NCBI GenBank assembly: GCA_003223395.1 | Contig: QHUZ01000022.1 | Coordinates: 1 to 64,000, forward strand | Reading direction: 5' to 3' | Origin: Gemmatimonadota bacterium | GTDB lineage: Bacteria; Gemmatimonadota; Gemmatimonadetes; Gemmatimonadales; GWC2-71-9 | Length of the DNA: 64,000 nucleotides | Shown: positions 1 through 64,000 of the stretch, one piece after another | Position numbering within the stretch: position 1 is the first letter of the stretch | Layout of the letters: each line of letters starts with the position of its first letter | Made by a program: the position numbers and the translations under genes | Notes under the pieces: model-generated | The model's input: only the letters and a program-made list of their open reading frames with translations | Database searches by the model: none | Told to the model about the DNA's origin: nothing

Positions 1-2
1 TC

Positions 3-875
3 GAGTACCGGATGCAGGGGATCGTTCAGGTGCAGGTGCAGGAGAAGGCCGGACTGACATTCGCCGCGGCGCTGCGCTCGATCCTGCGGCAGGACCCCAA
101 CGTCGTCCTGATCGGGGAAATCCGCGACAAAGAGACCGCGCAGATCGCCGTCCAGGCGTCGCTCACCGGCCACCTCGTGCTGTCCACGCTGCACACCAAT
201 GACGCCGCCAACGCCGTCACACGGCTCGTGGATATCGGGGTGGAGGCGTACAAGATCGCGGCGTCGCTGCGCGGCGTCGTAGCGCAGCGCCTGATGCGCA
301 GATTGTGTCCAACGTGTAAGGAAGTCTGGATGGAAGCGCCGCCCGAGCGCTTGCGGCGGTGGATCCCCAAGGGGACGCCCCTCTACCGCGCAGCGGGGTG
401 TCCCGACTGCGTGATGACGGGCTATCGAGGACGCTTCTCGATCCTCGAGATCCTCACGATGACGCCCGAGCTCGAGCGGCTGATCGCCGCCGGGGAGGTG
501 GCGGATCGGATCGCGGAAGCGGCTCAACGCGGCGGGATGAAATCGCTGTGGGATTCAGGGCTCGCGCACGTGACACGGGGCGAGTCCACGCTCGAAGAGC
601 TCACCCGCGTGGTGGACATCCCCCCCGAAGCTGACGCTCCGGCTCCAGCGGACCCCCAAGCCTCGCGCGGCTCCGGCGGGCGGCGCCTCACGCCGGCGCC
701 CGGAACCGTCACCATTCCACACGAGCCGGCCGCGCCCGTCTCCACGCACTTTCGTGCTCGACTTGAACCTCCCGGGCCTGGACGGCTATGGCGTGCTGTC
801 GCACCTGCGCTCGCGCCCGGCCACCGCCAACATTCCCGTCATCGTCCTGACCGCGAAGGGCGACGAGGACAATGA
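3..875 (+). CDS. GspE/PilB-family secretion/pilus assembly ATPase, C-terminal part (5' end outside window)
   Basis: Cytoplasmic hexameric ATPase that powers type II secretion or type IV pilus extension. The frame is open at the window edge. Visible are the Asp-box/Walker B region ([13 protein letters not shown]), the His-box ([15 protein letters not shown]) and the tetracysteine zinc site (CPTC ... CPDC followed by TGYRGR), all diagnostic of GspE/PilB. Family similarity ends near TLEELTRVV (about base 615). A Pro/Ala-rich linker follows, and from about base 745 this frame is probably meaningless, because a half receiver domain continues in the +1 frame (next feature). The prepilin peptidase at 40184-40954 is the natural partner system. 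GspE versus PilB cannot be decided without the N-terminus. Confidence 0.85.
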
Positions 876-978
876 AGTGCGCGTCTTCGAGCTCGGCGCC
901 GACGACTTTCTCACCAAGCCGTTCCGCGCTCGCGCGCTCTCCGCGCGTCTCGAAGCCGTGCTCGGCCGCCGCCGCTGA
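754..978 (+). pseudogene. C-terminal half of a response-regulator receiver domain, out of frame with the upstream ATPase
   Basis: This frame encodes the second half of a CheY-like receiver domain: the phosphoacceptor loop [13 protein letters not shown], the VIVLTAKG strand with the conserved Thr, and the DDFLTKPF lysine motif. The first ~50 residues, including the acidic Asp pair, are absent, and no such sequence lies upstream. The frame is +1 relative to the GspE ORF. I infer that the parent gene was a GspE-REC fusion that lost the middle of its sequence with a frame change, or that the assembly did. The 754 start is only the first GTG in frame and is unlikely to be a real start. Confidence 0.7.
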
Positions 979-989
979 CCTCCGTTCGA

Positions 990-1442
990 GTGTCCTTCGT
1001 GGACACGTACGCGCTGCGTGGAGCGGGGCCGAGTCTCGAGGTGCTCGCGCTGCGCCGCGGTCCGAACGGTCGCAATCCGGGGTCCTGGGAGACGGTGCAC
1101 GGCACGATCGAGTCCGGAGAGACGCCGGTGCAGGCGTCGCTGCGCGAGCTGCGCGAAGAAACCGGCCTCGTCCCGGAAAAATTCTACAATCTCAGCCGCA
1201 CGGAAGCGTTTTATCAGCACCGGAGCGACGAGGTGGCGCTGATTCCGGTGTTCGCCGCGTTCGTCGCGCGCAGCGCGACGGTCAAACTCTCAACAGAGCA
1301 CGATCGCGCGGAGTGGATCGGCGCCCGAGACGCGGCGGGGCGGTTTGCCTGGCCGCGAGAGCGCAGAGCAATGGATGACATTTTGTCAATAGTGGGGGGT
1401 GGCGACGCGGGCTTGCTGGAAGACGTGCTGCGAGTAAGCTAG
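990..1442 (+). CDS. NUDIX hydrolase
   Basis: Predicted pyrophosphohydrolase of about 150 residues acting on a nucleoside-diphosphate-linked substrate. The NUDIX box is complete: GTIESGETPVQASLRELREE followed by TGL, matching G-x5-E-x7-REUxEExGU, with the metal-binding glutamates present. The order SWETVHG before the box and EVALIPVFAAFV after it resembles dihydroneopterin-triphosphate/dATP pyrophosphatase-like members, but the substrate cannot be assigned. The start is GTG at 990, 11 nt after the receiver remnant's stop. It continues into the alkyltransferase-like gene with 15 nt between them, so both may be one transcript. Confidence 0.8.
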   Translation: MSFVDTYALRGAGPSLEVLALRRGPNGRNPGSWETVHGTIESGETPVQASLRELREETGLVPEKFYNLSRTEAFYQHRSDEVALIPVFAAFVARSATVKLSTEHDRAEWIGARDAAGRFAWPRERRAMDDILSIVGGGDAGLLEDVLRVS

Positions 1443-1457
1443 TACCGAGGCTCCCTT

Positions 1458-1847
1458 GTGAATCCATTCTATCATCGGATCTACCGCGTGGTCCGTCACA
1501 TCCCCAAGGGACGGGTGGCGACGTACGGCATCATCGCGCGGCTCGCGGGGCGGCCTGGCGCCGCACGCACAGTCGGATGGGCGCTCTCCGCACTTCCCGA
1601 AGACAACGATGTGCCGTGGTGGCGCGTCATCAATGCGGCGGGCCGCATTTCTTTTTCGGGGCAGGATCACAGCGCGGTGCTGCAGCGCGCGCTGCTGCTG
1701 CGCGAAGGCGTGCGGTTCGCGCCGGGTGGTGCCGTGAACCTCGGGACCTACGGCTGGCCGTCGGAGGCCTACGACAGCGCCGTCGCCTCCCACAAGCGCG
1801 CCGCCTCGACGCGAAGATCGCGCAGGTTGAAAGGCTTGCGCACGTAA
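1458..1847 (+). CDS. Alkyltransferase-like (ATL) protein, MGMT DNA-binding family
   Basis: A 129-residue protein with the DNA-binding fold of O6-alkylguanine-DNA alkyltransferase: FYHRIYRVVRHIPKGRVATYG (wing and helix-turn-helix) and RTVGWAL. The active-site PCHRV motif reads PWWRVI, so the acceptor cysteine is a tryptophan. That is the hallmark of ATL proteins (E. coli YbaZ has PWHRV), which bind alkylated guanines and hand them to nucleotide excision repair. The start is GTG at 1458. The last ~26 codons overlap the convergent kinase gene, and the basic tail [14 protein letters not shown] may be poorly conserved. Confidence 0.85.
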   Translation: MNPFYHRIYRVVRHIPKGRVATYGIIARLAGRPGAARTVGWALSALPEDNDVPWWRVINAAGRISFSGQDHSAVLQRALLLREGVRFAPGGAVNLGTYGWPSEAYDSAVASHKRAASTRRSRRLKGLRT

Positions 1848-3190
1848 CGCACGCCGAGACGCGCCAGCGTCTCTTCCGTCGTTGGGCGCACATCGCCCGT
1901 CGCGACGATGATCCGATCCCGCAGCGCCGGCATCCGCGACACCAACTCTTCCGCCAGCAGCGTCCCGCGTTTCCCGGGTGCCATCGCGCGCGCGTCGGTG
2001 ATCACGAGATCAAAGCCGCCGCGCTGTGCCAGATCGAGCGCATGCTGCGGGTCGCCCGCCACTTCGACGTCGTGGCCGTCGCGTGCGAACAGCGCCTTGA
2101 TCGTCCGCTGCACCGCGGGATCCGCGTCGACGAGCAGAATGGTGCGCTTCACCATCGATGCGGCGTTGACGGCCGGGGTGCCGTGGACGGGCGTGAGTGC
2201 CGGCCGCACGGCGTCGGCCGGCGCGGGAGGCAGGTCCACGCGAAACGCCGCGCCGCCACGCGGGCCGCGGGGTTCGAGCGCGATCTGTCCGCCATGACTC
2301 TCGACGATCGAATACGTGATCGACAGGCCGAGGCCGGTGCCCTTGCCGGGCTCTTTGGTCGTGAAGAACGGCGTGAAGACGCTCTGCGCAATCTCGTCGG
2401 CAATGCCGGGCCCCGTGTCCGCGACGCGCAGGTGCACCTGCCCGTCGAACCAGGTCGACACGGTGATTTGCCGGGAGCGCTCCCGCGGGTTCTCTGCAAC
2501 CGCGTGCGCCGCATTCGTCACGAGGTTGAGCACCACCTGCTGTAATCCGTGGCGATCGCCGAACACGTCGGGCAGCGCGCCGCTCAACTCCCGCTCGACC
2601 ACGATGTCCTTGAGCTTCAAGTCGTACGACGTCAGCGACAGCGTTCGGCGAATCACGTCGTTCAAGTCGACCGGCACGCGCTCGGACGCGCCTTTGCGCG
2701 CGAACGTGAGGAGATTGCGCACGATGCGGCTGGCGCGCTCCGCCTGTTCCTGAATCACCTGCAAATGACCGCGGTCCTTCTTGCCGAGCTCTTTCTGTTC
2801 GAGCAGGAACTCCGACAGCCCCGCGATCGATGTCAGCGGATTGTTGAGCTCATGGGCGACGCCGGAGACGAGCTGGCCGACGGCCGCTAGCTTCTCGCTC
2901 TGAACCAGCTGCGTTTCGAGGGCCTGCTGCTCCGTGACGTCCTCGACCATCACGACGATGCTCTGTTCGGTCGCCGCCCCCGGAATGCGAGCGGCGTTGA
3001 CGCGGACCGCACGCCCCAGTCGCTCGGAGCGCGCCACCAGCGGGGCGGGACGGTCGCCGCGCCGCGTCGCCGCGAGCAGCTCCTGCAGCGCGCTCGGCTT
3101 GCCGAGCAGGGCCTCGCCGAGCGGCGTGCCGACGACGTTCTGTAGCGGCATGTTGAGCAGGCTGGCGAGCGCGCGATTCGAGCGTCGCAA
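1769..3190 (-). CDS. Hybrid sensor histidine kinase, C-terminal part (PAS-HisKA-HATPase-REC)
   Basis: This is the catalytic portion of a sensor kinase. The order is a PAS domain ([20 protein letters not shown]), a short coiled coil, HisKA with phosphoacceptor in [13 protein letters not shown], HATPase_c with N box (NLVTNAAHA), G1 (DTGPGI) and G2 (GKGTGLGLS), then a C-terminal receiver beginning [10 protein letters not shown] with VITDAR as acceptor and RKPF. The listed start is a TTG that is unlikely to be native. The PAS frame continues upstream as [12 protein letters not shown], and the N-terminal membrane/GAF half lies in another frame (next feature). It is convergent with the ATL gene, overlapping by 79 nt. 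Confidence 0.75.
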
Positions 3191-3704
3191 TCCCGTGCGA
3201 CCGGAGCGGCACGGCGGCGGCCGCGGCGGCGTCGAAGCCCTTCACGATGACCGTGGGCGCGGCCCCCGAATTCCGGATCAGCTCCAGGTGCTCCCGGCCT
3301 GTGGAGCGCGCGACGAGACCCGGATCGTCTCCCTGGATCTTCTGGCCGCGCAGCGGCGCCAGTGTGCCTTCGGCAGCGGCGATCTGCAGGGGATCGCTGG
3401 GCGCATCCCCTAGCAGCGCCAGCAGTGCGCCCTGCGCGTCGAGAAAGCGAACGGCGTAGCGCACCACCTGCTCGACGATGCGGTCCAGCTCGAGCGAGTC
3501 GGACAGGACGTACGACAGCTCCTGCAGAGAAAAGAGCTCGGACAGGCGACGATTGAGCTCTTCGGCAGCGCGGCGCCGCTCCTGCTCGGAGCGCAGCAAC
3601 CGCTGCCGCAAACGCCACAACACGAGCCCAGCGCCCGCGAAAATCAGGGCGATCGCAATCGTGGCGAACTCCAGCGCGTGTTGTCGCAGCACGTCCATGG
3701 GCAT
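3191..3704 (-). pseudogene. N-terminal part of the same sensor kinase (TM helix, coiled coil, partial GAF), frame-disrupted
   Basis: Starting at ATG 3704, the product has a transmembrane helix (EFATIAIALIFAGAGLVLW), a coiled coil (RLLRSEQERRRAAEELNRRL) and a GAF domain (LELDRIVEQVVRYAVRFLDA onwards). The GAF stops short at about AAAAVPLRSHG. Here the PAS frame of the C-terminal half begins in a different phase, with roughly the last 50-60 GAF/linker residues missing. Both halves align in order with the usual TM-GAF-PAS-kinase-REC plan, so I read this as one gene with an internal deletion plus frame change. The frame runs on to 2850 only as a shadow of the kinase domain. Confidence 0.65.
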
Positions 3705-3723
3705 CTATATTCAACTATACATC

Positions 3724-4431
3724 TTGAGAATCAATCTTCTGCTGTGCTTGAGCCTCGCGGCGTGCGACGCCGAAGCGCGCCCCGGTGTCTCGCGCGTATG
3801 GCCCGAGTTCGGGACGATGATGTCCGCCGCCGCGTGGGGAACGGATAGCACGCGCGTTGCGCGCACCCTGGATGCGGCGCGCGATTCCGTCGATCACATC
3901 GACTCACTGCTCCAACGGCACGTATCGATCGCCGCACTCGATGCCGTGCGGCGCGAGATTCGCCGGCGCACCGGTATCGCACTCGTGGCCGACAGCATCG
4001 CTCCTGGATATGCGCTCGATCGCGCGGCGTTGGCGCTCGTCAATGTGGTGGACAGCGCGCTGCTGGACCTGGGCGGCCAGTACCTCTGGGTAGGGCCGCC
4101 CGCGCCGCCCGCGCGTCCGACACACCGGGCGGTCGGCATTCCCGATCCCGACAACACCCTGCGCACGCTGGCGGTCGTCGATCTGCAAGGCGGGTCAGTG
4201 CGGACCGCGTCGCAGCGCAATGCGCCGCGCGGCGCGGCACGCTCGGTCACGGTGCTGGCGGGAGACGGTCTGACGGCAAGCGCCTGGGCGGCGGCACTGC
4301 TCGCGCTCGGGTGCGACCGCGCCCTCGCGGTGGCGCAGGGGATGCATGTGATATGTGCGGACTCGACGGGCGTGCGGTGGGCTACAGGTCTCCAGAATCG
4401 TGTTTCGCTCCCACCTGCGCGCGGGCCCTGA
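3724..4431 (+). CDS. Short ApbE-like (FAD:protein FMN transferase) lipoprotein
   Basis: A putative periplasmic lipoprotein of about 235 residues. TTG at 3724 gives the lipoprotein signal LRINLLLCLSLAACD. An in-frame ATG at 3697 is an alternative and would overlap the divergent kinase start. ApbE landmarks are WPEFGTMMSAAAWG, APGYALDRAA, LLDLGGQYLWVG, VGIPDPDNTLRT and VTVLAGDGLTASAWAAALLALG. Members usually have 300 or more residues. Here the SDLSRLN-type region, the middle helical segment and the HILDPRTG metal-site motif are not found, so activity is doubtful. It may be another member of the internal-deletion series, although the frame is kept. Confidence 0.6.
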   Translation: MRINLLLCLSLAACDAEARPGVSRVWPEFGTMMSAAAWGTDSTRVARTLDAARDSVDHIDSLLQRHVSIAALDAVRREIRRRTGIALVADSIAPGYALDRAALALVNVVDSALLDLGGQYLWVGPPAPPARPTHRAVGIPDPDNTLRTLAVVDLQGGSVRTASQRNAPRGAARSVTVLAGDGLTASAWAAALLALGCDRALAVAQGMHVICADSTGVRWATGLQNRVSLPPARGP

Positions 4432-4960
4432 CCCGCGCGCGTTCCTGATCGAGCAGGCGCAGCGAGTGGCTCCAGGCATCGCTGGACAGGCCCTGGTAGC
4501 TGACGGTCAGCTGTTCGGCGAAGCTGATGCCGGGATCGAAGAGGTAGATCGCCGCCGCCTGCTGCCGTGCATCGAGCTGAAATGAGCTCCAGGTGGGCGA
4601 GAGCGGCACGATCCCGATGGGGCGAAACAGGCGGCCGCGGCTCGTGATGGTCAGCTCCTCCGGATTGAATCGCGCCTGTGGCACCACTCCAAGAAATGTC
4701 ACCATCACCACGGTCGGATTCTGCGTCGATCCGCGGGCCGCAGCATCGGTGAGATCCGCGGCGCGACTACGGACGAGCTCCGTGAGCGAGCGGTAGGTGT
4801 CCGGAGCCAACAGGCGGGTCACCTGGTCGTCGAGCGGCAGCACCTGGACCTCGATGGTGCCCGTCGCGAGGCGGACGGCGATATCGTCGCGGCGGAGCGT
4901 GCCGTAACCGGCAGGCACCGTATCCTGTGCAATGAGACACACCAGCAATGCGATGATCAC
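4382..4960 (-). CDS. Hypothetical secreted protein
   Basis: A 192-residue protein with a hydrophobic N-terminus ([15 protein letters not shown]) that looks like a short signal peptide, so it is probably exported. The body has an immunoglobulin-like, beta-rich appearance (NPTVVMVTFLGVVPQARFNPEE; FRPIGIVPLSP; AIYLFDPGISFAEQLTVSYQG) and a charged, helical C-terminus. I do not recognise the family. It shares a 4-nt start/stop overlap with engB (4957-4960), so it is translationally coupled to that GTPase gene, and it is convergent with the ApbE-like gene (50-nt overlap). Confidence 0.6.
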   Translation of the reverse strand: MIIALLVCLIAQDTVPAGYGTLRRDDIAVRLATGTIEVQVLPLDDQVTRLLAPDTYRSLTELVRSRAADLTDAAARGSTQNPTVVMVTFLGVVPQARFNPEELTITSRGRLFRPIGIVPLSPTWSSFQLDARQQAAAIYLFDPGISFAEQLTVSYQGLSSDAWSHSLRLLDQERARVRARAQVGAKHDSGDL

Positions 4961-5601
4961 TGCACCACTCCTGAAATCAGTCCCGCGATCGCTTCCTTCA
5001 AGTCGGCGATGCCCGCGCCGGTTTTCGCACTCGTCACCGTCACCTGATCCTCCGGCAGCCCCAGCTCTTCGCGCAGCTCGCGCTCTCTCGTGCTGCGTTT
5101 GCCTGAAGAAAGCTTATCCCCTTTCGTGAGGGCTGCGAGCACTTGCGTTTGTTCTTCCGCGAGGGCGTCCTGCATCGCCTGGTCGTCCGTGGACAGCGCG
5201 TGCCGGATGTCGAGCAGCCAGACCACGCCACGCAACCGCTCGCGTCGCAAGGCATGCTTCACCAATCCTCGGAACGCGGCTCGCTGTGCCTTGCCCACGC
5301 GTGCATACCCATACCCGGGCAAGTCGAGAAAGTAGTGAGACTCGTCGATCACAAAAACATTGAGCGCACGGGTCTTCCCCGGGGTGCCGGAGATTTTTGC
5401 GATCCGGCGCCCAACGAGCGCGTTCAGCAGCGAGGATTTGCCGACATTGGATCGACCGACGAAGGCGACTTCTGGAAGCGGTGGATCGAGCAGCACATCA
5501 GCACGTGGAAACGAGCCGATGTAGCGAGGGTCGCTCAGGCTTCTTTCTTCTGGCGGGGGCGCTCGGTGACGAGGAGCGGCGCGCGGCCGGATGTGACGCA
5601 T
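4957..5601 (-). CDS. engB: Ribosome-biogenesis GTPase YihA/YsxC (EngB)
   Basis: A small GTPase that assists assembly of the large ribosomal subunit. It has all G motifs: G1 [10 protein letters not shown]2 around [12 protein letters not shown]3 DLPGYGYA, G4 variant TKGDKLS, and the family signature [15 protein letters not shown]. The conserved start of the family ([14 protein letters not shown]) begins just after the clpX stop. The ORF extends upstream to ATG 5601, 67 nt inside clpX, because no ATG/GTG/TTG lies closer in frame. The true start is therefore uncertain, perhaps a non-standard codon near 5540. It is downstream of clpX on the same strand. Confidence 0.9.
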
Positions 5602-6785
5602 TCGGCGGTAATGGCCACCTCGCGCACGTCGTCGCGGCTCGGCAGCTCGAACATGATCTCGGTCATCATCTCTTCGAGGATGGCGCGCAACCCTCTCGCG
5701 CCGGTGCCGCGCTTCATCGCCTTCGCCGCGATCGCCTTGAGCGCGTCTTTCTCGAGCGTCAGCCGCACGTCCTCGAGATCGAACAGTTTCTGATACTGCT
5801 TGGCGAGCGCGTTCTTGGGCTCGGTGAGGATCTTGACCAATGCCTCCTCGTCGAGCGCGTCGAGCGGCACGGTGACCGGGAGGCGGCCGACCAGCTCGGG
5901 GATGAGGCCGTAGCGCAGCAAGTCGTCCGGCTCGACGTCTTGGAACGGATTCTTCTTCAGCTTCTCGGCGACACCTTCAGCCACCTCTTCCTTGGTGAAG
6001 CCGATCTGGCGCCGGCCTGTGCGGGATTCGATGATCTTCTCGAGCCCGTCGAACGCGCCGCCGCAGATGAACAGGATGTCCTTGGTGTTGACCTGGATGT
6101 ATTCCTGCTGCGGATGCTTGCGGCCGCCCTGCGGCGGCACGCTCGCGACTGTGCCTTCCAGAATCTTGAGCAGCGCCTGCTGCACACCTTCGCCCGAGAC
6201 GTCGCGCGTGATGCTGGGGTTTTCTGACTTGCGCGCGATCTTGTCGATCTCGTCGATATAGACGATGCCCCGCTCGGCCTCGGATACGTTGAAATCGGCG
6301 GCTTGCAGCAGGCGCACGAGGATGTTTTCGACGTCCTCACCGACGTAGCCAGCCTCGGTGAGGGTGGCGGCGTCGGCAATCGTGAACGGCACGTCCAGAA
6401 TGCGGGCCAACGTTTGCGCCAGGAGCGTCTTGCCGACCCCCGTCGGGCCAATCAACAGGATGTTGCTCTTGTCGAGCTCGACCTCGTTATCGCGGCCCGA
6501 GTGGGAATTGATCCGCTTGTAGTGATTGTAGACGGCGACGGCGAGGGTCTTCTTGGCGCGGTCCTGCCCGATCACGTACTGGTCCAGCACATCCTTGATT
6601 TCGGCAGGCGTGGGGACCTGCGTGATGGCTTCGGCGACTTCGCGCTCTTCGTCCTCCGCCAGAATCTCATTGCAAAGCGCGATGCACTCATTGCAGATAT
6701 AGACCGACGGCCCGGAGATGAACTTCCGGACTGAATCCTTGGATTTACCGCAAAACGAGCAGCGGAGATGCTTGTCGTGAGACAT
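5535..6785 (-). CDS. clpX: ATP-dependent Clp protease ATP-binding subunit ClpX
   Basis: AAA+ unfoldase of ClpXP, 416 residues and full length. It has an N-terminal zinc-binding domain (CSFCGKS ... CNECIALC), Walker A GPTGVGKT, Walker [11 protein letters not shown], the substrate pore loop GYVGEDVE, sensor regions, the IGF loop (RRQIGFT) that docks ClpP, and RGTGARGLR in the small domain. It delivers tagged or native substrates to the ClpP gene immediately upstream. The gap to clpP is 41 nt, consistent with a tig-clpP-clpX-engB operon. Confidence 0.98.
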
Positions 6786-6826
6786 CGTATCCTAGTATGG
6801 GAAGGGGCTTCTAGCGGCGCAAGGGA

Positions 6827-7459
6827 TCACTTCTTTGCCTTCCCGTCTTCCTTGATTTCCTCGAAGTTCGAGATCACGTGATCGATCAAACCGTACTCTT
6901 TGGCCTCTTCCGCCGACATGAAGCGGTCGCGGTCCATGTCCTTTTCGATCGATTCGACGGTTTTGCCGGTGTGCTTGGCATACAGCTCGTTGAGCTTGCG
7001 GCGCAGGAACAGGATCCCTCGCGCCTGGATCTCGATGTCCGACGCCGTGCCCTGGGTCCCGCCGGAGGGCTGGTGCATCATGATCCGGGCGTGCGGCAGC
7101 GCCGAGCGCTTCCCCTTGCGGCCGGCGGTGAGCAGGAAGGAGCCCATCGAGGCCGCCATGCCCATGCAGATCGTGTTCACGGGGGCCCGCAGGAACTGCA
7201 TCGTGTCGTAGATCGCCATGCCGGAGGAAACGAGCCCACCTGGGGAATTCACGTACAGGTAAATATCTCGTTCCGGGTTGTCGGCATCGAGAAACAGCAG
7301 CTGGGCGATGATGATGTTGGCGACATCGTCGGTGATGGACGTGCCGAGGAACACGATGCGATCCATCAGCAGGCGGCTGAAGATGTCGTAGGTGCGCTCG
7401 CCACGGCTCGAGCGCTCGATGATGTACGGGGGATAGATGTGGCTTTCGCTCTTCGTCAC
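6827..7459 (-). CDS. clpP: ATP-dependent Clp protease proteolytic subunit ClpP
   Basis: Serine protease that forms the tetradecameric degradation chamber. The 210 residues carry the catalytic serine in [11 protein letters not shown], the histidine in [11 protein letters not shown] and the aspartate region [11 protein letters not shown]. The N-terminal propeptide is short ([20 protein letters not shown]). The start is GTG, overlapping the tig stop by 4 nt (GTGA), a translational-coupling arrangement. Confidence 0.98.
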
Positions 7460-8703
7460 GCTTGCTCCACGGTGGACTGCGACAGGAGATAGGCGAACAC
7501 CTTCTCCTCGGTGATGCTCCGCGCGACATCGCGGAGCCGCTTGGCCTTCTCGAGCGACGCATACAGCTGCGCCGCGGGCATCCCGCGCCGCTCGGCGAGC
7601 TGCTGGATGCGCTCATCCAGCTCGGCCTCGGTGGCGCGCAGATTCTGGGACTCGACGACGTAGTCGAGCACGAGGTCTCGCCGGACCTGGGCTTCGGCGA
7701 TCGACCGGAATTCCTCGGCGAACTGCGGCCAGCGCTCCTCGGGGATCTCGTACGCCTGCGCGTACATCCCCAACACGCGCTCGACCAGCGGCCGCGGTGC
7801 GACGACGTTGTTCGCCTGCACGATCTGCTCGACCAGCTCCGAGCGCACCTTGGCGTCGGCTTCCCGCTCCGCTTCCTTGCCGAGATCGGTGGTCACCGCC
7901 GTGCGGAGCGCGTCGAGCGACTCGAAGTCGCCCATCTCGCGCGCGAAGGCGTCGTCCAGGGCGGCGAGCTCCTGACGCTTCACCTCGCGGAGCGTGACCT
8001 TGATATCGCGCGTCTGTCCGCGCTTGGCTTCTTCGGCGAAGTCGTCGGGGAAGCGCACCGTGGCGTCGACCGATTCGCCCGGCGTGAGGTTCATGATGCG
8101 CTCCTCGACGTCGGGAATGGCGCGACCCTCTCCCAGCACGAACTGGTAGGGCTGCGGATCCTTGACCTCCCCGTTCTCGCGCGTCGCGATTATGACGTCC
8201 ACGAGATCCTTGGGCTTCGGCTTTTCGCCCGTTACCGGCGTCCACGGCGCGCGCTGCTCGCGCATGGCGTTGAGCTGCGTGTCGACCTGAGCTGCGGTAA
8301 CCACGGGGACTTTCCGCGTGAGCGCGAACTTCCCCAGACGCTCGAGCTTCAGCTCGGGCTTCAGCTCGACGTGAAACTCGAAGGTGACGGGGGCGCCGTC
8401 TTCCCACTTCAGGTTGTGGATGTGCGGGTCGGCGATCGGCTTCAACTCTTCCTGCTTCTGCGCGACGCGCCAACTCTCCTGGACGAGCTCGCGCAGCGTC
8501 TCCTGCCGGATGTCGTCGGCGAACTTCTTGCGAACGACGGCGGCCGGCACCTTGCCCTGGCGGAAGCCGGGCAGCCGGGCGCGCTGCTGATATGCCTTCG
8601 TCGCGCGCTCCTCGGCGGCTTTCACGTTGTCGGGCGGGATCGTTACTTCCAGCGACGCTTCCCCCGGCTCGGCGCGGGTCTTCTTAACCAGAATGTCGGG
8701 CAT
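7456..8703 (-). CDS. tig: Trigger factor (ribosome-associated chaperone/PPIase)
   Basis: A ribosome-bound folding chaperone of 415 residues. The N-terminal ribosome-binding domain has the signature loop as [16 protein letters not shown]. The middle is an FKBP-type PPIase domain ([13 protein letters not shown] ... [25 protein letters not shown]), followed by the long C-terminal helical arm domain. The ORF track begins at 8760, but the conserved start [14 protein letters not shown] sits at 8703 and is chosen here. It heads a quality-control cluster with clpP and clpX. The tRNA-Leu gene lies just upstream on the same strand. Confidence 0.96.
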
Positions 8704-8820
8704 GTGACGAAATAATCTAACCAGTAGGCATAGGGGCGCGGGTTGTCCGGTAGACGACAAGCCTGTGGTCCGCGGTGCGTCTGTTGCCTAGTCTTTGCAT
8801 GTCCGCGCTTTGCTTTTCAG

Positions 8821-8902
8821 TGCGACCGGAGGGACTCGAACCCCCACGGGTTGCCCCACCAGCTCCTAAGGCTGGCGCGTCTGCCAATTCCGCCACGGTC
8901 GC
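8821..8902 (-). tRNA. tRNA-Leu (anticodon UAG)
   Basis: On the minus strand the sequence starts GCGACCGTGGCGGAATTGGC and folds as a class II tRNA. The acceptor stem GCGACCG/CGGTCGC pairs fully. The anticodon arm is CCAGC-CTTAGGA-GCTGG with anticodon TAG. A long variable arm is present, and the T arm is GGGGGTTCGAGTCCCTC. The discriminator base is A. CCA is not encoded. Long variable arm and UAG anticodon identify leucine. Confidence 0.95.
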
Positions 8903-8969
8903 GAACTCCCGAGAAATGTATCTTTCCCGAGTACCAATGTCGTCCCTTCAAGCCTTCAGGAGCGTGGTC

Positions 8970-9674
8970 GTGAATCATACACGCGTCGGTTGGGTCGCTC
9001 TCGCGCTTACCCTTGGCGCGGCTGCCCTCGCCCGTTCCGCCGCCGGCCAGGCGGCAACGGATCAGGCGCGCATCTGCGCTCAGCTCCAGAACCGCACACC
9101 CGCCGTGGGAAGCTGGGCGAGTTACACCTGGACTGGTGGCCGGTCGAACGGCACCACGATGCGGATGGCCGTCGTGAGTCAGGAGCCGCAAGCCGGGAAG
9201 ACGTATTACTGGTACGAAGTGACCATCGCCGATCCCTCGCGGCCCAAAGACAAGATGATCTTGCAGATGTTGGTGGCGGGCCTCGCGGCGGGAAACGTTC
9301 GGGGCATCGTGATGAAGAGCGGACAACAGCCCGCGATGAAGCTGCCGCCACAGATGATCCAGATGGTGAACTCTTCTCCCGGGATGAACATGGCCGCAGA
9401 TCTCGCGCGCCAGTGTCAGGCGATGGAAGTCGTCGGCTGGGAGCGGGTCACCGTCCCTGGAGGCGAGTTCCGCGCGCTGCACATGCGTAGCACGGCGTCG
9501 GGGATGTTGTCCGAGGTCTGGCTGCAGCCGGATCTGCAATTCGCGATGGTGAAATCGGTGTTGAAAGATGGCGGGGCGATGGAGCTGGGAGCGCAGGGCA
9601 CCGACGCCAAGTCATCGATCACGGAGACGCCGGTCGAGATGCCGGGGTTACCGGGCGCCACGCCGCCGAACTAG
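8970..9674 (+). CDS. Hypothetical exported protein upstream of the oxidase operon
   Basis: A 234-residue protein with an N-terminal signal peptide (VNHTRVGWVALALTLGAAALARSAAGQ). The start chosen is GTG 8970, with AGGAG about 7 nt upstream. The ORF track extends to 8775 through the tRNA complement, which is not credible. The body has GSWASYTWTGG and YYWYEVTIADP strands and ends with a beta segment (GMLSEVWLQPDLQFAMVKSVLKDG) reminiscent of DUF4412-type exported proteins. I cannot assign a function. It lies 40 nt upstream of coxB and could share its transcript. Confidence 0.65.
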   Translation: MNHTRVGWVALALTLGAAALARSAAGQAATDQARICAQLQNRTPAVGSWASYTWTGGRSNGTTMRMAVVSQEPQAGKTYYWYEVTIADPSRPKDKMILQMLVAGLAAGNVRGIVMKSGQQPAMKLPPQMIQMVNSSPGMNMAADLARQCQAMEVVGWERVTVPGGEFRALHMRSTASGMLSEVWLQPDLQFAMVKSVLKDGGAMELGAQGTDAKSSITETPVEMPGLPGATPPN

Positions 9675-9714
9675 TCGCGTTGACGTGCTGCGGGGCGCCG
9701 TCTACTTTGACGCC

Positions 9715-10698
9715 GTGCCGTTAGTACTCGCCCTCCTCCTGCTCTTTCTCACCGCGTGCAGCGGGCAATTCCCGCAGTCGGTGTTCGAACCTCGATCCGA
9801 TTTCAGCACGGAGCTCGCCGGGCTCTTCACGAACATCTTCTGGTGGGCGGTCGGCGTCTTCGTGATCGTCGAGACGCTGCTCTTGATCGCGATTGCGCGC
9901 TATCGCGCCCGCCCCGGCGCAGCCGAGCCCAAGCCTGTGCACGGTCATACGGCGCTCGAGATCGGCTGGACGCTCGCGCCGGCCCTGATCCTCGTGTTCA
10001 TCGCCGTTCCCACGATGCGCACGATCTTCGCGACGGCAGGGCAGGCTCCGGAAGGTGCGTTGCGCGTCGAAGTCATCGGTCACCAGTGGTGGTGGGAGTA
10101 CCGCTACCCGACGTTAAACATCAGCGCGTACAACGAGCTGCACCTTCCCGTGGCGACGCCGATTCAGGTGGAGATGACGTCGGCAGACGTGATCCACAGC
10201 TTCTGGGTCCCGCGGCTGGGCGGCAAGCGCGATCTCATCCAGGGGCGCACCAACCGCATCGCGTTCCGCGCCGACTCGACGGGCGAGTATTGGGGTCAGT
10301 GTGCCGAGTTTTGCGGCGCCTCGCATGCCAATATGCGGCTCCGCGTGTTCGTGCAGTCGGACTCCGCGTTTCAGCGCTGGGTGGATCAGGAGCGGGCTGC
10401 TCCGGCGACGCCGGCCAAGGGCTCGCCCGCCGAAGCCGGGCTGCAAGTCTTCCGACGCAGCGCCTGCATCGGCTGCCACACGATTGCCGGCGTCGCGCAG
10501 GGGAAGATCGGTCCTGATCTGAGCCACGTCGGGGGCCGCGCGACCATCGCCGGTGCGCTGTTCCCCAATACCTCCGAAACGCTGCATCGCTGGATCATGA
10601 ATGCGCCCTCGCTCAAGCCGGGGGCGCTGATGCCGCCGCAGAACCTGTCGCCGCAGGACCTCGACGCGGTTGTAGCCTATCTGCAGAGCTTGAAATGA
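9715..10698 (+). CDS. coxB: Cytochrome c oxidase subunit II with fused cytochrome c (caa3 type)
   Basis: Accepts electrons and passes them to the CuA centre of the terminal oxidase. GTG 9715 gives a lipoprotein signal (VPLVLALLLLFLTAC). Two TM helices (NIFWWAVGVFVIVETLLLIA; EIGWTLAPALILVFIAV) precede the cupredoxin domain with QWWWEYRYP, the CuA ligand His in DVIHSFWVP, and C-x3-C plus His and Met in CAEFCGASHANM. A C-terminal class I cytochrome c domain follows, with CIGCH and distal Met in PGALMPPQNL. The fusion defines a caa3-type enzyme. The last 4 nt overlap coxA (ATGA). Confidence 0.96.
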   Translation: MPLVLALLLLFLTACSGQFPQSVFEPRSDFSTELAGLFTNIFWWAVGVFVIVETLLLIAIARYRARPGAAEPKPVHGHTALEIGWTLAPALILVFIAVPTMRTIFATAGQAPEGALRVEVIGHQWWWEYRYPTLNISAYNELHLPVATPIQVEMTSADVIHSFWVPRLGGKRDLIQGRTNRIAFRADSTGEYWGQCAEFCGASHANMRLRVFVQSDSAFQRWVDQERAAPATPAKGSPAEAGLQVFRRSACIGCHTIAGVAQGKIGPDLSHVGGRATIAGALFPNTSETLHRWIMNAPSLKPGALMPPQNLSPQDLDAVVAYLQSLK

Positions 10699-12488
10699 AG
10701 AGCTGGCTGACCACCACCGACCACAAGCGGATCGGCCTCCTCTATTTCTGGACGGCCTTCGGCTTTTTCATGATCGGTGGACTCGAGGCGCTCATCATCC
10801 GCGCCCAGCTGGTGCGTCCGGACGGTGGCCTCGGCGTGAGCGCCGAGACGTTCAATCAGCTGTTTACGATGCACGGCACGACGATGGTGTTCCTCGCGCT
10901 CATGCCGCTGTCGGCCGCGTTCTTCAATTACATCATCCCGCTGCAGATCGGCGCGCGCGACGTCGCCTTCCCGCGGCTCAATGCGTTCAGCTACTGGGTG
11001 TTCCTGCTGGGCGGGCTGTTCCTGAACGCGAGCTTTGTCGCGGGGCCGCTGTTCGGCGCGGATCGGCTGTCGGTCGCACCGGATGCCGGGTGGTTCGGGT
11101 ACGCCAACCTCACGTCGCGGCAGTTTTCCCCCGGACCGAACGTCGACTTCTGGCTCCTCGGCCTGCAGATCCTGGGGATCGCGTCACTCGCCGCGGGCTT
11201 CAACTTCGTCGTCACGATTCTCAACATGCGCGCGCCCGGTATGCGGATGCTGCGCTTGCCGCCGTTCACGTGGATGACGCTCATCACCCAGTTCCTCGTG
11301 ATCACCGCGTTCCCGGTGATTACCGTCGCCCTCGTCCTCTTGATGTTTGATCGCTTCTTCGGGACGCATTTCTTCCTGCCGGCGGGCGGCGGCGATCCGA
11401 TCCTGTGGCAGCACCTGTTCTGGATGTTCGGGCATCCCGAGGTTTACATCCTCATTCTGCCGGCCATGGGCATCATTTCGGAGGTGTTGCCGACGTTTTC
11501 CAAGAAGCCGCTGTTCGGCTACACCGTGGTCGTGTATTCGGGCGTGGTGATCGCCTTCCTCGGCTGGAGCGTGTGGAGTCACCACATGTTCTCCACCGGC
11601 CTCGGCCCGATCGCCGATTCGGTGTTCGCCGGCACGACCATGCTCATCGCCATTCCCACCGGGGTGAAGATCTTCAACTGGATCGGCACGCTCTGGGGTG
11701 GGCAGATCCGGTTCACGACCTCGCTGCTGTTCGCGGTCGGCTTTATCGCGATGTTCATCATCGGCGGGCTGTCGGGCGTGACCCACGCCTCCGCGCCGTC
11801 CGATCTGCAGCAGACCGACACGTATTACGTGGTCGCCCACATCCATTACGTCTTGTTCGGTGGCACCATCCTGGGACTGTTCTCGGGGATCTACTACTGG
11901 TGGCCGAAGATGACCGGCCGGTTTCTATCGGAGCGGATGGGCAAGGTGCATTTCTGGCTCACGCTGATCGGGATGAACCTGGCGTTCTTCCCGATGCACT
12001 TCTCCGGCCTGCTCGGCATGCCGCGGCGGATTTACACCTACTCGGCCGATCTGGGCGTCGCCCGCTTCAACCAGCTGTCCACCATTGGCGCTTTTCTCAT
12101 CGGGATCGCCACGCTCGTCTTCTTCTGGAACCTGCTGCGCACCCGTAGGCGGCCGAGCAACGCGCCGGCGAATCCGTGGGGCGGCGCGACGCTGGAATGG
12201 GCGATTTCATCGCCGCCGCCGGTCTACAACTTCACCGTGATTCCCACCGTGACGAGCCGTCTTCCGCTGTGGCAGACCGAGCGCCACGCGCCGATGGCGC
12301 CGCTGCCCGATCGGCCGCCCGCGCCGATTCACGTGCCGGGCGGTTCCTGGTGGCCGATGATTACGGCGTTCGGCCTCCCCATCATTGCGATCGGCGCGCT
12401 CGCTCACCTGATCCCCATCGTCCTCGCCGGCGCGGCGGTCGTGATCGTCGGGATCTACCGCTGGGCCTATGAGCCCTTCGAGATGTAG
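10695..12488 (+). CDS. coxA: Cytochrome c oxidase subunit I (haem-copper oxidase, A1 type)
   Basis: Catalytic subunit that reduces O2 and pumps protons, 597 residues with at least 12 TM helices. Ligands are visible: low-spin haem His in TMHGTTMVF, CuB His with cross-linked Tyr in FGHPEVYILI, the CuB His pair in SHHMFSTG, and haem His in VAHIHYVLFGG. The glutamate in GHPEVY marks the A1 proton-channel type. The C-terminal extension (WEWAIS-like region LEWAISSPPPVYNF) suits the large SUI form. It is coupled to coxB by an ATGA overlap, and coxC starts right after its stop. Confidence 0.98.
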   Translation: MKSWLTTTDHKRIGLLYFWTAFGFFMIGGLEALIIRAQLVRPDGGLGVSAETFNQLFTMHGTTMVFLALMPLSAAFFNYIIPLQIGARDVAFPRLNAFSYWVFLLGGLFLNASFVAGPLFGADRLSVAPDAGWFGYANLTSRQFSPGPNVDFWLLGLQILGIASLAAGFNFVVTILNMRAPGMRMLRLPPFTWMTLITQFLVITAFPVITVALVLLMFDRFFGTHFFLPAGGGDPILWQHLFWMFGHPEVYILILPAMGIISEVLPTFSKKPLFGYTVVVYSGVVIAFLGWSVWSHHMFSTGLGPIADSVFAGTTMLIAIPTGVKIFNWIGTLWGGQIRFTTSLLFAVGFIAMFIIGGLSGVTHASAPSDLQQTDTYYVVAHIHYVLFGGTILGLFSGIYYWWPKMTGRFLSERMGKVHFWLTLIGMNLAFFPMHFSGLLGMPRRIYTYSADLGVARFNQLSTIGAFLIGIATLVFFWNLLRTRRRPSNAPANPWGGATLEWAISSPPPVYNFTVIPTVTSRLPLWQTERHAPMAPLPDRPPAPIHVPGGSWWPMITAFGLPIIAIGALAHLIPIVLAGAAVVIVGIYRWAYEPFEM

Positions 12489-13070
12489 ATGACACACGGA
12501 TCGACGCACGCGACGAGTATGGGGGTCGACAACCGCAAGATGGCCTTCTGGGCCTTCATTGGCTCGGAATGCCTGCTCTTCGGCTCGCTGATCGCGACGT
12601 ATCTGGTTTACAAAGGCAGAAGCCTCGTCGGTCCATACCCGCACGAGATTCTGAATATCCCGTTCACGTCGTTCAGCACGTTCGACTTGCTCATGTCGAG
12701 TCTCGCGATGGTGCTCGCGCTTGCGGCGGTACAGCGCGGCGACATGAAGCAGGGCAAGCTGTGGCTGTTCGTCACCGCGCTGCTCGGGCTGATCTTTTTG
12801 GGAGGCCAGTTCTGGGAGTTCAGCCACTTCGTGCACGAGGGACTCGGCCTGACCACGAACCTGTTCGGCTCGACGTTCTACGTGCTGACGGGGACGCACG
12901 GTGCGCACGTCACCGTGGGCGTGATCTGGCTGCTGACGCTCTGGATCCAGGCGTTACGCGGCAAGCTCGGACCGCAGAACGCACTCACCGTCGAGATCAC
13001 CGGGCTGTATTGGCACTTCGTGGACGTCGTGTGGATCGTGATCTTTACCGTTGTGTACCTGATTCAATGA
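12489..13070 (+). CDS. coxC: Cytochrome c oxidase subunit III
   Basis: Structural subunit III of the oxidase, a short form of 193 residues with about five TM helices. Family landmarks include KMAFWAFIGSECLLFGSLIATYLVY at the N-terminus, GGQFWEFSHF, the LTGTHGAHVTVG helix and the C-terminal LYWHFVDVVWIVIFTVVYL. The start codon follows the coxA stop directly, and 10 nt separate it from coxD. Confidence 0.97.
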   Translation: MTHGSTHATSMGVDNRKMAFWAFIGSECLLFGSLIATYLVYKGRSLVGPYPHEILNIPFTSFSTFDLLMSSLAMVLALAAVQRGDMKQGKLWLFVTALLGLIFLGGQFWEFSHFVHEGLGLTTNLFGSTFYVLTGTHGAHVTVGVIWLLTLWIQALRGKLGPQNALTVEITGLYWHFVDVVWIVIFTVVYLIQ

Positions 13071-13080
13071 GGCAACAGGA

Positions 13081-13389
13081 ATGACCGAACAGACGGGCGC
13101 CCACGCCACGACGGGCACGTATCTGCGGATCGCCGCGATCCTCGTGATGATCACGCTGATCGAAGTGGGCGTTTTCTACGTTCCCGCCTTCCAAAGCGTC
13201 CTCGTGCCGGTCTTGCTGGTGCTGTCGGCCGTGAAGTTCACGCTCGTGGTGATGTTCTATATGCACTTGAAATTCGATAATCGCTTCTTCGCGTTCTTAT
13301 TTGGCGGACCGCTGCTGCTGGGTTTTGCCGTGGTCGTGAGCCTCCTCTTGATCTTCTATGGAGCGATTCGCCTTCGCACTGGCATGTGA
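13081..13389 (+). CDS. coxD: Cytochrome c oxidase subunit IV-type small membrane protein
   Basis: A 102-residue protein with three TM helices, of the prokaryotic COX4 type that stabilises the oxidase core. Visible are YLRIAAILVMITLIEVGVFY, LVPVLLVLSAVKFTLVVMFYMHLKFD (the VMFYMHLK motif is typical) and a third helix LLGFAVVVSLLLIFYG. An RBS-like stretch (GGCAACAGGA) precedes the ATG. It overlaps ctaG through ATGTGA. Confidence 0.9.
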   Translation: MTEQTGAHATTGTYLRIAAILVMITLIEVGVFYVPAFQSVLVPVLLVLSAVKFTLVVMFYMHLKFDNRFFAFLFGGPLLLGFAVVVSLLLIFYGAIRLRTGM

Positions 13390-14198
13390 GCCCCTGGAAT
13401 AGGTGGGATCTTCATCCCAGCGTGATCATAGGGCTCGCTCTCCTGGGCGGGCTCTACGTCTTTTTAGGCGGTCTCACGTCGGCACGTCGGCACGTCGCAA
13501 GCTTCGTCGGTGCGCTGGCGGTGTTGTTCCTTGCCCTCAACGGGCCGCTGCACAATCTCTCCGATACCTATCTCTTCTGCGCGCACATGGCGCAGCACCT
13601 GTTGCTGACGCTGGTGTTCCCACCGCTGCTGCTGTACGGCACGCCGGCGCACGTCATCCGGCCCTTGCTGCGCCCGCGGTGGGTGATGGCCCTGGGGCGA
13701 GTCGTCACGCGGCCGCTGGCGGCGGCGCTGGTGTTCACGGGTCCGATCGTGATCTGGCACGTGCCGAGTCTCTACGAGGCTGCGCTCCGTCACCACAACC
13801 TGCACATCGTCCAGCACGTCGTATTTCTGACGACGGCGGTGATCATGTGGTGGCCGGTGCTGTCCCCCGTACCCGAGCTGCCGCGGATCCCGCACCTGCT
13901 CCAGATGCTGTACCTGTTTCTGTTGGGCATCCCGATGTCGGTGACCGGGGCGCTGATCACGCTGTCCGACTCGGTCCTCTATCCCTTTTACGCGGCGGCA
14001 CCGAGGGTGGGCCGGTTATCGGCGCTCTACGATCAACAGACCGGTGGCTTGCTGATGTGGGTGCTGGGCGGATTGATGCTGTGGATCGTGATGACTGTGA
14101 TCTGGTTCCGATACTCCATCTGGGATCAACGGGGCGACGCCGAAACCAAAGTCCCTGACGAAGCCTACTCCCCGTCCTCGGTTTCGCCGAGGGGGTGA
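13386..14198 (+). CDS. ctaG: CtaG/caa3 family cytochrome oxidase assembly membrane protein
   Basis: A 270-residue polytopic membrane protein of the caa3_CtaG family, needed for caa3 oxidase assembly or copper handling in relatives such as Bacillus. The conserved His-rich helices are clear: GPLHNLSDTYLFCAHMAQHLLLTL, PPLLLYGTPAHV, IWHVPSLYEAALRHHNLHIVQHVVF, and TGGLLMWVLGG near the end. The GTG start overlaps the coxD stop. The C-terminal tail (RGDAETKVPDEAY) overlaps the convergent gene by 34 nt. Confidence 0.92.
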   Translation: MSPWNRWDLHPSVIIGLALLGGLYVFLGGLTSARRHVASFVGALAVLFLALNGPLHNLSDTYLFCAHMAQHLLLTLVFPPLLLYGTPAHVIRPLLRPRWVMALGRVVTRPLAAALVFTGPIVIWHVPSLYEAALRHHNLHIVQHVVFLTTAVIMWWPVLSPVPELPRIPHLLQMLYLFLLGIPMSVTGALITLSDSVLYPFYAAAPRVGRLSALYDQQTGGLLMWVLGGLMLWIVMTVIWFRYSIWDQRGDAETKVPDEAYSPSSVSPRG

Positions 14199-14668
14199 CG
14201 GCGCAACTCCTCTCCGATTCGAGGATGCTCCCGCCAGAGGTAATAGCCCATTGCGAAAGCGGCCAATCCATTGCCGATCGCGACGTTCCACCACGCCAGG
14301 TAGCCGAGGAGCGGTTTGGCGAGCAGGGCCACGAGGATGTAGAATCCCACCTCGAAGAAGCAGAAGCCCACGATCACGAGAAACAGGGTAGAGGGCGCGT
14401 ACTCGACCTCGGCGGCCAGGGCGGCGGCGACGCAGCCCACGACCACGAACGCGCTGACGTGAATCATCGTATACCCGAAGATGCGGGCGGGCTCGATGAT
14501 GACGTGCTCCGATCCCGTCGCCCCCCAGAATACTGCGCTGCCGAGCATGGCCGGTGTGAAGAGCGGCTGGCCGTTGATCAAGTCCACGGCGAGAAACCAG
14601 ACTGCGACGGCCGCCGCCCCGATGCATCCGGCGATGAAGCCTTCGCGCAGAATGCGGTTCAAGTCCAT
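14165..14668 (-). CDS. Hypothetical four-TM membrane protein
   Basis: A 167-residue integral membrane protein with about four predicted helices (FIAGCIGAAAVAVWFLAVDLI; MIHVSAFVVVGCVAAALAAEV; LFLVIVGFCFFEVGFYILVALL; LAWWNVAIGNGLAAFAMGYYLW) and a charged tail. I do not recognise a named family. It is divergent from the membrane protein at 14717 (48-nt spacer) and convergent with ctaG. Context gives no clear role beyond proximity to respiratory genes. Confidence 0.7.
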   Translation of the reverse strand: MDLNRILREGFIAGCIGAAAVAVWFLAVDLINGQPLFTPAMLGSAVFWGATGSEHVIIEPARIFGYTMIHVSAFVVVGCVAAALAAEVEYAPSTLFLVIVGFCFFEVGFYILVALLAKPLLGYLAWWNVAIGNGLAAFAMGYYLWREHPRIGEELRRHPLGETEDGE

Positions 14669-14716
14669 GTCGGCTCAATATATCGCCGGACGGATGGGCT
14701 GCTAGATTAAGGCCCC

Positions 14717-15379
14717 ATGATCGTGACACGGCGCCCGCTCTTTTACGGATCGTGCCTCCTCGTCGGGACGTTGTTGTTCGGCGTCGCGGGCGCCAATCAT
14801 CCGATCCTCACCGGCGATGGCGCCGCGCAGCTCGGCATGATCGCGCAGACGAGCGGCTGGCGCCTCATGCACTGGGCGCTGCTGTTCGGTCTCGCATTCA
14901 TGTACGCTGGGTTGGTCGGCGTGGGACTGCGTCACACCGAAACCGCCGGGGCGACGCCGGCTCGCGCGGGCGCGTTGATCGGAGCGTTCGCATTCGCGGT
15001 CTGGTCCCTCAACATTCTTTTCATGGTCGGCGCGGGCTGGCAGCTCGCCCACGCGTACACCGCGTCCGACACGGGACTCACCGGCACGCATGCGGTGTTC
15101 GTGTACGACATGCTCCATCCCATGGGACTCGCGGCCGAGCGGCTCGCGACGTTCTTGCTAGGACTCGTGGCCTACACGTTCGGTTGGACGATCCGCAACG
15201 GCGGAGTCTGGCCGAAATGGCTGGCGTGGATAGCGTGGGGAGTGGCACTGGTTGACGGCGTCGTCGCCATAGTATTCAGCGAGTTCTCGCCGATCATGTA
15301 CTACGGCCAGGCGCTGTTCGTCATCTGGCTGGCGGCGACCGCCGTCGTAATGCTGGCGGAGCGCCGTCAGCCACAATAA
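14717..15379 (+). CDS. Hypothetical membrane protein (six or more TM helices)
   Basis: A 220-residue polytopic protein with helices at LFYGSCLLVGTLLFGVAGA, MHWALLFGLAFMYAGLVGVG, AFAFAVWSLNILFMVGAGWQL, LATFLLGLVAYTFGWTI, WLAWIAWGVALVDGVVAIVF and QALFVIWLAATAVVML. Histidines and small residues dot the helices, but there is no recognisable redox or transport motif. A strong hairpin terminator follows at once (15383-15402), so this is a single-gene or last-gene transcript. Confidence 0.7.
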   Translation: MIVTRRPLFYGSCLLVGTLLFGVAGANHPILTGDGAAQLGMIAQTSGWRLMHWALLFGLAFMYAGLVGVGLRHTETAGATPARAGALIGAFAFAVWSLNILFMVGAGWQLAHAYTASDTGLTGTHAVFVYDMLHPMGLAAERLATFLLGLVAYTFGWTIRNGGVWPKWLAWIAWGVALVDGVVAIVFSEFSPIMYYGQALFVIWLAATAVVMLAERRQPQ

Positions 15380-15382
15380 AAA

Positions 15383-15402
15383 GGGCCCTCGGTTGAGGGC
15401 CC
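15383..15402. terminator. Bidirectional intrinsic terminator
   Basis: A perfect 8-bp GC stem GGGCCCTC with loop GGTT and arm GAGGGCCC. It is preceded by AAAAA on the plus strand (a U tract for minus-strand transcripts) and followed by CCTATTCT. It sits between the convergent membrane-protein gene (stop 15379) and the protease gene (stop 15429), so it can terminate both. Confidence 0.85.
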
Positions 15403-15428
15403 CTATTCTAGTGCGACTTGAGCGTGAA

Positions 15429-16970
15429 CTACTGTCTGCGTAACCGCACGACCCGCGGTTGCCAGCCGTCCCCGGTCCGTGACAGCACCGTGAGCATCAA
15501 GATGTCACCGGATCTCGTGGATGCCAGCGCTCTGTGAAGCTCTGCCCGGGTTCGTGTGGCCTGGCCATTGACGCGGAGGATGATATCGGGGCCTCCGATA
15601 CTGGCATCGGCGAGTCGTTCGTAAGCGGGACCATCCGGAGAGACCTGCGTGACCACAAGGCCGCCTCCGCTCCGGATCACCGGGCTGAGTTGGGCATCAC
15701 GCGCATCCTCCTGCGAGAGCGGCTCCACCGAGATGCCAAGCGCCTGCTCAGATGGGGCTGAATCCCGGCTTGGGCGGTCTTCATTGGTGTTAGCCGTTTC
15801 CGATTCGCTGCCAGGCGCCGCGGTCAGCGTGACCGGAATTGTCTTCCTTGCGCCTCCCTTCCTCGCCACCGTAACCTGGACGGTCTCACCGGGCTTCTTA
15901 AACCCAACACGCTGCTGTAGCTGGGCGACCGCTTCGACCGGCTGACCGTCGATCGCGATGATGACATCCCCCTCTTGAAGACCAGCGCGCTTGGCAGGAG
16001 CGTCGTCGGTCGTGAATCCCTGCACGACCGCGCCCTTGATGTCAGGCAGCTTGACGTCCTCCGCATCCTCTTGCCGCACCGGCAGTACCGACACGCCTAT
16101 GACGGATCGCTCGACATGGCCGGTCGCAATCAGCTGTGTCATCACGGTCTTGGCGATGTTGATCGGGATCGCAAACCCGTACCCGTTATACAACCCGGTC
16201 TCACTGGCGATGGCCGAATTGATGCCGATGACCTCGCCGCGCACGTTGACCAACGGTCCTCCCGAATTGCCGGGATTGATGGCCGCGTCTGTCTGGATGA
16301 AGTCTTGAATCGCAAGCCCGCCTGAATTCAGCCCCTGTAACCCCCGGCCCTTGGCACTCACGATTCCTGCCGTCACCGTGAACGTGAAGGCCTCACCGAG
16401 CGGATTACCGATCGCGAGTACCCAGTTGCCGATCTTGGTGGAGTCAGCATCGCCGAGCCGCACCGTGGGCAACCCGGTTGTCTGGATCTTGATGACGGCG
16501 ATGTCCGTGTTCGGATCCGTGCCAATTGTCTTGGCGGTGAACTCCCGGTTGTCGAGCAGCCGCACCGTCACGCGGTCCGCGCCTTGGACGACGTGATTGT
16601 TGGTCAGGATGTAGCCGTCCTGGGAGACAATGAAACCCGACCCGGATCCCTGCTCGACCTGGGGACGGCGCGGGGCGTTGAAGAAGTCGTCGAAACTCGG
16701 CACACGCCGGCTGGAGACCCGCTCGCGGCGCTCTGATTTGATGAATACCACCGCCGGCTTCACATGCTCGGCGACCGAGGCAAAGGCGTCGCCTAGATCG
16801 ACCGCCGCCTTCGCTTGCGGTAGCGGCCGGCTCGTGTCCTGGAGCACTGACCGGACCGCGGCTTCGCCGCGCGTCGGCAAGCGGAACGCCGAGGCGAATG
16901 CCAGACCCAGCGCAAACGCCATTGCCACCAACGTGCCGAATTTCAACCAATCCCGCGTCTTCCCCGACAT
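15429..16970 (-). CDS. Do-family periplasmic serine protease (DegP/HtrA type)
   Basis: Envelope quality-control protease/chaperone of 513 residues. It has an N-terminal membrane anchor/signal (LVAMAFALGLAFASAF), then a trypsin-like domain with catalytic His in ILTNNHVV, Asp in NTDIAVIKI and Ser in PGNSGGPLV. Two PDZ domains follow: PDZ1 around GISVLPVRQEDAEDV ... AGLQEGDVIIAIDG, and PDZ2 from GISVEPLSQEDARDA to the end. PDZ2's carboxylate loop is divergent. It starts 12 nt after the dnaK stop, so it is probably co-transcribed with this chaperone. Confidence 0.93.
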   Translation of the reverse strand: MSGKTRDWLKFGTLVAMAFALGLAFASAFRLPTRGEAAVRSVLQDTSRPLPQAKAAVDLGDAFASVAEHVKPAVVFIKSERRERVSSRRVPSFDDFFNAPRRPQVEQGSGSGFIVSQDGYILTNNHVVQGADRVTVRLLDNREFTAKTIGTDPNTDIAVIKIQTTGLPTVRLGDADSTKIGNWVLAIGNPLGEAFTFTVTAGIVSAKGRGLQGLNSGGLAIQDFIQTDAAINPGNSGGPLVNVRGEVIGINSAIASETGLYNGYGFAIPINIAKTVMTQLIATGHVERSVIGVSVLPVRQEDAEDVKLPDIKGAVVQGFTTDDAPAKRAGLQEGDVIIAIDGQPVEAVAQLQQRVGFKKPGETVQVTVARKGGARKTIPVTLTAAPGSESETANTNEDRPSRDSAPSEQALGISVEPLSQEDARDAQLSPVIRSGGGLVVTQVSPDGPAYERLADASIGGPDIILRVNGQATRTRAELHRALASTRSGDILMLTVLSRTGDGWQPRVVRLRRQ

Positions 16971-16982
16971 CAGCGCCCCCTT

Positions 16983-18917
16983 TTAAGACTTCTTCGATTT
17001 ATCGTCGTCCATGATTTCGTAATCAGCATCCACGACCTTGTCATCTTTCTTTGATTCGGCCCCAGGTTGCGCCCCCGCCGCCCCTTCGCCACCCGGCGCG
17101 CCCGCATCGGCCGTCCCACGCGCCGCGTACAGTGACGCGCCCGCCGCTGAATATGCCTGCTGCAGCTCGTCCAGTGCTTTGCTGATTTCGTCAGCATTTC
17201 CGCTGCGCAGGGCCGCCTGCGCCGCCTGAATGGCGGCATCGAGCCGGGATTTGAGGCCCGCCTCCAGCTTATCGACCCACTCCTTGGACTCTTTGGTCAC
17301 CTGGTAAACCATGTTATCGAGCCGGTTACGCTGCTCGATCACATCGCGCCGCTTCTTGTCTTCCTGCGCGTGCGCTTCGGCGTCCTTCACCATCTTGTCG
17401 ATGTCCTTATCTGCGAGTCCGGACGACGCCTCGATCCGGATCTTCTGCTCCTTGCCCGTCGCCTTGTCCTTGGCTGAAACGTGCAAGATACCGTTCGCGT
17501 CGATGTCGAACGTCACCTCGACCTGCGGGATGCCGCGCGGAGCCGGTGGAATACCGGTGAGCTGGAACTTGCCGATGGTGCGGTTGTCCTGCGCCATCTG
17601 GCGCTCGCCCTGCAGCACATGGATTTCGACCGTCGTCTGGTTGTCCTCAGCCGTCGAGAATACCTCAGACTTCTTGGTCGGAATCGTGGTGTTGCGGGGG
17701 ATGAGGACCGTCGTCACGCCACCCAGCGTCTCGATGCCGAGCGACAGCGGTGTGACATCGAGCAGCAGGACGTCCTTCACCTCGCCGGCGAGCACGCCCC
17801 CCTGAATCGCGGCCCCGATCGCCACCACTTCGTCGGGGTTCACGCCCTTGTGGGGCTCCTTGCCGAAGAAGCTCTTGACGATCTCCTGGACCTTCGGCAT
17901 GCGCGTTTGGCCACCGACCAGGATGACTTCGTTGATGTCGCCCGGCTTGAGGCCGGCGTCCGTCAGGGCCTGCTGCATCGGCGGAATCGTCCGCTTCACC
18001 AGATCGTCCACCAGCTGTTCGAGTTTCGCACGCGTGAGCGAGAGATTCAGGTGCTTCGGACCGGACTGATCGGCGGTGATGAAGGGGAGATTGATTTCGG
18101 TCTGCATCACGGTCGACAGCTCCATCTTCGCCTTTTCGGCGGCTTCCTTCAGCCGCTGCAGCGCCATCGGATCCTTGGAGAGGTCGATTCCCTGGTCACG
18201 CTTGAACTCTCCCACCAACCATTCCATGACCCGGGCATCGAAATCGTCGCCACCCAGGTGGGTGTCGCCGTTCGTGCTCTTCACCTCGAACACGCCTTCG
18301 GCGAGCTCGAGGACCGAGATGTCGTAGGTACCGCCGCCCAGGTCGTAGACCGCGATCTTCTCTTCCTTCTTCTTGTCGAGTCCGTACGCGAGGGCGGAAG
18401 CCGTCGGCTCATTGATGATGCGGACCACGTCGAGGCCCGCGATCTTGCCGGCGTCCTTCGTCGCCTGCCGCTGCGAGTCGTTGAAGTATGCCGGCACGGT
18501 GATGACCGCCTTCTCGACCTTGTGGCCGAGGTAGTCTTCGGCAGTCTGCCGCATCTTCTGGAGAATCATGGCCGAAATCTCGGGCGGCGCGTACTGCTTG
18601 CCGCTGATTTCTACAGCGACCAGTCCGTTCTGGCCGCGGACCACTTTGTACGGAACGCGCTTGATCTCTTCGCTGACCTCTTCGTAGCGCCGTCCCATGA
18701 AGCGTTTGATCGAGAAGACCGTGTTCTGCGGGTTGGTCACCGCCTGCCGCTTGGCTACCTGCCCAACGAGTCGCTCACCGTCTTTCGTGAAGGCGACCAC
18801 CGAGGGGGTTGTCCGCCCGCCCTCGGCGTTGGGGATGACAACGGGATCGCCACCTTCCATGACCGCTACGACGGAATTGGTCGTCCCGAGGTCAATGCCA
18901 ATGATCTTCTCAGCCAT
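16983..18917 (-). CDS. dnaK: Chaperone protein DnaK (Hsp70)
   Basis: Hsp70 chaperone of 644 residues. ATM 18917 ([20 protein letters not shown]) is chosen over the longer ORF start, with AGGAG just upstream. The phosphate-binding loop GIDLGTTNS, signatures [10 protein letters not shown]-like [13 protein letters not shown] and [13 protein letters not shown], the substrate-binding domain and the C-terminal lid are all present, with an acidic C-terminal motif [12 protein letters not shown]. No dnaJ/grpE adjoins it. The Do protease gene follows closely. Confidence 0.98.
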
Positions 18918-19008
18918 ACTTTCAGCTCCTGTAGGGGATTTGATGCCGGCCCGATGCTGCGCGTCGCAGAGGGCAAGCATCGTGCCCGGAAAAGGTGCCA
19001 AAGAGGCA

Positions 19009-19077
19009 GGAATCAGGAGACGGGAGCAAGGATCTGGGGCTTCCCACTCCTGACTCCTGACTTCAGACTCCTAGATC
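19009..19077. repeat. Imperfect inverted/direct repeat in the dnaK upstream region
   Basis: In the 161-nt spacer between divergent dnaK and the rhomboid gene, GGAATCAGGAG (19009-19019) pairs with CTCCTGACTCC (19047-19057) with one wobble. The right arm is further repeated in direct orientation (ACTCCTGACTCCTGACTTCAG). The repeat ends immediately before the rhomboid ATG, so it lies in its 5' leader. No CIRCE element (TTAGCACTC-N9-GAGTGCTAA) is visible in the spacer. Confidence 0.5.
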
Positions 19078-19078
19078 C

Positions 19079-19837
19079 ATGTTCCCGTACAAGGACGAGA
19101 ACCCCACCGAGCGCCCCGCTGTCATCACCGTTTCCATAATCATCGCGAATGTGCTCGCCTTCCTTCTTGTACAAGGGGCAGGGGCGCAGGGGCCGCTGGC
19201 CCGGTCAGTCTGCGACCTCGGTCTCATCCCGGCCGAAATCCTTCATAACGCCCGCCCCGGGAGTGGCGTGGAGCTCGCCCCCGGCGTGGTGTGCATGGTG
19301 AATGCAGTACCGAAGTACTGGACCGTGATTACCTCGATGTTCATGCACGGCGGCTGGTTTCACCTCATCGGGAACATGCTGTTCATGTGGGTCTTCGGGA
19401 ACAACATCGAGGACGCGATGGGGCACGGGAAGTTTCTCATCTTCTACCTGCTGTGCGGGGTCGTGGCCGCCGCCACGCAGACGTTCATCAGTCCCCATTC
19501 GATCGTACCTATGATCGGCGCGTCGGGAGCGATCAGCGGCGTCCTGGGTGCGTACCTGTTGCTCTATCCCCGGGTGCGCGTGCACACGCTGATCATCCTG
19601 CCGATCTACATCACGACCGTCGCGCTCCCCGCCTGGGTGATGCTGGGCTATTGGGGGCTGATCCAGCTGCTCAGCGGGCTCGGCAGTCTCCGCGAGATCG
19701 ACAAGGGCGGCGTCGCGTTCTTCGCGCACGTCGGCGGCTTTATCGCGGGGCTGGTGCTGGTGCGGCTGTTTGCGTCGGATGAGGTGCTGCGCCGCCGGCC
19801 GACGCAGCCGGAGTCGTACTATCGCTATCGCAGCTAG
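19079..19837 (+). CDS. Rhomboid-family intramembrane serine protease
   Basis: A 252-residue membrane protease. N-terminal FPYKDENPTERPAVIT leads into TM1. Catalytic residues are Ser in IGASGAISGVLGAYL and His in FFAHVGGFIAGLVL, plus the HGGWFHLIGNMLFMWVFGNNIEDAMG loop that stabilises the oxyanion, all typical of bacterial rhomboids. The C-terminus is short and cytosolic. The spacer upstream holds the repeat described above. The stop codon overlaps the remnant phoU 3' end (convergent). Confidence 0.93.
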   Translation: MFPYKDENPTERPAVITVSIIIANVLAFLLVQGAGAQGPLARSVCDLGLIPAEILHNARPGSGVELAPGVVCMVNAVPKYWTVITSMFMHGGWFHLIGNMLFMWVFGNNIEDAMGHGKFLIFYLLCGVVAAATQTFISPHSIVPMIGASGAISGVLGAYLLLYPRVRVHTLIILPIYITTVALPAWVMLGYWGLIQLLSGLGSLREIDKGGVAFFAHVGGFIAGLVLVRLFASDEVLRRRPTQPESYYRYRS

Positions 19838-20302
19838 CCCTCAGCATGGTGCTTTATCGATTTCCCTTCCACTAGAAAGACAACGTCCTCGGCAATATTC
19901 GTCGCCAGGTCGGCGACACGCTCTAGGTTCCGGCTCACCAGCGGGAACGATCGGGCGACTCGCGAGGAGCCGCTCGGCCGATTGCGCGATGTTGACGGCG
20001 TGATCGCCGACGCGCTCCAGGTCGTTGGAGATCTTCATCGCGGCGGTGAGGAAGCGCAGGTCGCGGGCCATCGGCTGCTGGGTCGCGAGCAGCCGGATCA
20101 CCGTCTCCTCGACCTCGAGCTCGAGCTTGTCGATGTCCTTATCGCCGAGGATGACCTGACTCGCTTTGTCGCCGTCGCGCTGCAGCACCGCTTCCACAGC
20201 CGCGGCGAGGGCGGCCTGCGCCTCACCCGACATGTTGAGCAGCGCGACTTTGAGCTCCGACAGCTCGTCGTGGAAATGCCGATGACTCGCTTGTGCATTC
20301 AT
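19834..20302 (-). pseudogene. phoU: phoU with an internal deletion and frameshift
   Basis: PhoU represses PhoR/Pst signalling when phosphate is plentiful and normally has ~220 residues in two three-helix bundles. Here ATG 20302 opens a normal first bundle (FHDELSELKVALLNMSGEA ... NDLERVGDHAVNIAQSAERLL). After ASRPIVP the frame drifts into PAGEPEPRACRRP. One base over, the genuine C-terminus is legible: LVSRNLERVADLATNIAED, then FLVEGKSIKHHAEG and TAG at 19834-19836. About 70 residues are therefore missing between the halves. It sits downstream of pstB with a 4-nt overlap at its start. Loss of PhoU would be expected to derepress the Pho regulon if real. Confidence 0.8.
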
Positions 20303-21069
20303 CCGAACCTTCCGGTTATGTACGCTTCAGTGCGTTCGTCGGTGGGCCGAGTAAAGACCTGCTGCGTCACGCCGAACTCCACCAGGCGGCCCACGTAGAA
20401 GAATCCCGTGTAATCTGAAACCCGTGCCGCCTGCTGCATGTTGTGCGTCACGATAACGATCGTGTACGTCTTTTTCAGTTCCACGAGCAGCTCTTCGATA
20501 CGCTGGGTCGCAATGGGATCCAGTGCCGAGCAGGGCTCGTCCATTAACAGGACCTCCGGCTCGTTCGCCAGCGCCCGCGCGATGCACAGGCGCTGTTGCT
20601 GTCCGCCGGAGAGCGCCGTCCCCGGCTCGCGCAGCCGGTCGGAGACTTCGTCCCACAATGCTGCCTGCCGCAGGGCGCGCTCGACGCGGTCGGGAAGCTC
20701 GCGCGCCGGGGCGAGGGCGTTCAGCCGCGGGCCGTAGGCAACGTTGTCATACACGGGTTTGGGAAACGGATTGGGCCGCTGGAACACCATGCCGATGCGG
20801 CGCCGCAAGGCCACGACGTCGGTCCCTGGCGCGAAGATCGAGCCCTCATCGAGCAGGATGTCTCCCTCGTGCCGCGCACCCGGCGTGAGATCGTGCAGCC
20901 GGTTGACGGAGCGCAGGAACGTCGTCTTGCCGCAGCCCGACGGCCCGATCAGCGCGGTGATCGCGTTGGGCGGAATGGCGCACGAGACCTCATGCAACGC
21001 CTGCGTCGGGCCGTACCAGAAGCTGTAGGCCTGGGACTCCAGGACGGCCGTCGTTCGCACAGCGCTCAT
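20299..21069 (-). CDS. pstB: Phosphate ABC transporter ATP-binding protein PstB (copy 1)
   Basis: ATPase of the high-affinity phosphate importer, 256 residues. Walker A is GPSGCGKTT, the Q-loop is VFQRPNPFP (a PstB hallmark), the signature is [15 protein letters not shown], Walker B is [13 protein letters not shown] and the H-loop is [14 protein letters not shown]. The terminal AYITGRFG is family-specific. It has ATGA-type overlaps with both the second pstB upstream and phoU downstream. D-loop residues read CSALDP rather than the usual TSALDP. Confidence 0.95.
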
Positions 21070-21842
21070 CCAAACCGCCCGGTGATGTACGCCTCAGTCT
21101 GCTCGACCTTCGGCTTGGTGAAGAGTTCGTCGGTGCGTCCGACCTCGATGAGGCTACCGAGATACATGAACGCCGTACAGTCGGAGACGCGTGCCGCCTG
21201 CTGCATGTTGTGGGTCACGATCACGATCGTGTAGAGGCGCTTCAATGCGTGGCACAGCTCTTCGATGCGTTGCGTTCCCGCGGGGTCCAGTGAGGCTGTG
21301 GGCTCGTCGAGCAGCAGAATCTCCGGCTGGGGAGCGACCGCGCGCGCGATGCAGAGCCGCTGCTGCTGTCCACCCGACAAATCGAGCGCACTGGTGTGCA
21401 GCCGATCCTTCACTTCCTCCCACAGCGCCGCCTGTTGCAGCGCGCGGGACACGGCATCGTCCAGCTCCGGTCTCGGCTTGCGTCCGTTGACCTTGAGCCC
21501 CGCAGCGACGTTGTCGTAGATCGACATCGTCGGGAACGGCGTGGGACGCTGGAAGACCATCCCGATGCGGCGCCGCAGCTCGACCGGATTCACATCGGGA
21601 GCGTAGATGTTCACGGTGTCGAGCAAGACTTCGCCATCGACGGTCGCGCCCGCGGTCAGCTCGTGCATGCGGTTCAGGCAGCGGAGCAGCGTGCTCTTGC
21701 CGCATCCCGACGGGCCGATGATCGCCGTGACGGTGTTCGCGGGGAACAGGAGGGACACATCCCGCACCGCGCGATGTTGTCCGAACAGCGCCGTGAGATG
21801 GGCTGTCTCGAGCCGCAGCCGAGTGTTAGCGGATGCTACCAT
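21066..21842 (-). CDS. pstB: Phosphate ABC transporter ATP-binding protein PstB (copy 2)
   Basis: A second PstB of 258 residues with Walker [11 protein letters not shown]-loop [17 protein letters not shown], signature [15 protein letters not shown], Walker [14 protein letters not shown] and C-terminal AYITGRFG. The two copies are clearly related but well diverged across their length, so the duplication is old. It follows pstA with a 17-nt overlap. One pstA-pstC pair is served by two ATPases; they could form a heterodimer or be alternates. Confidence 0.95.
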
Positions 21843-22674
21843 AGCGTTGCCGCGTGACCCAACGGGCGGCGAGCGAGATGATCAGCACCAGCCCCATCAG
21901 CACGAGCGCGGATGCCCACGCGATCCGATGCCACTCATCGAACGGGCCGGTGGCGTACACGTAGATCTGGAGTGACAGGGTCTGCATCGGCTGGTTGACG
22001 TTCACCGTGAAGTTCAGGTTGCCCAGCGCCGTGAAGAGGAGCGGCGCGGTCTCCCCCGCAATGCGGGCGATTCCCACGAGGCAGCCGGTGACGATGCCGC
22101 CCATCGCGGTGCGCGCCACGACTTTCAGCGACGTCCGCCAGCGCGGGTACCCGAGCGCCAGCGCCGCCTCGCGCAACGAATTGGGCACCAGGCGCACCAT
22201 CTCCTCGGTGGTGCGCGCCAGCATCGGGATCATCAGGATCGCGAGCGCGACACTGCCCGCGAGCGCCGAGAAGTGTCCGGTCGGCTTGACGATGAACGTC
22301 CACCCCACGATGCCGACGACGATCGACGGCGTCCCATTCAAGACGTCCGCGATGAATCGCACCAGGAACCCCAGCCGTCCGGAGCCGTACTCGGCCAGAT
22401 ACATCCCCGCGCCGACGCCGATCGGCACCCCGATCAACGCGGCAACCCCGACGATGATCGCGGTCCCCACGATGGCGTTGGCCACACCGCCCCCCGATTG
22501 TCCTGCGGGCACGGGGCTCTTGGTGAAGAACGCCCAGTCGATCGACGAGGCGCCCTTCACGATGAGATTGCCCAGGATCAGCACCAGGGCGAGCACCGCG
22601 GTGAACGAGAGGATGACGACGAGCGCCGTCATGATGCGGCTCGTTAGGTGGCGGCGAAACGCGCTCGCGCTCAC
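21826..22674 (-). CDS. pstA: Phosphate ABC transporter permease PstA
   Basis: A membrane-spanning subunit of 282 residues with six TM helices. The EAA cytoplasmic loop is [20 protein letters not shown], and [12 protein letters not shown] is characteristic of PstA. The large periplasmic loop carries [18 protein letters not shown]. The GTG start overlaps the pstC stop (GTGA). It pairs with PstC to form the translocation pore. Confidence 0.95.
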
Positions 22675-23615
22675 AGTGCTCGGCTTCCCACCGCTGCGCC
22701 GCGCGCGACGCGCCAGATCAGAATGCGCGCGATGGCGTTCACTGCCACCGTCAACACAAAGAGGATCAGGCCGACTTCCATGAGGGCGGACTGGTACGTA
22801 GCGGTGGTCGCTTCACTGAACTCGTTTGCGATTGCGGCCGCCATCGTGTAGGCCGGCTGGAGCAGCGACACGCTGATGTCGTGGCGGTTTCCGATCACCA
22901 TCGTCACCGCCATCGTCTCTCCCAGCGCGCGGCCGAGACCGAGGATGATGGCGCCGATCAATCCGGCGCGCCCGTACGGCAGCACGGCCGAGCGTACGGC
23001 TTCCCAGCGCGTCGCGCCCATCGCGAGTGCCGCTTCGCGCTGGCTCGTGGGGACGGCGAGCAGCACTTCGCGCGATACGGCGGCGATGTACGGCACGATC
23101 ATGATCGCGAGAATGACACCACCTGCCAGCAGCGAATTGCCATAGAACACGCCCTGGAGGAACGGCGTCCAACCGAACACCGCTTTGAGCGGCGGCACGA
23201 CGTAGCTGCGCAGAAAGGGAATCAGGACAAAGATCCCCCACATGCCGTAGACGACGCTGGGAATCGCGGCGAGCAGCTCGACCAGAAAGGCCACCGGCTG
23301 GCGCAGCCGGCGCGGCGCGAACTCCGTCAGGAAAATCGCCACGCTGAGGGCGAGCGGCACAGCGATCAGCAATGCCAGCAGGGACGACGCCAGCGTGCCG
23401 AAGATCATGGGCGCCGCGCCGTACACCTCGCTCACGGGATCCCAGGTTGACGTCACGAGGAATGACGCACCGAACCGCTTGACCGCCGGCCATGCGTTCG
23501 TGAACAGGACGCCGAGGATGATGACGATCAGCAGCGGGAGGGCGAGCGCGAATCCGGTCAGCACCTGCCGATAAATGCGGTCGCTGCGATCTCTGCCGAG
23601 GAGGGGACTGGTCAT
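22671..23615 (-). CDS. pstC: Phosphate ABC transporter permease PstC
   Basis: A permease of 314 residues with six TM helices. Landmarks are the WDPVSEVYGAAPMIFGTLASSL segment, AAIPSVVYGMWGIFVLIPF, and the EAA loop QREAALAMGATRWEAVRSAVLP with GLGRALGETMAVTMVIGN. The start is ATG 23615. About 35-65 nt upstream lies a triple 11-bp-phased GTNAC site and a long hairpin separating it from pstS, suggesting its own regulated initiation or mRNA processing. Confidence 0.95.
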   Translation of the reverse strand: MTSPLLGRDRSDRIYRQVLTGFALALPLLIVIILGVLFTNAWPAVKRFGASFLVTSTWDPVSEVYGAAPMIFGTLASSLLALLIAVPLALSVAIFLTEFAPRRLRQPVAFLVELLAAIPSVVYGMWGIFVLIPFLRSYVVPPLKAVFGWTPFLQGVFYGNSLLAGGVILAIMIVPYIAAVSREVLLAVPTSQREAALAMGATRWEAVRSAVLPYGRAGLIGAIILGLGRALGETMAVTMVIGNRHDISVSLLQPAYTMAAAIANEFSEATTATYQSALMEVGLILFVLTVAVNAIARILIWRVARGAAVGSRAL

Positions 23616-23651
23616 CGCGCCGGAAACCTACCGGCGCTCCATGGACTGTCC

Positions 23652-23679
23652 GTCACAGCGGTGTAACGGAATTGTCACC
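23652..23679. promoter_or_regulatory. Candidate Pho box between pstS and pstC (three 11-bp-phased repeats)
   Basis: GTCACA (23652), GTAACG (23663) and GTCACC (23674) are spaced exactly 11 bp. PhoB-class OmpR-family regulators bind tandem 11-bp repeats (E. coli TGTCA-N6-TGTCA). The site lies 37-64 nt upstream of the pstC start. On the coding strand it reads GTGAC/GTTAC, so orientation relative to E. coli boxes appears reversed, but the half-site is nearly palindromic. The right repeat overlaps the left arm of the hairpin. Confidence 0.6.
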
Positions 23680-23710
23680 GAGAGGAGGGCGCCTCCCGGT
23701 GACAATTCCG
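23667..23710 (-). terminator. Long hairpin directly after pstS (processing/attenuation element)
   Basis: Arms CGGAATTGTCACCG (23667-23680) and CGGTGACAATTCCG (23697-23710) are perfectly complementary over 14 bp. An inner GGAGG/CCTCC helix caps the stem. It begins 6 nt after the pstS stop codon. There is no U-tract, so it is more likely an mRNA-stabilising or partial-termination hairpin that lets the binding protein be made in excess over the permease, as seen in other pst operons. Confidence 0.7.
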
Positions 23711-23715
23711 CCTGC

Positions 23716-24756
23716 TTACAGGACTGCGCGACCGCCTGCGGTGACGCTCTTGAGGTGCGCCTGAATCCAGGGGCGCAGCTGCTGCGGCAGCGGGGCGTAA
23801 CCGAGCTCCGGGGCTTTCGCCTGGCCCTCGCTCTCCGCCCACCAGATGAACTGCACCAGCGACCGCGCCTTCGCCGTGTCGCTGTAGCTCTTGTGCACCA
23901 GCAGCCAGGTGAAGCTCGCGGCTGGATACGCCCGCGCGCCCGGCGAGTTGGTGATCGAAACCCGGAAGTCGGTATTCGGGCCCATCTCCTTCATTGCACC
24001 GGCGGCAGCGGCAGTCACCGACTCGAGCGAGGCGGTGATCCAGTTGCCCGACTGATTCTTCAGCACCGCGAACGGCATCTTGTTGATCAGGGCGTATCCG
24101 AGCTCGATGTAGCCGATCGCGCCCGGCGTCTGCCGGACGGTTGCGGCGACACCTTCATTGCCCCGGCCACCGAGACCGACCGGCCAGCTGACCGACGTGC
24201 CCTTGCCGACCTTCTGGGCCCACTCGGGGCTGACCTTCGAGAGGTAGTCGGTCCAGACGAACGACGTGCCCGAGCCGTCGGAGCGGTGCACGACGATGAT
24301 GTCCTGGTTCGGCAGCGTGACGCCGGGATTGATGCTTGCCAACCGGGCGTCATTCCACTTCGTGACTTTGCCGAGGAAGATGTCTGCGAGGACGTCAGGC
24401 GAGATGCGAATCGGCTGCGAAACCTCGGGCAGCGTGTATGCCGCCACGACCGCGCCCAGCACCATCGGGATGTGGAGCACGTTGCCCTGGATCGCGGTGA
24501 TGGCCGAGTCGCTCATCGGAGCGTCGGTGGCGCCAAAATCGACAGTGCCGTCCGAGAACTGACGAATGCCGCCGCCAGATCCGATCGACTGATAGTTCAA
24601 CTTCACGTCGGGATGCGACTGATTGTACGTGAGCATCCAGTCCGAATAGATGATGTTCGGGAACGTCGCCCCGGCGCCGTTCAGCGTGACCTGCGCGGCC
24701 GCCGGGAGGGCGGTGCCGAGCAGGGCGGCGAGGGAGAGATAGCGTGTGGGCTTCAC
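23716..24756 (-). CDS. pstS: Phosphate-binding periplasmic protein PstS
   Basis: Solute-binding protein that delivers Pi to PstCAB, 346 residues with a signal peptide (YLSLAALLGTALPAAAQ). Pi-contacting motifs are present: LNGAGATFP at the N-terminus, GSGGGIRQFSDGTVDFGATDAP and HRSDGSGTSFVWTDYLS. The mature C-terminus YAPLPQQLRPWIQAHL is typical. The GTG start is preceded by GAGAGGA. It lies 29 nt downstream of the porin gene and in the same operon. Confidence 0.96.
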   Translation of the reverse strand: MKPTRYLSLAALLGTALPAAAQVTLNGAGATFPNIIYSDWMLTYNQSHPDVKLNYQSIGSGGGIRQFSDGTVDFGATDAPMSDSAITAIQGNVLHIPMVLGAVVAAYTLPEVSQPIRISPDVLADIFLGKVTKWNDARLASINPGVTLPNQDIIVVHRSDGSGTSFVWTDYLSKVSPEWAQKVGKGTSVSWPVGLGGRGNEGVAATVRQTPGAIGYIELGYALINKMPFAVLKNQSGNWITASLESVTAAAAGAMKEMGPNTDFRVSITNSPGARAYPAASFTWLLVHKSYSDTAKARSLVQFIWWAESEGQAKAPELGYAPLPQQLRPWIQAHLKSVTAGGRAVL

Positions 24757-24785
24757 AGAGGTTGTCCTCTCGTCAGGGTCGGGTT

Positions 24786-25778
24786 TCAGAACACGAACTG
24801 CGCTTGAAACAGCGCTTGATTGGTTGCAGTCGCGCCGCTCTCAAACGACTGGCGATCGAGGTCTGCGAGCAGCCGCACGTTGGGCGACAGCTGATACGAG
24901 ACGCCGCCGATGATGCGGGTGTTTTTGTTGTTGGCGACGGACGTATTGGGATCGACGATATCGACGCGCCCGATCACCGCAATCTTGCTGTTCGTCAAGT
25001 GATAGACCCCGAACGCGCTAATGATGCTCCCGGTCTGCGTCGAGTCTTTCCTGGAGACGTACTCTCCGGCGAGTGTCAGCAGTTGTGACCGGTAAGAGAC
25101 CTGGCCGAGGAAGCGGTTGCGGTCATTGCCGGCGAATGCGGGCCCGTATTTGCCCACGCCCGCGTACCCCGTGAGGCGCAGGCCCCCAACGCGGCTGGCG
25201 TCGTTCGTCGTCATGACTCGGACCGAGACACGCGCCTCGAGATCCTTGTGGAAGTCGCCGGTGCCGCCCGAGTAGCCTTCCCCGTTGACGACCGCGACCT
25301 GGCCGTTCACCTGGTCATTGTTCCATTTGCCGTCCACTCCGAAGCCGATGTCCGACGACGTCAAGGCGCCGTTGCGGTCGACCGCGATTGTGCCCTGCAT
25401 GCGGTAGTCCCACAGTGTTTCCTCGAAGTCCACGAACGGCGTCTGCATCATGCCTAGCTTGTAGGTGAGGCTGCTGCCGGATGGCGTCCACGCCGCGAAG
25501 GCGTACTTGAGGCGGACCACCTGGTTCGTGACGCCGCTCGGGATGATGTCGGCCGTCACCCGGGTGGTGATGCCGCCTGAAAAGCGGCCAAGGACGTTCA
25601 CGTACGCGCGCGTGACGTCGAAGGTGTTGGTGTGAACCGCGGCGTCTGTGTACTGATACTGCGTGTAGACGACGCCTCCGACGGTTACTTGCGGGGCCTG
25701 CGCAGCGGGCGCCTGCGCTGCCGCAGGCAGCGCGACGATGCTCAGTGCGCTCAGCACTGCCAAGAGCCTTGCGTGCAC
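24786..25778 (-). CDS. Outer-membrane porin, phosphate-selective (OprO/OprP-like)
   Basis: A beta-barrel protein of about 330 residues with a signal peptide (LLAVLSALSIVALPAAAQAP), alternating hydrophobic strands and a terminal phenylalanine (ALFQAQFVF), as expected for outer-membrane porins. The GVVYTQYQYTD start and VRLKYAFAAWTPSGSSLTYKLGMMQTPF segment resemble OprO/OprP. The ORF begins at 25784, but GTG 25778 has AGGAG at a better 5-nt spacing. Position directly before pstS and a Pho-like box upstream suggest Pi entry across the outer membrane. Selectivity is inferred. Confidence 0.75.
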   Translation of the reverse strand: MHARLLAVLSALSIVALPAAAQAPAAQAPQVTVGGVVYTQYQYTDAAVHTNTFDVTRAYVNVLGRFSGGITTRVTADIIPSGVTNQVVRLKYAFAAWTPSGSSLTYKLGMMQTPFVDFEETLWDYRMQGTIAVDRNGALTSSDIGFGVDGKWNNDQVNGQVAVVNGEGYSGGTGDFHKDLEARVSVRVMTTNDASRVGGLRLTGYAGVGKYGPAFAGNDRNRFLGQVSYRSQLLTLAGEYVSRKDSTQTGSIISAFGVYHLTNSKIAVIGRVDIVDPNTSVANNKNTRIIGGVSYQLSPNVRLLADLDRQSFESGATATNQALFQAQFVF

Positions 25779-25862
25779 GGTCACTCCTCAAGACGTGGGT
25801 AAATGTTGACTGCGCTCACGGGTGGAAACCTGGTCAGTCGGCATCACTGGCGTGAGTCGGCG

Positions 25863-25882
25863 TTGTCACGATTTCGTAACAG
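25863..25882. promoter_or_regulatory. Candidate Pho box upstream of the porin-pst operon
   Basis: GTCACG (25865) and GTAACA (25876) are two GTNAC half-sites with 11-bp spacing, in the sequence TTGTCACGATTTCGTAACAG. The site is ~85 nt upstream of the porin start. It matches the spacing and half-site of the boxes at 23652 and 26519. The remaining 25883-26026 sequence shows no recognisable gene apart from an out-of-frame hydrophobic tail (LGLAGAIGASALFL) after the glycosyltransferase remnant. Confidence 0.55.
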
Positions 25883-26026
25883 CCACACGCGCAGATAGCG
25901 GAGCCGTGCTGGCCTCCGCTACCTGGGCACCCGGACGGTCGGCCGTGCAATCCGCCGCCGGGCACAGAGAGGACGATTAGCGCAGAAAGAGGGCGGACGC
26001 GCCGATAGCGCCGGCCAGCCCAAGTA

Positions 26027-26485
26027 CTACGCGGCGAACGGGGCCGCTCCCGTGCCCGCCAGAACGGCCGCGCTCGCGTACTGCTTGAGCAGCGCGATGC
26101 TCTCGCGGAAGCCGCCCGCATCGGCGGCACCGACCGCCAGACCGGAGGCCATCGCTTCGAGGGCCACGAGGCCGCACGTCGCGGTTCGGGATGGGAGCAC
26201 ACAGATGTCCGCGCTCGCATAAACGTCCGCGAGCTTGTCGCGATCGAGGAAGCGCGCGACGACGGCGAACTGGGGCAGCGACAGCCGGATCGCCGGATAC
26301 GGCGGGAAGGACGCGGACGGAATGCGCAGCTGCGTCGGGTCCAGACTCGCGTAGCCAGGATACCGCGGTGCGACGATCGCGACGTTGTGGCCGAATTCGC
26401 GGAGCACATTCGCGATCCGGACGACCACTGTCGTGACGCCGTTGACCTGCGGCGTGTAGGTGTCGGTGACGAGCGCAATTCGCAC
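26027..26485 (-). pseudogene. GT4-family glycosyltransferase lacking its central region
   Basis: The N-terminus VRIALVTDTYTPQVNGVTTV ... GHNVAIVAPRYPG is the start of a GT4 glycosyltransferase (MgtA/SqdX-like). After AIRLSLPQFAVVARFLDR the sequence jumps in frame to the donor-binding C-terminal motif LADVYASADICVLPSRTATC and ALEAMASGLAV, with ~170 intervening residues absent. Just after GGFRESI it ends abruptly. An intact member has ~380 residues and this has ~152. GTG 26485 is preceded at 33 nt by a triple Pho-like box, so the intact gene may have served glycolipid synthesis during phosphate limitation (inference). It cannot be active as it stands. Confidence 0.7.
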
Positions 26486-26518
26486 GCGCCAATGTTGCGC
26501 GCGGCCGGTCAACGGTCG

Positions 26519-26546
26519 GTGACGTACGCGTTACGGCTGTGTAACG
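26519..26546. promoter_or_regulatory. Candidate Pho box (three 11-bp-phased repeats) before the glycosyltransferase
   Basis: GTGACG (26519), GTTACG (26530) and GTAACG (26541) are spaced exactly 11 bp. They occupy the 65-nt gap between the phoR stop (26551) and the glycosyltransferase start (26485). A CAACAT hexamer about 20 nt past the box could be a -10 element, which would make the transcript nearly leaderless. It is the cleanest of the three sites. Confidence 0.65.
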
Positions 26547-26550
26547 AGGG

Positions 26551-28260
26551 CTAAGTCGCGAAGTACAAAAGGATTGTGGTGCCGCGGCCGAGCTCGCTCT
26601 CGGCTTCGACGCGGCCGCCATGAGCCTCGACGAGGTGTTTGACGATGGCCAAGCCGAGCCCGGTGCCGCCTTCCTGGCGCGACCGACCGGGGTCCACGCG
26701 GTAGAAGCGCTCGAAGATGCGGGGCAGGTGATCCGCCCCAATGCCGGAGCCGGTGTCACTGACTCGCACGACAATGTGGTCTCCGGCTCGCTGCGCGGCG
26801 ACCCGGATCTTGCCGCCCTGCGGCGTGTGCCGAAGGGCGTTGTCGAACAGGTTCGTGAAGATCTGCCGCAGTGCCTCGGGGTCGCTGTCGATGGACGCCG
26901 CGTGCGTTGCGCTCTCGAACGCAATCTCCCGGCTCGCGGCGCGCTCGGCGAACGGACGCCATGCCTCACGTGCGGCCGCCTCGACGTCAACCGGTCGCGG
27001 TTCGGGCTCCCAGGCTCCCGATTCGATGCGCGACAGATCGAGCAGGTCATCGACCAGGCGCTGCATGCGGCGAGCATTCTCGACGATCGTTTGGGCGAAG
27101 CCCGTGGCCTGCGCGTCCAGCGACTCGCTCGCCAGCGTTTCGGCGTAGCCGGCGATCGCCGTTAGCGGCGTCTTCAGCTCGTGCGACACGTTCGCCACGA
27201 AATCGCGCCGGACGGTTTCGAGGCGCCGCAGGCTCGTGACGTCACTGAGCACGAGGAGTGTGCCGCCTTCGGCCAGCGGCCGCGCGGAGAAGACGACGGT
27301 GCGGTCCCCGAGGTCCAGCTCCCGTCCCTCGACGACCGCGCCGGTCAGGACCTCGCGCATGAGCGCGCGATGCGCGCGGTCGTGGAACAGCTCGCCGAGC
27401 GGCGGCAGCGGCTCCGTCTCGCCATAGCCGAGCAGCTGGCGCGCCGCCGCGTTGGTTTCGATGACGACGCCACGCCCGTCGGCGGCGAGGACGCCGTCCG
27501 ACAGCGCTTCGAGGAGCGTGCGGGATTCCTCGCGCTCGCGCCGCAAGTCGTCGAAGCGCCGCTCCAGCTCGTGGTGCATGGCTCGGAGCGAGTCCACGTG
27601 ATGCGCCAGCTCCGGCACCCGTACGTCCGGGAATTCGGCCGGACGACCGGCGGCGATGTCCCGGGCCGCGTCCGCGATGCGCAGCAGCGGCCGCGCGAGC
27701 GCGCGGGCGAGCAGCCACGCGACGAAGCCTGCGGCGACCAGCATCAGGAGTCCGGCGACCGCGACCGCACGTTGTACCGCGTGGACCTGCGCGTCTACCA
27801 CGGCCAGCGTCGTGGAGACACGCGTGATCGCAATTCCGGAAGGTCCGTCGCGGACCGCCACGTACAGCTGGCGTTCGTTGGTCGACACGCTCAGGCGCTC
27901 GTTCATTCCGACGCCACGCGCCGAGTCGAACGCCGCGCGGACCTCGGGGCGGTTGCGATGATTCTCGAGGCGAGGAAGGGCATCGCGGCCGAATTCCGTG
28001 TCGCCGCGGACGTGGCCCGCGGAGTCGATGAGGGTCACGCGACGTCCCAGCCGCGCGCCCGCGAGCGCGGCGAAGTCCGGCCAGTGCGAGGAATCGGGCG
28101 GAGTGACGGTGGCGACTAGTCGCGCTTCGCGTTCCAGCTCGTTGGCGATCTGCTGCTCGAGGTGCCGCCGGAGCAGCACGTCGGTGGCGAGGATGGATCC
28201 CACGACCGCGGCAGTCACGAGCAATCCGATGCTCGCGAAGAGCCGCGTGGCGAGTCTCAT
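26551..28260 (-). CDS. phoR: Phosphate-regulon-type sensor histidine kinase (PhoR-like)
   Basis: A 569-residue membrane sensor with TM1 at ~6-28, a periplasmic domain, TM2 at ~165-188, HAMP, a PAS domain (LLEALSDGVLAADGRGVVIET, ~250-345), HisKA with His near residue 360 (VANVSHELKTPLT), and HATPase_c with N box (NLFDNALRHTPQG), DTGSGIG and GGTGLGLAIVKHL. ATG 28260 gives the natural membrane start MRLATRLFASIGLLV and overlaps phoB by 4 nt. A large periplasmic domain differs from E. coli PhoR. Assignment rests on neighbours (pst, phoU) and architecture. Confidence 0.85.
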   Translation of the reverse strand: MRLATRLFASIGLLVTAAVVGSILATDVLLRRHLEQQIANELEREARLVATVTPPDSSHWPDFAALAGARLGRRVTLIDSAGHVRGDTEFGRDALPRLENHRNRPEVRAAFDSARGVGMNERLSVSTNERQLYVAVRDGPSGIAITRVSTTLAVVDAQVHAVQRAVAVAGLLMLVAAGFVAWLLARALARPLLRIADAARDIAAGRPAEFPDVRVPELAHHVDSLRAMHHELERRFDDLRREREESRTLLEALSDGVLAADGRGVVIETNAAARQLLGYGETEPLPPLGELFHDRAHRALMREVLTGAVVEGRELDLGDRTVVFSARPLAEGGTLLVLSDVTSLRRLETVRRDFVANVSHELKTPLTAIAGYAETLASESLDAQATGFAQTIVENARRMQRLVDDLLDLSRIESGAWEPEPRPVDVEAAAREAWRPFAERAASREIAFESATHAASIDSDPEALRQIFTNLFDNALRHTPQGGKIRVAAQRAGDHIVVRVSDTGSGIGADHLPRIFERFYRVDPGRSRQEGGTGLGLAIVKHLVEAHGGRVEAESELGRGTTILLYFAT

Positions 28261-29015
28261 GTGCGACGGCGCCGCGGAGCGGGCGTAGGTCGCTTTGGCG
28301 GGGTGACCGGCTCGCGGAACCGGTAGCCGACGGCGCGCACGGTTTCGATCCAATCACCGGCCGCGCCGAGCTTGGTGCGGAGGCGTTGGACGTGCATGTC
28401 CACCGTACGCGTCTGAATGTCGGGCTGCGCTTGCCAGACCGATTCGAGCAGCTGCGAGCGCGACTGTACCCGGTCACGGCGCTCGATCAAGCGCTCGAGC
28501 AGCTTGAACTCCGTGGCGGTGAGCTCGACTTCCTTGCCGTCCGCGGTGACGCGATGGGCCGTGCGGTCGACGACGATCGGGCCGCCGACCAACCGGCCGC
28601 CGGCCGCCACCGGTGGCGCGGCGAGACGACGCAGGATCGCGCCGACCCGCAGCACCAGCTCCTTGGGGGAGAAGGGCTTGGCCAGGTAGTCGTCGGCGCC
28701 GAGGGAGAGGCCCTTGATGCGATCGGGCTCTTCTTTGCGGGCCGTCAACAGCAACACGCCGACGTCGCGCGTCTCGTCGCGACGGCGCAACTCCGCGAGC
28801 ACCTCGAATCCGGAGTGCCCCGGCAGCATGAGATCGAGGACGACCAGATCGGGGCGTTCCTCGCGGGCCGAACGGAGCGCGTCCGCGCCGGTGCCGGCGG
28901 TGGTGACGCGGTAGCCGTCCTTTGCAAGGTGATACGCGACGAGCGCCGTGATATCGGGCTCGTCGTCCACGACGAGGATGCGATGTGGGGCGGCTGCCGC
29001 CGACTCATTCGCCAT
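28257..29015 (-). CDS. phoB: Phosphate-regulon-type response regulator (PhoB-like, OmpR family)
   Basis: A 252-residue transcription factor. The receiver (~12-125) has the acidic pair VVDDEPD, acceptor VVLDLMLPGHSGFE, Thr in LLTARKEE and Lys in LAKPFSP. A winged helix follows (~150-245) with ELTATEFKLLERLI and TRTVDMHVQRLRTKLG ... IETVRAVGYRF. ATG 29015 is chosen. It is 54 nt from the divergent nucleotidase start, so the control regions overlap. It is expected to bind the 11-bp GTNAC repeats. Confidence 0.88.
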   Translation of the reverse strand: MANESAAAAPHRILVVDDEPDITALVAYHLAKDGYRVTTAGTGADALRSAREERPDLVVLDLMLPGHSGFEVLAELRRRDETRDVGVLLLTARKEEPDRIKGLSLGADDYLAKPFSPKELVLRVGAILRRLAAPPVAAGGRLVGGPIVVDRTAHRVTADGKEVELTATEFKLLERLIERRDRVQSRSQLLESVWQAQPDIQTRTVDMHVQRLRTKLGAAGDWIETVRAVGYRFREPVTPPKRPTPAPRRRRT

Positions 29016-29069
29016 GAGCAGGCCGGAAGGTAGCGCGGGCGACGCTCGTTTCGCAATTTTGAGCGCACT

Positions 29070-32000
29070 ATGCACCTCTTCTCTGCGTTGCTCATCGCGC
29101 TTCAGGCGGCTTCCGTTCCCGATACCGCGCACATCGTCGTCGTCGCTACGACCGACGTGCACGGGCGGGTCTTCGGCTGGGACTACGTTCGTGACGCCGC
29201 CGCCCCGGGCGGACTCTCGCGCGCCGCCACCGCGCTCGAGACCCTACGTGCTCGCTATCCCGGCCAGATCGTGCTGGTCGATGCCGGCGATCTCCTCCAG
29301 GGCAACCCCTTCGCGACGTTCTTCGGCCACTACGACAAGCGCCAGCCGCACCCGATCGTCGATGCGATGAACGCGCTGCAGTACGACGTAGTGACGCCGG
29401 GCAACCACGACTTCGATTTCGGCGTCGATTTCCTGCGTCGTGCCGCGGCACAGGCCACCTATCGCTACGTCTCGGCGAATGTCGAGGACTCGAGTGGCGC
29501 GTCGCTATTCCCCAAGACGGTGATCCTGCCGCGCGGCGCGGTGAAGGTCGGCGTCACGGGGTTCACCACGCCAGGGACGATGCTGTGGGATCGCGCCCAG
29601 CTCGCGGCTGGGCACGTGCGCGTGCGGCGCATCGCCGGCGCCGCGCCGTCGGCGCTGGCACGGCTGGAGGGCGAAGGCGCGGACCTGAAGGTCGTGGTGA
29701 TCCACAGCGGCTTCGGCGAATCGAGCTACGACACCGCAGGCGTGGGCGCAGAGAACGACGCCGCGGCGCTAGCGGCGGTAAACCCGAAACCGGACGTCGT
29801 GATCGTCGGGCACACACACCGCGAAATGCGCGATACCGTGATCAATGGCGTGCATTTCGTGCAGCCGAAGAACTGGGTGCAGAGTCTCGCCGTCGTGCAC
29901 GTGTCGCTCGCGCGAGACTCGACGCGGCGCTATCACGTGACGGCGGTTCGCGCGGAGCTGATTCCGCTGGGGAACGTGGCCGAATCGCCTCGCTTCACGC
30001 AGCGGCTCACCGCGGCGCATGAAGCCGCCCGGCTGTGGGCTGGCACGGCGGTGGGCAACGCGGGCCCGGGATTCGATGCCCGATACACCCGCGTGCAGGA
30101 CACGCCACTGCTCGATTTCATCAATGAGGTGCAGCGTCGCAAGGCAGGAGCGCAGCTGTCTGCCGCGGCGGCGTTCGACGTCCAGCCGGGGCTCCCTGAG
30201 GGCGACGTCCATCAGCGCGACGTCGCGGGGGTCTACCCCTACGAGAACACGCTCCGCGTGGTCCGGATCTCGGGCCAGCAGCTGCGCGCGTACCTCGAAC
30301 ACTCCGCACGCTACTTCCGCACGTACGAGCCCGGCCAGCCGATCCTCAACGACAGCGTCGCGGGCTATAACTACGATGTCGTGAGCGGAGTGGCCTATAA
30401 CATCGATCTGTCCCGGCCGGCAGGCCAACGCATTCGCGGCCTCGCCTTTAACGGCAAAATCGTCCAGCCCACCGATACCTTCACACTGGCCCTGAACAGC
30501 TATCGGCAGGGCGGGGGCGGCGGTTATTCGATGCTCGCCGGCGCGCCGCTCATCTACGACAAGGGTGAAGACATTCGCGAGCTGCTCGTGGACGAGATTC
30601 GCCGCGCGCGCACGATCCAGGCGGCCGCCTATCTGCGGCCGAGCTGGGCGATCATCCCCGATCTCGCGCGCGCCGCCGCGCGCGCCGCGTTCGCGCCCGC
30701 CGCGGCCCCGCTCAGCACCAGAGACAGCACGCTGCTGCGCGTGCTCACGACGAGCGATCTCCACGGACAACTGGAGCCGCGCGTCTGGGAGTGGTCGCAG
30801 AACCGGCCGGTCGGCGGCGTGGCGGCGCTGAAGCCGTGGCTCGACAGCCTCGCCCACGTCTGTGGCTGCGCGTCGGTGCGGCTCGACGCTGGTGACGAGA
30901 TGCAGGGGACTTTGCTGTCGAATTCCACGTTCGGTCGCGGCACGATCGACGCCCTGAATGCGCTCGGCATCGATGCCGCGGCTATAGGTAATCACGAGTT
31001 CGACTGGTCACTCGACACGCTGCGCGCCCGCATGAGCCAGGCGAAATATCCGTTCCTCTCGGCGAACATCACGAACGCCGCGGGCACCGCGCGTCCCGAC
31101 TGGGCGACGCCGTGGAAGCTCGTGACGAAGAGCGGCGTGAAGATCGCAGTGATCGGCCTGACGACGACCGAGACGCCGACGAGCACGGCATCCCGCAACA
31201 TCCAGGGTCTCGCGTTCGGGGACGGCGCGCAGGCGATCAAGCGTTATCTGCCGGAGGCGCGAGCCGCTGCCGACTTCGTGATCGTCGTAGCCCACGTCGG
31301 GGCGCTGTGCGACTCGAGCACCGGCGGGGGGAACAGCGCCGCCTGTCACGGCGAGATCCTCGACGTTGCGCGCCAGCTCGATTCCGGGTCCGTCGATCTG
31401 ATTGTCGCGGGGCACACGCACATACGGGTGAATACGGTGGTTCACGGGATCCCGATCGTGGAGGCGCAATCGAGTGGCCGTTCGGTCGGCATCGTCGATT
31501 TCGTCCGCACTGGCGGCCGGCGCGAAGTGCGCGTTCAGCTCGTCACGCCCTATGCCGATCAAGTCAAACCGGATGTGGCGTTGACCGACGCGCTCGGCCA
31601 CCAGCAACAAGCGGTGCGAAATCTTACCGAGCGGGTCGTCGCTCGCCTCAAGATCCCGCTGAAGCGGGCGGGCGACGAATATGGGTTGGGCCGCCTCATT
31701 GCCGACGCCCAGCGCGCCGCCGGCCGCGCCGACGTCGCGATCATGAACAACGGGGGCATCCGCGCCGATCTGCCCGAGGGCACGATCAACTGGGGTCAGG
31801 TCTACCAGGTGCAGCCGTTCCAGAACCGGTTGCTGCGGTTCACGGTCAAGGGCTCGGTGTTGGAGGAGGCGCTGGAGCAGTGCGTGGCGGGGAAGGATCA
31901 TCTGCCGGACTGTCACATCGCCGGCACGGAAGTGTGGTACGATGCCGGCAAGGAGCCGGGGAAGCGTGTCAGCCGCGTTCGCGTGAGTGGCAAAGACCTC

Positions 32001-32195
32001 GATAAGAATCGCACGTACACCCTGGTCGTGAACGACTTCATGGCGACGGGTGGCTCGGGGTTCCGCATGCTCGTGGGCTCGCCGAGGGAAGACATCGACG
32101 TCGTCGATATCGACGCCCTGACCCGTTATCTGGGTGTGCTGCGCGCTCCCGTGGAGGCGCCCGACGACGTGCGCTTCCATCGGACCGACCGCTGA
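29070..32195 (+). CDS. Tandem-duplicated 5'-nucleotidase / cyclic-nucleotide phosphatase, exported
   Basis: A 1041-residue protein made of two complete UshA-type units, which normally occur singly (~500-550 residues). A signal peptide (MHLFSALLIALQAASVPD) implies periplasmic action. Unit 1 (~25-540) has the metal sites TTDVHGR, DAGDLLQG, GNHDFD and GHTHRE, plus a C-terminal substrate domain. Unit 2 (~555-1040) has TSDLHGQ, DAGDEMQG, GNHEFDW, AGHTHIR and NNGGIRADLPEG. Both halves keep metal ligands, so both may be active, perhaps on different nucleotides. It opens the purine scavenging operon, and add follows with a 1-nt overlap. Confidence 0.85.
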   Translation: MHLFSALLIALQAASVPDTAHIVVVATTDVHGRVFGWDYVRDAAAPGGLSRAATALETLRARYPGQIVLVDAGDLLQGNPFATFFGHYDKRQPHPIVDAMNALQYDVVTPGNHDFDFGVDFLRRAAAQATYRYVSANVEDSSGASLFPKTVILPRGAVKVGVTGFTTPGTMLWDRAQLAAGHVRVRRIAGAAPSALARLEGEGADLKVVVIHSGFGESSYDTAGVGAENDAAALAAVNPKPDVVIVGHTHREMRDTVINGVHFVQPKNWVQSLAVVHVSLARDSTRRYHVTAVRAELIPLGNVAESPRFTQRLTAAHEAARLWAGTAVGNAGPGFDARYTRVQDTPLLDFINEVQRRKAGAQLSAAAAFDVQPGLPEGDVHQRDVAGVYPYENTLRVVRISGQQLRAYLEHSARYFRTYEPGQPILNDSVAGYNYDVVSGVAYNIDLSRPAGQRIRGLAFNGKIVQPTDTFTLALNSYRQGGGGGYSMLAGAPLIYDKGEDIRELLVDEIRRARTIQAAAYLRPSWAIIPDLARAAARAAFAPAAAPLSTRDSTLLRVLTTSDLHGQLEPRVWEWSQNRPVGGVAALKPWLDSLAHVCGCASVRLDAGDEMQGTLLSNSTFGRGTIDALNALGIDAAAIGNHEFDWSLDTLRARMSQAKYPFLSANITNAAGTARPDWATPWKLVTKSGVKIAVIGLTTTETPTSTASRNIQGLAFGDGAQAIKRYLPEARAAADFVIVVAHVGALCDSSTGGGNSAACHGEILDVARQLDSGSVDLIVAGHTHIRVNTVVHGIPIVEAQSSGRSVGIVDFVRTGGRREVRVQLVTPYADQVKPDVALTDALGHQQQAVRNLTERVVARLKIPLKRAGDEYGLGRLIADAQRAAGRADVAIMNNGGIRADLPEGTINWGQVYQVQPFQNRLLRFTVKGSVLEEALEQCVAGKDHLPDCHIAGTEVWYDAGKEPGKRVSRVRVSGKDLDKNRTYTLVVNDFMATGGSGFRMLVGSPREDIDVVDIDALTRYLGVLRAPVEAPDDVRFHRTDR

Positions 32196-33430
32196 TGCGG
32201 GTTTTCGTCAACGACAAAGCCGTCGACGTACCACGCGGCGCGCGAGTGCGCGACGCGGTCGCGCAGGCGGACGACGGGTTGGCGCGGCTCCTCGACGGAT
32301 CCGCGTATGTGACGGACGCCGCAGGGCGCCCGATTGACGCCGGGGACGCGGTGGGCGAGGCCGGCGCGGTCTACCGCGTGGTTGTCTCCGCGCGCCGCGA
32401 GGGGAAGCCCAAGCTGACCAAGGATGCGTTGCGGCAGTGGCCGAAGGCCGAGCTGCATGTGCATCTGGACGGCGCGCTGCGGCCGGCGACGATGATCGAG
32501 CTGGCACGGGCCCAGGGCATCCGGTTGCCCGCCGACACACCCGACGCTCTCGCCAAGGCGATGCTGGTCCGCGATGCGAAGAGTCTCGAGGAGTACCTCC
32601 AGAAATATGAGATCACGTTGTCGGTGCTCCAGACCGCGCAGGCACTGGAGCGCGTCGCGTACGAGTTCGTGCTGGATAAAGCGGCGGAAAACGTCCGCTA
32701 CGTGGAAGTGCGGTATTCGCCCTTGTTGCATCGTCCCGCGCTGACGCTCACCCAGGCGATCGAAGCACCCCTCGCCGGCATCCGGCGCGCCTCTGCGGAG
32801 ACCGGAACGAAGGTCGGGTTGATCGTCTGCGCCATGCGTACCAAGCCGCCCGCCGAATCTCTCGAGCTCGCCCGCGCGGCGGCGGAGTATCACAGCGCCG
32901 GCGTGACGGCATTCGATCTCGCCGGCGCGGAGCGTGGGCATCCCGCACGCGAGCATCGCGCCGCATTCGAGTACGCGGCGGCGCACGGGATGGCCTGCAC
33001 GTGTCACGCGGGCGAAGGGGACGGACCGCATTCGATTGATCAGGCGCTGCACGAGGTCGGGGCCCAGCGCATCGGGCATGGCACCAGGCTCGCCGAAGAC
33101 CCGGCGCTGCTCGAGGAAGTTGTCGCCCGCAAGATTCCGCTGGAGATGTGCCTCACGAGCAACGTGCATACGCATGTCGTCGCTTCGGTGGCGGAGCATC
33201 CCTTTAAGCGCTATTACCAGCAGGGCGTCGTCGTCACGCTGAACACCGACGGGCCGTTGACCGACGGCATCACCCTGACGGACGAGTATTTCCTGGCGCA
33301 CGCCGTGCTCGGTCTCTCGCCCGACGACATGGCGCGTGTGGTCCTGAACGCTTGCGAAAGCGCATTTCTCCCGGAGTACGAAAAGGTGGCGCTCGTGTCC
33401 CGTGTTCAAAGTGAATTGGGGGCTCTCTGA
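32195..33430 (+). CDS. add: Adenosine deaminase with an extra N-terminal domain
   Basis: Converts adenosine to inosine. The catalytic domain (~75-405) has zinc and substrate motifs AELHVHLDGALRP, TCHAGEG, RIGHGTRL, LEMCLTSN and TLNTDGPL, so it looks active. Residues 1-68 form a small unrelated domain (MRVFVNDKAVDVPRGARVRD ... AGAVYRVVVSARRE) whose pattern suggests a beta-grasp/ThiS-like fold. This is not part of ordinary adenosine deaminases. It lies between the nucleotidase and the nucleoside transporter, each joined by 1-nt TGATG-type overlaps. Confidence 0.9.
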   Translation: MRVFVNDKAVDVPRGARVRDAVAQADDGLARLLDGSAYVTDAAGRPIDAGDAVGEAGAVYRVVVSARREGKPKLTKDALRQWPKAELHVHLDGALRPATMIELARAQGIRLPADTPDALAKAMLVRDAKSLEEYLQKYEITLSVLQTAQALERVAYEFVLDKAAENVRYVEVRYSPLLHRPALTLTQAIEAPLAGIRRASAETGTKVGLIVCAMRTKPPAESLELARAAAEYHSAGVTAFDLAGAERGHPAREHRAAFEYAAAHGMACTCHAGEGDGPHSIDQALHEVGAQRIGHGTRLAEDPALLEEVVARKIPLEMCLTSNVHTHVVASVAEHPFKRYYQQGVVVTLNTDGPLTDGITLTDEYFLAHAVLGLSPDDMARVVLNACESAFLPEYEKVALVSRVQSELGAL

Positions 33431-34815
33431 TGTCCGCGAGACGCGTTCTCTTTGCGTTCGCGGTCACGTTCGTCTGTGCACTTGTCGTGTTCACGCTGCC
33501 GCGCTTTGTGTTCAACACATTGCGCGGGGCGACGGTCCAAACGCCCGCCCAGGACACGGCGAAGGCTCAAGTAATCGCACCCGCGCCGCGCTCACTCGGG
33601 TCCCGGCTCACAGGGATCTTCGGCCTCATCCTGATCCTCGGCATCGGCTATGCGTTCTCGCGGAACCGCAAGGCGATCAGCCGGCGGGTGGTCGCCTGGG
33701 GGGTGGGCCTGCAGCTCCTGTTCGCGATATTCGTGCTGCGCGTGAGCTGGGGTCGGGGAATCTTCAGCTGGCTCGGCGCGACGGTAACGAAAATCCTCAG
33801 CTTCTCCTACGCGGGCTCGGAATTCGTCTTTGGCGAGATCGGGAAGCAGCACTCGAGCCTCGGCGTGATTTTCGCGTTCCAGATCATGCCGGCGATCATC
33901 TTCGTCTCCGCGCTGTTCGCGATCATGTACTACCTCGGCATCATGCAGGTCGTCGTGAAGGCGTTCGCGTGGTTGATGAACAAGATCATGGGCGCGAGCG
34001 GAGCGGAAAGTCTCAACGTCGCGGCGTCGATTTTCATGGGGCAGACCGAGGCCCCGCTGACCATCCGGCCGTTCCTGCCGCGCATGACCCGCTCCGAGCT
34101 GATGACCGTCATGACGGCGGGGATGGCGCACGTCTCCGGTTCGATCATGGCCGCCTACATCGCGTTCGGGATCGAAGCGCGCCATCTGCTCACCGCGGTC
34201 ATCATGACGGCGCCCGGCACGATCATGATGGCGAAGATCCTCGAGCCCGAGACGGAAGTCCCCGAAACGCTGGGCGGGGTCAAGGTGGCGATCCCGCGCA
34301 CCGACGTGAACGTCCTCGATGCGGCGGCCCGCGGGACGAGCGAAGGGTTGCACCTCATGCTCAACGTCATCGCGATGCTCGTCTCCTTCATCGCGCTCAT
34401 CGCACTGGTGAATGGCCTGTTCGGCGCGATTCATGGCCTGCTGCCGTGGTTCCCCGAAACGCTGCAGACGGTGCTGGGGTGGATTTTCCGGCCCATCGCG
34501 TGGGTAATGGGAGTACCGTGGCACGACAGCGGGACGGTGGGGTCGCTGCTGGGCGAGCGCATGGTGCTCAACGAGTTCATCGCCTACGCGCATCTCGGCC
34601 CGATGAAGGGCAGTCTCGATCCCGTTTCCTTCACCATCGCGACGTTCGCGCTATGCGGCTTTGCAAATCTCAGCTCGGTGGGCATTCAGATCGGCGGGAT
34701 CGGCGCGCTGGCCCCCGAGCGCAAGCATGACCTCGCGCGCCTCGGATTCCGGGCAATGATCGCCGGTACGCTCGCGAACTTTCTCTCGGCCACGCTCGCA
34801 GGCATTCTCTTATGA
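33430..34815 (+). CDS. nupC: Concentrative nucleoside transporter (CNT/NupC family)
   Basis: Cation-coupled nucleoside importer of 461 residues. Family motifs are FAFQIMPAIIFVSALFAIMYYLG, the G-Q-T-E-A-P substrate motif in FMGQTEAPLTIRPFL, MTAGMAHVSGSIMAAYIAFG, ERMVLNEFIAYAHLG and FALCGFANLSSVGIQIGG. An unusual N-terminal ~60-residue segment with one TM and a Pro/Ala-rich linker precedes the core. It brings nucleosides from the periplasm into the cytoplasm for Add/PNP. The stop overlaps punA by 4 nt. Confidence 0.95.
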   Translation: MSARRVLFAFAVTFVCALVVFTLPRFVFNTLRGATVQTPAQDTAKAQVIAPAPRSLGSRLTGIFGLILILGIGYAFSRNRKAISRRVVAWGVGLQLLFAIFVLRVSWGRGIFSWLGATVTKILSFSYAGSEFVFGEIGKQHSSLGVIFAFQIMPAIIFVSALFAIMYYLGIMQVVVKAFAWLMNKIMGASGAESLNVAASIFMGQTEAPLTIRPFLPRMTRSELMTVMTAGMAHVSGSIMAAYIAFGIEARHLLTAVIMTAPGTIMMAKILEPETEVPETLGGVKVAIPRTDVNVLDAAARGTSEGLHLMLNVIAMLVSFIALIALVNGLFGAIHGLLPWFPETLQTVLGWIFRPIAWVMGVPWHDSGTVGSLLGERMVLNEFIAYAHLGPMKGSLDPVSFTIATFALCGFANLSSVGIQIGGIGALAPERKHDLARLGFRAMIAGTLANFLSATLAGILL

Positions 34816-35615
34816 TGAAGGCCACCGAGGCGGTCGCAGCACGCCTCGGCACGCTGAAACCCCGAGTCGCGATCGTCCTCGGCTCCGGGCTGGGCTTTCT
34901 CGCAGACGAAGTCGCCCAAGCCATTCGTATTCCCTATCGCACCATCCCCGGTTTTCCGGAGCCCGGCGTCGCGGGCCACAAAGGGGAGCTGGTCGCCGGG
35001 ACGCTCGAAGGCGTGCCCGTCCTCGTGCAGGCCGGCCGCTTTCATCTGTATGAAGGGCACCCGGCGGCCGTGGCGGGACTTCCCACCCGTGTCTTTGCCG
35101 AGCTCGGCGTCGAGATCCTGATCGTTACGAACGCCGCCGGGGGCGTGCGCCGCACCTTTCCGGGCGGAACCCTGATGCTGATCGCCGATCACCTCAACCT
35201 TATGTGGCGCAACCCGCTGATCGGACAACCCGAGCCGGGCGAGCAGCGCTTTCCCATCATGCACGAGCCGTACGACGGCGAGTTGCGCGCGCTCGCCAGC
35301 ACGGTCGCGCGCGAAGCCGGTATCCGCATGGAAGAGGGCGTCTACGCCGCCCTCCTGGGCCCCTCGTACGAGACTCCGTCCGAAGTGCGCATGCTGGAGC
35401 GGCTCGGCGCCGACGCCGTCGGGATGTCTACCGCGCCGGAGGTGCTCGTGGCCCGGTCTCGGGGCATGCGTTGCCTGGGCTTTTCCATCATCACGAACCC
35501 CGGGGCCGGGATTACCGGAGAGGCGCTTTCCCACGCGGAAGTCCTGGCGGTGAGTGAGCAGGTGGCCCGGAAGCTCGCCGTGGTCGTGAAGGGAGTGCTC
35601 CAGCGGATCAAATAG
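34812..35615 (+). CDS. punA: Purine nucleoside phosphorylase (inosine/guanosine type)
   Basis: Phosphorolysis of inosine or guanosine to base and ribose-1-phosphate, 267 residues. Trimeric PNP motifs are present: VLGSGLGFL, GRFHLYEGH, VTNAAGGV, the phosphate/base region YAALLGPSYETPSEVRM, GMSTAPEVLVA and ITNPGAGI. Asn in TNPGAG fits 6-oxopurine specificity. It ends the operon, and a palindromic repeat follows 6 nt after the stop. The spacer 35646-35783 shows nothing else recognisable. Confidence 0.95.
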   Translation: MMKATEAVAARLGTLKPRVAIVLGSGLGFLADEVAQAIRIPYRTIPGFPEPGVAGHKGELVAGTLEGVPVLVQAGRFHLYEGHPAAVAGLPTRVFAELGVEILIVTNAAGGVRRTFPGGTLMLIADHLNLMWRNPLIGQPEPGEQRFPIMHEPYDGELRALASTVAREAGIRMEEGVYAALLGPSYETPSEVRMLERLGADAVGMSTAPEVLVARSRGMRCLGFSIITNPGAGITGEALSHAEVLAVSEQVARKLAVVVKGVLQRIK

Positions 35616-35621
35616 CATAGA

Positions 35622-35645
35622 AGGGGCGCAGCATGCTGCGCCCCT
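35622..35645. repeat. Palindromic repeat, copy 1
   Basis: A perfect 24-bp dyad whose 22-bp core (GGGGCGCAGCA followed by its complement TGCTGCGCCCC) is identical to the copy at 38501-38522. It begins 6 nt after the punA stop. It could form a strong stem with a tiny loop in RNA, and it could serve as a terminator, but no T-run follows. Confidence 0.9.
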
Positions 35646-35783
35646 ACCCTCACCCTGATCCAATCCTGACCGTTCGTTTGCAACCCTTTTGGAACATCCC
35701 CTGTCATATCAACCGATACCGCCGCGCGCTCGCCGTCAGCGTTCGCGACCGGGGTTCACTAACCCTTCAGCTCCCGGACGCAT

Positions 35784-38471
35784 ATGCCGACGATGCTCCA
35801 GCTGCTCCTCGCTCTGGCGGGAAATCATCCGCCCCTCGTTGTCGTGGACTCGCCACCTCCAGCGCCGCCGGCGCCGCAGCAGGTCCGTGCCATTCGCCTG
35901 AATGGTGGTCAGGCCGTCACGATCGACGGTGTGCTGAACGAACCCCTCTGGCAGGCCGCCGAGCGGCTCACCGGGTTTACGCAGCGCGATCCCAATCAGG
36001 GGGCGATGCCGACCGAGAGCACGGTCGTCTTCGTGGCGTACGACGACGCGGCGCTCTACATCGGGGCGCGGCTTTACGACTCGCATCCCGATTCGATCGT
36101 CGGGCGCCTCGCACGCCGCGATCAGGGCACCAGCTCCGACCGCTTCCAGGTCTACATCGATTCCTATCACGACAAGCGCAGCGGCTTCTACTTCGGGATC
36201 AATGCGGCCGGGACGCTCTATGACGGGACGCTCTTCAACGACGACTGGGACGACGACACCTGGGACGGCGTGTGGGAAGGGAAGGTCACTCGGGACGCGT
36301 CGGGGTGGACCATCGAGATGCGCATCCCGTACTCCCAGCTCCGGTTCGTGAAAAGCCCGCAGTACGTGTGGGGCATCAATTTCCGCCGCGATATCGCGCG
36401 CAAGAACGAGTTCGATTACATCGTCTACACGCCGCGCGAGGCCCGAGGCTTCGTGTCGCGGTTCCCGGATCTCGTGGGGATCGAGCGCATCGCGCCGCCA
36501 CGGCGCCTCGAGATCTCGCCTTATGCGACGAGCCGCGCCGCATTTACCCATCCGCCGGCCGGTAACCCGTTCAACGACGGCTCAAAGTTCGACCCCGGAT
36601 TCGGCGCTGATGCGAAGATCGGCCTCGGCTCGAATCTGACGCTCAACGCCACCATCAATCCCGATTTCGGCCAGGTCGAAGTCGATCCCGCCGTCGTGAA
36701 CCTGAGCGATCGCGAGACCTTCTTCAACGAAAAGCGGCCGTTCTTCGTCGAGGGCTCTTCCATTTTCGAATTCGGGTTCGGCGGCCAGAGCAATTTCTGG
36801 GGATTCAATTGGTCGGGGCCGAGCTTCTTCTACAGCAGGCGCATCGGCCGCTCGCTTTCAGCACCGGGCGCGCCTGCCAACGGGTACGTCGACGGGCCCG
36901 ACGGCGCGCACATCCTCGGCGCGCTGAAGTTGACCGGCAAAGTCGCAGGCAGCTGGAACGTCGGGGGCCTCACCGCGGTCACGGCTCGCGAGCGCGCGAC
37001 CCTGCAGGACAGCCTTGGGGTGCGCTGGGGCCAGGAAATGGAGCCGCTCGCGGCCTACGGCGTGTATCGGGCGCAGAAAGAGTTCGACAAGGGCCGGCAG
37101 GGGCTCGGATTCATCAGCACATTCGCCGGTCGCGCGTTCGAGGATCCCGCGCTGCGGGACGTCCGGAACAACACCTCTGGGACGCTGGGAGCCGACGGCT
37201 GGGTCTTTCTGGATAGCGCGAAGACGTGGGTGACGACCGCGTGGGTCGCGGGCTCGCGCATCGCAGGATCGCCGGCCCGGCTCACCGCGGTGCAGCGCAA
37301 TTCGGTGCACTATTTTCAGCGCCCCGACGCACCGAGTGTACGAGTCGATTCGAACGCCACGTCGCTCACGGGTACGGCGGCACGGTTCACGCTCGCCAAG
37401 CAGCGTGGCAATACCTTCGTGAACTCCGCGTTCGGCATCATCTCGCCCGGATTCGACGTAAACGATCTCGGCTTCCTGTCGCGGACCGGGTACATCAACA
37501 TGCATCTGGGCGGCGGGCGCAGCTGGAGCAAACCCGGCAAACATTTCCGCTATGCGGAAACCGGCGGCGCGCTGTTCCGAAACTACGACTGGGACGGCAA
37601 CATCAACTGGTCGGGTGGGTTCAACTTCGGCTATGTGCAGTTCAACAACTACTACTGGGTCAACTGGAACGTCGCGTACAATCCGTGGACCGTCGACAAT
37701 CGCCGCACGCGCGGTGGACCCTTGCTGCTGCTGCCGCCGGGATATCAGTTCGGGCTCGACTTGGGTTCGGACAGCCGCAAATCGCTGACCCTCAGCGGCG
37801 GCGCGTTCACGTACTTCCGCTCGTCACAGGACGTAGAGTGGTCCACGTACGTCAACATGCAGTACCGGCCCGCTCCCAACGTCTCGGTCAGTGTGGGACC
37901 GAACCTGTACAAACAGACCCAGCCCTATCAGTACATCACCGCGATTGCCGACTCAACCGGTGGGGCGCCCAACACGTTCAACACTCACTACATCTTCGGT
38001 GGGCTCAGTCAGACGGAATTGTCGGCAGCCATTCGTCTCAACTGGACCTACAGCCCGATGCTTTCGCTGCAGCTCTACGCGCAGCCGCTGATTTCAGCGG
38101 GCCGCTACGACTACTACCGCGAGCTCGCAAGGCCGCGCAGTGCGTCGTTCATCCGCTACGGCCGCGACAACGGGTCGACGATCGCGTACGTCGATTCGAC
38201 GAACTCGTACACCGTCGATCCCGACGGCCCGGGCCCGGCGCAGCCGATGTCGTTTGGCAACCAGAGCTTCAACTTCAAGTCGCTGCGCGGCAACGCCGTG
38301 CTGCGCTGGGAGTACATGCCGGGTTCGACGCTGTACTTCGTCTGGACGCAGAGCCGCTCGGCCTTCGATGACAACGGAGACTTCAGGTTCGGCTCCTCAA
38401 TGCGGAGCATGCTCACGGCGCCTGCCGAGAACATTTTCATGATCAAAGCGACGTATTGGTGGAATCCGTAG
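35784..38471 (+). CDS. DUF5916-type outer-membrane protein with N-terminal CBM9-like domain
   Basis: An exported protein of 895 residues. The N-terminal half has a carbohydrate-binding-module-9-like sandwich (TIDGVLNEPLWQAAERLTGF; WTIEMRIPYSQLRF). The C-terminal half is a long beta-barrel region with FGQVEVDPAVVNLSDRETFF and NEKRPFFVEGSSIFEFG, which are signature strings of DUF5916 proteins, ending MIKATYWWNP. The function of the family is unknown; an outer-membrane role is likely. The signal peptide is short (MPTMLQLLLALAGN). The gene is bracketed by two copies of the palindrome (35622, 38498). Confidence 0.85.
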   Translation: MPTMLQLLLALAGNHPPLVVVDSPPPAPPAPQQVRAIRLNGGQAVTIDGVLNEPLWQAAERLTGFTQRDPNQGAMPTESTVVFVAYDDAALYIGARLYDSHPDSIVGRLARRDQGTSSDRFQVYIDSYHDKRSGFYFGINAAGTLYDGTLFNDDWDDDTWDGVWEGKVTRDASGWTIEMRIPYSQLRFVKSPQYVWGINFRRDIARKNEFDYIVYTPREARGFVSRFPDLVGIERIAPPRRLEISPYATSRAAFTHPPAGNPFNDGSKFDPGFGADAKIGLGSNLTLNATINPDFGQVEVDPAVVNLSDRETFFNEKRPFFVEGSSIFEFGFGGQSNFWGFNWSGPSFFYSRRIGRSLSAPGAPANGYVDGPDGAHILGALKLTGKVAGSWNVGGLTAVTARERATLQDSLGVRWGQEMEPLAAYGVYRAQKEFDKGRQGLGFISTFAGRAFEDPALRDVRNNTSGTLGADGWVFLDSAKTWVTTAWVAGSRIAGSPARLTAVQRNSVHYFQRPDAPSVRVDSNATSLTGTAARFTLAKQRGNTFVNSAFGIISPGFDVNDLGFLSRTGYINMHLGGGRSWSKPGKHFRYAETGGALFRNYDWDGNINWSGGFNFGYVQFNNYYWVNWNVAYNPWTVDNRRTRGGPLLLLPPGYQFGLDLGSDSRKSLTLSGGAFTYFRSSQDVEWSTYVNMQYRPAPNVSVSVGPNLYKQTQPYQYITAIADSTGGAPNTFNTHYIFGGLSQTELSAAIRLNWTYSPMLSLQLYAQPLISAGRYDYYRELARPRSASFIRYGRDNGSTIAYVDSTNSYTVDPDGPGPAQPMSFGNQSFNFKSLRGNAVLRWEYMPGSTLYFVWTQSRSAFDDNGDFRFGSSMRSMLTAPAENIFMIKATYWWNP

Positions 38472-38497
38472 ACAAACGGCTGATGTGATGGGGTAAT

Positions 38498-38525
38498 GTA
38501 GGGGCGCAGCATGCTGCGCCCCTAC
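38498..38525. repeat. Palindromic repeat, copy 2
   Basis: A perfect 28-bp dyad containing the same 22-bp core as copy 1 and extended by GTA/TAC. It lies 26 nt after the DUF5916 stop and 1 nt beyond the thiD stop (38527 on the minus strand), so it occupies the shared 3' region of two convergent genes. A bidirectional terminator or REP-like role is possible. Confidence 0.9.
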
Positions 38526-38526
38526 T

Positions 38527-39339
38527 TCACATCCCCTCCTGCGGCGGCCTGGGCGGCGCCGGCACAAAATGATTTAACGGTCCGTGTCCCTTGCCAAACC
38601 CCGGCGCCGCCGCAATCGCGCGATGGACGAAGTCGAGGCCATCGGCCACGGCCTGTTCCAGCGGCCGCCCCAACGCGAGCCCCGCTGTTATCGCGGCCGA
38701 CAGCGTGCAGCCGGTGCCATGCGTTGACGTCGTGTCGATGCGCGCATGGGTGAAGCGGTGCACCGAGCCGTCGTGCACCAGGACGTCGACGATCGTCGTC
38801 GTGTCGGCCAGATGCCCGCCTTTCACGAGCGCGGCGCGCGCACCCAGCGCGACGAGCGCGCGCCCGGCCCGCTCCATCTGATCGGGCGTTCGCACCTCCC
38901 CGCCGACGAGAATCTCCGCCTCGTTCAGATTCGGCGTCACGAGGAGTGCGAGCGGGGCGAGGCGTCGCGCGATGCGCTGCTCGGCAGCGCGATCGAGCAA
39001 CCGGTCGCCGGACGTCGCCACCATCACGGGGTCGAGCACGTAGGTCGTGAAACGATGCCGGGCGATGCGTTCCGCGACGGTGTCGACGATGTCTCGCGAT
39101 CCCAGCATGCCGGTCTTGATCGCGGCCGGTCGCAGGTCTTCCGCCAGCGCGTCGATCTGCTTGGCCACCAGCTCGGCGGGCAACGCCTGCCAGGCGGAGA
39201 CGCCGATCGTGTTCTGGGCGGTGACCGCCGTGATTGCGCTGGTGCCATAGACGCCGAACTGATGAAACGTCTTGAGATCGGCCTGGATACCGGCCGCGCC
39301 ACCCGAATCGGAGCCCGCGATCGTGAGCGCGATTCTCAT
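38527..39339 (-). CDS. thiD: Hydroxymethylpyrimidine/phosphomethylpyrimidine kinase
   Basis: Thiamine pyrimidine branch kinase of 270 residues, ribokinase fold. N-terminal [29 protein letters not shown]-type [40 protein letters not shown] and the anion hole [16 protein letters not shown] are all conserved. No other thiamine gene adjoins and no TPP riboswitch is visible in the 57-nt gap to the divergent methyltransferase gene. Confidence 0.96.
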
Positions 39340-39396
39340 GAAGTCCGGAGCGGTGCCTTGGCGAAACCAAGGACGGTCGCAATCTTAGGGGCACCT

Positions 39397-40194
39397 GTGA
39401 CCGGTACGAGGACACGCATTCGCAGTAATCTGCAGTCGACCGTCCGCGATCTCCAACGCCGCAAGGCGCGCGGACGGCGCGGGCTGGCGGTTGTGGAGGG
39501 CGTGCGGCTCGTGGAAGAGGCGCTGGCCGCCGGTCTCGAGTTCAAAGGCGCCCTCGTGTCGCCCGAGCTCGCGCGCACGACGCGAGGCCAGGCGCTCACG
39601 GCCGAGCTCGCGAGCCACGCGGTCGCCGTCGAGGAAGTCGGCTCGCGGACGTTCGGCGATCTCGCCGGCACCGACACGCCGCAGGGAATTCTCGCGATCG
39701 TGCAGCCGCGCACGTGGGCGCTGACGGACATCGCCACGGGGCCGCTGCTCGTCGTGGACGGCGTGCAGGATCCCGGCAACGTCGGCACGCTGATCCGCAC
39801 CGCGCACGCGCTCGGCGCATCGGCGAGTCTGTTGCTCCGCGGCAGCGCGGACCCGATGAATCCGAAGGCGTTGCGGGCGGCGATGGGCGCGACGTTCCGG
39901 CACCCCGTCGTGCAGCTCGACGACGGACCGTTCATCACGTGGGCGCGGGAGCGCGGCTTCACGTTGTGGGCCGCCGCGGCGGACGGTGCGCCGCTCCCGC
40001 GCGCGCTCGATTCGAGGACTTCGCCCAAGGAGCTGATTGCTGTGATCGTCGGGAACGAAGGAGCGGGGATTCGCCCGCAGCTCAATGAGATCGCGGCGCA
40101 GCGGGTCGCGATTCCGCTGGCGCGTGGCGCCGAGTCGCTCAACGTCGCCGTGGCGACGGGAATCCTGCTCTACGAGGTTCTGCGTGGGCGTTGA
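39397..40194 (+). CDS. TrmH/SpoU-family RNA 2'-O-methyltransferase
   Basis: A 265-residue SPOUT methyltransferase, probably acting on 23S rRNA or tRNA. An N-terminal substrate-binding subdomain (RRGLAVVEGVRLVEEALAAG) leads into the knot domain with motif 1 VDGVQDPGNVGTLIRTA, motif 2 AVIVGNEGAGI and motif 3 IPLARGAESLNVAVATGILLYE. GTG 39397 is chosen. The long upstream ORF extension is the complement of thiD. It overlaps the prepilin peptidase start by 11 nt. Confidence 0.92.
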   Translation: MTGTRTRIRSNLQSTVRDLQRRKARGRRGLAVVEGVRLVEEALAAGLEFKGALVSPELARTTRGQALTAELASHAVAVEEVGSRTFGDLAGTDTPQGILAIVQPRTWALTDIATGPLLVVDGVQDPGNVGTLIRTAHALGASASLLLRGSADPMNPKALRAAMGATFRHPVVQLDDGPFITWARERGFTLWAAAADGAPLPRALDSRTSPKELIAVIVGNEGAGIRPQLNEIAAQRVAIPLARGAESLNVAVATGILLYEVLRGR

Positions 40195-40954
40195 TATCGT
40201 CATCCTGGCGGGTGTCGTGCTGCTCGGCCTCTGCGTCGGCAGCTTCCTCAACGTCTGCATCCTGCGGCTGCCGCGCGATCAGTCGTTGATCCGGCCGCGC
40301 TCGACCTGCCCGAACTGTAAACAGCCCATCGCCTGGCGCGACAACATCCCCGTCTTTTCCTGGCTGTGGCTGCGCGGCAAATGCCGCTGGTGTCATCATC
40401 CCATCTCCAAACAGTATCCGCTCATCGAGGCGCTGGTCGGCGTATTGTTCGGCGCCTCGCTGCTGGCGTATGGCATGACGTGGCACGCCGTCGCGGCTGC
40501 GCTGTTCGGGACACTGCTGCTCGGCATCGCAATCACCGACGCGCGCCACTACATCATCCCGGACGAGTTCACCTGGGGCGGGCTCGTCATCGGGCTGCTG
40601 CTCGCACTCGGCGGCGGCGTGGATGGCTTTCTGCAGGCGCTGCTCGGCGCGGCGGTCGGGTTCGTGCTGCTCTGGCTCGTCGGAATGGCGGGAACGTGGG
40701 TCTTCAAAGAAGAAGCAATGGGCGGCGGGGACGTAAAAATGATGGCGATGGTCGGCAGCTTCGTCGGGTGGCGCGGCGTGCTGCTCACCGTGTTCGCGGG
40801 TGCAGCGCTGGGCTCGCTCATCTTCATCCCACTGTCGATCAAAAAGAAGCGACTGGTGCCGTTCGGGGTATTCCTCGCTGTTGGTGCGGCGGTGGCGTTC
40901 CTGTTTGGTGACGTGATCATTGCCTGGTACGGGCATTTCCTCAAAGGCGACTGA
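40184..40954 (+). CDS. pilD: Type IV prepilin peptidase / N-methyltransferase (PilD/GspO)
   Basis: Inner-membrane aspartyl protease that cleaves and methylates type IV pilin-like proteins, 256 residues and eight TM segments. Near the N-terminus are GSFLNVCILRLPR and the cytoplasmic zinc site CPNCKQPI ... CRWCHHPI. Catalytic aspartates are in ITDARHYIIPDEFT and in GGGDVKMMAMVG (the GxGD motif). GTG 40184 is chosen. It likely serves the GspE/PilB system whose ATPase is at the window start, although far apart. Confidence 0.95.
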   Translation: MGVDIVILAGVVLLGLCVGSFLNVCILRLPRDQSLIRPRSTCPNCKQPIAWRDNIPVFSWLWLRGKCRWCHHPISKQYPLIEALVGVLFGASLLAYGMTWHAVAAALFGTLLLGIAITDARHYIIPDEFTWGGLVIGLLLALGGGVDGFLQALLGAAVGFVLLWLVGMAGTWVFKEEAMGGGDVKMMAMVGSFVGWRGVLLTVFAGAALGSLIFIPLSIKKKRLVPFGVFLAVGAAVAFLFGDVIIAWYGHFLKGD

Positions 40955-40957
40955 TAG

Positions 40958-42124
40958 ATGGGTAATCCCTTCGAAGGACTATTTGACTCGGGCGACGTGC
41001 TGGAGCGCGTCGGGATCGATCTCACGGCGCAGGCGCGCCGCGGCGATCTCGAGCCGGTGCGGTGCCGCGACGCCGAGATCTCGCGCGTCGTGGATATCCT
41101 GCTGCGGCAGGGGAAGAACAACGCCGCGCTCGTGGGACGCGCCGGGGTCGGGAAGACCGCTGTGGTGGAAGGCCTGGCACAACGCATCGCGGCCGGGGAC
41201 GTGCCACCCGCCCTCAAGGATGCGCGCATTCTGGGACTGGACCACGTTTCGATGCTGGCGGGCACGTCGTTCCGCGGCCAGTACGAAGAGCGGATCCGCC
41301 GTCTCGTGCAGGCCCTGCAAGCCGACCGCAATCTGATCTTGTTCGTGGACGAGCTGCACAACCTCATCGGGCAGGGCACGGCGATGGGCGCGGCGATGGA
41401 CGCCGCGAACATGCTGAAGCCCGCATTGGTGCGCGGCGACATCCGCGTGATCGGCGCGACGACGGGCGAGGAGTACGCCAAGTGGATCAAGACAGATCCC
41501 GCGCTCGAGCGGCGCTTCCAGCCGGTCACGATCGAAGAGTTGGACGCGATCCAGACATGGGAGGTCCTGGTGGCGCGCCGGCAGCGGCTCGAGCGGCATC
41601 ACGCCGTGGCGATCACGGACGACGCGCTCAAGGCGGCGATCGTGCTGACCGACCGCTTTGTGACCGACCGCGCTCGGCCCGACAAGGCGATCGACGTGCT
41701 CGACGAGGCATGCGCGCATGCGCAGGCGACGGCGCGCGTGTCTCCAGAGCTCGACAAGCTGATTCGCGACCGCAAAAAGGTCGAGGCGATGATTCGCCGC
41801 GGATTGACGGAGGAAGGAGACGAGCCGGCACCGCAGGAGCCGATGCCGGATCTCGCGACCGTACTGCAGCGATTTGGTGAAGAGATCGAGCAAATGCTCG
41901 GAGGCGGCGAAGGGCGGCGCAAGGCGGCGAAAGAAGCGGCGGCAGAATCAGCGCCGCCCCCCGCCGCCGCTTCACCTCGCCGCCCGTCGTTGGAAGACCA
42001 GCGCATCGATCTCGACCGCCGCCTGCGCGCCGAGCTCGAGCGGCAGGGCCTCGTCGTCACGGGCAAGGAAGTGGCGCGCGTCGTCGGGCAGGCTGTCGGG
42101 AAGGGGATCGAGTGGGCCGGGTGA
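40958..42124 (+). CDS. Stand-alone ClpA/ClpB D1-type AAA+ ATPase
   Basis: A 388-residue protein matching only the first nucleotide-binding domain of ClpA/ClpB/ClpC. Visible are CRDAEISRVVDILLRQGKNNAAL, Walker A GRAGVGKTAVVEGLAQRI, pore loop region GTSFRGQYEERIRRLV, Walker B LILFVDELHNLIG, sensor 1 VIGATTGEEYAKWI, Arg finger DPALERRFQPV and DKAIDVLDEACAHA. The Clp_N domain and D2 are absent. The C-terminus has a low-complexity Ala/Pro stretch and VVTGKEVARVVGQAVG, which resembles the pre-D2 linker. No peptidase-docking loop is seen. It is followed by a coupled lipoprotein gene (GTGA). Confidence 0.85.
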   Translation: MGNPFEGLFDSGDVLERVGIDLTAQARRGDLEPVRCRDAEISRVVDILLRQGKNNAALVGRAGVGKTAVVEGLAQRIAAGDVPPALKDARILGLDHVSMLAGTSFRGQYEERIRRLVQALQADRNLILFVDELHNLIGQGTAMGAAMDAANMLKPALVRGDIRVIGATTGEEYAKWIKTDPALERRFQPVTIEELDAIQTWEVLVARRQRLERHHAVAITDDALKAAIVLTDRFVTDRARPDKAIDVLDEACAHAQATARVSPELDKLIRDRKKVEAMIRRGLTEEGDEPAPQEPMPDLATVLQRFGEEIEQMLGGGEGRRKAAKEAAAESAPPPAAASPRRPSLEDQRIDLDRRLRAELERQGLVVTGKEVARVVGQAVGKGIEWAG

Positions 42125-43341
42125 GCCGACTCGCTGTCGGTGGTGTCGTCGTGGTGCTGAGCTTGGGATGCCGCGAGCGTGCGCAGGCGGTGCAGGGCGA
42201 GGCGGAGCTGAAGGACATGGTGCACCGGATGATGCCCGTCGTCGCGCAGGCCACCGGGTTACAATTCAAGCGCGAGCCGCTCGTGCTCCGCCGCAGCCGC
42301 GCGCAGGTCCGCGACTACGTCATCCACAAGTTTGACCAAGACCTGCCGGCCGCCGACCTCGCCGGACTGCAGTCGGCGCTGCGGCTGTTCGGCCTGATTC
42401 CCGACTCGCTCCAGCTGCGACCGACGATGATCGACCTGCTCACCGAGCAGATCGCCGGCTACTATGATCCCGACTCGAACGCGCTGTTCATCCCCGCGGA
42501 CATCGACGAGTTCCAGCTGCGCATCGTCGTGTCGCACGAGCTGGTGCATGCCTTGCAAGACCAGTACGTCCATCTCGATTCGATCATCACGCAGCGCCAC
42601 GCGAACGACCGGCGCTCGGCCGCGCAGGCCATCCTCGAGGGACAGGCGACCGTCGCACAGATTTCCGTCCTGATGCCGGAGCAGAAGCCCGACACCTTGC
42701 CGCTGGGCTTGTTCTGGAAACAGCGCGCGGCGATGGCCGCGCAGCAGGCGCAAATGAAGGAATTCGCCCGGGCGCCCCTGTGGATCCGCGAAGGGCTCGT
42801 CTTCCCTTACCTCGGCGGGGCCGACTTCATCGTCTGGTTCCGGCGCACCTACCTCGGCCGCTCCGTCCTCGACTCGATGCCGAGGTCGACCGAACAGATC
42901 CTGCATCCCGAGCGGTACCGTGAGCATGACGAGCCGACGGATTTGAGCTACGCCTCGGGCGAACCGGATACGGTCCGGTGGGAAGACAACCTGGGCGAGT
43001 TCGAAACGCGGCTGCTCTTCCAGCAATTGCTCGGCAACGAAGCGGAAGCGGCGACGCTCGCGACGGGGTGGGATGGCGATCGCTATCAGGTGCTCGGTGC
43101 GAACAGCGATGCGCTCGTGTGGTACAGCGTCTGGGACGACGCCCCGGCAGCGACGCGGTTCACGAGTGGGCTGCAACGCGCCTGGGCAACACGACGGCCG
43201 GACGGCCGGACGGCCCGACGGTCGGACATAAAACAGCTCACGATCCAAGGCCGGCCGGTTGTCCGCTTGGTTGATGCTCCCAACGATTGGAAAGGGTGGA
43301 GCTCGCTTCCGACCGTACGCCTCAGTGGAGGAGGCGAGTAA
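42121..43341 (+). CDS. Putative zincin-like metalloprotease lipoprotein
   Basis: About 406 residues. GTG 42121 overlaps the Clp gene stop and gives a lipoprotein signal (SRLAVGGVVVVLSLGC). The zinc motif VVSHELVHALQDQYV (HExxH) is followed ~25 residues on by ILEGQATVAQIS, whose Glu is the expected third ligand of a gluzincin-type site. GYYDPDSNALFIP precedes the motif. I do not recognise a named family. Near the end, tandem CGGACGGC-type DNA repeats encode RRPDGRTARRSD. It is convergent with the DUF445 gene (20-nt overlap). Confidence 0.75.
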   Translation: MSRLAVGGVVVVLSLGCRERAQAVQGEAELKDMVHRMMPVVAQATGLQFKREPLVLRRSRAQVRDYVIHKFDQDLPAADLAGLQSALRLFGLIPDSLQLRPTMIDLLTEQIAGYYDPDSNALFIPADIDEFQLRIVVSHELVHALQDQYVHLDSIITQRHANDRRSAAQAILEGQATVAQISVLMPEQKPDTLPLGLFWKQRAAMAAQQAQMKEFARAPLWIREGLVFPYLGGADFIVWFRRTYLGRSVLDSMPRSTEQILHPERYREHDEPTDLSYASGEPDTVRWEDNLGEFETRLLFQQLLGNEAEAATLATGWDGDRYQVLGANSDALVWYSVWDDAPAATRFTSGLQRAWATRRPDGRTARRSDIKQLTIQGRPVVRLVDAPNDWKGWSSLPTVRLSGGGE

Positions 43342-44638
43342 TCGAGTAGATCAGCAAGCCGACGAGCCCGCCGACGAGCGTGCCGTTGATCCGCACAAAC
43401 TGCAGGTCCCGTCCCACCGCCAGCTCGAATCGCCGCGACGTCGCGTCCGGGTCCCAACTCGCCACGGTCTGCGCGATCAAGTCACCGATCTCGTGGCGAT
43501 ACTTTTCGACGACCCCTGCCGTGACGTCGATCAGCAGATCGTCGATCTCGGCGAGGAGCGTGGGGTTCGATAGCAGGGCGACGCCGAATTCGGCGAGGCC
43601 GCTGTCGAGCGGGCTTGGCCCGGGATTGGTCCCGCCGTCGGTCCCGGTCGCATACTTGGTCACCGCCTGCCGCACCCCATCCCACAACTTCCGCGCCAAC
43701 TCGTCCGTCTGCGCCCCCATGAGCCACTCTTCCTTCAACGCCTCCGCGCGCGCGATCACTTCCGGCGAATGCTGCAACCGCTCGATGAAGTCGCGAATCG
43801 CGTTGTCGAAGGCGGTGCGCAGCGGATGGGCTGGATCCATCACCATGTCATGCAGCAGGCGTTCGACCGCCACGATGATTTTTTGATAGATCTTGTCGTC
43901 GAGGACGGGAGGCACCCACCACGGCGTCTCGGCGCGTACGCGCTCCCGGATCAAGTCGCGGTTGTTCCGGACCGCCTCCGCCGCGAGGCGCACGGTCGCG
44001 CTGAGCAGCTCTTCCTGCCGGTTGTCGCCGAGCGCCAGCGCCAGCGTCTTGCCGAGCGCCGGCGCCACGCGAAATGAGCGCACACGGTTCCGCACGACCT
44101 GACTCACGAGATCCTGTAGCTCGTTAGGCGGCAGTCCATCCAGCGTCTTCACGAGACCGCTCGCGAACTGCCGGGAGATCTGACGCGCATGCTCGCGGTC
44201 GGCGAGCCACTGCGCCGCGCGCTCGGCGGGATGCACGCGACGCAGGTTGGCGGCGATGACTTCGCGCGACAGGAAGTGGTTCTGTACGAAGTTGCCGAGG
44301 ATCTGTCCGATCCGCTCTTTCCGTTTGGCGACGATGGCGGTGTGAGGAATCGGCAGGCCGAGTGGGTGTCGGAACAGCGCCGTGACCGCGAACCAGTCGG
44401 CCAGGCCGCCCACCAGTGACGCCTCGGCGGTCGCACGGACGTATCCGAGCCAGGGGTACAGGGGCTCGTAGATGCTCGCGACGACGAAAATGACCAGCGC
44501 GATCGCCAGCAAGCCCGTGGCGCGCCGCTTCATGGCGTTCAGGCGGGCTTCGCGCTCGGCGTCGTCAGGTCTTGTCCACTGGGGGATTACCTGCTGCGCC
44601 TGCTGCGTCTGCTGCGTCTCAGAGATCTTGCCCAGCAT
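43322..44638 (-). CDS. DUF445 family membrane-anchored protein
   Basis: About 438 residues. A TM helix near the N-terminus (GLLAIALVIFVVASIY) is followed by the DUF445 signature ATAEASLVGGLADWFAVTALFRHPLGLPIPHTAIV, a long helical body, and a C-terminal membrane segment (NGTLVGGLVGLLIYSITRLL). Function is unknown. ATG 44638 is preferred to the ORF's 44683. The N-terminus has a Gln/Thr run (TQQTQQAQQ) from CTG/CAG-type DNA repeats. It is divergent from ffh, with a 61-nt spacer presumably holding both promoters. Confidence 0.85.
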   Translation of the reverse strand: MLGKISETQQTQQAQQVIPQWTRPDDAEREARLNAMKRRATGLLAIALVIFVVASIYEPLYPWLGYVRATAEASLVGGLADWFAVTALFRHPLGLPIPHTAIVAKRKERIGQILGNFVQNHFLSREVIAANLRRVHPAERAAQWLADREHARQISRQFASGLVKTLDGLPPNELQDLVSQVVRNRVRSFRVAPALGKTLALALGDNRQEELLSATVRLAAEAVRNNRDLIRERVRAETPWWVPPVLDDKIYQKIIVAVERLLHDMVMDPAHPLRTAFDNAIRDFIERLQHSPEVIARAEALKEEWLMGAQTDELARKLWDGVRQAVTKYATGTDGGTNPGPSPLDSGLAEFGVALLSNPTLLAEIDDLLIDVTAGVVEKYRHEIGDLIAQTVASWDPDATSRRFELAVGRDLQFVRINGTLVGGLVGLLIYSITRLLH

Positions 44639-44699
44639 GGGTGCCAAGATAAGGCTCCCCCTTGGTTTAAGGGTACTCGCCATTTAGCTTGCTACGCTT

Positions 44700-45995
44700 A
44701 TGTTTACGGCCCTTTCCGAGCAGCTGACCGGTGTTTTGAACCGGCTCAGGGGTCGCGGGGTGCTCTCGGAAAGCGACGTCACCGACGCGCTGCGCGAAAT
44801 TCGCCGCCACCTGCTCGAGGCGGACGTGAGTTTCGAGGTCACGCGAGGCTTCGTCGAGCGGGTGCGCGAGCGGGCCGTCGGCGCGCTGCAGGTCAAAGCC
44901 GTCAGTCCCGGCCAGCAAGTCGTCAAGCTGGTGCATGACGAGATTGCGACGCTGCTCGGCGGCACCAAGGCCGGCCTCGAATTCGCCTCCGTTGGTCCGA
45001 CGGTCATTCTCCTCGTCGGGTTACAGGGATCGGGGAAGACCACCACCGCGGCCAAGCTCGCGCGACGGCTGAAGCTCGAGCAGAAGGCGCCGGCGCTGGT
45101 CGCGGCCGACATCTATCGGCCGGCGGCGGCTGAACAACTGCAGCAACTGGGTGCGCAAATCGGTGTCCCGGTGCTCGGGAAACGGGACACGGGAAACGTG
45201 GTCAAGCTGGTGCAAGACGCGTTGCGAGAGGCGGAATCGGCACGCGCACGGACGGTGATCGTCGATACGGCCGGCCGGCTACAGATCGACGCCGAGATGA
45301 TGGATGAGCTGAAGGCGCTCAAGACGGCGGTGCCGCCGAAAGAAATACTGTTGGTCGCGGACGGGATGACGGGGCAGGACGCCGTAAAAATCGCGCGCGG
45401 GTTCCACGAGGGTGTCGGGCTCACGGGTGTGATCCTGACGAAGCTCGATGGCGATGCCCGCGGCGGTGCCGCGCTCTCGATTCACGGCGTGACCGGCGTG
45501 CCGATCAAGTACGTCGGCGTGGGCGAGAAGACCGACGCGCTCGAGCCGTTCGATCCTGGCCGGATGGCGGGGCGGATTCTCGGGCAAGGTGACGTGGTCG
45601 CGCTGGTGGAGAAGGCGGCGGCGTCGGTCGATGCCGAAGCTGCCAAGCGCCTCGAGAAAAAGGTCCTGTCCAAGAAGGGTATGGACCTGCAGGATTTTCT
45701 GGTTGCGTTGAAGCAGATGCAGAACATGGGTCCGCTGAAGCAGGTGCTCGGATTGTTGCCGGGGATCAACGCGAAGGCGCTGCAGGGGGTGTCGATGGAC
45801 GACAAGCGCCTGAAGCACGTGGAGGCGATCGTGCTCTCGATGACCCCCGCAGAGCGAGCCGATCCGAGCGTCTTGAATGGCCAGCGCAAGCTGCGGATCG
45901 CCAAGGGGGCCGGGCGGCCCGTGCAGGAAGTCAATCGCCTGCTGGAACAGTTCCAGCAGATGCGCAAGATGGGAAAGTTCTTAAAAAGGATGTAG
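44700..45995 (+). CDS. ffh: Signal recognition particle protein Ffh (SRP54)
   Basis: GTPase that targets nascent membrane proteins to the translocon, 431 residues. It has an N domain (ALREIRRHLLEADVSFEVTRGF), G domain with G1 GLQGSGKTTTAAKLA, DIYRPAAAEQL, VDTAGRLQ, TKLDGDARGGAALS and GVGEKTDALEPFDPGRMAGRILGQGD. The methionine-rich M domain (LKQMQNMGPLKQVLGLLPG; FQQMRKMGKFLKRM) binds SRP RNA and signal sequences. It heads the ffh-rpsP-rimM-trmD-rplS-rnhB operon. Confidence 0.98.
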   Translation: MFTALSEQLTGVLNRLRGRGVLSESDVTDALREIRRHLLEADVSFEVTRGFVERVRERAVGALQVKAVSPGQQVVKLVHDEIATLLGGTKAGLEFASVGPTVILLVGLQGSGKTTTAAKLARRLKLEQKAPALVAADIYRPAAAEQLQQLGAQIGVPVLGKRDTGNVVKLVQDALREAESARARTVIVDTAGRLQIDAEMMDELKALKTAVPPKEILLVADGMTGQDAVKIARGFHEGVGLTGVILTKLDGDARGGAALSIHGVTGVPIKYVGVGEKTDALEPFDPGRMAGRILGQGDVVALVEKAAASVDAEAAKRLEKKVLSKKGMDLQDFLVALKQMQNMGPLKQVLGLLPGINAKALQGVSMDDKRLKHVEAIVLSMTPAERADPSVLNGQRKLRIAKGAGRPVQEVNRLLEQFQQMRKMGKFLKRM

Positions 45996-46003
45996 GGAAC
46001 GCT

Positions 46004-46279
46004 ATGGCAACTCGAATTCGGCTACGCCGCGTGGGACGCAAGGGACAGTCCTATTTCCGGATCGTCGTCGCGGACTCCAAGTCGCCGCGCGACGGCCGCT
46101 TTGTGGCCTTGATCGGCAACTACAACCCGCGCGCCAATCCCGCGGTGATCGACGTGAACGCCGAGCAGGCGCGGGCCTGGCTCGAGAAGGGCGCGATGCC
46201 GACCGATACGGTGCGCTCGCTCCTCAAGAAGGCCGGCGTACTAGGCACATCAGCACCGCCCGCGAAACCCGCCGCGTAG
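46004..46279 (+). CDS. rpsP: 30S ribosomal protein S16
   Basis: A 91-residue ribosomal protein of the small subunit. It opens with ATRIRLRRVGRKGQSYFRIVVADS, continues with SPRDGRFVALIGNYNP, and has WLEKGAMPTDTVRSLLKKAGV near the end. A short Ala/Pro tail follows. It starts 8 nt after the ffh stop with GTAGGGA as RBS. The 3' end overlaps the conserved start of rimM in another frame. Confidence 0.97.
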   Translation: MATRIRLRRVGRKGQSYFRIVVADSKSPRDGRFVALIGNYNPRANPAVIDVNAEQARAWLEKGAMPTDTVRSLLKKAGVLGTSAPPAKPAA

Positions 46280-46533
46280 TCGGGCGGCTGCGCAAGCCGC
46301 ACGGCCAGCACGGGGAGGTGGCGGTGATCCCCCTCGTGGAGAATCCGGGGACGGTGTTCGTGCCGAAGGCGCGGGTGTACGTCCTGAACGAGGAGCGCAC
46401 GGTGTTGGCGGGTCCGTTGGTCGTCGCGCGGCGCCGCTCCTATCATCGCGAATGGCTGCTCGGCTTCGAGGGCGTGACCTCGCGGGCCGCGGTCGAAAGC
46501 TGGCGCGACCAGCTCGTGGCGGTGGACGAGTAG
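46249..46533 (+). CDS. rimM: RimM-like ribosome maturation factor, truncated and with no standard start codon
   Basis: RimM helps 16S rRNA processing near S19 and usually has ~165-180 residues: an N-terminal RimM domain plus a C-terminal PRC barrel. Here the conserved N-terminus VVGRLRKPHGQHGEVAVIPL lies upstream of the first ATG/GTG/TTG in frame (GTG 46318). The only plausible upstream initiator in the visible frame is an ATC at 46249 (ATC AGC ACC GCC). Translation ends at WRDQLVAVDE, right where the PRC barrel should begin, and trmD starts 2 nt later. The protein thus lacks the barrel. Expression and function are doubtful. Confidence 0.65.
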   Translation: MSTARETRRVVGRLRKPHGQHGEVAVIPLVENPGTVFVPKARVYVLNEERTVLAGPLVVARRRSYHREWLLGFEGVTSRAAVESWRDQLVAVDE

Positions 46534-46535
46534 CG

Positions 46536-47216
46536 ATGCTGCGGGTCAAGGTGGTGACGCTGTTTCCGGATTGGTTCACCGCGCCGCTGTCGTCGAGCAT
46601 TTTGGGACGCGCCGCAGCAGCGGGACTGGTGAAATACCGCGTCGTGCAGCTGCGCGATTACACGCACGACAAGCACCACACGGTGGATGACGCACCGTAC
46701 GGTGGCGGCGCCGGGATGGTGCTCAAGCCGGAGCCGTTTTTCGAAGCGGCCCTGGACCTGAAAGCAAAGCCGCCGATCGTACTCCTGTCGGCACGCGGAC
46801 AGCTGTTCACGCATGAGATCGCCGTTCGCTATTCGCTGGGCAGTGAGTTGACGTTGCTGTGCGGGCATTACAAAGACGTCGATCAGCGCGTTGCGGATGG
46901 GTTGGATGCGGAAGAGGTTTCGATCGGCGACTTCGTGCTGTCGGGCGGAGAGCCGGCGGCCCTGTGCGTCGTGGACGCGGTCGTCCGGCTGTTGCCCGGC
47001 GCGCTGGGGGACCACGAATCGGCGTCCAGCGATTCGCATTACGAGGGGCTGTTGGCGCCGCCCAGCTACACGCGGCCGCCCAGCTATCGCGGGCTCGAGG
47101 TGCCGGACGTATTGTTGAGTGGCGACCACGACAAGATTGCGGCATGGCGGGCGGCACAAGCCGAGCGCCTGACGCGCGAGCGGAGACCGGATTTATGGGC
47201 AAAGAACGACGACTAG
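46536..47216 (+). CDS. trmD: tRNA (guanine37-N1)-methyltransferase TrmD
   Basis: Makes m1G37 in tRNAs, preventing frameshifting. 226 residues with the trefoil-knot SAM site: VVTLFPDWF start, [37 protein letters not shown] and [14 protein letters not shown]. The C-terminal domain has [26 protein letters not shown]. The start is ATG 46536, 2 nt after the rimM stop. The 3' end overlaps rplS by 22 nt. Confidence 0.97.
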
Positions 47217-47596
47217 AACAAGTGGCTATGGAGAATCTGAGAGACAACATCCCGGCCTTCGCTCCCGGCGATACGGTGCGCGTCATGGTGCGCGTGCGCG
47301 AGGGTGAGAAGGAGCGGCTTCAGGCGTTCGAGGGCATCTGCATTGCCCGGCGCGGCGGCGGCATCAACGAGACGTTCACCGTCCGGAAGATTTCGGCGGG
47401 CGTGGGCGTCGAGCGAATCTTCCCGCTGCATGCGCCGGCGATCGCCGAGATCGGATTGATGCGCAAGGGTCGCGTGCGGCGCGCCAAGCTGTACTTCCTG
47501 CGCCGGCTGGCCGGCAAGGCCGCCCGGATCCGCGAGAAGCGCGGGATCACGGTCCCGACGGCCGGCACCGCCGAACAGGAGCCGACGCAGACGTGA
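47195..47596 (+). CDS. rplS: 50S ribosomal protein L19
   Basis: A 133-residue large-subunit protein located at the 30S-50S interface. Conserved segments are [56 protein letters not shown] and [24 protein letters not shown] 47195 has GGAG 9 nt upstream and lies inside trmD. GTG 47222 or ATG 47228 are alternatives closer to other L19 starts. The C-terminal tail is Thr/Ala/Glu-rich. It is coupled to rnhB through GTGA. Confidence 0.96.
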
Positions 47597-48234
47597 GACA
47601 CCGCCGCCCGTCGCTGACACGCGAGGCGGCGTTGTGGTGCGAAGGTCGGAGTATCGTCGCCGGAATCGATGAAGTCGGCCGCGGTCCACTGGCGGGTCCA
47701 GTGGTCGCCGCGGCCGTCGTATTTCCGATGGGCACCAAGCCGATCCGCGGGCTCGACGATTCGAAGGTGCTGACGGCGCTGCAGCGCCAGAAGTTCGTCC
47801 CGAAGATCCACGAGCGCGCGGCCGCGGTCGCGGTCGGCGCCGCGAGCGTGCGCGAGATCGACCGGCTCAACATTCGGCGCGCCTCGATTTTGGCGATGGC
47901 GCGCGCGCTCCACCGGCTGGGCATCGTCCCGGCCCACGTCCTCATCGACGGCCTGCCGTGTCCCGAGCTCGGCTGCGAGCACGAGGCGATCGTGGACGGT
48001 GACGCGCGGTGTCACTCGATCGCGGCGGCGTCGATCATCGCCAAGGTCCTGCGCGATGCCCTGATGGACCGGCTCGCCGCCCGCCATCCGGGCTATTGCT
48101 GGGAAACCAACAAGGGCTACGCGACGCCGGAGCACCTGGAGGCCATCCAGCGCCTCGGCCCCACGCGCCATCACCGCTATAGCTTCGAGCCCGTGGCGCA
48201 GATCGAGCTGCTAACGATTTCGGCTACGACGTAA
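47593..48234 (+). CDS. rnhB: Ribonuclease HII
   Basis: Removes ribonucleotides and RNA primers from DNA, 213 residues. Active-site acidic residues are in [17 protein letters not shown] (Asp-Glu), LIDG and [10 protein letters not shown]. Product motifs LDDSKVLT and [13 protein letters not shown] are conserved. The GTG start overlaps rplS. It is the last gene of the ffh operon and overlaps convergent polX by 24 nt. Confidence 0.96.
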
Positions 48235-49947
48235 GCCCTTCAGGAATTCCGGCAGCGGCCGCGTGTTGAGGATGTCGGCCGCCGTCAGCCAGGCCCGCCG
48301 CGCCACGGCGACCGCAAACTTCATGAATCCCAGCTCGCGCGTGTTGTGTGCGTCCGTGGACAGTACGAACCGCACACCGTGGGCCTTCGCCGCCGCGGCG
48401 AGCGTGTCCGGCAGGTCCATCCGTTCGCTCCCGTTGATCTCGAGCAGGCATTTGGCATTCGCCGCGGCTTTCGCCACGACGTCGAAATCGAGCGGGTAGG
48501 AGGGCCGCTCCGGTACGATGCGGCCCGTCGGATGACCGATCGCGTCGACCCAGCGATTCTCGATGGCCCCGAGCAGGCGATCGGTGAGCTGCCGTTCCGT
48601 CTGCTTCAAGCCGTAGTGAATGGTCGCGACCACGTAGTCGGCTTCGGCGAGCAGGTCGTCCGGCAGGTCGAGTTTGCCGCTCTCGAGGATATCCATCTCG
48701 ACGCTCTTCAAGACGCGAAAACCGCGCAGCCCCTTGTTGAGCGTGTCGATGGCTTTCCATTGCGCGCGGATCTCCTCGGGCGTCTGACCGGCCATCGACG
48801 TGCGCGGCGAATGATCGGTGATCGCGATGTACGCGTAGCCGAGCTTGCGCGCGGCCTCGATCATCTCGGCCAGCGTCGCCTTGCCGTCGCTGGCGTCGGT
48901 ATGCATCTGCAGGTCGCCACGGATCTCCTGGAGCGTCACGAGCTGGGGCAGCTCGTGCGCCTTCGCGAGCGCGATTTCACCGCGGTTTTCGCGCATCTCC
49001 GGTGGAATCCAGTCGAGGCCGAGCGCGGCGTAGACGTCTTGCTCCGTCCGGCCTGAAATGCACGTCGATCCGCGGAACACGCCGTACTCGTTGAGCTTGA
49101 GCTTCTTGGCCTGCGCGATCTTGCGCAGCTCGATGTTGTGCGCCTGCGACCCCGTGAAGTACTGCATCGCGGCGCCGAAGCAGGGCGGCTCGACGACGCG
49201 CAAATCGACCTGCAGGCCGCTGGAAAGCCGCACGGTTGCACGGGTGTCGCCTTGCGCGGCGACCTGCGTGACCTCGCTGAACTTCCCAAAGCGCTGGATG
49301 ACCGTGGCGGCCTTGGCCGGGGCACAGGTGACCACAATGTCGAGGTCGCCGATCGTTTCCTTGCGGCGCCGAAAGCTGCCGGCCACGTCGATCTCGTCTA
49401 TGGCGGCCCCTCCGCCGGCCTTCAGGTACTCCACGATCGCCCGCGCATATTGCTCGGCTTCGTGCAACACCATGCGCTTTTGCGCCGTGGTCGCCGTGTC
49501 GGCGACGCCTTCGCGGATCTTCTCGAGCAGCTTGGGACCAAAGCCCGGCAGCTTCGCGATCAGCCCTTTTTCGAGGGCGTCTTTGAGATCCGCGACGCTG
49601 TTCACCTTCAGCTGCTCGTGAAACAGCTTGACCCGCTTGGGACCGAGGCCGGAGATGCGCAGCAGGTCGAGGAGGCCGGGCGGTAACGTCGCCACGAGCT
49701 GTTGGCGCTGGGGCAGGGTGCCGGTTTCCACCAACGCGGTGATTTCTTTCGCGATGCCGCCCCCGATCCCCGGCAGCTCGGTGATGTCGAACTCACCTCC
49801 CGACACGAGCTCGGCGATGGGATCGGGGTGATCCGCGACGGTGCGAGCGGCATTGCGGTAGGCGCGCACCTTGAACGGATTGCCCGCCGAGATCTCGAGC
49901 AGATCGGCGACGTCACTGAGGAGGCGGGCGATTTCTGCGTTCTGCAT
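48211..49947 (-). CDS. polX: DNA polymerase/3'-5' exonuclease PolX
   Basis: Family X repair polymerase, 578 residues. An N-terminal helical 8-kDa-type region has helix-hairpin-helix motifs (DITELPGIGGGIAKEITALV; LRISGLGPKRVKLFHEQL; LPGFGPKLLEKI). The palm has catalytic Asp pair in AGSFRRRKETIGDLDIVV and a third in VDLRVV. The C-terminal PHP phosphoesterase has LQMHTDASDGKATLAEMI, AITDHSPRTS and DAHNTRELGFM, supplying the exonuclease. It is divergent from the TonB-dependent receptor gene. Confidence 0.96.
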   Translation of the reverse strand: MQNAEIARLLSDVADLLEISAGNPFKVRAYRNAARTVADHPDPIAELVSGGEFDITELPGIGGGIAKEITALVETGTLPQRQQLVATLPPGLLDLLRISGLGPKRVKLFHEQLKVNSVADLKDALEKGLIAKLPGFGPKLLEKIREGVADTATTAQKRMVLHEAEQYARAIVEYLKAGGGAAIDEIDVAGSFRRRKETIGDLDIVVTCAPAKAATVIQRFGKFSEVTQVAAQGDTRATVRLSSGLQVDLRVVEPPCFGAAMQYFTGSQAHNIELRKIAQAKKLKLNEYGVFRGSTCISGRTEQDVYAALGLDWIPPEMRENRGEIALAKAHELPQLVTLQEIRGDLQMHTDASDGKATLAEMIEAARKLGYAYIAITDHSPRTSMAGQTPEEIRAQWKAIDTLNKGLRGFRVLKSVEMDILESGKLDLPDDLLAEADYVVATIHYGLKQTERQLTDRLLGAIENRWVDAIGHPTGRIVPERPSYPLDFDVVAKAAANAKCLLEINGSERMDLPDTLAAAAKAHGVRFVLSTDAHNTRELGFMKFAVAVARRAWLTAADILNTRPLPEFLKGLRRSRNR

Positions 49948-50036
49948 CGCTTGAAAGGTAAGCCTTGCGGAGGTTCCTCACGGGTGATACGCTAGCCGTC
50001 CCGAAACATCCTTCCCATCCCGTCGGAGGCAGAAGC

Positions 50037-53000
50037 ATGGTGCGCAAGCTCCTCGGGCCGGTGGTATTGGCTCTCGCATTCCCCGTCTTACTGACTGCGC
50101 AGTCGCAGGCGACGACAGGCGTCATCCGCGGCACGGTGACCGATCCCTCGGGCACACCGGTCGCGGGCGCTACGGTCGTGCTGCGCGAGTCACAAACCGG
50201 CTTCCAGCGCCAGGTGTCCACCAGCGAGCGCGGCATTTTCATCGCGCCCCTCATGCCCCTCGGGACGTACGATGTCAGCGCCCGGGCCGTCGGCTTCGGC
50301 GAGGCGCGGCGCAGCAGCGTCCGCCTGGGCGTCGGTGAGACTGTGAACCTGAACCTGCCGCTCGCGGCGGTGCAGTTGCAGGCGGTGGTCATCGAGGCGA
50401 CGCAGCCGGTCGTGGACGCGACCAAGGTGGAGAACTCCACCCGTCTGCCGGACGCGGCGGTCTCGCGCCTCCCCAACAACGGGCGCAACTATTTGAACCT
50501 GACGCTGCTCACACCCAACGTGGCGATCGTGCAGGGTCCGGACGGCGACGAGCTGTCGATCGGCGGGCAGAAGGGCATCCACAACAACGTTTCGGTGGAC
50601 GGCGCCGACTTCAACAATCCGTTCTTCGGTGAGCAGCGCGGCGGCCAGCGCCCGCCGTTCACGTTCAATCTCGATGCGGTGCAGGAAATCGTGGTCACGT
50701 CCTCCGGCGCCAACGCCGAGTTCGGCCGTTCCTCCGGCGGGTTCGTGAACGTGGTGACCAAGTCCGGGACGAACACCCTCCACGGCTCGGTCCACTATTA
50801 TGGAAAGGACGGCGCGCTGTCCGGTCAGCCGCACCATGCGGGTGTGACCCTCCAGACGCCCGATTTCACCCAGCACCAATTCGGCTTCACGCTCGGCGGG
50901 CCGATCAAACGCGATCGCGCCTTCTTCTTCGTAGCGTACGACCAGCAGATCTACGACGAGACGAAACAGACGAATCCCAACCGGATCGCGGCGCCGCTGC
51001 GCGCGTGGATGGATACGGCGTTCGGTGCGGCGCTCCGCGGCGACTACGGGTCGATCGCCCGCACCAACAATGCGCGCGCGCTGCTGGCGAAGTTGGACTT
51101 CCGGCTCTCCGACAAGCACAACGCGTCGCTCAAGTACAACTACACCTGGTCGGAGCAAGCCAACGGCACGTTCGACGTAGACAGCTGGGGCCGCAGCGCC
51201 AACGGGCTGGAACAGGATCACTCCAACGCCGTCAACGGCAGTCTCATGTCGTATTTGACGCCGCGTCTGCAGAACGAGTTCCGGTTCCAGTACTCACGAG
51301 AGGATCGACCGCGGCCGTACGACGGCCCGCGCAGCAGCCTGTTGGGCCCGGATCCCACGGGGACCGGCCAGCGTCCGTTCCCGGATGTCGCGATGGATTT
51401 CGTGGGCGGTTATCGGTTCGGGATGCCGTTCTTCCTGCCGGTCGCTTATTACGACACGCGTGTCCAGCTGCTCGACAACATCTCGATTGCCAAAGGGGCC
51501 CACCTCTTCAAGCTGGGTGGCGAGTACAATCGCGTGAACTCGGTGCAGACGTTCATCGGCTTTGCGAACAGTCGCTACATCTTCAGCTCGGTGAACGGGT
51601 TCCTCAATTACGTCGCGAACGCGAATTACGTGGAGTGCCCCAACGGAAGCAGCAACACGACCGGCGGAAGCACGCCGTGTGGTACGACTGCCGGCGGCGC
51701 TCCGATCCTCCCCAGTGGCCCGGTCCTGCTGTATCTCCAGCAGGCGGGAGTGAACCGCTCGGTGCGCGACGCGGGCACGCAGAGCATTCCGCAAACGGAG
51801 CTCGACTTCTACATCCAGGACACCTGGAAGCCGAATCCGAACTGGACGTTCGATTACGGCCTGCGTTGGTCGGCGCAGCTGGAGCCCAGCATTTTGTCAC
51901 CGACGGATTCGACGGCGTACCATGCGCTGTACGGGACGACAGCCACGAATGCCAAGGGCACGTTCGCGTTCCCGTCCGACGGCACGATCCCGTCGGATAA
52001 AAAGATGATCCAGCCGCGCGTCGGCATCGCCTGGGATCCCCGGGGTGATGGTCGCCAGGTATTCCGGGCCAGCGCCGGCCTGTACTACGCTCGGATTCCC
52101 GGGTTGAACCTGGCATCGACGCGCTCCACGGACGGCTATCGGGGCGTGACGCTGTTCGGTTCGAGCGGCACCATCCCGTTCGGGTTGCCGGCGCCGGCGT
52201 TCCCGAACCTGTTCCCGTCGACCATCCCGCTGAGCGCGGTGTTCAACCCATCGGTGTTCGTATTCGACAAGAACTTCCGCAATCCGCGTACCCTCAACGT
52301 GACCGTGGGATACGAAAAGGAGGTCGCGGCGGATCTGGGACTCATGTTGTCGTTCACGCACGCCCACACCGATTTCGTGAGCCGGTTCATCAATCGGAAC
52401 GACTCGCTGTTCGGCGTGGTCAACGCCGGCCCGTTCGCCGGCATCGGCACGCTCACCACCGTGGAGGCGAGCGCCAAGTCCACGTACAATGGCTTCACGA
52501 TCGGCCTCAAACGGGTGCGCGATCCGAACTTTCAGTTCCAGGTCAACTACACGCTGTCATTCGACAAGTCGGACGATGACAACGAGCGCGATCCGTTCAC
52601 GTTCCGCTACGCCCGCGCCGACAACCTGGCGCCGGAGTACGGCTGGAGCGATCGCGATCAGCGGCACCGCTTCAACGGCTGGATGATCGCGCACATCGGC
52701 GGTGGGATCTTCCTCAACAACCGGCTGAGCATCTACTCGGCGCAGCCGACCTCGGCGAGCTGCGGGCCGAGCCCGCTCAGTCCGTTCGCTCCCCCCAAGG
52801 GGCAGCGGGCCACATCGGCGGCCGATCGGAACTGCTTGGATGGCACCGTGCTTCAGCGCAACACGCTGCGCAAGGACAACAGCTACTTCTCGTGGGACGT
52901 GGGCCTGACGTGGCCGTTCAGCGTCGGCAAAGGCCGCGTCGAGCTCGTGGCGCAGATGTTCAACGTTCTTGGCTCGGAGAACTTCCGGGATCCGGCCGCG

Positions 53001-53090
53001 ACGAGCCTGCTGTTCAACTTCGACGGCACGCTGCGCAGCGGCCTCGGGGATCCGCAGCAAACGCAAATCGGCCTTCACTGGGTGTTCTAA
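50037..53090 (+). CDS. TonB-dependent receptor with carboxypeptidase-regulatory-like N-terminal domain
   Basis: Outer-membrane receptor of 1017 residues. ATG 50037 has GGAGG 7 nt upstream and opens a signal peptide (LLGPVVLALAFPVLLTAQ). A CarboxypepD_reg-like domain follows (GVIRGTVTDPSGTPVAGATV), then a plug domain (LSIGGQKGIHNNVSVDGADF; EIVVTSSGANAEFGRSSGG) and a large 22-strand-type barrel ending QTQIGLHWVF. There is no obvious TonB box. This is the 'OmpA-related/Cna-like TBDR' style abundant in Gemmatimonadota and Acidobacteriota. The ligand is unknown. A hairpin terminator follows. Confidence 0.88.
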   Translation: MVRKLLGPVVLALAFPVLLTAQSQATTGVIRGTVTDPSGTPVAGATVVLRESQTGFQRQVSTSERGIFIAPLMPLGTYDVSARAVGFGEARRSSVRLGVGETVNLNLPLAAVQLQAVVIEATQPVVDATKVENSTRLPDAAVSRLPNNGRNYLNLTLLTPNVAIVQGPDGDELSIGGQKGIHNNVSVDGADFNNPFFGEQRGGQRPPFTFNLDAVQEIVVTSSGANAEFGRSSGGFVNVVTKSGTNTLHGSVHYYGKDGALSGQPHHAGVTLQTPDFTQHQFGFTLGGPIKRDRAFFFVAYDQQIYDETKQTNPNRIAAPLRAWMDTAFGAALRGDYGSIARTNNARALLAKLDFRLSDKHNASLKYNYTWSEQANGTFDVDSWGRSANGLEQDHSNAVNGSLMSYLTPRLQNEFRFQYSREDRPRPYDGPRSSLLGPDPTGTGQRPFPDVAMDFVGGYRFGMPFFLPVAYYDTRVQLLDNISIAKGAHLFKLGGEYNRVNSVQTFIGFANSRYIFSSVNGFLNYVANANYVECPNGSSNTTGGSTPCGTTAGGAPILPSGPVLLYLQQAGVNRSVRDAGTQSIPQTELDFYIQDTWKPNPNWTFDYGLRWSAQLEPSILSPTDSTAYHALYGTTATNAKGTFAFPSDGTIPSDKKMIQPRVGIAWDPRGDGRQVFRASAGLYYARIPGLNLASTRSTDGYRGVTLFGSSGTIPFGLPAPAFPNLFPSTIPLSAVFNPSVFVFDKNFRNPRTLNVTVGYEKEVAADLGLMLSFTHAHTDFVSRFINRNDSLFGVVNAGPFAGIGTLTTVEASAKSTYNGFTIGLKRVRDPNFQFQVNYTLSFDKSDDDNERDPFTFRYARADNLAPEYGWSDRDQRHRFNGWMIAHIGGGIFLNNRLSIYSAQPTSASCGPSPLSPFAPPKGQRATSAADRNCLDGTVLQRNTLRKDNSYFSWDVGLTWPFSVGKGRVELVAQMFNVLGSENFRDPAATSLLFNFDGTLRSGLGDPQQTQIGLHWVF

Positions 53091-53110
53091 AACCTGGCGA
53101 TGCTGATGGC

Positions 53111-53142
53111 AAGGGACGGTAGATGTTTACCGTCCCTTTTGT
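53111..53142 (+). terminator. Rho-independent terminator of the TonB-dependent receptor gene
   Basis: An 11-bp stem AAGGGACGGTA / TACCGTCCCTT with a 6-nt loop, followed by a T-rich run (TTGTCTTT). It starts 20 nt after the receptor stop codon. Confidence 0.88.
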
Positions 53143-53156
53143 CTTTCTGGCTGACC

Positions 53157-53230
53157 GGCGTCAAACAAGAGGCGTCTAAAAGAACGGCGTCAAAAGGAAC
53201 TGCGTCAAAAAGAACTACGTCCAAGAGAAA
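53157..53230 (+). repeat. Tandem array of a 15-bp repeat, left flank of the four-helix-bundle ORF
   Basis: Five degenerate copies of GGCGTCAAAAAGAAC. The GCGTC core (ACGTC in the last) sits at 53158, 53172, 53187, 53202 and 53217, giving spacings of 14, 15, 15 and 15. Copies vary by one to four bases. No unique spacers lie between units, so it is not CRISPR. The same motif in opposite orientation lies on the other side of the ORF. Confidence 0.85.
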
Positions 53231-53247
53231 ACCGTAGCCGGGGCGAA

Positions 53248-53616
53248 TCACCGATCGGGAGGGGGGAACCGATAGAGCCGATTGATCATCTTGAGAACCA
53301 GAATTGTGCGACTCTGCAATGAACGAATCGTCTTGCGCTGCTGTTCCGACCCAGGCTCGACAACGCGAAGTTGTGTCAATGTTTCTTGAGCCGAGCCCCG
53401 TGCGTGCAGGAGAAAGCGACGGAAGTCGGGAATGCTTCCTCGTCCACAGCCCTCCGAGATATTCGAACCGATTGAAAGGGAAGCGCGGACCAGCTGGTCA
53501 CCCCGCGCGTATGCGCCCGGTCCGCGGAACTCCTTGGCGAGCGTGGCGCACTCTTTGGCGAGGTTTTGCGCCACCTGCATCACGCGAAGGGTCTTGGGGT
53601 TTGCGCGAAGGACCAT
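53248..53616 (-). CDS. Four-helix-bundle protein of the 23S rRNA intervening-sequence (S23) family
   Basis: A protein of 122 residues (136 if translation starts at 53658). The family signature is the second/third helix string DQLVRASLSIGSNISEGCGRG followed by DFRRFLLHARGSAQET. The N-terminal helix has VMQVAQNLAKECATLAKEF. Relatives are encoded in 23S rRNA intervening sequences and, as Avd, in diversity-generating retroelements; stand-alone copies have no known function. Here it lies outside any rRNA gene, between two inverted 15-bp repeat arrays and next to tRNA-Lys. No reverse transcriptase is present. Confidence 0.8.
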   Translation of the reverse strand: MVLRANPKTLRVMQVAQNLAKECATLAKEFRGPGAYARGDQLVRASLSIGSNISEGCGRGSIPDFRRFLLHARGSAQETLTQLRVVEPGSEQQRKTIRSLQSRTILVLKMINRLYRFPPPDR

Positions 53617-53681
53617 CACCGTGACTATGGTGCCGGCAGGGCATTGGTGTGTGATCAATTTCCCGCACGAATGGCCATTTA

Positions 53682-53755
53682 GACGGTTTGCTTTTTGACG
53701 CCCTTCGTTTGACGCCTTTCTTTTTGACGGTGTTACCTTTGACGGGGTTATTGTT
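53682..53755 (-). repeat. Tandem array of the same 15-bp repeat, inverted, right flank
   Basis: On the minus strand the units read GGCGTCAAAAAGAAAG-like. The GACG core on the plus strand sits at 53682, 53697, 53711, 53726 and 53741, spacings 15, 14, 15, 15. A sixth position (53756, GAGG) coincides with the first base of tRNA-Lys. It is thus a mirror image of the left array, and the two could pair as long stems. Confidence 0.85.
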
Positions 53756-53828
<73 letters not shown>

Positions 53829-53873
53829 TCTAGGCCCTGTTGTCCGGACGGCAACCGAGGCAGATTTCCGGAC

Positions 53874-54737
53874 ATGCCCTCCATCGTGTGGATCGATGGG
53901 ACGTGGTACGACCGCGGCAGCGCGGTCGTTTCTGTATGGGACCACGGCCTCCTGTATGGCGACGGCGTGTTCGAGGGCATCCGTGCCTACGGCGGCCGCG
54001 TCTTCCGGCTGGCCGCCCACCTCGATCGGCTGTACGCGTCGGCAAAAGCGATCTGGCTCGAAATCCCCATGACGAAGGAAGCCATGGGGCGTATGGTCGA
54101 GGAAGGCGTTGCGAAGAGCGGGATTAAAGACAACTACATTCGGCTGGTCATCACGCGGGGCGTGGGCGATCTGGGACTGGACCCCCGGAAATGCCCGAAG
54201 CCGACCGTCTTTTGCATCTTCGACACGATCAAACTCTGGCCGCAGGACCGCTACGAGAAAGGCCTCACCGCACTCACTGCAGCGACGCCGATTCTGCATC
54301 GCGAGTCCCTCTCTCCCCGCGTGAAATCCCTCAACTATCTCTCGCACATCCTCGCCAAAGTCGAAGGCATCGCCGCGGGGGTGGATGAGGTGATCATGCT
54401 CGACTCCAGCGGGTATGTCGCCGAAGCAAGTGGCATGAATCTCTTCGCCGTGTCCAACAGCACACTCAAGACGCCCCCGCCGTACACAGGCATCCTGCGC
54501 GGCGTCACGCGCGATACCGTGATCGAGCTCGGCCGTGAGGCGGGCTACGCCATCGAAGAGCTGCCGATGAACCGCTACGACCTGTACACCGCGGATGAGG
54601 TGTTCCTGACCGGAACCGCCGCCGAGGTCGTGGGGATTTCAAAACTCGACGGCCGGGCGATCGGGAACGGGGTGTCCGGACCCGTCACGCGAGACCTGGC
54701 AACTCGCTTCCGCGCCTACGTTACCCGGGACGACTGA
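53874..54737 (+). CDS. ilvE: Branched-chain amino acid aminotransferase
   Basis: PLP-dependent fold-type IV transaminase, 287 residues, for Ile/Leu/Val interconversion with the 2-oxoacids. Motifs are VVSVWDHGLLYGDGVFEGIRAYGG, RLVITRG, the PLP lysine in SLSPRVKSLNYLSHIL, GYVAEASGMNLFAV and EVFLTGTAAEVVGI. A D-amino-acid transaminase-like specificity cannot be fully excluded, but the length and GDGVFEGIR string fit IlvE. It lies 45 nt after tRNA-Lys. Confidence 0.92.
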   Translation: MPSIVWIDGTWYDRGSAVVSVWDHGLLYGDGVFEGIRAYGGRVFRLAAHLDRLYASAKAIWLEIPMTKEAMGRMVEEGVAKSGIKDNYIRLVITRGVGDLGLDPRKCPKPTVFCIFDTIKLWPQDRYEKGLTALTAATPILHRESLSPRVKSLNYLSHILAKVEGIAAGVDEVIMLDSSGYVAEASGMNLFAVSNSTLKTPPPYTGILRGVTRDTVIELGREAGYAIEELPMNRYDLYTADEVFLTGTAAEVVGISKLDGRAIGNGVSGPVTRDLATRFRAYVTRDD

Positions 54738-54771
54738 TTTCTCCTGCAGCACCCTGGAAAGCGCTAACCCA

Positions 54772-54800
54772 TTGACCGGTCACAAGCTAACCCTCATATT
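54772..54800 (+). promoter_or_regulatory. Candidate sigma-70-type promoter for the small-gene/mltD operon
   Basis: TTGACC, a 17-nt spacer and CATATT lie 40 nt upstream of the first small gene (ATG 54840). The -35 matches 5/6 and the -10 4/6 of the consensus. It is in the 102-nt gap after ilvE. Confidence 0.4.
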
Positions 54801-54839
54801 GGGGGCCCTTTGCGCTTCGTTCCGCGCTCGAGGTGAGCC

Positions 54840-55091
54840 ATGTCATGGCGAGTAATTGCGCATGGGGACCAGGTTTGGCATGTGGACGCGGTCGCCGAGC
54901 GTCACGCGAATACGTCCGCTTGGCAGTTGGTCTTGTCGTTTCGCGCCGCGTCTGAGTCACTCCCGGGTCGGCGCCGGTCGTTCTGGACGCCGTATCCGCT
55001 GGAGGCCACCTCGAAGTCGTCACTGTTCATCCAGGCCGAGCGGATCCCGGACGCCGCGCTGTCGCAGCTGCTCGCGGAGCGTCTCTCGTGA
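54840..55091 (+). CDS. Small hypothetical protein
   Basis: 83 residues (MSWRVIAHGDQVWHVDAVAE ... SLFIQAERIPDAALSQLLAE). The pattern of a short beta meander (WHVDAVAER; WQLVLSFRA; SSLFIQAERIP) ending in a helix suggests a small folded domain, but I recognise no family. Coding status is supported by the 4-nt GTGA overlap with the next gene and by a plausible promoter upstream. Confidence 0.6.
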   Translation: MSWRVIAHGDQVWHVDAVAERHANTSAWQLVLSFRAASESLPGRRRSFWTPYPLEATSKSSLFIQAERIPDAALSQLLAERLS

Positions 55092-55336
55092 GCACCGCGA
55101 ACCTGCAGGATCTCCGGCGCGTCGTCAGCGCGGTAACGCGGTTACGGGGTGAGACGGTCAAACATGTCACGGTGCGCTCCGACGTCAGGCACGTGAAAGT
55201 GGAATTCGACAGCGGGCTGATTCTCGTCATCTCGGCTGAGCAGGATGCGCAGGGACGTCCGCGTCTCGAGGTGGATGTGGTTGAAGCGACTCAGGACTCG
55301 GGCGTGAAACAGCAGATCGAAGTTCGGTTCGAGTGA
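55088..55336 (+). CDS. Small hypothetical protein
   Basis: 82 residues, starting GTG within the previous stop (GTGA). An N-terminal helix (LQDLRRVVSAVTRLRGE) is followed by alternating strands (HVTVRSDVRHVKVEFDSGLILVISAEQD; RLEVDVVEAT; QIEVRFE). Acidic C-terminus. Family unknown. It lies between another small gene and the LeuA-regulatory-domain-like gene, and all three are tightly spaced. Confidence 0.6.
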   Translation: MSTANLQDLRRVVSAVTRLRGETVKHVTVRSDVRHVKVEFDSGLILVISAEQDAQGRPRLEVDVVEATQDSGVKQQIEVRFE

Positions 55337-55346
55337 GGTTGCTCAA

Positions 55347-55748
55347 GTGCCCGACGAGCGCCTGCGGTTTCAGGAGTTCGGTTTTCAGCGGCTGGCCAAC
55401 GGCCGCTGCCGGGCCAAGGTGGTGCTGACGTGGTCTGATGGCCGGCGGTTCGAGGGATCATCGGACGGCGTTTCGTCACAAACCGGCGAGCTGCGCTGTT
55501 GCGCGGTGGCAGCCGTGAACGCTTTGGAGCAGGCCGTACAACCCCGGCTCACGTTCGAGTTGCTGGGCGTGAAAGCGGTGCGCGCGTTCGACGCGACGGT
55601 GGTGATCGTCTCGCTGTCGGCGCGCGCGGAAGAGACGACGCGACTGGTTGGATCGTGTTTGACGGAAGTCGATCCGCCTCGCGGCGCGGCACTTGCAGTG
55701 TTGAATGCGACAAACCGCTTACTTGGGAATTATCTGACGACACGATGA
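55347..55748 (+). CDS. Stand-alone LeuA-regulatory-domain-like protein
   Basis: 133 residues resembling the C-terminal allosteric (leucine-binding) domain of 2-isopropylmalate synthase without the catalytic TIM barrel: AKVVLTWSDGRRFEGSSDGV, AVAAVNALEQAVQP, LLGVKAVRAFDATVVIVSL and GAALAVLNATNRLLGNYL. This is pattern recognition, not a search result. The start is GTG 55347. It overlaps mltD by ATGA. Position near ilvE hints at a branched-chain amino acid link, but the operon otherwise is cell-wall related. Confidence 0.55.
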   Translation: MPDERLRFQEFGFQRLANGRCRAKVVLTWSDGRRFEGSSDGVSSQTGELRCCAVAAVNALEQAVQPRLTFELLGVKAVRAFDATVVIVSLSARAEETTRLVGSCLTEVDPPRGAALAVLNATNRLLGNYLTTR

Positions 55749-57277
55749 AACGACTGACGGCAGTGTGGTTCTCGATGTTGAGTGCAGCGGCGCTCGCCGC
55801 CTGCGCCGGCGCACATATTCCTCCCGCTCCCGTGACCTCGCTGCCCGGATCCCAAGCGGCAACCCGCGACAGCTCTGCGGTACAGCTCGGGACGGCGCTG
55901 GCGACGGTCGAGCAGGACTCCGCCGCCGATCAGTCGGCCCTGGACAGCCTCCACGCGCGGTCCGCCGACTCGCTCCCCGCACCCCGCACCGACGTGGCCG
56001 TGCGCGGCGAGGACGTGCGCAAGGAGGCGGAAGACCTCTTCGGCCGAGACGCGACGACGACATTCGACATCGACGTCTCGAACTTTGCGGGCAATCGCCG
56101 GGTGCTCGAGTACCTGGAGTTCTTCCAGCTCGACTCGCGCGACCGCTTCGAGATCTGGCTGTCCCGTCTGGGGCGCTATGAGGGCATGATCCGGGAGCGG
56201 CTGCGCGCGCGCGGCCTGCCGGAGGATCTGGTCTATCTCACGTTGATCGAAAGCGGGCTGTCGAATACGGCGGTGAGCCGCGCCCGTGCGGTCGGGATGT
56301 GGCAGTTCATGGCGTCCACGGGTCGGGGCTATGGCCTGCAGATCGACCCCTGGGTGGACGAACGGCGCGATCCGTTCAAGGCGACCGACGCCGCGGTCAA
56401 TCATCTCCAGGACCTCGTCCAACGCCTCGGCAGCGTCTATCTGGCGGCCGCGGCGTATAACGCGGGCGCCGGCCGCATCGAGCGGGAGATCCGCCGGCTG
56501 CCGGGCGAGCCGGACACCGTGGATGACCAGACGTTCTTCGAGATCGCCGACCGGCGCAATCTCCGGCGTGAAACGCGCGACTATGTGCCGAAGTTGATCG
56601 CCGCGGCGTTGATCGCCAAGCAGCCCAGCCGCTACGGCTTCACGGACATCCTGCGCCTGCCGCCACTCGTCTTCGACGAGGTTTCGGTGCCGGATGCGAC
56701 CGGGCTCGACGTACTGGCGCGACTGGCCGATACCACGGTCGCGGCGCTGCTCGAGCTGAATCCGCAGTTCGTGCGCGGCATCACGCCGCCGCAGCGCCCG
56801 GTCGTCGTGCGCGTGCCGCGGGGCAGGGGCGCGGCGGTCGCGGAGCGATACGCCGATCTCCCGGTCAACGAGCGCGTGACGTTCGTGGACCACTACGTCA
56901 GCTCAGGCCAGACGCTGTCCGGCATCGCGCAGCGCTACATGGTGACCGTCACCATGTTGCAGGCGGCGAACCCCCACCTGCGCACGCACGCGCTGCGCGT
57001 GGGGCAGCGGATCATCGTGCCGATGAGCGGCCGTGTGGTGCCGCGCGGTGCGTGGAGCAACCCGCCGGAGCCCCGCGTCCGCCGCGTGTCGAGCCGGTAT
57101 CGCAGCGTGAGCAGCCTGCCCTCCGATGGCACGCGCCATCGCGTGGCGCGCGGCGAGACCGCGAGCGGCATCGCGCGCCAGCACGGGATCGGGCTGGCGG
57201 CGCTGCTGGAAGCAAATGATCTGACGATACGCAGTGTGATCCGGCCCGGTGACGTCCTGCTGATTCCGAGCCGGTAA
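55745..57277 (+). CDS. mltD: Membrane-bound lytic murein transglycosylase with two LysM domains (MltD-like)
   Basis: Peptidoglycan-cleaving lipoprotein of 510 residues. Lipobox is ALAAC (FSMLSAAALAAC). An SLT domain (~155-290) has the catalytic Glu in YLTLIESGLSNTAVSRARAVGMWQFM and AAAYNAGAGRIERE. Two LysM peptidoglycan-binding modules follow (~385-430, YVSSGQTLSGIAQRYMVTVTML; ~465-508, HRVARGETASGIARQHGI). ATG 55745 is within the previous gene's stop. A second SLT gene converges on it. Confidence 0.93.
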   Translation: MKRLTAVWFSMLSAAALAACAGAHIPPAPVTSLPGSQAATRDSSAVQLGTALATVEQDSAADQSALDSLHARSADSLPAPRTDVAVRGEDVRKEAEDLFGRDATTTFDIDVSNFAGNRRVLEYLEFFQLDSRDRFEIWLSRLGRYEGMIRERLRARGLPEDLVYLTLIESGLSNTAVSRARAVGMWQFMASTGRGYGLQIDPWVDERRDPFKATDAAVNHLQDLVQRLGSVYLAAAAYNAGAGRIEREIRRLPGEPDTVDDQTFFEIADRRNLRRETRDYVPKLIAAALIAKQPSRYGFTDILRLPPLVFDEVSVPDATGLDVLARLADTTVAALLELNPQFVRGITPPQRPVVVRVPRGRGAAVAERYADLPVNERVTFVDHYVSSGQTLSGIAQRYMVTVTMLQAANPHLRTHALRVGQRIIVPMSGRVVPRGAWSNPPEPRVRRVSSRYRSVSSLPSDGTRHRVARGETASGIARQHGIGLAALLEANDLTIRSVIRPGDVLLIPSR

Positions 57278-57294
57278 CCGACCGGCACCCGTGG

Positions 57295-57942
57295 TTAGTG
57301 GTGCCGGAATCCCTTCATAACTTCCGCTTCATAGCCGTTCGCGGGATCGCGACCGGCACCCAGCAGCTGCTCGACCTTCGCCGGGCCGCGGTTGTAGGCC
57401 AGTAGTGCCAACGACATGTTGGCGGGATAGCGATCCAGCAGATCCCGCAGGTAGCGGAACCCGATCCGCAGGTTCGTGTCGCGGTCATACAGCTGCTGCG
57501 TCGTCAGCCCGGGCTCGTACAGCCGCGCCGTGCTGGGCAGCACCTGGGTGAGCCCGACCGCCCCGACATGACTCGTGGCGCGCGGGTTGAACCCCGACTC
57601 GACCCTCACCAGACGGAACGCGAGGCCGGGATCGATCCCCTCGCTCAGCGCGACGTCATAGACCGCCGTCGCCATGTCGGCGGGCAGCCGGTAATGCGTC
57701 GAGTACTGCATGATCGCATCGACGCGGTCGAGCTGCAGCCGGGCGACTTCGAGCTCGCCCTGCTTGGCATCGAGCTGCTGGCGCAACGACCGCAGTTCAC
57801 CGAGAAGCTCGGTGCCCGATGCGGGCGCGCGCTCAGTATCGGTCGTCGTGCCGCCCGCCCACCCACCCACGGTACTGATGAGCAGTGCGGCCAGCACGAT
57901 CATCCCGCCGCGAAGTATCAAACGTTGAGTTTTCGTCTGCAT
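57295..57942 (-). CDS. Soluble lytic transglycosylase-like (SLT domain) protein
   Basis: 215 residues. ATG 57942 has GGGGAGGA upstream. A signal/TM segment (LILRGGMIVLAALLISTVGG) and a coiled coil (LLGELRSLRQQLDAKQGELEVARLQLD) precede the SLT domain with catalytic Glu in FRLVRVESGFNPRATSHVGAVGLTQVLPST, and LALLAYNRGPAKVEQLL. It is anchored to the inner membrane or periplasmic. It is convergent with mltD with a 17-nt gap. Confidence 0.88.
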   Translation of the reverse strand: MQTKTQRLILRGGMIVLAALLISTVGGWAGGTTTDTERAPASGTELLGELRSLRQQLDAKQGELEVARLQLDRVDAIMQYSTHYRLPADMATAVYDVALSEGIDPGLAFRLVRVESGFNPRATSHVGAVGLTQVLPSTARLYEPGLTTQQLYDRDTNLRIGFRYLRDLLDRYPANMSLALLAYNRGPAKVEQLLGAGRDPANGYEAEVMKGFRHH

Positions 57943-58004
57943 AGTCCTCCCCTGTTCATTGACTTCCTGCAAGTCAAGCATGGATCACCTGCGTCAAGCA
58001 CCTG

Positions 58005-58466
58005 TCAATCATCGCGTGGAGCCTTTTGCTTCTCCACGAGCTGCACATCTCCGATTACCATGCTGCTGTCGACGGCTTTGACCATGTCGTATACGGTCAA
58101 TAACGCCACGGCGACCGCAGTTAGTGCCTCCATCTCTACGCCGGTCCGACCAACCGTCCGCACCTTCGCCGAGATCCGCACGCCCGGCAGCGCTTCTGCC
58201 AGGCTCGCCTCGACCTCCACGTGGTCGAGACCCAGGGGGTGGCAGAGCGGGATAAGCTCCGCCGTCCGTTTCGCTGCCAGCGTTCCCGCGACCTCGCTCA
58301 CTGCGAGCACGTCGCCCTTGGCGATAGCCTGTTCGGCCACCAGCCGGAACGCTTCCGGCGACATCCGAATCGTCCCCGTCGCGACCGCCGACCGATCCAT
58401 CATCGGCTTGTCGCCCACATCGACCATTCGGGCGCGGCCAGCCTGGTTCAGATGCGACAGCTTCAT
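58005..58466 (-). CDS. moaC: Cyclic pyranopterin monophosphate synthase MoaC
   Basis: Molybdenum cofactor synthesis step forming cPMP, 153 residues. Conserved strings are MVDVGDKPMMDRSAVATG, GDVLAVSEVAGTLAAKRTAELIPLCHPL and GVEMEALTAVAVALLTVYDMVKAVD. The active-site Lys and Asp residues fall in AAKRT and YDMVKAVD. It overlaps the holB stop by 4 nt (ATGA). No other moa gene lies in the window. Confidence 0.96.
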   Translation of the reverse strand: MKLSHLNQAGRARMVDVGDKPMMDRSAVATGTIRMSPEAFRLVAEQAIAKGDVLAVSEVAGTLAAKRTAELIPLCHPLGLDHVEVEASLAEALPGVRISAKVRTVGRTGVEMEALTAVAVALLTVYDMVKAVDSSMVIGDVQLVEKQKAPRDD

Positions 58467-59509
58467 GACTGTCTCGTCACCTGCAGGTCCTCGGCCAATA
58501 CGGCAGCCAAGAGCTGCGGGTTCACATTGCCCTGCGCGAGATCGCGCGCGTCCATCACCAGGGCGATCGCCTCGACCAGCTTTTCCGTGTCGCCCCCGCG
58601 CCTGGCTTCACTGCGCAATCTCGTCGCCAACGCGTCCAGCATGTCGGTGAAGCCCCCACGCGCCTGAAACGGCACCTGCCCAAGCGCGAACAACCAAGGA
58701 GCTTCCAGAAACCGTGCTGCCAGATCTTCCGCCGGTTGGCCGGCGCGGCCGCTTCCTGTCGCAAAGAGCTTGCCAATGCACCCTGCAGCAGCCGTAACTC
58801 GTTGTGCCAATTCAGCTTTGCTGCCAATTCCGAGCGTTTGCTGTGCGAAAGCTGTCACGTCACTGTCGGCGATTCGTGCCACACGAACGAGCACAACGCG
58901 CGACATGATCGTCGGAAGCAGGGCGTTGGGGTCCGCGGCCGTGATAATGATCACCGAGTCCGCGGGCGGTTCCTCGAGCGCCTTGAGCAGCGCGTTCGCT
59001 GCCACTTCCGTCCCCAGCTGCGGGATCAGCCGTTCCGCATCCCCGACGATGAAGACTTTTTGCTTGCCCATCGCCGGCGTCAGCGCCAGCCGTTTGAGCA
59101 GCAACCGGACCGAGGCAACCGGATGACTCGCCAGTCCCACGACGGGCGCGTACAACGGTTGCTCCCGGCGCACCGTCATTTCCTCGGCCAACGCATCTGC
59201 GACGAGATCGACCTGCTTCTCGGCGTCTCCGGTGCTCGTCCCACCGCGTTTGCTCAACTCTACCGGCACGAACCAGTGCACGTCGGGGTGTTGCAGCGAA
59301 ACCACAAGTCGGCACGCGCGGCATTGGCCGCACGGTTCCTGGCCTGGGCCTTCGCAATGGATCAGTTGGGCTAGCCACAGCGCGAGACGCTGCTTCCCTA
59401 CGCCACGAGGTCCGGCAAGCAGAAGCGCTTGCGGCAGCTTTCCGGAGGCGTGGGCGCCCGCCAGTTTGGTCTTAACCCTTTCGTGCCCGGTAAGGGGCGG
59501 TAAAGGCAT
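58463..59509 (-). CDS. holB: DNA polymerase III delta prime subunit-like ATPase
   Basis: Clamp-loader subunit of 348 residues. Walker A is AGPRGVGKQRLALWLAQ, the zinc module is CEGPGQEPCGQCRACRLV, sensor/SRC region VANALLKALEEPPADSVIIITAADPNALLPTIMSRV. The Walker A lysine is kept, unlike in E. coli HolB. A DnaX-type role is less likely because of the short C-terminus. Upstream is an AT-rich intergenic stretch. Confidence 0.88.
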   Translation of the reverse strand: MPLPPLTGHERVKTKLAGAHASGKLPQALLLAGPRGVGKQRLALWLAQLIHCEGPGQEPCGQCRACRLVVSLQHPDVHWFVPVELSKRGGTSTGDAEKQVDLVADALAEEMTVRREQPLYAPVVGLASHPVASVRLLLKRLALTPAMGKQKVFIVGDAERLIPQLGTEVAANALLKALEEPPADSVIIITAADPNALLPTIMSRVVLVRVARIADSDVTAFAQQTLGIGSKAELAQRVTAAAGCIGKLFATGSGRAGQPAEDLAARFLEAPWLFALGQVPFQARGGFTDMLDALATRLRSEARRGGDTEKLVEAIALVMDARDLAQGNVNPQLLAAVLAEDLQVTRQS

Positions 59510-59703
59510 GGGCGCAATCTAGCTGCGGGGTCAGTGCGCTGCGCCACTCTAGGCCGTAACTCATTATAGGCCAAGCTAGTACCATTACACTCTTGGCCTT
59601 GCGCATACTTAACTACATGATGGGGACGTGATTAAGCAATTAAGTGAGCGCGCACTCGCGAGATTGTATCGATATTATCGATTTTTTTCGGGTTTTGTTT
59701 GGG
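59510..59703. other. AT-rich intergenic island with two dyads
   Basis: About 190 bp without a gene. Composition is visibly AT-rich compared with the GC-rich surroundings, especially 59560-59700. AGGCCAAG/CTTGGCCT (59568-59575 and 59592-59599) form one dyad. ATCGATA-T-TATCGAT (59668-59682) forms another, followed by T6-T7 on the plus strand. It holds the holB promoter region and the 3' end of the phosphorelay operon. No gene seen. Confidence 0.5.
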
Positions 59704-59796
59704 CTAGGAGGCCTGGGCTTGCAGGACGGGGACGGTCAGCTCCGCGTCTTCTGCGCGGTCCTCGACCACCAACACGCGGAGAGACTTGGTGCCCAC
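59704..59796 (-). pseudogene. Stump of a response-regulator receiver domain
   Basis: A 30-codon minus-strand ORF, GTG 59796 to TAG 59704, encodes VGTKSLRVLVVEDRAEDAEL followed by a short unrelated tail and stop. LRVLVVEDRAEDAEL is the unmistakable first strand and acidic pocket of a receiver domain. The remaining ~100 residues are missing. It begins 3 nt after the stop of the intact regulator gene, as a native operon member would. It is too short for the ORF track. Confidence 0.65.
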
Positions 59797-59799
59797 CGA

Positions 59800-60219
59800 T
59801 TATTGCGGGGGATGGTTCAGCAACAGCCAGTAGAGTCCCACGTCGGAGACGGCGCGGGCAAAGGCGTCGAAATCCACGGGTTTTACGATATAGCTGTTCG
59901 CGCCGAGCGCGTACGCCCGCTCGATGTCGGGCTCTTCGCGCGACGAGGTCAGGACCACGATCGGAATTGTCTTCGTGCGGTTGTCGTTTTTCAGCCGGCG
60001 CAACACTTCCAGGCCGTCCACCTTCGGCAATTTGAGGTCGAGCAGGACCACCTTGGGCACCGGACTCGCTCCATCGGCGAAGAACTCCATCGCCTCCGCA
60101 CCGTCGTGACACAGGAATACCTGGTTGGCGAGATTGCGCTGCTTGAGCGCGCGGAGCGTCAGCTCCGCATCGTTGGCGTTGTCCTCGACGAGCAGGATCT
60201 CGACTCCCTTTGGTTGCAT
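59800..60219 (-). CDS. Single-domain response regulator (Rcp1/CheY-like)
   Basis: 139 residues consisting only of a receiver domain: acidic pair [13 protein letters not shown], acceptor [13 protein letters not shown], Thr/Ser in [11 protein letters not shown], and Lys in YIVKPVDF. The [11 protein letters not shown] start and YWLLLNHPP end are typical of the Rcp1-type regulators paired with phytochrome-like kinases. ATG 60219 overlaps the upstream kinase stop (TGATG). With no output domain it probably passes phosphoryl groups within a relay. Confidence 0.9.
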
Positions 60220-61979
60220 CAGCGCTCCTCGCCTGGCAGGGTGAAGTAGAACGTGGCGCCCTGATTCACGGCGCCTTCCGCCCACACGCGGCCGCCGTGC
60301 CGTTGCACGATGCGCTTGACGATCGCGAGGCCGACGCCGGTGCCGTCGAACTGCTCGGTGCTGTGCAACCGCTGGAAGACGCCGAACAGCTTGTCGGCGT
60401 AGCGCGCGTCAAATCCCGCCCCGTTGTCTTTCACGTAGTACACGGTCTGGCCGCCGTCCGCCTGCGAACCGACTTCGATCTTCGCGCTGGGGCGATCGCG
60501 GGTGAACTTCGCGGCGTTCAGCAGCAGGTTGCTCATCACCTGGCGCAGCAGGCCGCGATCGCCGCGCGCGGCCGGCAGTGGGTCGATTCGGATCTCCAGC
60601 GAACCGTTCCTGCCGGCTTCGGTGCGTTGCACTTCGTCCGCGACCAGCTGCGTGAGCTCCTTCATATCCACGGGCCCCGTCGCGAGGTCGGTACGTCCGA
60701 GACGCGAGAAGGCGAGCAGATCGTCGATCAGTTGCCCCATGCGGCGGGTGTTCTGATCGATCACGCCGAGCAGCCGCTGGGCCTCGGGATCGAGCTGGGC
60801 GTGGTGGTCCTCGAGCAGGATCCGGGCGAAGCCATGAATCGCGCGCAGCGGCGCCCGCAAGTCGTGCGAGACCGAATAGGAGAAAGACTCCAACTCCGCG
60901 TTGGTCCCCTCCAGCGCCTTCGTGCGCTGGGCGACCTGCGCTTCGAGGTGATGGTGCGAGCGGGAGACCTGCTCGGCCATCGTGTTGAACGACCGCGCCA
61001 GCTTCCCCAGCTCGTCGTCGCGTCCGACGGGGACTCGCTGGGTGAGGTCGCCCGTGGCGATCGCTTCTGCTGCTTGAGTCACGCCGACCAGCGGCGCCGT
61101 CAGACGGCGGCTCCCCCACCATGCGGCAAGGGTGCCGATGATGACGATCAGCGCGGCAAAGGGTGCCATGGTCAGCAGGTAGGCCTGTGCCGGGGCGACG
61201 ATCAAACGGGTCGGCACCTCCGTGGCCACCATCCAGGGCGTCCCCGGCACAGCCATCGCGATCGCCCGCTGCGCCTCGCCGCGCTCGTATCGCGTGGGCC
61301 TGGGGCTGTTCCGCACGTTTGCCGGGGGCGCGCTCACGATCGACGCGAAATCGGTCCACGGATCGCCGGCGGCATTGCCGAACAGGAAGGCCATGTCGCC
61401 CCCGGACAGACCGGTCAAAAACCGGCGTGTCCGCTCATTGAGCTGGAGGCGGGCGACCTGCTGCACGATTCCGCCCGACCGTTCCCCTGACCCGGACCGC
61501 TCCGTGCCGATCGTCGCCGCCGCGACGCCGAAGAACAGCACCGTATCGCGCCGCTGCAACGGGCCGAACCGCGCCGAGTCGGTGCCCGGCGAAACGAGGA
61601 CGCTGTCGCCAAATGCAAAGCGGCCGGTGCTCAGCAACAGCCGGCCGCTGAAATCCCGCAGCTCGAGCCGGGCGTTGCTGGCGGTATCGAGGGTGATGCG
61701 ACGCAGCGCGGCTAACGCCTGCTCCCGGCCCCGTTGTCCGCCGGAGCGCAGGAACGCCACGACGTCGCTGTCCTTGGCGAGTGCGGTGACGCGGCCGCGC
61801 TGCTGGCCGGATTGGAATAAGTCGACCAACACGCTGTCCACAAACCGTAGCCGCGTGTCGGTGACCGACCGGCTGGCTTGTCGGACCTCCCCGTATCCAA
61901 TGGTTAGCTGCACGATGGCCACGGCCAATAACAGCGCCGTCACGAACAACGGGAACGTGCGCTGGATCGATCTCATCAT
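60219..61979 (-). CDS. Membrane sensor histidine kinase (extracellular sensor-HAMP-HisKA-HATPase)
   Basis: 586 residues. TM1 (~8-28, [21 protein letters not shown]), a ~240-residue periplasmic sensor, TM2 (~265-288), HAMP ([20 protein letters not shown]), a coiled coil, HisKA with [19 protein letters not shown], and HATPase_c ([34 protein letters not shown]). The SHDLRAPLR form is common in bacteriophytochrome-type kinases. Its regulator follows immediately, and the hybrid kinase precedes it with a 4-nt overlap. Confidence 0.92.
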
Positions 61980-63886
61980 GACGCCTCCAAGACCTCGCGG
62001 ACCCTGCGGGTGATCGCTTCGGTGGTGAAGGGTTTGGCGAGATACGCGACGCCCGGCTCGAGCATGCCGTGGCTGGCGATCGCGCCGTCGGGGTAGCCGG
62101 ACATGTAGAGCACGCGGAGTCCGGGACGTGCCGCCTGAATGGTCTCCGCAAGCTTCCGTCCGTTGGTGTCGGGCATGATGACGTCGGTCAGCAGGAGATC
62201 GATCTCTCCCTTGTGACGCCGCGCGATGTCCAGCGCGGTGCTGCCGCGGTCGGCCTCCAGCACCGTATAGCCCTGGGCGGCAAGCGCGCGATGCGTCAAG
62301 CGGCGCAGCTGCTCGTCATCCTCCACGACGAGCACGGTCCCTCTCCCGGGGCGCGCCGCTTCGACCGGCGCGACCTTCCCGATGTCCTCGGGCAGCGCCG
62401 CGATGGCGGGGAGATAGATCTTGAACGTCGTGCCCTTGCCGGGCTCGGTATAGAGCCAGATGTTGCCACCCGTCTGCTTGACGATGCCGTACACGGTCGA
62501 CAGCCCAAGGCCGGTTCCGCGCCCCGCGGGCTTGGTGGTGAAGAACGGCTCGAAGATCCGCGATTTGGTTTTCTCGTCCATCCCACAGCCCGTGTCACTG
62601 ACGGCCAGCATGACGTACTCGCCCGGGATGACCGAGACGTGCTGCGCCGCGTAGGCCTCGTCGAGCGTCGCGTTGCGTGTTTCGATCGTCACGGTGCCGC
62701 CGTCGGGCATCGCGTCGCGCGCGTTGATCGCGAGATTCATGATGACTTGCTCGATCTGGTTCGGATCGGCGCGTGCGGCCGCGAGGTGGTCCGCCAGGTC
62801 CGTCTTGAGCTCGATGTTCTCGGAGATCAGCGAGCGCAGCATCTTGTCGAGGTTTGAGACGACACTGTTGACGTCGATGATGCGGGGCTCGAGCACCTGT
62901 TTGCGCGAAAAGGCAAGCAGCTGACGAGTGAGCGCCGCGGCCCGTCGCGCCGCCTTGCGAATCTCTTCGAGGTCCTCGAGCTGCCGCACGTTACCGTTCA
63001 GCTCGGCCGCCAGGAGATCCGTGTACCCGACGATCGCGGTGAGGATGTTGTTGAAGTCGTGTGCCACGCCACCTGCGAGCTGGCCCACCGCTTCCATCTT
63101 CTGTGACTGCAGCAGCTGCTCTTCCAGTCGCTTGCGTTCGGTAATCTCCGTCGCGACGCCCAGCAGCGTGGCCGTCCCTTCGTTCGGGGACCGCAACGGC
63201 ACCTTGATCGTTTGAAACCAGCGGGTATCCCCGGTCGTGGGGTTCGTCACCGGTTCTTCGGCAATGATTTTGGGCTGGCCCGAGGACATCACGTCGCGGT
63301 CGTGACGCAGGAAGTGCGCGATTTCCTCGACGTTGGGATTGAAGTCGGCGTCGGTCTTGCCGACCAGCGACTCCACGGTGGTCCCGTAGACCTGCGCCGT
63401 GGCCTGATTGACGAGCACGAACCGGCCGTTCCAGTCCTTCACGAAAATCAGACTGGGATTCGCGTCGATGATCTGCCGCAACAGACGTTCCTGGCTCCGC
63501 AATGCAACCTTCTGGCGGGCGCGCTGCAGTGCTTCGAGCAGTGCGGGGCCGAGACGCACAAGCCGGTCCTTCAGGATGTAATCGGACGCGCCGCTTTTCA
63601 GATACCGGACGGCGGTCTCTTCATCGAGTGATCCCGTGACGAGAATGAACGGCACATCCGGCTGGGCTCGCTGCGCGATCTCGAGCGCTTCCCAGCCGCT
63701 GAACCCGGGAATGTTGTGATCGCTGAGAATCGCGTGCGGTGCAAATCCCTCCAACGCAGCGACGAATGCAGGTTGAGTTCGGACGTGCTGGACGGCGGGC
63801 GGTGGAGCGAGGCGCCCGAGCTCACGGTTGATCAACACCGCATCATGGTCGTTGTCCTCGACCATGAGGACGCGAACTTGTTCCAT
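61976..63886 (-). CDS. Cytoplasmic hybrid kinase (REC-PAS-HisKA-HATPase-REC)
   Basis: 636 residues, no membrane segment. The first receiver (~1-120) has VEDNDHDAVL, DHNIPGFSG and LKDRLV. The PAS domain (~140-250) includes FVLVNQATAQVYGT. HisKA has GGVAHDFNNILTAIVGY (~285). HATPase_c has NLAINARDAM, DTGCGMD and GRGTGLGLSTVYGIV. The second receiver (~510-630) has VVEDDEQLRR, LLTDVIMPDTNG and YLAKPF. It is first of the operon with the membrane kinase and response regulators, suggesting a branched phosphorelay. Confidence 0.92.
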   Translation of the reverse strand: MEQVRVLMVEDNDHDAVLINRELGRLAPPPAVQHVRTQPAFVAALEGFAPHAILSDHNIPGFSGWEALEIAQRAQPDVPFILVTGSLDEETAVRYLKSGASDYILKDRLVRLGPALLEALQRARQKVALRSQERLLRQIIDANPSLIFVKDWNGRFVLVNQATAQVYGTTVESLVGKTDADFNPNVEEIAHFLRHDRDVMSSGQPKIIAEEPVTNPTTGDTRWFQTIKVPLRSPNEGTATLLGVATEITERKRLEEQLLQSQKMEAVGQLAGGVAHDFNNILTAIVGYTDLLAAELNGNVRQLEDLEEIRKAARRAAALTRQLLAFSRKQVLEPRIIDVNSVVSNLDKMLRSLISENIELKTDLADHLAAARADPNQIEQVIMNLAINARDAMPDGGTVTIETRNATLDEAYAAQHVSVIPGEYVMLAVSDTGCGMDEKTKSRIFEPFFTTKPAGRGTGLGLSTVYGIVKQTGGNIWLYTEPGKGTTFKIYLPAIAALPEDIGKVAPVEAARPGRGTVLVVEDDEQLRRLTHRALAAQGYTVLEADRGSTALDIARRHKGEIDLLLTDVIMPDTNGRKLAETIQAARPGLRVLYMSGYPDGAIASHGMLEPGVAYLAKPFTTEAITRRVREVLEAS

Positions 63887-63959
63887 GCCATAGGATTGGT
63901 GATGCTGAGAAGCGTGTCTGTCGGCGGTAGGGAACCGTTGTGGTAGGGTTTTGCCTACG

Positions 63960-64000
63960 ATGACTTACTGCGTCGCGCGTAACGCTGCCGGACTGATCAG
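63960..64000 (+). CDS. Possible 5' end of a gene running off the window
   Basis: ATG 63960 opens MTYCVARNAAGLI before the window ends. MTYCV starts are seen in proteasome-type (Anbu-like) peptidases, but 13 codons are not enough to identify it. The 73-nt spacer 63887-63959, divergent from the hybrid kinase, shows nothing else. Confidence 0.25.
   Translation, partial: MTYCVARNAAGLI

Follow-up and report, generated by a model that had tools for sequence, protein, structure and literature searches.

Four-slot arrays of 11-bp GTNAC repeats as probable PHO boxes in a Gemmatimonadota phosphate locus

Which protein reads the 11-bp-phased GTNAC repeats that lie among the phosphate genes of a soil Gemmatimonadota genome, and how do these repeats stand with respect to the promoters of the genes that they precede? 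Gemmatimonadota have few cultured members, and a literature search found no phosphate operator described for the phylum. The window analyzed here, a 64-kb stretch of a metagenome-assembled Gemmatimonadota soil genome whose PstS is closest to those of soil Gemmatimonadetes MAGs, carries on its minus strand, in this order, phoB, phoR, a GT4 glycosyltransferase gene, a porin gene, pstS, pstC, pstA, two pstB genes and phoU. A first-pass annotation had read three repeat arrays in this block as the PhoB operator of the lineage. We consider it highly probable that they are indeed PHO boxes of this lineage, built on a four-slot frame that PhoB would bind, with two ways of filling the slots, an internal promoter before pstC and an operator before the glycosyltransferase gene.

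All three GTNAC arrays, at 23652 (between pstS and pstC), 25865 (before the porin gene) and 26519 (before the glycosyltransferase gene), were verified as 11-bp direct repeats, with half-site positions and exact spacing as first annotated. Since GTNAC is its own reverse complement, the core cannot show which way a site points; flanking sequence, the -10 box and every target gene place the sites on the minus (gene) strand, in which they are written here. Within the 64-kb window the GTNAC-N6-GTNAC dyad has 5 matches against 0.44 expected, with 0 of 100 shuffles reaching 5, and the GTNAC triple occurs at 2 places in the 3.41-Mb genome, both in the Pho block (reversed-pattern control 0). We compared the regulatory stretches of 30 Gemmatimonadota pstS loci, a set chosen by PstS alone in which the motif was not used. 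Half-site pairs at 11, 22 and 33 bp number 46, 21 and 14, no other distance having more than 3, and alignment of these stretches yields a frame of four slots. The 25865 site has an additional half-site that had been overlooked, GTGAT at 25843-25847, and the 26519 site an additional TTGAC at 26508-26512. The porin operator then reads GTTAC-GTGAC-(GACTC)-GTGAT-N10-CAGGTT, the pstC operator GTGAC-GTTAC-GTGAC-(TCCAT)-N10-TAGGTT and the glycosyltransferase operator, which is kept in two relatives (L020 and L023), GTTAC-GTAAC-GTCAC-TTGAC (Table 1). The repeats behind the originally proposed triple and double forms are real; each form is part of a four-slot array.

Table 1. Features of the Pho block, with window coordinates and the basis of each assignment
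Feature	Coordinates	Strand	Basis or remark
PhoB-like response regulator, presumed binder	28257..29015	-	best E. coli PhoB match in genome
PhoR-like histidine kinase	26551..28260	-	profile matches; PhoR model below curated cut-off
Glycosyltransferase operator slot 1, GTTAC	26541..26545	-	conserved in L020, L023
Glycosyltransferase operator slot 2, GTAAC	26530..26534	-	alignment
Glycosyltransferase operator slot 3, GTCAC	26519..26523	-	GTCAT in relatives
Glycosyltransferase operator slot 4, TTGAC	26508..26512	-	identical in L020, L023
GT4 glycosyltransferase	26027..26485	-	~0.5 kb internally shorter than relatives
Porin operator slot 1, GTTAC	25876..25880	-	sequence and alignment of relatives
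Porin operator slot 2, GTGAC	25865..25869	-	sequence and alignment of relatives
Porin operator slot 3, GACTC, degenerate	25854..25858	-	no half-site here in 40/42 relatives
Porin operator slot 4, GTGAT	25843..25847	-	alignment and slot 1-2-4 search of relatives
-10-like CAGGTT, predicted porin-pstS promoter	25827..25832	-	10 nt after slot 4
Porin, first gene past porin operator	24786..25784	-	PF13609
pstS	23716..24756	-	TIGR00975, 378 bits vs cut-off 205
RNA hairpin just past pstS stop	23667..23710	-	3' arm holds slot 1; no T tract
pstC operator slot 1, GTGAC, also inside hairpin arm	23674..23678	-	sequence and promoter alignment
pstC operator slot 2, GTTAC	23663..23667	-	sequence and promoter alignment
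pstC operator slot 3, GTGAC	23652..23656	-	sequence and promoter alignment
pstC operator slot 4, TCCAT	23641..23645	-	degenerate in 23/23 promoters compared
-10 box TAGGTT, predicted internal pstC promoter	23625..23630	-	10 nt after slot 4, 9 nt before pstC ATG
pstC, predicted to be driven by internal operator	22671..23615	-	PF00528

Enrichment near phosphate genes, as expected of such operators, is strong in relatives: the arrays are conserved directly upstream of porin-pstS and of pstC, and many of the sites have a PhoR or PhoB gene just before them. This conservation and the adjoining PhoR/PhoB genes support the original attribution to PhoB. The presumed binder shares 45% identity with E. 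coli PhoB (186 bits, the genome's next best reaching 159); its best NCBIfam match is TIGR02154 PhoB at 247.2 bits, below the cut-off of 296.2, and it is PhoB-like by rank and neighbours only. Another OmpR-type regulator (MtrA-, RegX3- or GlnR-like), or several of them, might instead bind these operators of phosphate genes. Besides that of 28257-29015 the genome encodes five other complete OmpR-type DNA-binding domains, at least six in all, and the nearest solved structures are those of PrrA, MtrA and RegX3. Moreover, GTnAC-n6-GTnAC is the published GlnR box, found in Streptomyces venezuelae also as four-copy tandems (PMC3087709), and the MtrA box of Streptomyces is the direct repeat GtnAcC-n5-GTnAcn (PMC13189361). 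As the core matches the GlnR box exactly and resembles the MtrA box, sequence alone cannot name the binder, and the assignment follows from target genes and neighbourhood. GlnR, an atypical OmpR-type regulator, targets nitrogen genes, whereas the conserved targets here are phosphate genes rather than nitrogen-assimilation genes; the targets of MtrA are development, osmotic stress and antibiotic genes, with no phosphate link shown. PhoR/PhoB stands beside many of the sites, and no other protein of the genome matches E. coli PhoB as well as the one in this block. We therefore judge a different binder improbable and take the arrays to be PHO boxes that are most likely bound by the neighbouring PhoB.

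The array between pstS and pstC appears to mark a second, separately controlled start point inside the pst operon. Counted from slot 1, a TANNNT begins at +48 or +49 in 23/23 pstC promoters, and the pstC ATG follows 5-11 nt past the -10 in 24/24, too short a distance for a leader that includes a ribosome-binding site; the pstC mRNA is probably leaderless. Just past the pstS stop lies a near-perfect 19-bp inverted repeat (23667-23685/23692-23710), and the 100-nt pstS-pstC gap has a folding energy of -59.1 kcal/mol (z = -6.2). With one half-site (23674-23678) inside this stem, and with a hairpin or terminator of different sequence, in several cases with a T tract, at this place in most relatives, the array could mainly be part of an RNA hairpin that terminates or stabilizes the mRNA after pstS, and not an operator. 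The hairpin of the relatives, however, is sequence-variable, stands apart from the array and usually sits upstream of the operator. In L021 and L022, the two loci whose gaps are shortest, it is weak or absent while array and -10 persist; in the window itself the stem takes in one of the three half-sites, the other two being essentially clear of it. We regard the hairpin explanation of the array as very unlikely. On the operator reading, the stem has likely come to overlap slot 1 in the window genome, and the hairpin likely attenuates or ends the transcript between the porin-pstS and pstC units.

The filling of the slots differs by gene. Searches of 102 genomes of the family found slots 1-2-4 at 49 places in 43 genomes (control 1) and slots 1-2-3 at 40 places in 36 genomes (control 2), where genome counts overstate independent events, close relatives sharing ancestry, and where, the searches being conditioned on the slots that they report, occupancy can be judged only from the controls, the slots left free in the search and the set chosen by PstS. 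By direct comparison the next gene after a 1-2-4 site is porin or PstS in 38, and Pfam contributes a further six, of which four are phosphate-selective porins, one is another porin and one a PhoU, so that 44/49 places precede porin, PstS or PhoU, some of these downstream-gene counts resting on Pfam calls for single ORFs. Relatives with the porin-type operator encode PF07396 phosphate-selective porins. Among the 31 inspected 1-2-3 sites, 24 directly precede pstC (one at a contig end) and one precedes a porin. Two filling patterns are thus split by gene, 1-2-4 at porin/PstS and 1-2-3 at pstC. In 42/42 porin-type promoters a T stands at +53 from slot 1, the remaining hexamer being weakly conserved. 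Both promoter types share the PHO box register in which a half-site about 10 nt before the -10 replaces the -35 element, with the slot 4 that occupies this place degenerate at pstC. The bare dyad behaves otherwise: it occurs at 26 places across the genome vs 13 for the control, about 15 of the 21 outside the Pho block fall inside predicted genes, and it was dropped as a regulon marker. Equal frequency in coding sequence, named in the first-pass annotation as evidence against its reading, is nearly true of this dyad and does not hold for the three-slot patterns. Chance or base composition, for which the dyad counts and the location of most other dyads in coding sequence would speak, is a practically negligible explanation of the arrays, being refuted for the three-slot forms by their excess over controls before the same genes in many genera.

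Conservation upstream of phosphate genes does not extend to PhoD-type genes, which had no sites in 19 upstream regions of relatives and were rejected as targets. An array in the genome itself, GTTAC-N17-GTGAC-N6-GTGAC, lies ~130 bp before a TIGR03397 acid phosphatase gene (L100, contig C106, about 24300-24337, minus strand). Because 11-bp pairs were found in 3/7 upstream regions of its orthologs and the 1-3-4 slot form is not commoner than the control (4 vs 3), the acid phosphatase was not upheld as a firm target and is kept as a candidate; a HAD phosphatase (L098) and an ABC ATPase (L116) are further candidate targets in this genome.

The GT4 gene has an in-frame internal gap of ~528 bp relative to L020 (358 aa) and L023, either a deletion or an assembly error. 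The phoU gene at about 19760-20302 (minus strand) appears broken: behind an intact first domain the frame changes, and of the second domain just the end follows, as though an inner part had been lost. That two genes of the same block are shortened suggests a fault in the assembly or recent decay. The pst operon also holds two adjacent pstB-like ATPase genes (20299-21842, minus strand).

On the gene strand the half-site word is (C/T)GTKACA. Its central base, which had been described as relaxed, is not free to vary: among more distant Gemmatimonadota it is T or G in 28/30 half-sites, although T, A and C stand there at the glycosyltransferase site. Upstream of pstS, Acidobacteria carry GTAAC repeats at 11 bp with a central A in 6/6 pairs, and deltaproteobacteria GTCAC, GTAAC or GTTAC with matched central bases (C/C, A/A or T/T). 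Both share the 11-bp spacing and the GT-AC frame with the window and differ in the central base, which appears to be fixed by lineage and is usually matched within an operator (L049, L056, L058, L090, L096 and others).

From these observations we propose the following mechanism. When phosphate is scarce, the kinase would phosphorylate the PhoB-like regulator, which would bind head-to-tail to the 11-bp half-sites on the minus strand. As the four-slot frame ends 10 nt before the -10, the bound regulator would replace the -35 element and recruit RNA polymerase, the slot filling being 1-2-weak-4 before porin-pstS and 1-2-3-weak before pstC. Downstream of the post-pstS hairpin, the pstC operator would create another promoter within the operon, and through its putative leaderless mRNA pstCAB-phoU could be adjusted independently of the abundant porin and PstS. 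The third operator would drive the glycosyltransferase, plausibly for phosphate-sparing lipids. That the frame is fixed to the -10, that each gene has a conserved filling of its own, and that the pstC filling yields a leaderless mRNA starting within the operon, so that binding protein and channel differ in the strength or timing of their induction, is a proposal for and against which we see the balance as even. The analysis provides for Gemmatimonadota an operator and a promoter layout that are concrete and can be tested, and it brings to light, within the pst operon, a second promoter that is conserved and probably leaderless.

How, then, do these arrays compare with known PHO boxes? Those of Streptomyces PhoP consist of several 11-nt direct repeat units, varying by promoter (PMC4415409), with the word GTTCACC, which is unlike that of the window. 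The E. coli half-site CTGTCAT is likewise not found, its TGTCA(T/C) standing against (C/T)GTKACA in Gemmatimonadota; the PHO box consensus is known to be species-dependent (PMC4415409), so CTGTCAT does not define the family. Nor has the pstS-pstC gap of E. coli a PHO box, unlike that of Gemmatimonadota. The phoA promoter of E. coli reads GTCAT-GTCAC-N10-TATAGT, and the pstS promoter of strain MG1655 CTGTCAT-AAAA-CTGTCAT-ATTC-CTTACAT-ATAA-CTGTCAC-N10-TATTTT. The triple-repeat form had been held to set the window apart from E. coli; E. coli pstS in fact has the same four 11-bp slots, with a degenerate slot 3 and the last half-site 10 nt before the -10, matching the porin-pstS type of the window even in its weak slot 3. 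Phyla thus share the four-slot frame seen at E. coli pstS, while the recognition word shifts by lineage.
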